Shown here: piece by piece, positions 1 through 31,757 of the stretch | Layout of the letters: the number at the start of each line of letters is the position of its first letter | Position numbering within the stretch: the stretch's first letter is position 1 | Source of the DNA: a virus | IMG/VR virus record: IMGVR_UViG_3300027970_000092 | Coordinates: 1 to 31,757 of that record | Length of the DNA stretch: 31,757 nt | Strand: one strand, 5' to 3' | Made by a program: the position numbers and the translations under genes | The notes under the pieces: generated by a model | What the model was told of the DNA's origin: nothing | The model's input: only the letters and a program-made list of their open reading frames with translations | Database searches by the model: none

Positions 1-2622
1 TATGGTGAAGTTGGCCTGGAACGCCTCTTTGAATTTTTGATATTCCATCGAGCAATAATCGATTGACGATATGGCGTTGGCGTGTTGATCTATGAGCAGG
101 AACACGGCCTGTGGTAGCGGAGAGGAATGCTGCAGTATGGTTCCTCCCTTGGTTCTGACATCTGGCAGATCACGTAGGTTGCTGTCTCCCGGGGTGTCGC
201 CGGTCATTTCGACATTTTTCTCATTTATGTCGTGCAAGTGGTTCATTATCTGGCCAAATGTGAATTCTCGCAATTGCTCATTGAATGGATTCACTGCCAA
301 GTTTTCCGGTATCTGATATAAACCTTTGCCCTTGATCTTCTTGGCACTGCTGAAGCATGTTATTTTGACAATGTCTCCCACCGACAGATCGTATGTGAAC
401 TTGACGTATTTGTTGGTGGTTCCATTGACCAATGTGTAATCGGTCGTTATGTTTTGCACCTTATGATTCACGTCCACCTGCACCTCCAGGTCTGGTAGCT
501 GTGCACTGTTGGCAAATACATCTACGGGAAACAATCTCAACTCATTTGATTCCACTATGAACGTTCTCAACACCCTCTGCCTGCTGGGCTCAGCCATCTG
601 CACCCAGGATGTTCTCGGTAGATTATGGGTCCTATCAATTATATAATTCACATGTCCGGTACTGAAATTTTTTGATACCATGGAATCCCCGCTCTTGTAT
701 GTGAATGATGATGATGCGATGTCGGATGAAAAAACTATGTCGCCCACGTTGTTGATGGTGTTGTATTTGACCCTGATACCCAGCACAGTGTCTATGGGTG
801 ACGTGTCGGAAGTCTTGTATTCGAACAGCGCCGCGCCCTCGAATGTGGAATTTGGATATATCGCGGGATCATTGAATGCCACGTGATCATCGTCCTCTAT
901 GACAAACAATGGTTTTTGATTGATGGCAGTCTTAGTTTGTCCCTGTTGCCACGTTGCTGTGGACTCCGTGTAATAAAGTGTTTTGCCTTGGTAGACCGAT
1001 CCCAGTTCGGCGTAAACGGTCTGTCCATCTTGCGGAAGACCGTCCGACTCCAGAGTAAGGTTGATCTTGGACACTCCAGCTATGGTCACGAAGTTTACCT
1101 TATAGATCCGGTTATTGACCGTGGCGTCGGTGTCGGCCGTGAACAGCACACGCATGCCCTGGGAAAATGGCACCCCGTCCACGATGTATCCCAAAGAATT
1201 TGGAATGGCAGAGAACACGTCTGTGGTGAAGGCATCCACCAGCGCCACGGAGTTTAGTCCCTGTGTACCGTGATCGAACAATTGCAGTCCGGAATCAAAT
1301 TCTATTATGGGCCTCTTGGCCCTGCTGGTCTCTGACAGTGACGTGGCGTTGCCGTTGACCTGATCCGCGGCCGCGATCGCGGACCTGTGGAACCATCTGT
1401 TGTATCTGCTCCAGGCGTTGTTGTCAAAGCTGTCTCGCTTGATGGTGATGTAGTCCGGCGTTTCGGGTCTGTAGAAACTGATGGCGTAGGGTCGTGTGTC
1501 ATAGGCCACACTATCGTAGAGCTCAGTGGTCTCTGTTGAATAATGTTCGGGAGTTATCAATTTAGCAGTGTCCGTGAGAGTGATATGATCTCCCACTCCT
1601 TCCACATAATATTCTCTATTGGCGTATGCGGCACTGGTGGTGTTTGATCCAAATTTAACTTTCATTCCATTGGTCAGTTTGGTGCCAGTTCCCATGGTGT
1701 AATTTTTGCTGCCCAATATTTCTTTTTCCACATTAATTTTGGTGGCCGCGGTGATGGTCTTGATTTGGAGTACTCCTTGCATAGCCTGGTGATTGCCGCA
1801 TTGATAGTACAATATGTCAGGTGCGTTGTTCGGCACGGTGAATGTCAATGTGCCCACCTGGGTGCCGTTGCCTGTGACAGACGTGGAATATATCACCGAC
1901 GTGCTGCCGTCCTCGGCTATGCCGGTCTTGAATGGCTCCGTCATGATGTAGAATGGATGCCCGGTGACCTGGAGCGCGAATTTATAGGTGTTTCCCCTGT
2001 ACAAGGTCAGGGTTGGGTTGGCAGTGTCTCCGTGTGTGCTGAAAGTGTAGGCACCGGTGCCCGCGTTGGCAACCGTGATCTCTGTGACAGAGTTTGGTCC
2101 GTTGTTCGATATCAACACTGGGTTGGGACCTTCTGGCAGCCAGTAATACTCCCTGTAGTTCACGAGTTTGTCAAAATCCACTGCTGGGTTCCAGGCGTAG
2201 ACTGTTTGCTTGTTCAACCTGCCATGGTCATCCACGTTGCCGCCAAAGAACTTTATTTGGTTGATGTAGTCATCATAAGTTGCCGTGAACTTCACCTGGT
2301 CTTCGGGATTGATGGATGATGTGTCCTTGTCAGTATAGGTCACAGTGGGCTCCAGCTGATAATTTGCCCTGTCCTCGCTGGTTGATTCTATGTAGCTGTC
2401 CGCGGCCTGCCTGGTGTATGAATATTCTCTTCCGATGTATCCGTCTAATCTGGTCAGGCTGCCGGGCTGTATAAGTTGGTCCAGGGTGCTGGTGAGGAAC
2501 CTGTGGTTGTTGTCGGTCCTGTAGAAGGCCGGCAGATGTGCAATGGACCTGCGCAGCGTCACCCCCTGTGCGTCCGTAACCACCTCATAATTTGTCTGGC
2601 TATTGATAGGAGAATCTGCCAT
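1..2622 (-). CDS. Giant virion structural protein with cupredoxin-like domain (3' end outside window)
   Basis: An open minus-strand frame runs 874 codons from an ATG at 2622 to the left edge without a stop, so the C-terminus is missing. It starts two bases after the gp6 stop and is the last visible gene of the baseplate operon. Residues about 215-285 form a cupredoxin-like module, with a GHPFYI segment, a VPNNAP segment and then LYYQCGNHQAM, a pattern resembling the His, Cys, His, Met ligand set of type I copper proteins. The rest is rich in short beta-type repeats with many Thr, Asn and Asp, as in tail fibre or baseplate-attached proteins. I recall large proteins with such a domain next to gp6 in marine T4-like phages, but the exact role is not known to me. 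A structural role is inferred from operon position; copper binding is untested. Confidence 0.7.
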   Translation of the reverse strand, partial: MADSPINSQTNYEVVTDAQGVTLRRSIAHLPAFYRTDNNHRFLTSTLDQLIQPGSLTRLDGYIGREYSYTRQAADSYIESTSEDRANYQLEPTVTYTDKDTSSINPEDQVKFTATYDDYINQIKFFGGNVDDHGRLNKQTVYAWNPAVDFDKLVNYREYYWLPEGPNPVLISNNGPNSVTEITVANAGTGAYTFSTHGDTANPTLTLYRGNTYKFALQVTGHPFYIMTEPFKTGIAEDGSTSVIYSTSVTGNGTQVGTLTFTVPNNAPDILYYQCGNHQAMQGVLQIKTITAATKINVEKEILGSKNYTMGTGTKLTNGMKVKFGSNTTSAAYANREYYVEGVGDHITLTDTAKLITPEHYSTETTELYDSVAYDTRPYAISFYRPETPDYITIKRDSFDNNAWSRYNRWFHRSAIAAADQVNGNATSLSETSRAKRPIIEFDSGLQLFDHGTQGLNSVALVDAFTTDVFSAIPNSLGYIVDGVPFSQGMRVLFTADTDATVNNRIYKVNFVTIAGVSKINLTLESDGLPQDGQTVYAELGSVYQGKTLYYTESTATWQQGQTKTAINQKPLFVIEDDDHVAFNDPAIYPNSTFEGAALFEYKTSDTSPIDTVLGIRVKYNTINNVGDIVFSSDIASSSFTYKSGDSMVSKNFSTGHVNYIIDRTHNLPRTSWVQMAEPSRQRVLRTFIVESNELRLFPVDVFANSAQLPDLEVQVDVNHKVQNITTDYTLVNGTTNKYVKFTYDLSVGDIVKITCFSSAKKIKGKGLYQIPENLAVNPFNEQLREFTFGQIMNHLHDINEKNVEMTGDTPGDSNLRDLPDVRTKGGTILQHSSPLPQAVFLLIDQHANAISSIDYCSMEYQKFKEAFQANFTI

Positions 2623-2624
2623 CG

Positions 2625-5600
2625 CTAGTATCCCGTTCCGCTACTGCCCGTGCCGGATCCCGATCCGATTCTTCCTGTGGTTGATTGAGATGCTGCTGAC
2701 CTTGACCTGTTGCTGGTGGTTGTGCCCGTGGTGCTGGTCACCACAGTGCCGCTGATGGCAAGCTGATTGGCTCCTATCGCGTCAATTATCACCACGTCCT
2801 CGACTGTGGCTCCACTTATGAATATCTCGTCCGCGGCGCTGCTTATCTGGAACAGGGATCCGAACACCTGCTCATTTTGATTGGGCACTATGACCACAGT
2901 CAAAAGGTCTGGTGCCATCTGGTTGTGGATGTAGGCTGCCAGCTCCGTGAAATAGAATGTGTCACCAAAATCAAAGTTGTTCAGCGCGAAAAATTCGTTG
3001 ATGGCTTGGATGACCCTGGTCTTTATAACCGCCGCCGTGACATTAGTGGAGGCATTCTTGACCACCTTGAAAGTTGCCTGGAACTGTTCCTCTGCCTTGC
3101 TTCCAAAAAGTATTTTGTATTTCACTGGGTGGTACACTATCTGGTCCGACAGGCCTTTCAATGGATTCAACACGCCGGAGTAGGATATTCTTAATTGGTC
3201 TGATGTGGATGCGGCAGGTTCATCTCCTCCCCTGGCCAGCCATGTCCTGTACAACTGATCGTATGACCTCTCCAGCATGTAGATGTCCATGATGTTGGTG
3301 TGCGAGGGATCTATTCGTGTGCCTTGTCCGGCATAATGCTTGTAAAGAAATTCGATATTTGCCCGTCCCTTCCTGGCATAGTAGTCGGTGCTTGTCGACA
3401 AGGTGACTGAAGCCTTGTCATATATCTTGACCACGTCATCATTGTAGAAGTAAAATAACTGCCCGTCCTCATAATTGCTGGGCAGAGTGATGCTGGATTC
3501 CGTGGCTGCCAACACATAGTTGGTGGCCGCGTGTGGCCTGTAGCGTTGTATGTTGTCATAGCTATTGTATTTTTCAAAAAATACAAATTTTGTGCTGACG
3601 TTTGTGTCTGGTTCAACTATGATGTTGAATATCTCGGGATTGTCTACCACTCCGTCATCGTCGCCGTCAAAAAATCCCACTTTTATTTTCCTGTTGTCCT
3701 GGTATCCATCGCTCTCCTGCACCACTCCCACCACTTGCCAGTCTATGGGGTAGCCCACCGCGGATCCCGTGTTGGGCAATGTGTTGCTCTTTAGGATCCT
3801 CACCGTGTCCTTGACGGACCTCCCTGACACATAATCATATATCCTCTCCTGCTCATCAAAATGGAATTTATTGTCTGCTAGCGACTCAAATATGTAGTCA
3901 GTGTTCCTGTAGGTCACCGTGTAGGTGTTGCCGTCATTCACGAACCTGAACCACCAGCTGCGGTCCTGATTGGAGTTTGTGGTATCGCCGGCGTCGGCCA
4001 GCGAAAATACCTCGGATGAGCTGAGATTGGCACCGGTAATCACCTTCCACTGTGCGTTCTCCTCGTCGTATCTCAATCCAAACTCCTCGAATATCTCGAT
4101 CCTGTCCTGCAGGTCGGTTTTAAGAGCAGCATCGAACACCGTGACGAACTGCGGTATGACCGCTGCCAGAACCGAGTCCGCTGGCAACACATCATTCAGC
4201 GTGATGGGTCCAAGACCTGACTCTAAATTTCCCGCGCCTCCGTTGGCCCCATCGCCCGCGACCAGGGCTATTTTGCTCCACTGCCTGTCCTGTGCCAATC
4301 CGGTCGTGGATGAAACCAACTTGCCGTTCAAAAATTTTCTGGTGTCCGGAGAAATGAATTTGATCAATGCGCCGGGCTTGGCGTATTTTAGATTGGTGGT
4401 GGAGAAATCACCCACAACCAGTGGTCCCGCCCCCATGAAGTAACCTGTGTTGGTGTTGGTTCCCACAGAAGAGCTTACCCAATCTGCTGCCAGCGCGGAC
4501 AGGTTCTTGGTAGGATAGTTGTCATAATAGAATTGCCTGGCCGAGGCCTTGTTCAGCTTGGTCTCCACCAATCTATTGATCACGTCCAATATTTCATTCC
4601 TGTTGGTGAAAGAGAAAGTGAACTGCGGGGTGCTGGTCTCGCGATAGATTATACCGTCATCTGCGAAAACCGACACGTTGCTGTATGAACCCGAGGGATC
4701 TATGATTTCCTTGGCCCTGCTGATGCCACTCGCGCTCCTGTTCACTGCCTTGACCTTGATTATCTCCTGAGACGCCGACAGCGGCACGACGTTGTAGTCC
4801 TCTGCCGTGATCATCCTGTTCTGAGAATAATACACCTGTGGTGCCTTGGTCCGGATGCTGTCGTTGCTCTCTGTGGCAGCTGCGTTGTATATGCTTTGCT
4901 GCAGTTCGCAAGATATGGTAAGCACCTGCTCACCACCGTTGGCATCTATGTATGTCATGCTGAATGATATGCCTTGCATGTCTGATGGCTGCACGGAAAA
5001 ATTAGAGTTGGCGCTGGTCCTGTAGTAGACTCTGAATTTTCCCGATGGTATGTTGGAAAAATTTCCGTCCCCGAACACCAGATCGATGGCGTCGTTGTTC
5101 TTGGTCACGACGTTGTAGATATCTCTCACGTCGCTGTTTAGACTGTTGTAGATCACATTGCTGCCGCTGAGGTCTGGCACCTTGGTCCAAAATTTTTCTA
5201 TCTGTCCAAAGTCATCCAGCTCATATAACCAAACGTCCGTGTTGTTTATGTTGTTGACGTTGACAGCCTGCACGTAGTTGGTAGTTGGTTGATTTATGCC
5301 GAACTCCAGATTGGCCAATGATCCCTGTTTCAGCAGTGCGAAAAATCCAGTGTTGGGGCTGGAGTCTCCAGCGCCGTCGCTCCTGTACAGATATGAGAAT
5401 CCCGTTCCCGGCACCGGTGTCTGCTCGTATATGGATTCGGAATTGATCAATGTGGATGGCACTATCTCAAATGTCCTGGCCACTCCGCTGATGCCCCTGG
5501 TGAATGTGAATATGGGAAGGTCGGTGTTGTTGCTGTTGACCATGTAGACTTCTGTCTTTATTCCACCTATGTTGTCCGCCTCCTTTGGCTTTCCAAAAAT

Positions 5601-6104
5601 TTGTCCGGACACGTTGGCGGCGTTCAGTATGCTTATGAACTGTTCCCTGGCATTGGCGTTGGTGGCGTCATTCCATGCCACGGTGACATTGGCAAGGCTG
5701 TTTCCGCTGCTGTCCCTCACGTCCTGAGTCGTGCTCACCGAGCTGAATTTCAGCAGTCCGGTAGCGGGCAGGTTCCTCTTGGCGTTGTAGTTGATCAGCC
5801 GCGCCAGCCTCAGTATGCTGTTCCTTCTTGATGCGGTCTCTAAAAAATTCTCTCTGGCGTTGAGGTCCACCCTGAAGCTGAGACTCTGGGCCACGTAGGC
5901 GATGAGATCTATCAGCGCGATGTATTCCGAGCTCTCCACGAAATCATTAAAATTCTCGGGATAGTTCTCCCTGAGATAGGCTATCATGGTCCTGCGCAGG
6001 GTCTCGAAATCGTAGGATTTGAAATCAGCCTGTTGGAAACTGGTGTAGATCTTACGCCAATCCTCGGCTACTAGCAATCGGTTCTGTCTGTCAGTGCTGG
6101 CCAT
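2625..6104 (-). CDS. gp6: Baseplate wedge protein gp6
   Basis: This 1159-residue protein matches the gp6/baseplate J family. The N-terminus (residues about 10-115) carries the gp6 signature: a YTSFQQADFKSYDFETLRR stretch, then ENYPENFNDF, then ALIDLIAYVAQSLSFRVDLN and ARENFLETASRR. The C-terminal third (DIYMLERSYD, IVYHPVKYKILFG, AINEFFALNNFDFGDTFY) is the conserved J-type end that contacts gp53 and gp25 in T4. In T4, gp6 dimers form the inner baseplate ring that couples hub, wedge and sheath contraction. At 1159 residues it is much longer than T4 gp6 (about 660), the extra length lying in the middle. It lies downstream of gp25, with a 43-base gap that contains a late-promoter-like box. Confidence 0.95.
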   Translation of the reverse strand: MASTDRQNRLLVAEDWRKIYTSFQQADFKSYDFETLRRTMIAYLRENYPENFNDFVESSEYIALIDLIAYVAQSLSFRVDLNARENFLETASRRNSILRLARLINYNAKRNLPATGLLKFSSVSTTQDVRDSSGNSLANVTVAWNDATNANAREQFISILNAANVSGQIFGKPKEADNIGGIKTEVYMVNSNNTDLPIFTFTRGISGVARTFEIVPSTLINSESIYEQTPVPGTGFSYLYRSDGAGDSSPNTGFFALLKQGSLANLEFGINQPTTNYVQAVNVNNINNTDVWLYELDDFGQIEKFWTKVPDLSGSNVIYNSLNSDVRDIYNVVTKNNDAIDLVFGDGNFSNIPSGKFRVYYRTSANSNFSVQPSDMQGISFSMTYIDANGGEQVLTISCELQQSIYNAAATESNDSIRTKAPQVYYSQNRMITAEDYNVVPLSASQEIIKVKAVNRSASGISRAKEIIDPSGSYSNVSVFADDGIIYRETSTPQFTFSFTNRNEILDVINRLVETKLNKASARQFYYDNYPTKNLSALAADWVSSSVGTNTNTGYFMGAGPLVVGDFSTTNLKYAKPGALIKFISPDTRKFLNGKLVSSTTGLAQDRQWSKIALVAGDGANGGAGNLESGLGPITLNDVLPADSVLAAVIPQFVTVFDAALKTDLQDRIEIFEEFGLRYDEENAQWKVITGANLSSSEVFSLADAGDTTNSNQDRSWWFRFVNDGNTYTVTYRNTDYIFESLADNKFHFDEQERIYDYVSGRSVKDTVRILKSNTLPNTGSAVGYPIDWQVVGVVQESDGYQDNRKIKVGFFDGDDDGVVDNPEIFNIIVEPDTNVSTKFVFFEKYNSYDNIQRYRPHAATNYVLAATESSITLPSNYEDGQLFYFYNDDVVKIYDKASVTLSTSTDYYARKGRANIEFLYKHYAGQGTRIDPSHTNIMDIYMLERSYDQLYRTWLARGGDEPAASTSDQLRISYSGVLNPLKGLSDQIVYHPVKYKILFGSKAEEQFQATFKVVKNASTNVTAAVIKTRVIQAINEFFALNNFDFGDTFYFTELAAYIHNQMAPDLLTVVIVPNQNEQVFGSLFQISSAADEIFISGATVEDVVIIDAIGANQLAISGTVVTSTTGTTTSNRSRSAASQSTTGRIGSGSGTGSSGTGY

Positions 6105-6119
6105 AGTTTAATACACGGA

Positions 6120-6127
6120 TATTTATT
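6120..6127 (-). promoter_or_regulatory. Possible T4-type late promoter upstream of gp6
   Basis: On the minus strand this reads AATAAATA, seven of eight bases of the T4 late -10 octamer TATAAATA. It lies in the 43-base gap between the gp25 stop and the gp6 ATG, only about 15 bases from the start codon, so the leader would be very short. It may be an internal promoter of the baseplate operon or a chance match in an AT-rich spacer. Confidence 0.3.
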
Positions 6128-6147
6128 GATAATATTAAGTGCGTAGT

Positions 6148-6558
6148 TTAAGACAGGCGCAGAAGCGAGTTATCATCAAAACTGAAGGTCAGTTTCTCGG
6201 TAATATTGTATGGAAGATAGGATATAGTGGCCTGAACAGCTATGCCCTTTTCGTATTCGCTCACGGTGATTTCTGAGGTACTGATCCTAGGGTCAGCATT
6301 GAGATTCTGCGTGATGTCATCCGCTATGGCCTGCTTCAAAGCATTGGTCAGCGGCTCGTGTATGCAGTCATATATGATGGTGCCGAACTCGGGGTTCTCC
6401 ACCCGCTCGCCCTTGCGGACGCTGAGTCTGTTGATGAGATCCTGCTTTATTAGCTCAAAATCATACAGCTTGAAGTTGGTCTGGTCGGCCCTAGAACTGA
6501 ATCCCTTGAAAACCTGCCCCGATTTGCCAAAGCTGCCGTTGCTGTCATTGTATGCCAT
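6148..6558 (-). CDS. gp25: Baseplate wedge protein gp25
   Basis: The 136-residue length is close to T4 gp25 (132). The body has the gp25/GpW family features: a YDFELIKQDLINRL helix (residues 32-45), the RKGERVENPEFGT segment (48-60) and IIYDCIHEPL (61-70), followed by a helix and two beta strands ending in an EKLTFSFDD segment. gp25 anchors the sheath to the baseplate and makes the core bundle with gp6 and gp53; related proteins serve in type VI secretion baseplates. An AGAGGA ribosome site lies about six bases upstream of the ATG. It sits between gp5 and gp6; in T4, genes 25 and 6 lie in different operons, so this order is rearranged relative to T4. Confidence 0.93.
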   Translation of the reverse strand: MAYNDSNGSFGKSGQVFKGFSSRADQTNFKLYDFELIKQDLINRLSVRKGERVENPEFGTIIYDCIHEPLTNALKQAIADDITQNLNADPRISTSEITVSEYEKGIAVQATISYLPYNITEKLTFSFDDNSLLRLS

Positions 6559-6567
6559 ATTAATCCT

Positions 6568-9336
6568 CTAAAAAAAACTTCCGATACTGAAATTTGAAAG
6601 TGCTCCACCAAAGTCTAGGCTGGCCAGATCAAAGCTAGCTATGCTTCCAATATCAAATCCTCCAAAAACATCTCCTATATTTGTGCCGATCTCGCCCAAA
6701 ACACTTCCAGCGGAGCCAAATATTCCTTCGATCCCACCCGAGATCACGCTGGTGATGTTGGTCAGCGAAGTTATCTCTCCGGCTATGATGTTTCTGAACT
6801 GATCAGTAACGATACTTATGCCTGTCTGTATGGCGGCGTTGCCTAGTCCCTGTATCAATCCCTGCGGAGAAAGATTACCCAGGTTGATGCCGGACAGGAC
6901 GTTGTTTCCAAATGCTCCCAGCGCAGGCCCAAATATGCTGTCGGCATTTTTGAACAGGTCCGTCAGCCCACCACCAAATACCGCGGTATCCGCAAATGAT
7001 GACGCCGAGGGCAAGCTGGCCCAGTCCACGTCGAATCCAAGACCCTCGAACTGCTTAAGAAGATCTATTTCTTGCGATATGTCCACGTCGCCAAATATGT
7101 TTCCTCCAAAGTTTTTGAAGGCGTCGGCAAAGTTGATGTCTCCCAGTCCAACTGCTCCAAAGGCCTCGGCAAAGTTTGCGGAGCTTGCAATCTGCTGCAT
7201 GTCGTTGGCCAGCGCATATGTGTCTATGCCATCGTTTCTGAAGAAATCCTTGACCGCTGAAATGTTCCTGTCAGAGAATATGGAGCTGGCGACGTCCTTG
7301 ACTTGTCCTTGGATGGCGTTGTTGAGGGCGTCCCCCACCGTGGTCTTCAGGGCGTTTTCGGCCGTTGCGGTCAGCTGCTTCACTATCCCATTTGGATTGA
7401 TGTCGGATAAATTTGTGATGACCTTGCCCATGTCTCCCAGTGTATATAATACCCCCGCTTGGTTGACGAACACCTGGTCCTTGAACAGGTTACCTAGTTC
7501 TCCGCCCGCGGCTCCCGTGATCCTGTTGATGACCTGATTGGACACGTCACTGATGCCTGGCAGCAATGGTCTGATGGCCAGTGGTCCCGAATCTGCTAGA
7601 TTGAAGATTGTGCTGTAATTCTGTGTGAACTCGGCGGTGGCTTTCTGTATCGCTGCAATATCTGTCTTGCTTGGACATACTTCTCCGATGTATTTTTCCA
7701 GATCGGCCTGGTATTGTCCTAACCTGCATGCCGGCACTAGGCTTAGTCTCATTTTATTTTCTTGATGTCCCAGCGTGCCTGGCTTGTTGGCATCTTCTCT
7801 CCTGCCTGCAGATGTGAATGCTTTGAAATTGTCATAGTGCCACAGGAATGGTTCGTGCGTGGGCACTCGCATGCCCGACATGCCTGGTATGCTCCTGTCC
7901 TGCCTCAATACCCCCACAGTTCCTTTCAGTATCGGTGTCACATCGGGCACCTGGATCTCTGCCGTTCCTGTGCCATTGGGCTGACCAAATCCCGTCCTCT
8001 GCAGCGGTTTCAATAGATTTGGATCCACCGGCATGCTGTTGAAATGAACCTGGCTGCCCACGAGATGCACCTGCCCAGATGCCTGATGTATCTGGTTGCC
8101 TCCCGCTGCCTGCGTGTAAATGCTCATGCCCGTGCGCAGGCTGTAGTAGCCCTTGTCCACCGAAACATTCATGGCACGGCTGGCTATCTGGTTGATGATG
8201 GAACCGTCTATGCTGACGAAGCCCTTGATCGTCCTGTCCAGGGGATCCTCTCCCAGGTGCTCGTTCGCTTTGATCTTTATGTTCCTGTTGGCGTACATGT
8301 TGATGTCGCCCTCGGAATGGAAATTGATGTCTCCACCTGACCTGATGTTGTAGCCTTTCTGGGCGTATATGTCCACGGCGCCATCGCCACTGAACTCCAT
8401 CCACACGGTGCCCTTGGCGTTGGCCAAGTAAATGACTCCTGCCGTGTCGTGCATCAGCAACTGGTGTCCGGAACTGGTCCTCAATCGTATCAACTGATTG
8501 TCTCCCTCTGCATCTCCGTCATCCATAACAAAAGTATGTCCTGCGGATCTCACCACCGGCACGTCCTCTTGGGCGTCTATGGGTCCTAGTTTTGCTTTCC
8601 TGCCTGCTGGATCACTCCTGCCGGGCGTGCTGATTCCAAAAACTGCACTGGGGCTCTCCCTGCGTGCGGAGCTGGTGGTTGTCCCCCTCACGGTGTCCTG
8701 GCTGAGTCCTTGCTCCCTTAGGGTGTTGGCGAATGGATGTATTGCCTTGCGCAGCCTGTCTGTGCTGCCAAGTTTGTTGGCTTCAGCATACATCTTCCTG
8801 TTGAGTTCGGCTGCCGGCACAATATCTGTGCCGTATGTGTCTTTCTTTAGATCGTCGGTGCTGTTCTCAGAACTTTGCTCTCCGACTGTGTCTCTACTGG
8901 CTGCTATTCCTGGTATCATGTGATTGGTCAGGGGCTCCTGCACACAACCAAACCAGAATCCCTGTGACACTTTTCCTTCGACGAATATAACCATGACCCT
9001 GCTGTCTATGTCTGGTGGCACCATCCACATTCCGTAGCTGTGAGAGCCATCTTCGTACTTGCTGATGTCTTTGGTCTCTCCACTGCCTGCAAGCGCCTGC
9101 ACGCTCTTGGAGCCATAAAATGGCATCAGATACTGCACGTCATAGAGTTGTCCAGCATATCCTTCGTTGACGCCGGCCAAGCTGGGTATCAACACTCGCA
9201 GTCCCCCCATCTTTCCGGGGTCCACGTTGTCCTTGACTATGCCTATGTATGGTCCTGGGTTGACCTCTGTGTAGGTCGAGCTCCTGTTCTGCCTGTTAGG
9301 CGTTGATGTGTCTCCGTATTTCCTTGACATTGACAT
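6568..9336 (-). CDS. gp5: Baseplate central spike/hub protein gp5, without lysozyme domain
   Basis: The 922-residue protein begins with an OB-fold like that of gp5/VgrG (residues about 25-125: NPGPYIGIVKDNVDPGKMGG, RVLIPSLAG, VMVIFVEGKVSQGFWFGC). A linker follows, then a segment with short beta-helix-like repeats (about 290-350: DGAVDIYAQKGYNIRSGGDI, NFHSEGDINMYANRNIKI), as in the gp5 C-terminal needle. The last third is hydrophobic and Gly/Asn/Ser-rich with many IGDVFGG-like repeats. T4 gp5 carries a T4-lysozyme domain between OB-fold and needle; I see no Glu-Asp-Thr lysozyme triad here, so the spike appears mechanical only. Its ATG overlaps the stop of the upstream hub gene (TAATG), which indicates translational coupling. 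Confidence 0.88.
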   Translation of the reverse strand: MSMSRKYGDTSTPNRQNRSSTYTEVNPGPYIGIVKDNVDPGKMGGLRVLIPSLAGVNEGYAGQLYDVQYLMPFYGSKSVQALAGSGETKDISKYEDGSHSYGMWMVPPDIDSRVMVIFVEGKVSQGFWFGCVQEPLTNHMIPGIAASRDTVGEQSSENSTDDLKKDTYGTDIVPAAELNRKMYAEANKLGSTDRLRKAIHPFANTLREQGLSQDTVRGTTTSSARRESPSAVFGISTPGRSDPAGRKAKLGPIDAQEDVPVVRSAGHTFVMDDGDAEGDNQLIRLRTSSGHQLLMHDTAGVIYLANAKGTVWMEFSGDGAVDIYAQKGYNIRSGGDINFHSEGDINMYANRNIKIKANEHLGEDPLDRTIKGFVSIDGSIINQIASRAMNVSVDKGYYSLRTGMSIYTQAAGGNQIHQASGQVHLVGSQVHFNSMPVDPNLLKPLQRTGFGQPNGTGTAEIQVPDVTPILKGTVGVLRQDRSIPGMSGMRVPTHEPFLWHYDNFKAFTSAGRREDANKPGTLGHQENKMRLSLVPACRLGQYQADLEKYIGEVCPSKTDIAAIQKATAEFTQNYSTIFNLADSGPLAIRPLLPGISDVSNQVINRITGAAGGELGNLFKDQVFVNQAGVLYTLGDMGKVITNLSDINPNGIVKQLTATAENALKTTVGDALNNAIQGQVKDVASSIFSDRNISAVKDFFRNDGIDTYALANDMQQIASSANFAEAFGAVGLGDINFADAFKNFGGNIFGDVDISQEIDLLKQFEGLGFDVDWASLPSASSFADTAVFGGGLTDLFKNADSIFGPALGAFGNNVLSGINLGNLSPQGLIQGLGNAAIQTGISIVTDQFRNIIAGEITSLTNITSVISGGIEGIFGSAGSVLGEIGTNIGDVFGGFDIGSIASFDLASLDFGGALSNFSIGSFF

Positions 9337-11537
9337 TACGCTCCTCCGCCTCCGGTTGAGTTTTGCGAACTATTGTATATTTCATCTATCCTGCGGTTTA
9401 TGTTATCTTTGGTGTCTCTCCATATGCCTTTCTTTAAGTCTTCCGCTTTTTGCGCAAAATCATTCATTATGTTGATCTGGTCTGCAACGTTGACCTCTTT
9501 GCCCTGTTGGTCGAAGCGCATCATTTCCAAGGCCTGCGTAAATTTTCCCTGTGCGAATGTGCTGGTGACTTTGTTGACCTTGTACAGTCCGCTGAAGGCC
9601 ACGTTCTCCAGTCCTTTGAAGTCCATTACTCCCTGTCGCTCGCTGATGTCTGTGGGGAATCTGAAATCCAGTGACACAAAGCACTCGCCCTGATCAAAAT
9701 TGAAGCAGCCCAGTCTGTCATCCCACAGCGCTCCTGTCTGTCCTTGCGCTCGTTCAGTTACTATCTTGCCAGACTGATCCAGTGACACGTTGCCCATGGG
9801 CAGCACGTTCTCTTGTCCTATGTAGGCGGGATCCCCCATGATTGTCATCTCAACGTTGACCATGTTGCCAAGCGGATTGGTTAGGTATTCCATGAAGCCA
9901 TCCACCTGCGTTCTGCTGTTGGCGTCATCTGTGGAGGGATCCTCATTTTTTATGCTCGACGGATAGTTCCTCAGGGGCAGCAGCTTTTCTGGGTAATCCA
10001 CTCCCTTGTTTCCATATCTCCTGGCCAAGTCTATCAGGTTTAAATTATTTCCTTTCCTTGCGCTGGCGGCATCGCTGCGAGATCCATCAAACAATGTGGG
10101 CTGCCAATAGGCATAATTGTAATTTAATTTAAGATCCAATATCTCGTTATTTTCTCCGGTATAGATATACTTGTAGGCTTTCTTCACACGCTGTCCCCAA
10201 TGGTTGCCCGCACTGAGCCCCGGCACCGCGAAATTCATTATATGCACCCTCCACGGGATGACCCGAAAATGTATTATCTTTGCGTGTTGCTTGGTCACGC
10301 GATCAAATGCCTCTGTGTTGTAGATTGATGTCCTGATCTTGAACCACGGGACCATCTCCTCTGGCATCATTTCCTGCAGGTCCTTGGTTGACACTTGCCC
10401 TTCCAGCTCCTGCACCCTGCTGAGATCCTTCCAATACTTGTCCACTATCTTGTTGATGTTCCTGTATTCCTCTGTCTGCAGCACTATGTCCTGTATGACC
10501 TGCGCTATGCTCATGTTTGGCCTGATCGTGAACTTGTACTTGGCTGGTCCCCGTGCATCATCGGCGTCGTTGGCATCTCCCCCCACCGACTGAAATACTC
10601 CATCCGCGGTGTCTATCACGTATTGATCCAGGGTGCCGATTTCATCCCGCAGCCCTAATTTCAGCTCCACTCGTTGGTGCTCGTTGAGATTCTCCGCAAG
10701 TATCTCCAGAGTGCCCTTCAGCGTCGCGGACCTGGAGTCCAGAAATGTGGAAATTTTTTGTTTGGCGTCTGTGAACATGCCTCCTGTGCCGCGTGTGTAC
10801 ATGAACCGGTCCGTCATGGCCAGCTCGGGCTGCACGATGGTGGAAACTTCGTATTGCGTGCCACCGGCGTTGACCTCCATCGCAACGGTGCTGACCTTGA
10901 ATGGTATCTTCCTCGCAGTGATCACCTCTAGGGGGTTGCCTCTATTGTCATATCCTCGGAACTCTATGGTCAACAGGAATGGGCAATCTATGTGATCCCT
11001 GTAGCCGTTGTTGAATGCAGCCGCCTGCAATTTCTCGAACAGCGTGACTCCGAATGGTTCGGTCATTGTGAAGTCCATCTTGTTTAAATTTATTAATTTG
11101 CGCTCCTCGTTGGCACCGTTGTTGCCTTGTATGACCACCGTCTCGAAGAATATGTCATGTGCCCTGGTCAATATCTTGTTGGCTTCTCCGGCCAATTTGA
11201 TGCTTTCCGGGCTCAGCGTATTTTGGAACCTGTCCAATTGGGTCAATGGCACCCCGTCGGCGGCCACTTTGCCCGCGCTGTTGAATGGAGTGAATCTGGC
11301 CTGGTTGCCTATGCCTCCCGATTTGGCTATTATGTCATGCGGGGGATTAGTCAATATGGTCTTGGGATTGTTCATTTCGTCTCTGTCGAGCGTGGACCAA
11401 GTGAATATGGTGTTGAATGATGCATATTTGTCCAACACGTTTGGTCTCAGGGCTGTTCTCCAAGTGCCGCCACGCGTGGGTTGGCCCGGGGAGGCATCGT
11501 TGCCTGTGTTGGAATATGTGATCTCTTCAGAGGCCAT
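9336..11537 (-). CDS. Baseplate hub protein, gp27-like
   Basis: This is a 733-residue protein directly upstream of gp5, with a one-base stop/start overlap. The middle has YRDHIDCPFLLTIEFRGYDN followed by a KIPFKVSTVAMEVNAGGTQY segment, and the end has GLENVAFSGLYKVNKVTSTF and FTQALEMMRFDQQGK. These resemble hub proteins of contractile tails (gp27 / gpD type), in which a final beta domain reads as VxxVxxxFxxGxFxQxLxxxR. In T4, gp27 trimers bind the gp5 spike and the tail tube, and this position next to gp5 fits. It is nearly twice the length of T4 gp27 (391 residues), so it may include extra structural domains. The gp27 assignment rests on position and C-terminal pattern, not on a clear full-length match. 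Confidence 0.6.
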   Translation of the reverse strand: MASEEITYSNTGNDASPGQPTRGGTWRTALRPNVLDKYASFNTIFTWSTLDRDEMNNPKTILTNPPHDIIAKSGGIGNQARFTPFNSAGKVAADGVPLTQLDRFQNTLSPESIKLAGEANKILTRAHDIFFETVVIQGNNGANEERKLINLNKMDFTMTEPFGVTLFEKLQAAAFNNGYRDHIDCPFLLTIEFRGYDNRGNPLEVITARKIPFKVSTVAMEVNAGGTQYEVSTIVQPELAMTDRFMYTRGTGGMFTDAKQKISTFLDSRSATLKGTLEILAENLNEHQRVELKLGLRDEIGTLDQYVIDTADGVFQSVGGDANDADDARGPAKYKFTIRPNMSIAQVIQDIVLQTEEYRNINKIVDKYWKDLSRVQELEGQVSTKDLQEMMPEEMVPWFKIRTSIYNTEAFDRVTKQHAKIIHFRVIPWRVHIMNFAVPGLSAGNHWGQRVKKAYKYIYTGENNEILDLKLNYNYAYWQPTLFDGSRSDAASARKGNNLNLIDLARRYGNKGVDYPEKLLPLRNYPSSIKNEDPSTDDANSRTQVDGFMEYLTNPLGNMVNVEMTIMGDPAYIGQENVLPMGNVSLDQSGKIVTERAQGQTGALWDDRLGCFNFDQGECFVSLDFRFPTDISERQGVMDFKGLENVAFSGLYKVNKVTSTFAQGKFTQALEMMRFDQQGKEVNVADQINIMNDFAQKAEDLKKGIWRDTKDNINRRIDEIYNSSQNSTGGGGA

Positions 11538-11539
11538 TT

Positions 11540-11839
11540 TTATATACCCAGATCACCCTTGAGATTGCTCAGCTTAGGCAGCTGGATTGTCTTGCCCGGT
11601 GAAAAGTCATATATGGGATCCTCTATGACGTCGGGATTCCTCTGCGCGAACACCCACCACAGCCTCGGTGATCCATAAAGGTCATAGGCCAGCAGGTCGG
11701 GCCTATAGGCGTAGATACGGTCGATCACATATGATACGTCATCCAGTTCGGCGGTTATGGTGCGAGGATTGAAGAAATCCAAGCTGATGTTGTTCTCCGA
11801 AGTGTTGAAATATGGTGACGTGTTGCTGTAATTTGCCAT
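11540..11839 (-). CDS. gp53: Baseplate wedge protein gp53 (short form)
   Basis: This 99-residue protein has the gp53 core: FFNPRTITAELDDVSYVIDR, then YRPDLLAYDLYGSPRLWWVF, then a PGKTIQLP end typical of the LysM-like fold of this family. In T4, gp53 (196 residues) clamps neighbouring wedges together around gp6 and gp25. Here only the conserved core is kept. Its ATG shares one base with the gp48-like stop (TAATG), and the next gene starts two bases after its own stop, so it is embedded in the operon. Confidence 0.85.
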   Translation of the reverse strand: MANYSNTSPYFNTSENNISLDFFNPRTITAELDDVSYVIDRIYAYRPDLLAYDLYGSPRLWWVFAQRNPDVIEDPIYDFSPGKTIQLPKLSNLKGDLGI

Positions 11840-12741
11840 TAGATATATCCCACCTGGCTGCCGCCGCCGCTTAGACGTCCATTGACGAAGTCGCGCATGT
11901 TGAATTTCTTAACGGACTCTCTGGAGTATATTGGTTGTAATTGTAAAGCGACCGTGCTCAAGGCCGGAGCCCAGGTGCTGTTGCTGTCAGGATTGGACAC
12001 CAACCCCGGATTTAGATCGTTGTACAGAGCCTGGAGGTTTACGCCGCCCTCACCGGTCCTGGTGTTCTGTGTGGTGCAGATGTAGTCCACGTCGGCCCGC
12101 ATGTCCACGTTGAAGTTTGTCACGACCACGGGGACGTTGTTGAATACATAGTTTCCATATCCGCTCAGCTGCAGTATTGGTGGAGGATTGCCTTTGTTTG
12201 AGTCATCTCCCCCAAAGAACATCTTGGTCACTGACCTAAAGAAGTGCAACATGGCCACCCAGTACTGGGCGTCCTCGAAATTCTGTACCGGGAATTCTCC
12301 AGTTATGGTGAAAGACGGAACCTCGCTGTGTGCGTAGGCATGGAATGGATAGTTGCTGTGTGTCAATGCCATGGCGTTGTAGGTGGCAGCATGCTGTATG
12401 ATGATGCTGGGCGTCAAAGGAAATGTTACGCCACCTTCTTCGGCCAGCGGCCACAAAACCTGATTTGGTGATTTTTGTTTGTTGTTCTTGAACTGCTGCC
12501 TGGATCCACCAAAGAACGTGTTGTTCAGTGAGCTCTCTGTTGGTAAAGTCACCTTGACCCTGAAATCGGTCTGTCCGTTGCGGGTGGTCCACTTGGCCTT
12601 CTCGTTCAACTGGTCCGCTGCCTCTGCTCCCCTGCCCAGGCCCGCCCCAAATAATCTATTCAGCGTTGGATTTGAAGAAATAACTTTGTTGACTCCCCCT
12701 ATCACCCCCAGCACTTTGCCCGCTGTGTCAAATAAGCCCAT
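11839..12741 (-). CDS. gp48: Baseplate tail-tube junction/cap protein, gp48/gp54-like
   Basis: The 300-residue protein is first in the baseplate operon. It starts MGLFDTAGKVLGVIGG, a hydrophobic glycine-rich segment, and later has a FPLTPSIIIQHAATYNAM stretch (about residues 107-124) and a SFTITGEFPVQNFEDAQYWV segment (about 141-160), which I associate with the tail-tube initiator gp48 family of marine T4-like phages. gp48 and gp54 sit on the hub and start polymerisation of the tail tube, and both have a tube-like beta fold. Only one such protein is visible here, so I cannot say whether it serves both roles. An exact TATAAATA late promoter lies 59 bases upstream of its ATG. Confidence 0.72.
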   Translation of the reverse strand: MGLFDTAGKVLGVIGGVNKVISSNPTLNRLFGAGLGRGAEAADQLNEKAKWTTRNGQTDFRVKVTLPTESSLNNTFFGGSRQQFKNNKQKSPNQVLWPLAEEGGVTFPLTPSIIIQHAATYNAMALTHSNYPFHAYAHSEVPSFTITGEFPVQNFEDAQYWVAMLHFFRSVTKMFFGGDDSNKGNPPPILQLSGYGNYVFNNVPVVVTNFNVDMRADVDYICTTQNTRTGEGGVNLQALYNDLNPGLVSNPDSNSTWAPALSTVALQLQPIYSRESVKKFNMRDFVNGRLSGGGSQVGYI

Positions 12742-12800
12742 CTCTAGATCCCTTTATTAATAGGTTGTTTTTCCATATAAAATTCAGTATACTTGAACAA

Positions 12801-12808
12801 TATTTATA
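12801..12808 (-). promoter_or_regulatory. T4-type late promoter for the baseplate operon
   Basis: The minus strand reads TATAAATA, an exact match to the T4 late-promoter octamer recognised by gp55-programmed RNA polymerase. It lies 59 bases upstream of the gp48-like ATG in a divergent intergenic gap, pointing into the baseplate operon. A similar octamer occurs at 24118-24125. Confidence 0.75.
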
Positions 12809-12829
12809 GGCATCATAATAGGCGCACTT

Positions 12830-12835
12830 TATAAT
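12830..12835 (+). promoter_or_regulatory. Possible sigma70-type -10 box for gp55-gp47-gp46
   Basis: TATAAT on the plus strand, about 40 bases before the gp55 ATG. I see no convincing -35 hexamer and no clear MotA box at the expected distance, so it might be an activated middle-type promoter or a chance match. The gp55 message has an AAGGAA ribosome site seven bases before the ATG. Confidence 0.35.
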
Positions 12836-12875
12836 CCCAGGGCAGCACGTCAATCAACTAAAACAAGGAATTTTT

Positions 12876-13802
12876 ATGAAAAGAGTGAATTATCTAAACA
12901 ACCGCGATCTGCTGGCGGAGATACACAAGAGCAAGAACAGCTACGCTTCTTACGTCAGCCCCGAGGACGGACAGTACGACATGATCGTCACTGACATCAA
13001 GAAGATCAACGGCGCCAACATAGCACGGGCCAGGAAGATACAGGCCAAGCGTCTCACGGCACAGGCCTGGGAGGCCGCCAAGAAGCTGGGCAACAAGCGG
13101 ATCAAGATGAGCGACTATGAGGTATCGCCCAGGAAGGTCAAGAAGACTGACCTGGTGTTCCGCGTGATGACCTTTGATCACATCACCACCGACAGCGACA
13201 GGAAGAAGAATCCCAAGACACGGGCGGATCATCACACCAAGGTCAACTTCCCGCCGTTCCAGCACTACAGGATCACGGAGAAGGGACAATTGGTTTGCGT
13301 GGGCAAGAGCCACTGGGTGGGCGGCATGAGCAACGGACACTTCAGCAATGACCACGGCAGGATCACCCCCACTCTGGCGAACATGTTCCTCAAGCTGGCA
13401 GAGAGGTACAGCCAGAGGAGCAACTGGAGGGGCTACACCTACGTGGACGAGATGAGATCACAGGCCCTGATGCAGCTGAGCCAGATCGGCCTGCAGTTCG
13501 ACGAGAACAAGTCAGAGAACCCCTTCGCCTACTACACCGCGGCCATCACCAACTCATTCACCAGGATACTCAACATCGAAAAGAAGAACCAGAACATCCG
13601 TGATGACATATTGGAAATGAACGAGATGATGCCCAGCTACACGCGACAGGCCAAGAACGAGAGCGAGACGGTGGCGGCCAAGAAGCGGCAGAAGAAACTG
13701 CACGGCGAGGTCAAGGTCTACAGCAAGGCCGCTCTGATGAAATTAAACAAGGAATACAAAGCATCTGGAAAACTATCAGTTGCAGAGACTAATAAAAAAT
13801 AG
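12876..13802 (+). CDS. gp55: Late-transcription sigma factor gp55 with internal insertion
   Basis: The C-terminal part (residues about 160-245) is the sigma core: GRITPTLANMFLKLAERY, then NWRGYTYVDEMRSQALMQL, then SENPFAYYTAAITNSFTRIL and NIEKKNQNIRDDILE. It aligns by eye with T4 gp55 (YTQSWKQEMI..., NPHAYITQ..., RIKKERK). The first residues VNYLNNRDLLAEI match the T4 gp55 N-terminus (YNYVNNKELLQAI). Between them lies a basic insertion of about 120 residues ending KSHWVGGMSNGHFSND, which makes the protein 308 residues against 185 in T4. I recall insertions of this kind in other marine T4-like phages; the function is not known to me. gp55 directs RNA polymerase to TATAAATA promoters, two gaps with which lie in this window. 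The gp47 ATG follows 12 bases after its stop. Confidence 0.9.
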   Translation: MKRVNYLNNRDLLAEIHKSKNSYASYVSPEDGQYDMIVTDIKKINGANIARARKIQAKRLTAQAWEAAKKLGNKRIKMSDYEVSPRKVKKTDLVFRVMTFDHITTDSDRKKNPKTRADHHTKVNFPPFQHYRITEKGQLVCVGKSHWVGGMSNGHFSNDHGRITPTLANMFLKLAERYSQRSNWRGYTYVDEMRSQALMQLSQIGLQFDENKSENPFAYYTAAITNSFTRILNIEKKNQNIRDDILEMNEMMPSYTRQAKNESETVAAKKRQKKLHGEVKVYSKAALMKLNKEYKASGKLSVAETNKK

Positions 13803-13814
13803 TAAACTCACAAT

Positions 13815-14837
13815 ATGGCATTTTTTAAAAAGGCTGCTTGTTTCACTGACATACATTTTGGATTGAAGGGAAACAGCCGAGTACACAACGATGACGGGGA
13901 GGCATTCTGCCATTGGTTCATTGAACAAGCAAAGGCGCATGGTTGTGAAACCTGCATATTCCTGGGCGATTGGCACCACCACAGGAGCGCCACCAACGTC
14001 AGCACCATGAACTACACCGTCAGCAACATAGAAAGATTGGGTCAAGCATTTGAAAAAGTTTATGTGATCATGGGCAACCACGACCTGTTCTACAGAGACA
14101 AGCGAGAAATCAACAGCATGGAGTACTGCAGGAACATTCCCAACATCAAGATCGTGAATGAGTGGCTGCTGGCCGATGACGTGGCCATAATTCCATGGAT
14201 CGTCAACGACGAGTGGAGACGAATACAAGATCTCAAACAGAGATATATTTTTGGACATTTTGAATTGCCTTATTTTAAAATGAATGCCATGATGGACATG
14301 CCGGACGTGGGCACTATCAAGGCAGAACACTTCGTGAATCAGGAGTACGTGTTCACGGGACACTTCCACAAGAGACAGATCAGAAACAACATACACTACA
14401 TTGGCAATGCGTTCCCACACAACTATGCTGATGCCGGTGACGACGAGCGTGGCATGATGGTGTTGGAATATGGCGGAGAGCCCAAATACATCAACTACCC
14501 CGACATGCCAAAATATAGAAACGTTAAGATATCACAGTTATTGTCTGATGCTGACAGCATATTGACTCCCAGGATGTATGTGCGTGTGGGCTTGGACATC
14601 AAGATTTCCTATGAAGAAGCCAATTTCATCAGGGAGACGTTCATGGAGAAATATCAATTGAGAGAACTGCAACTGATACCAGAACAGCTGGATCAGGCGG
14701 ACCAGCCCATGGTAAAGGTGGAGAAATTTGACTCGGTGGACCAGATCGTGATCAAGCAGCTGGAAGCAGTGGACTCACAGACCTACGACAAAAAAGTATT
14801 AATGGCAATCTACAACAATCTAGATGTTAACAATTAG
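13815..14837 (+). CDS. gp47: Recombination nuclease subunit gp47 (Mre11/SbcD-like)
   Basis: This 340-residue metallophosphoesterase has every motif of the family: DIH (Asp12, His14), GDWHHH (Asp52), GNHD (Asn88-His89), GHFE (His148) and GHFHKR (His183, His185). These residues bind two metal ions in Mre11-type nucleases. With gp46 it resects DNA ends for recombination-dependent replication and host DNA use in T4. The length equals the T4 protein (about 339). Its 3' end overlaps the gp46 start by 14 bases, so the two subunits are translationally coupled. Confidence 0.96.
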   Translation: MAFFKKAACFTDIHFGLKGNSRVHNDDGEAFCHWFIEQAKAHGCETCIFLGDWHHHRSATNVSTMNYTVSNIERLGQAFEKVYVIMGNHDLFYRDKREINSMEYCRNIPNIKIVNEWLLADDVAIIPWIVNDEWRRIQDLKQRYIFGHFELPYFKMNAMMDMPDVGTIKAEHFVNQEYVFTGHFHKRQIRNNIHYIGNAFPHNYADAGDDERGMMVLEYGGEPKYINYPDMPKYRNVKISQLLSDADSILTPRMYVRVGLDIKISYEEANFIRETFMEKYQLRELQLIPEQLDQADQPMVKVEKFDSVDQIVIKQLEAVDSQTYDKKVLMAIYNNLDVNN

Positions 14838-16617
14838 GAACCTCACAGCGAAAAACTTCATGAGCGTGGGCAACCACACGCAGGCGGTGAACTTTGACGG
14901 CAAGCATCTCGTTCTGGTGATCGGAGAGAACATGGACTTGGGTGGTGATGACGCAGGTGCCAGGAACGGCACAGGCAAGACCACCATAATCAATGCTATA
15001 AGTTATGTTTTCTTTGGTGAGGCGCTGACACAGATAAGGCGAGATAACCTGGTCAATAAAACCAACGCCAAGGACATGTTGGTCACTGTGAACTTTGAAA
15101 AGAATGGTGTGAACTACAAGATCGAGCGAGGCAGGAAGCCACAGGTGTTGAGATTTTACATCAATGAGGTGGAGCAGAACTCCGGTGCGGAAGGCACAGA
15201 GGACAACAACGAGGCGCAGGGAGAGAATCGCGAGACACAGGAAGAAATCAACAAGCTGATCGGCATGACTCATGCCATGTTCAAGAACATCATAGCCCTC
15301 AACACATACACGCTGCCGTTCCTGGCTACAAAACAAGCGGAACAGAGAGAGATCATAGAGCAACTGCTGGGCATAACTTTGCTGAGCGAAAAGGCAGAGC
15401 TGCTGAAAGAGCAGATGCGTGTGGCAAAGCTGGACCTGGCGGAAGAAAAAGTGCGACTGGACGCTGTCCTGGTCAGCAATAAGAAAGTGGAAGAGTCAAT
15501 AAAAACATTTGAATTGAGAAGCGCTGCATGGCAGACGCAAAAGAACACAGATATCGAAAAATTTGTGTCAGCAATAGAAGAATTGGAAAAGGTGGATATA
15601 CAAATAGAATTGGAAAACCATAAACGACTAGCCAAACACACAGATGATAGCAAAACCCTGAGGAATCTGGAAAAAGAGAAAAGCTATCACGAAGATTCTT
15701 TGACCAAGGCCACCAGACAGAAAGAACAAACTGTAAAAGATCTAGAGTATGCTGAACGGGCCACCTGTCCCACCTGTGAACAGGATCTACACGGAGAAAA
15801 ACATGAACATCTCGTGGATGAACTTCGAAAAGATCTTGCGGAACAGACCGAATATGAGCAAACACTGTCTGCGAAACTAAAAGATATACAAGACAGCATA
15901 ACAGCCATTGGCGATCTGGGCACTGTGCCTGACACATACTATGATTCAATCGATGAAGCATATAACCATAAAGGTTCCGTGGAAGATTTAAAAAGACAAT
16001 TGGAGCAAACTCGTGCAAAAGAAAACCCATATCAAGAGCAGATCGATGAGTTGAACAAAACGGCAGTGCAAAAAATAGATTATACCAGAGCTAATGAGAT
16101 GGAGGACCTATATCGACATCAAGAATTCTTGTACAAACTACTAACTGCCAAAGATTCTTTCATAAGGACCAGGATCATAGAACAAAACTTGACCTATCTC
16201 AACCAACGACTGGCATTCTATCTAACGCAGGTCAAGTTGCCGCACACAGTGGTGTTCTTATCTGACTTGAATGTGAGGATCGAAGAGCTAGGCAGAGAGT
16301 TGGATTTTGATAACTTGAGCAGAGGTGAGAGAAATCGATTGATACTGAGCCTGAGCTGGGCATTCCGTGATGTGTGGGAAGGTCTTTATCAACAGATCAA
16401 CTTGTTGTTCATTGATGAGTTGATAGATGCTGGCATGGACGTGTCTGGTGTGGAGAGCTCCATGGCAGTGTTGAAGGAGATGAGCCGGACGCAGAACAAG
16501 AACATATTCTTGATATCACACAAGGACGAGTTGGTAAGCAGAGTGAACTCGGTATTGAAGGTCGTGAAGGAGAACGGATTCACCAGCTACGCCAACGACG
16601 TTGACATTACTGCGTAG
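14824..16617 (+). CDS. gp46: Recombination nuclease ATPase subunit gp46 (Rad50/SbcC-like)
   Basis: The 597-residue protein has a Walker A loop GARNGTGKTT (residues 45-54), a Q-loop region near IIALNTYTLPFLATK, long coiled-coil arms, a zinc hook CPTC (Cys315, Cys318) at the turn of the coiled coil, an ABC signature LSRGERNR (about 497-504) and Walker B LLFIDELID. It pairs with gp47 to form the end-resecting complex. T4 gp46 is 560 residues. The gene ends in an 11-base tail-to-tail overlap with the minus-strand aminotransferase-like gene, so no terminator fits between them. Confidence 0.96.
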   Translation: MLTIRNLTAKNFMSVGNHTQAVNFDGKHLVLVIGENMDLGGDDAGARNGTGKTTIINAISYVFFGEALTQIRRDNLVNKTNAKDMLVTVNFEKNGVNYKIERGRKPQVLRFYINEVEQNSGAEGTEDNNEAQGENRETQEEINKLIGMTHAMFKNIIALNTYTLPFLATKQAEQREIIEQLLGITLLSEKAELLKEQMRVAKLDLAEEKVRLDAVLVSNKKVEESIKTFELRSAAWQTQKNTDIEKFVSAIEELEKVDIQIELENHKRLAKHTDDSKTLRNLEKEKSYHEDSLTKATRQKEQTVKDLEYAERATCPTCEQDLHGEKHEHLVDELRKDLAEQTEYEQTLSAKLKDIQDSITAIGDLGTVPDTYYDSIDEAYNHKGSVEDLKRQLEQTRAKENPYQEQIDELNKTAVQKIDYTRANEMEDLYRHQEFLYKLLTAKDSFIRTRIIEQNLTYLNQRLAFYLTQVKLPHTVVFLSDLNVRIEELGRELDFDNLSRGERNRLILSLSWAFRDVWEGLYQQINLLFIDELIDAGMDVSGVESSMAVLKEMSRTQNKNIFLISHKDELVSRVNSVLKVVKENGFTSYANDVDITA

Positions 16618-17419
16618 TTTCACTTAATAATTTTCCAATACCAAACAATTTGTTTGTGCCTTCTTCTCTTAAAACATGTATGCTATTGGTGGGGCGCAAG
16701 TTATATTTCTGCGCCAGCTCATTGTGTTTCTGCCCATGTGTGTTCCAGCCATAATCTTTGTCTAGGTTCTTCATTATGTAATAACCGCACGCTGTCAGGC
16801 TTTCATTGACCATGTCAAATTTGTTCAACATTGTGATGGAATCTATTGTTCTTTGCCTGGACCATCGCAATCCTATCCTGTTCCATGTAAGGTCGAGGCC
16901 CTTGGACATGCTCATTCCAAAACTTTTTATGCAAGGGTGATCAAAATCAAAATTCAGACCTCGGGCAGATTGGAACCAGCATCCGTCGATGTGAATATCA
17001 ATTTTTTTCTGTTCGCATTCTTTTAATATTTCGTCCCAGCGAGGATCTACGTCGCAATAACGCCAGGCAGGCACGCTGACCAGCAATGGCACTCCGGGCT
17101 GTAGTTCTCCAATGTTGGTGGGTCTCTTTCCCATGATAGAATAATATGCATATTCGCATGGCAGAATTTGTATTTTCCATGAATATTTCTGTATCAAGGA
17201 TTCTATGAAATTGGTGCATCCAATAATGATGTCCCTGCAAGGGAAGGCCTGCCACCCCGTCAAGTCGTTTAATTTTGTGGACTGGAACCATTCGTTGGCC
17301 ATCTCTATAAATTTTAATTTATGAGGATTGATCTGCTGCTGTGCAAACCAGTTTTCTTTCAACTTCTTTATGTAATTGTCACTTATTGGATACAATTTTT
17401 CCGTCAAATTATTGTTCAT
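16607..17419 (-). CDS. Compact fold-type I PLP enzyme, aminotransferase-like
   Basis: In the 270 residues I see the pattern of a fold-type I (aspartate aminotransferase-like) PLP enzyme: a GCTNFIESLI helix like the cofactor phosphate turn (residues 67-76), a CEYAYY strand, a VPAWRY segment, DGCWF with Asp145 as the likely pyridine-nitrogen partner, and SFGMSMSKG with Lys173 as the likely Schiff-base lysine, followed by NRIGLRWSR (Arg181, Arg185). Known family members are usually 350-430 residues, so this one is short, mainly at the C-terminal small domain. Its start overlaps the amidinotransferase stop by 11 bases, so they form one translation unit. Substrate and reaction are unknown: transamination, decarboxylation or elimination are all possible. 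The call rests on motif reading by eye. Confidence 0.62.
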   Translation of the reverse strand: MNNNLTEKLYPISDNYIKKLKENWFAQQQINPHKLKFIEMANEWFQSTKLNDLTGWQAFPCRDIIIGCTNFIESLIQKYSWKIQILPCEYAYYSIMGKRPTNIGELQPGVPLLVSVPAWRYCDVDPRWDEILKECEQKKIDIHIDGCWFQSARGLNFDFDHPCIKSFGMSMSKGLDLTWNRIGLRWSRQRTIDSITMLNKFDMVNESLTACGYYIMKNLDKDYGWNTHGQKHNELAQKYNLRPTNSIHVLREEGTNKLFGIGKLLSETTQ

Positions 17420-18449
17420 TCAATATATACACCCCCTTCTCACCTTTGTTGGGCCAATAGTCCAGCATGGGTCCTGCCCTGTAAACGTCCGAACTTAGGC
17501 AATGCAAGCCGCTGTCCCAAAAGTAACACATGTTGAAAGGCGTCACGTGCGGTGTCATTCCTATGCTCTTGAAGAAACTAAATGCTGATTCGTCCTCTTT
17601 TATTACCAAAATATTCTTTTCATCGATCAATATACAATTTACTGAAAAAATGGTCTCCCACGGATTGCCAAGCCATGACTCTGCCACTGACAGTATCTCA
17701 CTATTGTAGTTGGCGTAGTGTGCGCCTGGCAGCCACCACTTGAAGTTATGGCTGGGCACACGTGGTCTTTCTATAAGATAATGTACTTGCCAATCGGGAA
17801 AACTTTTGTCATATTGATTTTTGTAAATCGTTGACAGCAGCGCCCCCGGCTGCACGGGGCAAAATACTCCATCTGTGTGATCTCCTGTGTTGGTCACATT
17901 GACTCTATGAAATTTTGACAGTTCGGCGGCAACAGTCATCGTGTGTGCTTTGGCCTCGGCATTTTGTTCATCGTAGTCTATGTAAATGTCCATGCCCATC
18001 CTGGTGACCGCGGGAAAGTTGACCCAACTCATAGAATCCTTGGATCTGTCTAGTACCGCTACTTTCTGTCCGGCTTGTTTATATGAATCAATTGCGTGCT
18101 GGAACACCTCTATTCCGGAATAGTATTGCGGATTTATATATAATGTATCGTCTATGGTTATGGCCCAGTCTGCTGGTGCCATGGGCGGCTTAATTAATTT
18201 TCCTTGCCTGTCCAGATACTTGTCAATGGTGGGTTCGAACTGGGGCCTGACTACATTCACACCCAATTTCCGTAATGTATTGCAGATCCCATCCAGTTCC
18301 TTCTGCGTGTTTTCAGTAATTTGGCAGAAAACGTCCTCTGTCCTGGAATCAAACATTGAATAAAAATGCTGCGGATACGTGTCGCCGATCCAAATTTCTT
18401 TAAGAGGATGGATCTGTGAATAATTTTGTATATTTTGCAAAGTATTCAT
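17409..18449 (-). CDS. Amidinotransferase / guanidino-group-modifying enzyme
   Basis: The 346-residue protein has the layout of the glycine amidinotransferase branch of the guanidino-modifying superfamily: an N-terminal EIWIGDTYPQHFY segment, an ADWAITIDDTLYINP strand, a GDHTDGVFCPVQPGALLS block with His191, and a C-terminal WDSGLHCLSSDVYRAGP block with the expected nucleophile Cys317. The third acid residue is probably in MGMDIYIDYD (Asp154 or nearby). Enzymes of this family move the amidino group from arginine to an amine, or hydrolyse guanidino groups. The length is close to bacterial family members. One base separates it from the upstream oxygenase gene and it overlaps the downstream PLP gene. 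The true substrate cannot be read from the sequence. Confidence 0.8.
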   Translation of the reverse strand: MNTLQNIQNYSQIHPLKEIWIGDTYPQHFYSMFDSRTEDVFCQITENTQKELDGICNTLRKLGVNVVRPQFEPTIDKYLDRQGKLIKPPMAPADWAITIDDTLYINPQYYSGIEVFQHAIDSYKQAGQKVAVLDRSKDSMSWVNFPAVTRMGMDIYIDYDEQNAEAKAHTMTVAAELSKFHRVNVTNTGDHTDGVFCPVQPGALLSTIYKNQYDKSFPDWQVHYLIERPRVPSHNFKWWLPGAHYANYNSEILSVAESWLGNPWETIFSVNCILIDEKNILVIKEDESAFSFFKSIGMTPHVTPFNMCYFWDSGLHCLSSDVYRAGPMLDYWPNKGEKGVYILNEQ

Positions 18450-18450
18450 A

Positions 18451-19032
18451 TTATCTATATCTCATGAATATGCTTTTCCTCACTCCATCACGCACGGCAT
18501 ATTCGGTGGCGTGGAAACTTTTTAAATTGTTCAACAACGCATAGCCTGAATTTTTTTTGTAGTCAAAATTTACTAACCGCTTTCCTTTTCTCTCTATGTA
18601 GTTGTCATACAGCGCGGTGCCTGGCTGAGTGGAATCGTCAATGTAAATCTGCAGGCTGAGCTTGATCCTCTGATCATCTATGTGTGGATTCAGCGTGTAC
18701 CCTGGATGATCAAACCATATGTCCGCCTTATCTGGTGACAGTGCCTCAGAAAATTTCTCTTCCAGTGCATTGATTATTTTTTTATTTTGGAAAAAAATAT
18801 TCAATTCCTTGGAAATCTTTTCTGTGTATGACACCTTGCTGCGGAAAATTCTTATATCTGTGTCGTGTTGTTCCAATCCCTCGCATTTAAAATTTGTTTC
18901 ATCTAAATCTAATTTCTCAAGGAAGTGGTTATCAAAAAAATTACCGTACTGTTGGTAAAGCAAACCATCTAAATTTACCAAAGGTGATTTTTTTATTGAC
19001 TGGACCACGAAATCTACGCTATCATTGTACAT
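18451..19032 (-). CDS. 2-oxoglutarate/Fe(II)-dependent oxygenase
   Basis: The 193-residue protein carries the double-stranded beta-helix oxygenase signature: NPHIDD with His117 and Asp119 as iron ligands, a KLSLQIYIDD strand, PGTALYDN, then KSFHATE with distal His174 and VRKSIFMRY with Arg185 eleven residues later to hold 2-oxoglutarate. This spacing matches the prolyl-4-hydroxylase-like group, common in T4-like marine phages. It is first in a three-gene unit with the amidinotransferase and the PLP enzyme, which suggests a small-molecule or amino-acid substrate rather than DNA. No Shine-Dalgarno sequence is visible upstream of the ATG. A TTGACA hexamer lies about 40 bases upstream. Confidence 0.82.
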   Translation of the reverse strand: MYNDSVDFVVQSIKKSPLVNLDGLLYQQYGNFFDNHFLEKLDLDETNFKCEGLEQHDTDIRIFRSKVSYTEKISKELNIFFQNKKIINALEEKFSEALSPDKADIWFDHPGYTLNPHIDDQRIKLSLQIYIDDSTQPGTALYDNYIERKGKRLVNFDYKKNSGYALLNNLKSFHATEYAVRDGVRKSIFMRYR

Positions 19033-19047
19033 GTGTTAATTAATTAG

Positions 19048-19077
19048 CATCTAACAAAGGAGCATAAAAAATGTCAA
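19048..19077 (-). promoter_or_regulatory. Weak sigma70-type promoter candidate for the oxygenase operon
   Basis: On the minus strand TTGACA (19077-19072) is a perfect -35 hexamer, and 18 bases on is TAGATG, a poor -10. It would start transcription just ahead of the oxygenase gene. The -35 lies inside the first codons of the oppositely oriented Hc1-like gene. I found no TATAAATA box for this operon. Confidence 0.22.
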
Positions 19078-19262
19078 CTACACATGACTCGATAATGGCA
19101 GCCATTCAGACCTATTCTGAAGAGAACCAAAAATTCACTGAAAAGGGAATTAAGGCATCGGCTACAAGAGCTAGGAAAGCACTAGCAGAACTTGGCAAGC
19201 TGATCAAGGCAAGAAGAAAAGAGATACAAGAAACTAAGAACGCTGAAAAGAACGCAGCCTAA
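19071..19262 (+). CDS. Small Hc1-type histone-like protein
   Basis: The 63-residue protein is lysine-rich and predicted as two helices. Residues 23-54 (KFTEKGIKASATRARKALAE onward to IKARRKEIQE) match the pattern of the chlamydial histone H1-like Hc1 family, where a GNKAAxxRxRK core is followed by a basic helix. Such proteins bind DNA or RNA non-specifically. A strong AAAGGAG ribosome site lies nine bases before the ATG, so it is likely well expressed. It is the only plus-strand gene in this minus-strand accessory region, divergent from the oxygenase and convergent with the radical SAM gene. Small versions occur in marine T4-like phages as I recall; the role is unproven. Confidence 0.65.
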   Translation: MSTTHDSIMAAIQTYSEENQKFTEKGIKASATRARKALAELGKLIKARRKEIQETKNAEKNAA

Positions 19263-19273
19263 TTATTTTTTTC

Positions 19274-19303
19274 AAAAAACTCTGTGTGCTCGAGCACACA
19301 GAG
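19274..19303 (-). terminator. Rho-independent terminator of the radical SAM transcript
   Basis: A perfect 24-base palindrome (19280-19303, CTCTGTGTGCTC and its complement) is followed on the minus strand by six T residues (19279-19274). It begins eight bases after the radical SAM stop codon. On the plus strand the hairpin has no T-run after it, so it should stop minus-strand transcription and separate the radical SAM unit from the oxygenase operon. Confidence 0.88.
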
Positions 19304-19310
19304 TGGTATC

Positions 19311-20579
19311 CTAAAGTTCTACCAACCAAGGAAACACTTTCTTCCAATTTGTGTTTCGTCGCTCATCAAGTTTAGATAATATAACTTTTAAATTCTGAAT
19401 CTTTGCATTGTTCTTTTGCTTATCGCGAAAGGAATCCACTATGCCTCTCCAATACTTTTTTGTAGAAATCTCCCTGAGATTCTTTTCAGGCATCAGTTCC
19501 GTGCAATATTCCAACTGCTTATGAAAAAAATCCTGCCCCGCTATGGTCGGATCAAAGCTCTTTGAGTCGGTATTAAAACTGTGAATGATCCTGTTGGAAG
19601 ATCTGGTGCTGTTCCACACGTTTATTTGTTTCAATAATGAGTCAAAATAAGGCAGCGTCAATATCGTTATTGCGGAATTGATTCCCACCGTGATCTTATG
19701 GCATGCCAACAACTTTGCAAAATTTTTCTGCCATTTTTCGAGGCTCATGCCATAGCGCACATATTCGGTTTCGGTCGTCAGGCAATCTATGCTGGCTATC
19801 ACTTTGACGTTGTAAATTTTTTTCTTTTCTACCAGATTATTGATCTTCTCCAGGAATTGGTCAAATCTCTTCTCCTCACATTTGAGGTTGGTTATCAGCT
19901 GGAACGTGAGTGAATCATTGGGATGATCGTTCCAAAAATCCAAGCATTCGTCAAGTTCTGGGATAAGCAATGGTTCACCTCCCAGCAATGAAAACCATCT
20001 CAGTTTTTTGTATCTTTCGTCTTGCTTTAAATATTTCCAAAAGTCCTGTTTCTGCTTGTCGTAATTGGGATTGTGTTGTTCCTCGTTCACGTCGCCCACT
20101 CCTGTGGAATCCAATTCGGAAATTTTGCTATGTTTTTTATTTTCTTCCTGCCACTTGGAACTGAAATGTGGTCCACAGTACACACAGCTCATGTTGCATG
20201 TGTTCTTGAAATACACTTCCAACATGGTTGGCGTCACATGCACCGCGGATGCATCGTTGGCCAATTCGGGGGCATTTAGATTGATGTCCGTCTGCTGAGA
20301 TAATTGGTGCATTCTATCGCTGAATCCGCCTGTGTCTTCAACTTTTTTACAGTAGTTGCAATCATTTGATGGCCATTCCCCCTGTAACATCTTGTTCCTG
20401 TCGTCTATCTTCTTGGGTACATTGTGGAACGATCCGAAATCATCCACGGGAATCATGTGCTTCTGTGTGCGGTGACACGAGCTGGTGGTGCCGCTTTGGA
20501 AAAAGATATTGCTCCATCCCCACTTCAGAAGGCATGCAGTTTTGGTGTTTATGGGAAAGAGTTGTTTTTTGCCGGACAT
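19311..20579 (-). CDS. Radical SAM protein, twitch-type
   Basis: I take the start at 20579 (MSGKKQLFPINTK), which gives 422 residues and leaves eight bases after the upstream stop; a start at 20675 would overlap that gene by about 90 bases with a non-conserved-looking leader. CNMSCVYC (Cys128, Cys132, Cys135) is the CX3CX2C site for the radical SAM 4Fe-4S cluster, and LLGGEPLL is the SAM-binding GGEP motif. The N-terminal part has TACLLKW and SSCHR plus CNYCKK, additional cysteines that resemble an auxiliary-cluster or twitch arrangement. Related proteins modify peptides or sugars; no precursor peptide is obvious beside it. It ends just before a strong terminator. The reaction is unknown. Confidence 0.8.
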   Translation of the reverse strand: MSGKKQLFPINTKTACLLKWGWSNIFFQSGTTSSCHRTQKHMIPVDDFGSFHNVPKKIDDRNKMLQGEWPSNDCNYCKKVEDTGGFSDRMHQLSQQTDINLNAPELANDASAVHVTPTMLEVYFKNTCNMSCVYCGPHFSSKWQEENKKHSKISELDSTGVGDVNEEQHNPNYDKQKQDFWKYLKQDERYKKLRWFSLLGGEPLLIPELDECLDFWNDHPNDSLTFQLITNLKCEEKRFDQFLEKINNLVEKKKIYNVKVIASIDCLTTETEYVRYGMSLEKWQKNFAKLLACHKITVGINSAITILTLPYFDSLLKQINVWNSTRSSNRIIHSFNTDSKSFDPTIAGQDFFHKQLEYCTELMPEKNLREISTKKYWRGIVDSFRDKQKNNAKIQNLKVILSKLDERRNTNWKKVFPWLVEL

Positions 20580-20586
20580 GCAATAT

Positions 20587-20844
20587 TTAGGCTGTAAACC
20601 ATCTCCTGGCCACTGGTGTTGAGTGCGTGAGGCACCACATGGTCCATTCCTCGTCGGTGAACTTGGCCCGCACAATTATGCTGTCGGAAGCGAACTCCAG
20701 ATCACATAAATTTTTAAGGTAAAGGTCATGCACGTGGGGAAAGTGCGACAACCATCCCTCGAACAATATCTGCGCCTGGAATGCATCGTCATATTTGCCA
20801 TGTGTTTTTAATTCACCCACGATTCTCAATGTGCGCTGTGTCAT
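20587..20844 (-). CDS. Small conserved-looking protein of unknown function
   Basis: I place the start at 20844, giving 85 residues (MTQRTLRIVGELKTHGKYDD onward), because this ATG overlaps the stop of the GIY-YIG-type gene as ATGA. A longer frame to 20979 would lie inside that gene and its extra residues are a low-complexity antisense-type read. The protein has a helix with KYDDAFQAQILFEGW and an acidic end with FTDEEWTMWCLTHS. I do not recognise the family. It is translationally coupled to the nuclease-like gene upstream and lies eight bases before the radical SAM gene. Confidence 0.6.
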   Translation of the reverse strand: MTQRTLRIVGELKTHGKYDDAFQAQILFEGWLSHFPHVHDLYLKNLCDLEFASDSIIVRAKFTDEEWTMWCLTHSTPVARRWFTA

Positions 20845-21296
20845 GCTTGCCTGTCTATTATCAGCGATCCATGCACACGCACACGGATGTGTCCATTGTA
20901 GTACATGTCGGATTCCAACACCTTCCTCGCGAACTGTTCCCTGGCCTCCACGTAGTTCAATTCTGCCTTGCTGCGGCAATAGTAAAGTATCTCTCTACGA
21001 AATCGATCTTTGCCTAAAGTTTCTATATCTCTGTTCAATTGATCACTGCTGCCGTAGTAATCCTGCCAGCCGCTGTCCGCCGCGCCTCTTATTTTTTTGC
21101 GCACTTTTTTTCCGTTTTTTTGCGTGTGCATTTTATATCGCGTGGTCTTGAATTTGCTCAGCTTCTTGCCCACGTACATGCGCCCTGACACCGTGTTGGT
21201 GATCAGATACACGAAGCCGGCGCAGTCCGCTGGTAATTCAGAAACTGGCTGATTGTTGTGGATCCACTGCATATTGGTATTTAAACTCACGAACAT
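20841..21296 (-). CDS. GIY-YIG-type nuclease-like protein
   Basis: The 151-residue protein begins its core with AGFVYLITNTVSGRMYVGKK (residues 26-45), where GFVYLI and YVGKK correspond to the GIY and YIG strands. A DYYGSSDQLNRDIETLG segment and ELNYVEAREQFARKV with a candidate catalytic Glu follow, ending in VRVHGS. This matches small GIY-YIG proteins of T4-like phages that are often called homing-endonuclease-like. It lacks an obvious C-terminal DNA-binding repeat, so it may be a stand-alone nuclease and not a homing enzyme. The start could also be Met9 (21272). A TATAAT box lies about 20 bases upstream of the first ATG. Confidence 0.68.
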   Translation of the reverse strand: MFVSLNTNMQWIHNNQPVSELPADCAGFVYLITNTVSGRMYVGKKLSKFKTTRYKMHTQKNGKKVRKKIRGAADSGWQDYYGSSDQLNRDIETLGKDRFRREILYYCRSKAELNYVEAREQFARKVLESDMYYNGHIRVRVHGSLIIDRQA

Positions 21297-21316
21297 GACA
21301 GGAATAATATGCGCAC

Positions 21317-21322
21317 ATTATA
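21317..21322 (-). promoter_or_regulatory. Possible -10 box for the nuclease-radical SAM unit
   Basis: The minus strand reads TATAAT followed by G, about 20 bases before the ATG at 21296. A run of nine A/T pairs lies further upstream (about 21351-21359). No good -35 hexamer is seen at 16-18 bases, so this is tentative. Confidence 0.35.
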
Positions 21323-21577
21323 TACAGGTGAAACAGGCACTCTTAGATCAAAAAAAAATTTCCTATAGGCACTATAGCGTCTTTGGTAAAACAGTGAACT
21401 ACTCCCAAGCAGTTGGGCGGCGAATCACTTGGCGCAACAGGCAAATGATGGAGCTCTGGGAAACAGATCCAACTCCAGGCACGCACAGGACGATCACACA
21501 TGGACCGTGCATGCCCGCGTTGCAATGAATGAGCTAACGGGTACAGCGCAACCGCCCGGCTACAGCAGCGATGTGTG

Positions 21578-21661
21578 ATGACTGCGAACTCACCACATGC
21601 GGAGTTTGAGTCGGTTCGGCTGGTCACAGCCGAATCATGACTGCTCATCTACCACATACGG
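21578..21661 (+). repeat. Imperfect 25-base direct repeat, two copies
   Basis: Copy one at 21578-21602 and copy two at 21637-21661 agree at 19 of 25 positions. Both start ATGACTGC and end ACCACATxCGG, with a variable six-base centre. The spacing start to start is 59 bases. The copies flank the strong hairpin at 21609-21642, whose distal arm includes GACT of copy two. Confidence 0.55.
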
Positions 21662-21745
21662 CGCACGATGCTTCGCATCGCGCTTGCAATCACATTAGGG
21701 GAAAGAAACGAGCGCAAGCGAGTTTCAGATGTGCTCTGCACATCT
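21609..21745 (+). ncRNA. Candidate structured RNA: four tandem hairpins
   Basis: Hairpin one (21609-21642): AGTC plus a ten-pair arm (GGTTCGGCTG, one G-T) around loop GTCA, with a two-base bulge. Hairpin two (21661-21683): CGATGC-TTC-GCATCG with an outer GCG/CGC. Hairpin three (21705-21726): GAAAC/GTTTC, then two apposed G-A pairs, then GC/GC closing a GCAA tetraloop, a typical RNA-stabilising design. Hairpin four (21727-21745): AGATGTGC-TCT-GCACATCT, eight perfect pairs. The series ends 23 bases before the next ATG. None has a T-run, so they are not ordinary terminators. The strand is assigned as plus because the GNRA loop and G-A pairs are read on that strand; no promoter is established. 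Confidence 0.42.
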
Positions 21746-21768
21746 CTCAGACTGTTTAAATATCACGC

Positions 21769-22518
21769 ATGGAACTGATATTCGATCACATCACGGGCAA
21801 GCAGGAGCAGCAGGATTTGCAATATTTCCGATTGCGAGGATTCCTGGACGGCAACGAAGAGGACGATCCCCTGGATCAGGGCTGGCTGGCGGACGACACG
21901 CCGCACCAGGGCCAGGAGTGCTGGTACCAGTCGCGCAGCACACGCATAGAGCTCAGGCCCGGCCTGATAAAAAAACCGCGCAAAAGAGAAGTGCGCGGGC
22001 AGCGCATCGAGATGCTGGAGATACGCCCCGTGGACAGCATGCTCAAGCTGACCGGCATGGAGAGGCTGTACCACGACTTCCTGGCCAAGAAGGGCTATCG
22101 CGACCTCTACAACCCCATGACGCACATACACCAGCGAGACAGCTTCCTGATCTACTACATCGACGACGTCAGCCACATGATCGGCTTCACCAAGATCAAG
22201 AAATACCTCTGGCAGGAGGACGTGCATGACGAGCAGTTCGAGGACGGCCAACTCAGCGCCATTGAGACCCACATGCACTGCTCCGCCGAGGAGATAGGCA
22301 TGATATCGCTGGAGATGGAGATCGAGTGGGCCGCGGGCAAGAACTGCCGATACCTGTACCTGGGGCCGGGCTATGAGAAGAGCTCCATCTACAAGAGCTC
22401 CATCCCAGGGTTCCAGTGGTGGACCGGGCAGAAGTGGAGCAAGAACGTGGAGCAGTACAAGCAGGCCTGCACCAGAGACAGCGAGATCGTCAGGATCTCT
22501 GACCTAGGCGCCAGGTGA
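21769..22518 (+). CDS. GNAT/aminoacyl-transferase-like protein
   Basis: The 249-residue protein has a C-terminal half (residues about 120-225) that looks like the acyltransferase fold of arginyl-tRNA protein transferases and related GNAT proteins: DSFLIYYIDDVSHMIGFTKI strand pair, ISLEMEIEWAAGKNCRYLYL, then GPGYEKSSIYKSSIPGFQWW. The N-terminal half has DQGWLADD and LRPGLIKKPRKREVRGQRI, which I do not recognise. No Shine-Dalgarno sequence is visible, and a TTTAAATA box lies only seven bases from the ATG. It ends in a 29-base tail-to-tail overlap with the next gene. A donor (acetyl-CoA or aminoacyl-tRNA) cannot be chosen from the sequence. Confidence 0.5.
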   Translation: MELIFDHITGKQEQQDLQYFRLRGFLDGNEEDDPLDQGWLADDTPHQGQECWYQSRSTRIELRPGLIKKPRKREVRGQRIEMLEIRPVDSMLKLTGMERLYHDFLAKKGYRDLYNPMTHIHQRDSFLIYYIDDVSHMIGFTKIKKYLWQEDVHDEQFEDGQLSAIETHMHCSAEEIGMISLEMEIEWAAGKNCRYLYLGPGYEKSSIYKSSIPGFQWWTGQKWSKNVEQYKQACTRDSEIVRISDLGAR

Positions 22519-22990
22519 CCACGTCCGCGATGTTCTTCTTGGACCACTGATCGTAGTAGCCCTTCTTCTTTAATATTTCTGAGAATCGATTCAGCGTGCT
22601 GAGACGCTGGCACAATAATAAAGTGTAGCGACCATTGTTGACGACCACCCCATTGATCTCTTCCCTTTGCCTGGGATGGTCCTCCAACACCACCACGTCC
22701 CTGGGCATGAACACGGAGTTCAGCTGGTCCACGATGTCGTGTGTGTAATTTAGACTCCATCTCTTGGCCTCCAGTATCAGCACCAGTGCATCAATTTTGT
22801 CAAAATCAGTGTTGCCGATGTGCTGCCAGCAGTTGCTGTCCGGTTCCGCGGAGGTCATGTGTATCATTCTCACTCGCCCAGACAGTCTAGCCTGGCGGGC
22901 GTAGGGGCACGGCGGCAGGCCCGCGAACACAGGGTGCTCCTGTTCAACGAACTGCTCCATCCAGCGTGTGATGTATTCTGTGGCTTGCAT
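22490..22990 (-). CDS. Conserved-looking phage protein of unknown function
   Basis: The 166-residue protein starts one base after the upstream small gene (stop 22992-22994). It has GLPPCPYARQARLSG (residues about 24-38), which is reminiscent of the LCPFA motif of DUF1415-type proteins, then a KIDALVLILEAKRWSL strand-helix and a FMPRDVVVLEDHP segment. There is no signal peptide or membrane helix. Its position after the gp26-like and small hub-assembly genes suggests co-transcription with late genes. I do not know its role. Confidence 0.6.
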   Translation of the reverse strand: MQATEYITRWMEQFVEQEHPVFAGLPPCPYARQARLSGRVRMIHMTSAEPDSNCWQHIGNTDFDKIDALVLILEAKRWSLNYTHDIVDQLNSVFMPRDVVVLEDHPRQREEINGVVVNNGRYTLLLCQRLSTLNRFSEILKKKGYYDQWSKKNIADVVTWRLGQRS

Positions 22991-22991
22991 G

Positions 22992-23168
22992 TTAAAAGAA
23001 TGGCTGCCCCGTCTTCTTGGTGGTCTCCAGGTTGTCCTTGACTATGTCTGACACTATGCCCCTCTCCACCGAGCTCATGTGCAGGGCCTCTTGGTACGTC
23101 ACGCCCCCGCGCATGTACCAGCAGATCTTGAACAGCTCGTGCTTGATGCTCTTGCCCTCGTTCTCCAT
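22992..23168 (-). CDS. Small tail/hub assembly protein, candidate -1 frameshift extension of the gp26-like gene
   Basis: From the ATG at 23168 this frame gives 58 residues (MENEGKSIKHELFKICWYMR, then GGVTYQEALHMSSVERG, ending TTKKTGQPFF). The same frame is open upstream to 23240, through LLTLSDSDIIKYLKD, which reads as protein and overlaps the end of the gp26-like gene in the -1 frame. The RGGxxYxxAxxMSxxER pattern resembles the short gp51-like or tail-assembly-chaperone proteins of marine T4-like phages. It may be made alone, or as a C-terminal extension of about 76 residues on the gp26-like protein through the slippery run at 23222-23231. The next gene starts one base after its stop. Confidence 0.65.
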   Translation of the reverse strand: MENEGKSIKHELFKICWYMRGGVTYQEALHMSSVERGIVSDIVKDNLETTKKTGQPFF

Positions 23169-23215
23169 GTCCTTGAGGTATTTTATGATGTCAGAATCCG
23201 AGAGTGTGAGTAGTT

Positions 23216-24073
23216 TTATACGAAAAAATTTGCGTTGTCAAACGTGATGGGCACGTCGTAGCTGACCGGAGCGCCGGCCTTGATCTGTTCCTCCGTGGCC
23301 TTGACCTTGACCGGTTTCATTGCGCCCTGTTGCCTGATTTCCGCGAGCCTGGTCTCCAGTTCCTTGATCAACTTGGCGTCGGCGTTTTGGATAAACTGCT
23401 TGATGTGCTCCTTGTCTGCGACCGACTCACCAGTGGGCAGCTGGATGCGTGCAATGTTGCCCAACAGCAGCTCCATGTTAAGGTCACTCAGCACTCGGAA
23501 GCCATCCATGAATCTCTTGGTCTTTTCCTCCGCGGTCATCTCGCTCTGGGCCACCTGCGAATATATCTTTTGCTGCTCGAATGTCTTCAGCTGCGACTGC
23601 GTGATCTGCCTATAGGTGAGCGGGCTGACCTGTATCGTCAGGCCGTCCTTCAGCACGCAGGTGTCCGTGATGTCATCCCTGCGAATGTTGTCCAGCACCT
23701 GGGGCAGGTTGATGGTGTGCGTCATTGATTCATTGGTCACTGGCACGGTCGCCGTGACGTCCATGGTCTCACCGTAGCTGGCGATCCTGATGGCTATGAG
23801 AACCGTGTCCACGTCGTAATTCACCAACTGCCATGGATCCAATATGGTTGGTATGCAACTGCGTATCACATCCACTGTGCTCTGCCCGCTCATCATGCTG
23901 TCAGGCGTGCGGAAACTCAGCTCATCTATGGCGGTCATGGGCAAAACAGGATGCTCACCTGTCACGGTCTTTTGCACCACCGTCTCCGGATAATATTTCT
24001 GCTTGCTGGGCAACTGTATGCTGATCTGTGGCTGCCTGTAGTAGCGTTTTAAAGGATTTGTGTTGTCTGCCAT
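23216..24073 (-). CDS. gp26: Baseplate hub protein gp26-like (T4 baseplate family)
   Basis: The 285-residue protein has the order of elements I associate with the T4 gp26 baseplate family: a QLPSKQKYY start, LPMTAIDELSFRTPDSMMSG (residues about 44-63), VIRSCIPTILDPWQLVNYDV, and TVLIAIRIASYGETMDVTA. In T4, gp26 is a hub component or assembly factor of 208 residues. Here a C-terminal helical part of about 100 residues is added, and the gene ends in a slippery run that could join it to the next frame. An exact late promoter lies 44 bases upstream of the ATG. The tape-measure-like gene is transcribed divergently from the same gap. Confidence 0.75.
   Translation of the reverse strand: MADNTNPLKRYYRQPQISIQLPSKQKYYPETVVQKTVTGEHPVLPMTAIDELSFRTPDSMMSGQSTVDVIRSCIPTILDPWQLVNYDVDTVLIAIRIASYGETMDVTATVPVTNESMTHTINLPQVLDNIRRDDITDTCVLKDGLTIQVSPLTYRQITQSQLKTFEQQKIYSQVAQSEMTAEEKTKRFMDGFRVLSDLNMELLLGNIARIQLPTGESVADKEHIKQFIQNADAKLIKELETRLAEIRQQGAMKPVKVKATEEQIKAGAPVSYDVPITFDNANFFV
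23222..23231 (-). other. Candidate -1 ribosomal frameshift site
   Basis: Read on the minus strand in the gp26-like frame, the sequence is gcA AAT TTT TTC. It contains two overlapping X XXY YYZ heptamers, A AAT TTT and T TTT TTC. The zero frame ends two codons later (GTA TAA), while the -1 frame stays open for about 76 codons. The layout is the same as the conserved frameshift in tail assembly chaperone genes upstream of tape-measure genes in many tailed phages. Confidence 0.5.
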
Positions 24074-24084
24074 ATTTTATGTTC

Positions 24085-24092
24085 TATAAATA
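24085..24092 (+). promoter_or_regulatory. T4-type late promoter for the tape measure-head operon
   Basis: An exact TATAAATA on the plus strand, 60 bases upstream of the chosen tape-measure ATG. It is one of two oppositely oriented octamers in a 79-base divergent gap. Confidence 0.75.
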
Positions 24093-24117
24093 TACACTAT
24101 ATTAATAGTGCCGTCTA

Positions 24118-24125
24118 TATTTATA
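24118..24125 (-). promoter_or_regulatory. T4-type late promoter for the gp26-like operon
   Basis: TATAAATA exact on the minus strand, 44 bases upstream of the gp26-like ATG at 24073. It overlaps the leader of the divergent plus-strand unit, so the two transcripts cross over about 25 bases. Confidence 0.75.
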
Positions 24126-24152
24126 TGGGCACATTTTAGGGGTATTTTAAGC

Positions 24153-26381
24153 ATGGCCGACGAAACTTTAGAAGCACTCAAGGAACTGCTAGAAGCTTCC
24201 AAAAAAGCTGGTAACAGGAAAGATGGCTCATTAAAACAGGGCGAGCTCACTCCCTTGATAAAAGCGCTGCAACAAGCAGCGTCATCCTCAGAGCTGAAAA
24301 GATTAAACCAACAGTACAGAGAGGCCATAAAAAATTCAAAGCTCAGCGCAAAAGCAGAAACGGCAGCCCTTAAAGCCCTCGAGGATTCCACGGAGCAGCA
24401 GGAAAAATTAATAAAGGCCAGCACAGATCTAAACGAGAAATTGTATGCGTTGGCCAAAGAGACCGGACTCAACGTAGTCCAGTCACAGCGTCTAGCGGAC
24501 CGAGCAGTTGAAACCAGAAAAGTACTGGGAGACCTGGGCAAGGCCGCGGGCGAGGGCACGGGCAAAATAAGTGACTTCACTGCAGCATTCAAGGGCAAGT
24601 TTGGCGGGATCGGAGACATCGTCGTCGGCGCCGGCGAACGCCTGCAGGCCAATGTGGACACGTTCAGGACACTGAGCAACGTGGGCGCGGCGTTTGGACA
24701 GGACCTAGTGAAACTGCGTGAAGCGGCCGCCATGGCGGGACTGCCCATCGAGGACTTCACCGAGCTGATCAAAGAAAATGCCCAGGGACTGTCCCAGCTC
24801 TATGGCACGACCACCCAGGGAGCGCTGACGTTCTCAAGGCTCTCACGCAGCTTCAGGGACCTCAACTCCAAGCAGCTGATGCCGCTGGGCTTCACCACAA
24901 AGCAGCTGAACGAGGCGCTGCTGACCTCGCAAGAGATACAGCGATTGACCGGCACGCTTAATCTCGATGACACTTATTCACAGATGGAGGCCGGCAAGGC
25001 ATTGGTGTTGGAGATCGACAAGTTGGCCAAAGCCACTGGAATGCAGCGAGATGAGGTGCAGAAGGCACTGAAGGCACAGCTGAGCCAGACCACATTCCTG
25101 GCATTCATGCAAGGACAGACCGAAGAAACGAGATTGAGGTTGCAATCATTTGCCACCACGATAGACAGCGTGGCGCCAGAATTTAAAACGGGGCTGCTGG
25201 ACCTCATAGCCAGCCAGGGCGTGCCGGTAACCAAGGCAGCAGAGGACCTGGTATTGAACCTTCGAGGATCTGGCCAAATAGTTAGGCAGCTGACGTCCGG
25301 ACAGATAGACGCAGCCACCGCAGTTGGCATGATGCAGGATGAGGCCAGGAAAAGCGTCACCACATTCAGAGACGTGGCCAAGGTGGGCGTGGTGCCATTC
25401 GTAAACAATTTGTATGGAGGCTCGGTCAAACTGGCATCCGCACAGAATAAACTTATTGGGGCAACCGACGAGCAACGCCAGAAGGCCTCAGATCTCACAG
25501 AAGGACTCACGGGATTCGAGAAGTCCGCCAAGGAGGTCAGCGCAGCGTTCCAGAGCCTGGAGACCGGATTTTTAGGAGTCATTGGAGACACATTTGGCAA
25601 AGGACTAGGGGGACTGAACGCCGGGTTGAGCAGCGTGGCCAGTGGCATAACGAATATGAACAACGCCAGCAAGGCGCTGCTGTATTCCGCTACCAGCATC
25701 GGCAGTTATGTGTTGGACAAAGTCACACAGTCAGCGGTGGTGTTCGCGGGCACCTACAAGGCATTGGTGTTGTCGGGCGTAGGAAAAGCGGGCGGATTCA
25801 GTGCCGCGGCCACAGACTTGATGGGCGGCAAGGACAGCAAATACAGCAAGGCAGGCAGCGCGGCCATGAAAAACACACCCAAGGCATTGAAATTTGGGGC
25901 CGGAGCCATAGCCACCAGCCTGGCAGCACAGGCAGTGGGCACAGACAACATAGTTGGCAAGGGACTGGACGTGGCCGGATACGCACTCACCGGTGCCACG
26001 ATAGGCTCAATTATACCAGGGATAGGCACAGGACTGGGTGCCGCAATAGGCACAGGACTGGGTCTTTACCAAAATTCACGTGCCACGGGCACCATGGGCG
26101 AGCTGGGCAAGCCATTTGAACCCAAGACCAGCCTGCTCAAGGTGCATGCGGGAGAGCGGGTGCTTAATCCTGCAGAAACACAGGAATACAACCAGGACAA
26201 GCCAGACGCAGCGCAGTCGCAGCGCATGCTGGAATTCACGCAGACCACCAAACAGCTACTGGAAGCACAAAAGATGACCAACGAGCTATTAAATAAGCAA
26301 GTAGCCATACAGATGGCCACTGAGAAGAATACCAAAAAAACATCCAAAATGGTTGATAAAGTGGGCTCTTCTATTGTATAA
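24153..26381 (+). CDS. Tape-measure-like tail protein
   Basis: I start at 24153 (MADETLEALKELLEASKKAG) because an AGGGG site lies 11 bases upstream and the longer frame from 24108 reads through the promoter region. The 742 residues are largely alpha-helical with Ala/Gln/Lys-rich heptads at both ends. A hydrophobic Gly/Ala segment lies near residues 590-645 (ALTGATIGSIIPGIGTGLGA and neighbours), a usual sign of tape-measure proteins. The sequence ends with EPKTSLLKVHAGERVLNP, a motif seen in tail tape-measure C-termini. In T4 the equivalent is gp29 (590 residues), which sets tail length. Position opposite the chaperone-like gene pair fits this call. I see no lysozyme or peptidase domain. Confidence 0.7.
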   Translation: MADETLEALKELLEASKKAGNRKDGSLKQGELTPLIKALQQAASSSELKRLNQQYREAIKNSKLSAKAETAALKALEDSTEQQEKLIKASTDLNEKLYALAKETGLNVVQSQRLADRAVETRKVLGDLGKAAGEGTGKISDFTAAFKGKFGGIGDIVVGAGERLQANVDTFRTLSNVGAAFGQDLVKLREAAAMAGLPIEDFTELIKENAQGLSQLYGTTTQGALTFSRLSRSFRDLNSKQLMPLGFTTKQLNEALLTSQEIQRLTGTLNLDDTYSQMEAGKALVLEIDKLAKATGMQRDEVQKALKAQLSQTTFLAFMQGQTEETRLRLQSFATTIDSVAPEFKTGLLDLIASQGVPVTKAAEDLVLNLRGSGQIVRQLTSGQIDAATAVGMMQDEARKSVTTFRDVAKVGVVPFVNNLYGGSVKLASAQNKLIGATDEQRQKASDLTEGLTGFEKSAKEVSAAFQSLETGFLGVIGDTFGKGLGGLNAGLSSVASGITNMNNASKALLYSATSIGSYVLDKVTQSAVVFAGTYKALVLSGVGKAGGFSAAATDLMGGKDSKYSKAGSAAMKNTPKALKFGAGAIATSLAAQAVGTDNIVGKGLDVAGYALTGATIGSIIPGIGTGLGAAIGTGLGLYQNSRATGTMGELGKPFEPKTSLLKVHAGERVLNPAETQEYNQDKPDAAQSQRMLEFTQTTKQLLEAQKMTNELLNKQVAIQMATEKNTKKTSKMVDKVGSSIV

Positions 26382-26395
26382 TGATTGAATAAGAT

Positions 26396-28096
26396 ATGAG
26401 CTGGAAAAAATATTTCAAAGAACCACAGACATCACCCATCAGCGGAGACAAGACGCCCAACTTCGCCAAGCGCAACTATTCATCATACCTGCCGGACGTG
26501 TACACCGGACACCCCAACAGGATACAGAGATACTTCCAGTACGACCAGATGGACATGGACAGCGAGATCAACGCGGCCCTGGACATCCTGGCGGAGTTCT
26601 GCACACAGAGCAACTCCGAGAACGAGACGCCATTCGACCTAGTGTTCAAGGACGAGGTCACGGAGACCGAGATCAAACTATTGAAGAAGGCCCTGCAGCA
26701 GTGGACCAAGAGCAACAGATTTGGCAGGAGGATCTTCAGGATATTCAGGAACTGCCTCAAGTACGGCGACTGCTTCTTCGTGAGGGATCCAGAGACCACC
26801 AAGTGGCTGTACATGGATCCAGCCAAGATAGACAGGATCATCGTGAACGAGAGCGAGGGCAAGGTGCCGGAGCAGTACATCATCAGAGACATCAACCCCA
26901 ACCTACAGAAATTGTCAGTGACCCAGATAGCGCCCAACCAATTGTATGGCGGCACCACGGGCACCGGTCCATACCAGCAAGGCTACGCGGGTGCGGGACA
27001 GGGGCTGAACACCAGCTACCCAACCGGTGGGTCCGGTGGCAGGTTCTACAGGACCATGAACCAGTACAACATCGAGGCCGAACACGTGGTGCACATGAGC
27101 CTGTCCGATGGCATGGACAATCTTTTCCCGTTCGGTCAATCGGTATTGGAGCAAGTGTTCAAGGTCTACAAACAGAAAGAATTATTGGAAGACGCGATCA
27201 TCATCTACAGGGTGCAGAGAGCGCCGGAGCGTAGGGTGTTCTATATCGACGTGGGCAACATGCCAACGCACTTGGCCATGCAGTTCGTTGAGCGAGTGAA
27301 GAACGAGATCAATCAGAGAAGGATTCCCAGCACGTCCGGCGGAATGAGCTACATCGACGCCACCTACAATCCCATGAGCATCAACGAAGACTACTTCTTC
27401 CCACAGACAGCGGAAGGCAGAGGATCCAAAGTGGACACGCTGCCCGGCGGTACCAACCTGGGAGAGATCGACGATCTAAGATATTTCACGAACAAATTGT
27501 ACAGAGGATTGAGAATCCCGTCCTCTTACCTGCCCACTGGCGCGGATGATGGGGCGCAGCAGTACAACGACGGCAGGGTGGGCACTGCCTACATACAGGA
27601 ACTGAGATTCAACAAGTACTGCGAGAGGCTGCAGAGCCTGATCGCTCCCATATTTGACGAGGAATTCAAGTTATGGATCAAGAACAAGGGCTACAGCATA
27701 GACAACAGCACATTTGAGATCAAGTTCAACCCGCCACAGAACTTTGCGCAGTACAGGCAGACAGAGATGGACCAGAGCAGGGTGGGCACATTTGTGCAGG
27801 TGGCAGAGCTGCCATACATGAGCAAGCGTTTTGCACTGGAGAGATTTTTGGGATTGAGCGAGGAAGAGATGGCACACAACAGCACGCTGTGGGCGGAAGA
27901 GAACGCAGTGGCACAGAAGAAACAGACCAAGACCACGCAGTTGAGGACCGGGGGCATCAGCCAAGCAGGAGTGCAGTCGGACCTAGATCAATTTGAGGAA
28001 CCAACGCCCGAGGCAGGAGCAGCGGCACCAACAGCAGCAGCACCAGGGCCAGGCGGAACACCAGGCACCACCCCAGGCGGCGGAGCCACAGTCTAA
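26396..28096 (+). CDS. gp20: Portal vertex protein gp20
   Basis: The 566-residue protein shows the classical gp20 signatures: YLPDVYTGHPNRIQRYFQYD, MDSEINAALDILAEFCTQSN, GDCFFVRDPETTKWLYMDP, EHVVHMSLSDGMDNLFPFGQ, and KELLEDAIIIYRVQRAPERR. It forms the dodecameric head portal on which the prohead assembles and through which DNA is packaged. T4 gp20 is 524 residues. The last 50 residues are a low-complexity Ala/Pro/Gly tail (AAPTAAAPGPGG type), which probably is disordered. Two short genes follow before the scaffold genes, unlike the compact T4 20-67-68-21-22 order. Confidence 0.97.
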   Translation: MSWKKYFKEPQTSPISGDKTPNFAKRNYSSYLPDVYTGHPNRIQRYFQYDQMDMDSEINAALDILAEFCTQSNSENETPFDLVFKDEVTETEIKLLKKALQQWTKSNRFGRRIFRIFRNCLKYGDCFFVRDPETTKWLYMDPAKIDRIIVNESEGKVPEQYIIRDINPNLQKLSVTQIAPNQLYGGTTGTGPYQQGYAGAGQGLNTSYPTGGSGGRFYRTMNQYNIEAEHVVHMSLSDGMDNLFPFGQSVLEQVFKVYKQKELLEDAIIIYRVQRAPERRVFYIDVGNMPTHLAMQFVERVKNEINQRRIPSTSGGMSYIDATYNPMSINEDYFFPQTAEGRGSKVDTLPGGTNLGEIDDLRYFTNKLYRGLRIPSSYLPTGADDGAQQYNDGRVGTAYIQELRFNKYCERLQSLIAPIFDEEFKLWIKNKGYSIDNSTFEIKFNPPQNFAQYRQTEMDQSRVGTFVQVAELPYMSKRFALERFLGLSEEEMAHNSTLWAEENAVAQKKQTKTTQLRTGGISQAGVQSDLDQFEEPTPEAGAAAPTAAAPGPGGTPGTTPGGGATV

Positions 28097-28111
28097 GGAT
28101 TAAATAAGGTT

Positions 28112-28357
28112 ATGCGTTTGACAGAAATGTGGTCACATACTCCGCAAGGATTTGAACAGAACAAGAATTACAATGCAGAAGATGACATCTCTGTGTTGGA
28201 CTCCGATGACACACGCAAAACACGCTTGAAATTAAGAGACATCAACAAAATGCGTCTGGCCAGCGAGGCCCACGACCAGGACCAGCGAGAGCAGGCAGAA
28301 TTCGTGCAGAAGATGTACGGGCAACCAGCCACCCAGGACGACAACCTAACACTTTAA
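28112..28357 (+). CDS. Small head-module protein of unknown function
   Basis: This 81-residue charged protein starts 15 bases after the portal stop and lies four bases before the next gene. It has RLKLRDINKMRLASEAHDQD (residues about 38-57) followed by FVQKMYGQP, a helix pattern I associate with a small conserved protein between gp20 and gp21 in marine T4-like phages. There are no membrane segments. By position it could be a prohead core or portal-associated protein, but it does not resemble T4 gp67 or gp68 in composition. Confidence 0.6.
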   Translation: MRLTEMWSHTPQGFEQNKNYNAEDDISVLDSDDTRKTRLKLRDINKMRLASEAHDQDQREQAEFVQKMYGQPATQDDNLTL

Positions 28358-28361
28358 TATA

Positions 28362-28988
28362 ATGTCCAGCACAGCGTTTGTATTGGGCAACGGAGAATCA
28401 CGCAAGGGCGTAAAGATCAGCGATCTAAAACAGCACGGCACTGTGTTCGCATGCAACGCAGTGTACAGGACAGAGGAACCAGACTTCCTCGTGGCCGTGG
28501 ACCCCAAGATGATATTGGAGATAGCGGAGACGGAATATCCCAAGACACACGAAGTTTGGAGCAACTACAATCACCAATACTCCAAGAACGAGACTGCCAA
28601 GACCCACATCAAGTGGTTCCAGCCCAGCCTGGGGTGGAGCTCTGGACCCACAGCACTCAAAATGGCGGCGGACAAGAAATTCAGCAGAATCTACATATTG
28701 GGCTTTGACTACCAAGGGCACCCTCGCAATGACCGGGGCAAGAGTTTCCATTTCAACAACGTGTTCAAGGACACACGCAACTACAAAAAGAGCAAGGACG
28801 AGGCCACCTATCATGGCAACTGGCTCAATCAAACCAAGCGGGTGCTGACAGATTACCAAAACATAGAATTTATCAGGGTGGTTGTGCCCATCTCTTTCAA
28901 ACCGCATGATCTTGAGTTCAACAAAAACTTCAAAAACATGGAATTGACAGAATTCATAAGGTTACACAACATACAACTACAATTTTAA
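28362..28988 (+). CDS. Rossmann-like protein, DUF115/MAF-type
   Basis: The 208-residue protein starts with TAFVLGNGESRKGVKI (a GNGxSR loop), then VFACNAVYRTEEPDFLVAVD (residues about 28-47) and WSSGPTALKMAADKKFSRIY followed by ILGFDYQG. These fit the DUF115 or motility-accessory-factor group, related to sialyltransferase-like and pterin pyrophosphokinase-like Rossmann folds. Proteins of this group have been linked to surface sugar modification in bacteria, but the phage function is unknown to me. It sits in the head operon between portal and scaffold genes, so it may be a passenger gene expressed with late genes. No signal peptide is present. Confidence 0.6.
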   Translation: MSSTAFVLGNGESRKGVKISDLKQHGTVFACNAVYRTEEPDFLVAVDPKMILEIAETEYPKTHEVWSNYNHQYSKNETAKTHIKWFQPSLGWSSGPTALKMAADKKFSRIYILGFDYQGHPRNDRGKSFHFNNVFKDTRNYKKSKDEATYHGNWLNQTKRVLTDYQNIEFIRVVVPISFKPHDLEFNKNFKNMELTEFIRLHNIQLQF

Positions 28989-29095
28989 CCAAAAACCACC
29001 GTTTTTCAGCCAAAAGTACTGCTTTATTATGGCGGCTGCTTAAATAGAGTACTTTATAAAGTATAAAACCAAACTTGCCAAAAGGAGCACGTGCA
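28989..29095 (+). promoter_or_regulatory. 107-base spacer with inverted repeats before the scaffold genes
   Basis: AAAGTACT (29013-29020) and AGTACTTT (29048-29055) form an eight-base inverted repeat around 27 bases. ACTTTATAAAGT (29051-29062) is a perfect 12-base palindrome, and TATAAA occurs twice (29056-29061 and 29063-29069 region), each resembling six of eight bases of TATAAATA. The site could give extra transcription of the abundant scaffold proteins, or be a processing site. A strong AAAGGAG ribosome site follows at 29080-29086. Confidence 0.35.
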
Positions 29096-30019
29096 ATGAC
29101 ACAATCTACAAACAAGTTCGAGCAATTGCTTGAATTATTAATCAACGAAGAGAATGATAAAGCCCAAGCGCTATTCCATGAAATCGTTGTTGAAAAGTCC
29201 AGAGACATCTACGAAGGTCTAGCAGAAACAGAAACAGCTGTCGAAGCCAAGGACATGAAAAAAGACGAGAAAGAAGAAGTCAAAGAAACTGAAAAAACTG
29301 AAGCTAAAGCGGAAGAAACAGTTAAAGAGACAGAAAAAACAGATTCAAAAGACGAATCAGTTGACGAAGAAGTTGAAATTGAAGAAGCTTCAAAAGAAGA
29401 AGAGTCTATCGAAGAAGTTGGTGGCGACGCTACCGACGACCTAATAGCCGACGTGACTGCTGACGAAAAAGGTGACGCAGAACACGGTGCAGAAGCAAAT
29501 GGCGAAGAAATGCCAGGCGACGAAGCGCAGGCCGATGCAGGTATCGAGAACAAGATCGTTGACTTAGAAGATGCTTTGGAAGAACTAAAAGCAGAATTCG
29601 AAAAAATGATGAACGGTGACAACGGCGAAGAAGACAAATCAGAAGAGTCTGTAGCGCCAATAGCACCAGCTCAAGATGCCCAAGCACAAGTTGCTGTGGC
29701 ACAAGAAGCTAAAAAAGATGACATGAAGAAGGAAACTGTGAAAGAGTACAAGATCAAGAAAACTGCTGACACAGCTGACCATTCAGATAAATCTGCAAAA
29801 TCTCCAGTCGCTAGCAAAAACGACATGGGCGGAACTGTGAAGAACATTGCACAGGCTGCGGAAGATAATGCAAAAGTTTCTGTTGCCAAGCCAAAAGCTA
29901 TGGGAGCAAAATTTGAAAACGAACCAGGCAAGGACAAAGCAACCACTCTTAAACCAGTGAAAGCTAACATGGCCGATGGTTCGGACAAATCTGCAAAATC
30001 TACTATCTCTGGCAAATAA
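29096..30019 (+). CDS. gp67: Prohead core protein, gp67-like, with long acidic extension
   Basis: I start at 29096 (MTQSTNKFEQLLELLINEEN), nine bases after AAAGGAG. Residues 8-42 (LLELLINEENDKAQALFHEI, VVEKSRDIYEGLA) match the start of the T4 gp67 prohead core family, where a helix of this type is followed by an acidic tail. T4 gp67 has only 80 residues; this one has 307, made of Glu/Lys/Asp/Ala-rich low complexity with a coiled-coil piece (ENKIVDLEDALEELKAEFEK). Near the C-terminus a short repeat SDKSAKS occurs twice. Such a protein fills the prohead with gp22 and is degraded by gp21. Codon use is biased towards GAA and AAA. Confidence 0.75.
   Translation: MTQSTNKFEQLLELLINEENDKAQALFHEIVVEKSRDIYEGLAETETAVEAKDMKKDEKEEVKETEKTEAKAEETVKETEKTDSKDESVDEEVEIEEASKEEESIEEVGGDATDDLIADVTADEKGDAEHGAEANGEEMPGDEAQADAGIENKIVDLEDALEELKAEFEKMMNGDNGEEDKSEESVAPIAPAQDAQAQVAVAQEAKKDDMKKETVKEYKIKKTADTADHSDKSAKSPVASKNDMGGTVKNIAQAAEDNAKVSVAKPKAMGAKFENEPGKDKATTLKPVKANMADGSDKSAKSTISGK
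29789..30001 (+). repeat. Two exact copies of a 15-base repeat in the gp67-like gene
   Basis: AAATCTGCAAAATCT occurs at 29789-29803 and 29987-30001, encoding the same KSAKS peptide within SDKSAKS. The flanking Asp-Lys and Ser codons are also shared, so the C-terminal unit appears to be duplicated. Confidence 0.7.
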
Positions 30020-30047
30020 GAGATAATAGAGGAAACACGGGAGCGAC

Positions 30048-30677
30048 ATGTCATTGTACCTTAGAGAACATTTGACCTACGATCAGGCCAGGATGGAAGT
30101 CTTGCACGAAGGCAAGGAAGGCAAGGACCTCTACATGAAGGGGATTTGCATCCAGGGCGGCATCAAGAATGCCAATCAGAGAGTATACCCAATCCAAGAG
30201 ATACAGACTGCGGTAAAGACACTCAACGATCAGATCACGTCGGGTTACAGCGTTCTGGGAGAAGTGGATCATCCCGATGATTTAAAAATTAATTTGGACC
30301 GAGTAAGCCACATGATTACCGAGATGTGGATGGACGGTCCAAATGGATACGGCAAGATGAAGATCCTGCCAACACCAATGGGCCAACTAGTGAAAACTAT
30401 GTTAGAGTCCGGGGTCAAACTGGGCGTGTCAAGCCGCGGTTCTGGAAACGTTTCGGAATACGGTGGCGGGCAAGTCAGTGACTTCGAGATCATCACAGTG
30501 GACGTAGTGGCTCAACCTTCGGCACCGGGTGCTTACCCAACTGCGATTTACGAACACTTGTTGAATACAAGGGGCGGAAATAAGGCAATGGGTCTGGCTG
30601 CTGAGATTAGAGATGACAAAAAAGCACAGAAGTACCTCAAAGAGGCGCTAACCAACATAATAAAGGACCTAAAATAA
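30048..30677 (+). CDS. gp21: Prohead core protease gp21
   Basis: The 209-residue length is equal to T4 gp21 (about 212). It has KGICIQGGIKNANQRVYPIQ near the N-terminus, GEVDHPDD with His75 and KLGVSSRGSGNV with Ser127 or Ser128 as the candidate catalytic residues, then ITVDVVAQPSAPGAY. The fold is that of herpesvirus-type assemblins. The protease matures the prohead by cutting the scaffold, core and capsid proteins at sites after Glu. A GGGAG site is five to ten bases upstream of its ATG. It ends in a TAATG overlap with gp22. Confidence 0.95.
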   Translation: MSLYLREHLTYDQARMEVLHEGKEGKDLYMKGICIQGGIKNANQRVYPIQEIQTAVKTLNDQITSGYSVLGEVDHPDDLKINLDRVSHMITEMWMDGPNGYGKMKILPTPMGQLVKTMLESGVKLGVSSRGSGNVSEYGGGQVSDFEIITVDVVAQPSAPGAYPTAIYEHLLNTRGGNKAMGLAAEIRDDKKAQKYLKEALTNIIKDLK

Positions 30678-31744
30678 TGTTCGACGCAATATCAAAACTG
30701 GTTGAATCAGGCGTGATTGGAGAAGAAACTCAAAAGACCATCCAAGAAGCATGGGACAACAAAGTTAAAGAAAACAAAGAGCAAGCCGCTGCTGAGCTTA
30801 GAGAAGAATTCGCTAAGAGATACGAGCACGACAAAAACAACATGGTGGAAGCCATCGACAAGATGATGACCGACAAGTTGAGCGAAGAGATCACCAAGTT
30901 CGTTGAAGACAGAAAAGCACTTGCAATGGAAAAAACAGCATACAAGGAAAACGTGGGCGCACACTCTGCAAAATTGGAATCATTCGTGATGACGAAATTG
31001 GCAGAAGAGATCACGGAACTCAATGCTGACAGGAAGAGCGTACACGAAAACTTCTCTAAATTGGAAGAGTTCGTAGTGGGCGCACTTGCTAGAGAGATCA
31101 AAGAATTCCACGAAGACAAAAAAGGTGTAGTGGAAACAAAAGTGAAATTAGTGAAAGAGGCCAAAGCTCAAATGAAGAAATTGAAAGAGGCTTTCATTAC
31201 TAAATCCGCCAAAGTTGTGGAAGACGCAGTGACTAAGAAATTGGGCGAGGAATTGGCTCAGTTGAAAGAAGACATCACTGCTGCTAGACAGATCAATTTT
31301 GGAAAACGAGTTTTCGAGGCGTTCGCTTCAGAATATCAATCTTCTTACCTAAATGAGAAGAGCGAGACTGCTAAACTATTAAAAGTAGTTGATGAGCAGA
31401 TGCTGAAGATTAACGAAGTCACGAAATCCATCGAAGAGAAGCAGGCGGTGATTGAATCCAAGGAGCAAGAAATTGCTAGAACAAGGGATTTGATGGAACG
31501 CAAGGAAACGATGGCTGAGTTGCTCAAACCATTGAGCAAGGACAAAGCGGAAGTCATGAGTCAGTTGCTTGAATCAGTTCAAACAAATGCTCTGAAATCT
31601 GCTTATGCGAAGTATCTCGCTCCAGTGATGGACGACAAGTCAACTGCGCCAGTGGGCAAGAAAGTAATTTCTGAAGCCAAGGGTGACAGATCACAAAGAG
31701 AAGATGCTGATTTAACAAGTATCCGCAAATTGGCGGGTATATAA
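30677..31744 (+). CDS. gp22: Prohead scaffold protein gp22
   Basis: The 355-residue protein is almost wholly helical and charged, with long heptad-like stretches (KLSEEITKFVEDRKALAMEK, KLAEEITELNADRKSVHEN and KLEEFVVGALAREIKEFHED, roughly a 37-residue repeat near residues 65-150). It ends VISEAKGDRSQREDADLTS, a tail typical of gp22. It forms the inner core around which the capsid protein assembles, and is degraded by gp21. T4 gp22 has 269 residues, so this is a longer form. The ATG overlaps the gp21 stop by one base. The major capsid gene would be expected next, past the edge. Confidence 0.92.
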   Translation: MFDAISKLVESGVIGEETQKTIQEAWDNKVKENKEQAAAELREEFAKRYEHDKNNMVEAIDKMMTDKLSEEITKFVEDRKALAMEKTAYKENVGAHSAKLESFVMTKLAEEITELNADRKSVHENFSKLEEFVVGALAREIKEFHEDKKGVVETKVKLVKEAKAQMKKLKEAFITKSAKVVEDAVTKKLGEELAQLKEDITAARQINFGKRVFEAFASEYQSSYLNEKSETAKLLKVVDEQMLKINEVTKSIEEKQAVIESKEQEIARTRDLMERKETMAELLKPLSKDKAEVMSQLLESVQTNALKSAYAKYLAPVMDDKSTAPVGKKVISEAKGDRSQREDADLTSIRKLAGI

Positions 31745-31757
31745 CAATAACCAAAAG

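Follow-up and report, generated by a model that had tools for sequence, protein, structure and literature searches.

One gene of a giant T4-related bacterial virus apparently yields a helper protein for tail building in two versions. In the window, which is the whole stretch of 31,757 nucleotides analyzed from the IMG/VR record IMGVR_UViG_3300027970_000092, a gp26-like gene very probably contains a site of programmed -1 frameshifting at T_TTT_TTC, where a minor fusion protein of 360 aa (TAC-NC) would be produced beside the 285-aa short form (TAC-N). A -1 frameshift joining gp26-like and gp51-like parts had been proposed in a sequence-only reading of the window, and it is supported by the invariance of the slip run, the coding constraint in the -1 frame and start codons that are not fixed among relatives.

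Reading frames at the end of the gp26-like gene

The gp26-like CDS, the TAC-N candidate, lies on the minus strand at 23216..24073 and encodes 285 aa. Its product matches PF12322 (T4_baseplate; Pfam E 2.5e-10) with 40.9 bits, which is above the gathering cut-off of 24.5, and phrog_150 (baseplate hub; PHROG E 3.2e-14), and its AlphaFold2 model has a mean pLDDT of 84. The gene ends with GCA AAT TTT TTC GTA TAA, where the stop codon is at 23218-23216. The slippery run AAATTTTTTC (23222..23231, minus strand) contains two overlapping heptamers, A_AAT_TTT (23231-23225) and T_TTT_TTC (23228-23222), both in the correct phase of the gp26-like frame.

After a closure at 23240-23238, the -1 frame remains open until the stop at 22994-22992. 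Past the slip it has 76 sense codons (23222-22995), including the segments WYMRGGVTY and KTGQPFF, and this C-terminal domain of 76 aa plus stop (22992..23222, minus strand) is the gp51-like or TAC-C candidate. The two heptamers and the open frame of about 76 codons containing RGGVTY and KTGQPFF had been described from the letters alone, and direct reading and counting found both descriptions accurate. The predicted fusion (22992..24073, minus strand), as deduced from the conserved -1 frame and the position of the slip, would consist of 284 aa up to FF followed by the 76 aa RIKLLT...QPFF. Because both routes read N-F-F-R, the fusion product ...DNANFFRIKLLT... is identical from either heptamer.

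In-frame heptamers of the X XXY YYZ type are common in the window (41 across 25 genes), so the motif alone is weak evidence, and only one other heptamer, in the gene at 21769-22518, opens into a -1 frame of at least 70 codons. It is the comparison with relatives, not the motif itself, that decides the case.

Conservation of the slip run and constraint on the -1 frame

A scan of IMG/VR with gp26 gave 68 loci, 67 of which have both sides of the slip present. All of the 67 carry [GT]CA AAT TTT TTC with the 0-frame stop no more than two codons further on, and their -1 frame extends for about 76 codons, being shorter only at contig ends. Dereplication left 50 loci with less than 90% nucleotide identity, for which the median pairwise nucleotide identity was 60%. 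In the gp26 alignment of these 50 loci, 50 columns are invariant in amino acid, 47 of them with synonymous choices, and the codon never changes in exactly three of the 47, namely AAT, TTT and TTC of the slip. The other Phe codons of gp26 are divided between TTC (200) and TTT (171), and an invariant Phe a few residues ahead of the slip is encoded by TTT in 38 loci and by TTC in 12. At the level of codon usage, the comparison showed that the slip run is under nucleotide-level selection beyond amino-acid conservation.

The second scan, for which the -1 domain alone was the query, gave 80 viral loci and seven contigs filed under bacterial or archaeal genomes, and TTTTTTC stands immediately 5' in register in all 87 loci; it is also present in 63/63 loci once these are dereplicated by the T-coding stretch without the slip. 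The contigs with the phage locus (L186-L192) that are binned in bacterial or archaeal MAGs, such as those of Pacearchaeota and Neomarinimicrobiota, are probably mis-binned phage contigs. None of the plasmids searched for the T domain carries it. An alignment of very distant gp26 proteins was also tried as a scan query and proved too divergent for a database scan.

The tblastn search with gp26 reached the jumbo T4-like phages (PA5oct, Atu_ph07, Phosso, RaK2, 121Q, BF and others) at about 25-32% identity, and the same search with the -1 domain gave matches in Atu_ph07 and Phosso that begin at its first residue and lie in the -1 frame of gp26. T TTT TTC is found at the end of gp26 in 8/8 isolated jumbo-phage genomes, where a similar -1-frame protein always continues. 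Over these eight phages, the residue before FF varies (H, H, S, S, R, H, Y and D) and the 0-frame stop is located 1 to 12 codons past the slip. The element conserved in distant relatives is T_TTT_TTC, A_AAT_TTT is largely limited to the lineage of the window, and T_TTT_TTC (23228-23222) is most likely the operative heptamer.

The run expected by chance from the local codon usage amounts to about 0.065 per independent locus, and the run was kept in 67/67, 87/87 and, among the marine cyanophage-type loci described below, 80/80 loci. Its conservation among relatives is far beyond chance. Such a comparison of relatives had been proposed with the sequence-only reading, which also named a disrupted run with both frames persisting as the observation that would speak against a frameshift; relatives of this kind were looked for and none was found.

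In the region of the -1 codons 4-17, which is past the gp26 stop and ahead of the first ATG of the window, the diversity was 0.298, 0.134 and 0.499 at codon positions 1, 2 and 3, respectively, and the same position pattern was obtained for the -1 codons 18-76. The frame is free of stops in all loci. This pattern of substitutions showed protein-coding selection acting on the -1 frame from the slip onward. The comparison also showed a -1 frame without a conserved start codon, as far as the aligned loci tell: there is no ATG, GTG or TTG near the slip in 8/50 dereplicated loci, and the remaining loci do not agree in start position. In Phosso and Atu_ph07 the gp26 stop is overlapped by an ATG; 121Q, BF and KVP40 have TAATG, and in the window ATA takes the place of the ATG. 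AlphaFold2 predicted the -1 domain to be a helical hairpin with a mean pLDDT of 91.6, which supports a real folded domain.

Relationship to gp51 and alternative explanations

The combination of T_TTT_TTC and a gp51-like -1 part after gp26 is found in 80/80 marine cyanophage-type loci and in KVP40, S13, ZPAH1 and OLIVR5. The run is broken in T4, Moon, KP179, IME08, ECD7, Ac42 and phiP4-3, where gene 51 is separate and divergent; the broken forms are TTC TTT, TTC CTT, TTA TTT or no pair, even with FF retained. T4 gp51 comprises the full PF12322 domain and a C-terminal extension, so that it represents a long form with a gene of its own. The -1 domain of cyanophages and KVP40 was aligned by hhalign with the C-terminus of T4 gp51 at a probability of 95.6%, and the KVP40 record itself remarks on the similarity of its small ORF to this C-terminus. 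The -1 domain of the window gave a weak match to that of cyanophages (P ~7e-5 over 35 columns). The gp51-like character claimed in the sequence-only reading thus holds for the cyanophage and KVP40 domain, but for the window's own domain the gp51 link, as far as profile alignment goes, is supported but weak.

Two further observations were made on T4-like genomes. The pelagiphage HTVC008M has AGT TTT TTT TAA on the minus strand (T8, containing T_TTT_TTT), which is still slippery, and transcriptional slippage is also conceivable there. In the record of Citrobacter phage Moon (L177, 1-98), gene 27/28 is covered by a joined feature named 'GT-like fusion protein; T4 gp28-like', which is another frameshift proposal for a T4-like hub operon.

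It is improbable that the -1 ORF is a separate gene expressed by termination-reinitiation at the gp26 stop, for which the start in the window would be either the ATA overlapping the TAA (23217..23219) or the ATG 18 codons in (23166..23168). The junction ATG of several isolates (Phosso, 121Q, BF and KVP40) could start a separate small protein, several of the isolates with such an ATG annotate the -1 ORF as a separate gene, and many cyanophages have an ATG 4 codons past the slip. However, the start is conserved neither in position nor in codon, as is evident from the 8/50 dereplicated loci with none, and the 12 cyanophage-type loci without a junction ATG still keep the run. In the window, no ATG, GTG or TTG precedes the ATG at 23168-23166, the 19th codon past the slip, which could give only a 58-aa peptide and is an ATG in only 24/50 dereplicated relatives. 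A Shine-Dalgarno sequence is absent upstream (0/50 loci). Reinitiation leaves the codon-invariant slip run unexplained, and the phages that have lost the run are precisely those with a separate gene 51.

An RNA polymerase slipping on T6, by which part of the mRNAs would be frame-shifted, would be consistent with the conserved homopolymer and with the T8 of HTVC008M. Transcriptional slippage usually requires longer runs, and nearly all loci have exactly six T followed by C in a strict codon phase, which slippage would not need; this explanation is very unlikely. The least probable explanation of all is that FF is conserved for the sake of the protein alone and that the -1 ORF is open by chance or has decayed. 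The gp26 residues that never vary include FF, which T4 gp26 also keeps, but all frameshift-type loci encode it as TTT TTC preceded by T, compared with TTC TTT in T4, and the stop-free -1 frame shows coding-type constraint across its 76 codons.

A possible but doubtful extension of the frameshift reading is that both routes operate in parallel in part of the clade. There, TAC-NC would come from frameshifting and a free gp51-like subunit from coupled initiation at the ATG that overlaps the stop, for which the window has ATA. The split arrangement of T4 would then have arisen from a frameshift ancestor via dual-route intermediates.

Proposed mechanism, neighboring genes and known systems

According to the frameshift reading, the gene would encode a tail assembly chaperone (TAC), and its phage would be a T4-like myovirus with jumbo-phage relatives. 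Translation would mostly end at the gp26-like TAA, releasing TAC-N (285 aa). On U_UUU_UUC, where tRNA-Phe occupies both the P and the A site, a minority of the ribosomes would slip back by one base to pair with UUU UUU and then read CGU AUA AAA..., adding the helical gp51-like C-terminal domain to give TAC-NC (360 aa). In analogy with gpG/gpGT of lambda, many TAC-N and few TAC-NC molecules would form a coat on the tape measure protein and bring in the tail tube or hub; this likeness is the ground on which a chaperone role of the two forms is suggested.

Slippage itself and its efficiency are inferred from the sequence, and the level would be low to moderate. A stem-loop stimulator downstream of the slip was sought in the 50 loci and gave a mean z of 0.01, compared with 0.03 for the control; the alifold consensus of the loci, computed for nested structures only, was empty. 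A Shine-Dalgarno-like motif upstream of the slip was found in 0/50 loci. As neither a stimulatory structure nor such a motif was found, the slip efficiency may be low. A stimulatory element is common but not universal in -1 frameshifting and was not treated as a defining feature.

Sequence and fold searches of the PDB gave no credible relative of gp26 among the solved structures, so its TAC fold is a putative one; a PDB sequence search with the T domain gave no credible relative either. In a viral fold library, the matches of gp26 were to baseplate hub assembly proteins of T4-like phages and, at a weak E of 0.018, to the tail assembly chaperone of an Arthrobacter phage, and the T domain had weak matches to a tape measure chaperone (E 2.5) and gp51 (E 3.6). 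In the PA5oct record, the neighbors of gp26 are marked as seen by ESI-MS/MS and gp26 is not, which is only suggestive of its absence from the virion.

The gene next to gp26, at 24153..26381 on the plus strand, is divergent from it and encodes 742 aa. In the order gp26 - 742-aa gene - gp20 portal, it stands where RaK2 and PA5oct have their tape-measure-like gene. The sequence-only reading had called this neighbor tape-measure-like. Its position, its size and a weak BLASTP match to the Phosso neighbor point to that identity, but Pfam lends it no support, as neither a tape-measure model nor any other Pfam model matches the protein. Elsewhere on the minus strand, the gene at 22490-22990, directly downstream of the -1 domain, matches PHROG 28122, a family without an assigned function (E 6e-13), and the one at 20841-21296 encodes a SegE-type GIY-YIG homing endonuclease (PF19835, E 3.3e-32). 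Four adjoining genes at 16607-20675 have no Pfam match at 1e-3; the product of 19311-20675 contains the radical-SAM-like motif CNMSCVYC (CxxxCxxC), suggesting that the stretch may be a small modification pathway.

Vladimirov, Gautam and Davidson are said to have described, in 2022, frameshifting conserved in several T4-like groups, with T4 using the separate genes 26 and 51. The wording of the sequence-only reading, that such a frameshift was not known to be established for T4-like gp26, has to be corrected in this respect, since the core idea is already published. As cited in PMC10885494 and PMC12846349, tail assembly chaperone genes of T4-like phages were identified in that work (Virology 2022, 566:9-15), and PMC12846349, citing it, treats it as known that the TAC-N genes of such phages have poly-T slippery sites. 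G-T frameshifting is widespread with T4 excepted (PMC5009743), and PMC3004832 names gp26 and gp51 of T4 among the chaperones of hub assembly.

The T4-like gp26/gp51 system, to the extent that it is presented in the citing papers, shares with the window the PF12322 N domain and the poly-T slip at the end of TAC-N; the C-terminal domain of the window is gp51-like only by the weak match given above. T4 differs in making the two forms from separate divergent genes, and the lineage of the window is a distant, jumbo-related one with about 30% identity to Atu_ph07. In the cyanophages (P-SSM2 and S-PM2), KVP40, S13 and ZPAH1, T_TTT_TTC at the end of gp26 and the -1 gp51-like ORF are alike; however, their shorter gp51 part is often presented in annotations as a gene of its own that starts at an ATG, and a co-directional gene follows. 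The likeness to lambda gpG/gpGT and the wider G/GT genes of long-tailed phages, where a small domain is added by a -1 frameshift shortly before the short form ends and tail-assembly genes lie near the tape measure gene, is one of layout. The lambda slip is G_GGA_AAG compared with U_UUU_UUC in the window, and in lambda-type loci the tape measure gene directly follows G/GT in the same orientation, whereas the neighbor in the window is divergent. The TAC locus of the Pakpunavirus Adele (PMC12846349) also has a conserved -1 frameshift inferred from alignment and a poly-T motif, but it belongs to the family Vandenendeviridae and its motif is GTTTTT.

No report of such a frameshift was found in the open literature for RaK2-, PA5oct- or Atu_ph07-like phages. 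In their GenBank entries the -1 domain is separate, truncated or missing: only its last 40 codons are annotated in Atu_ph07 (L001 6109-6231), and none of it is annotated downstream of gp26 in PA5oct and RaK2. The frameshift would explain why annotations of these phages have missed the domain, truncated it or left it hypothetical.

The addition to what is published for other T4-like phages is unusually clean sequence evidence from an uncharacterized environmental lineage. Phages whose gp26 is followed by a gp51-like domain in the -1 frame have the run and those with a stand-alone gene 51 have lost it, which constitutes a natural experiment, and this pattern makes the evolution from a frameshifted to a split tail chaperone in T4-like phages directly testable.
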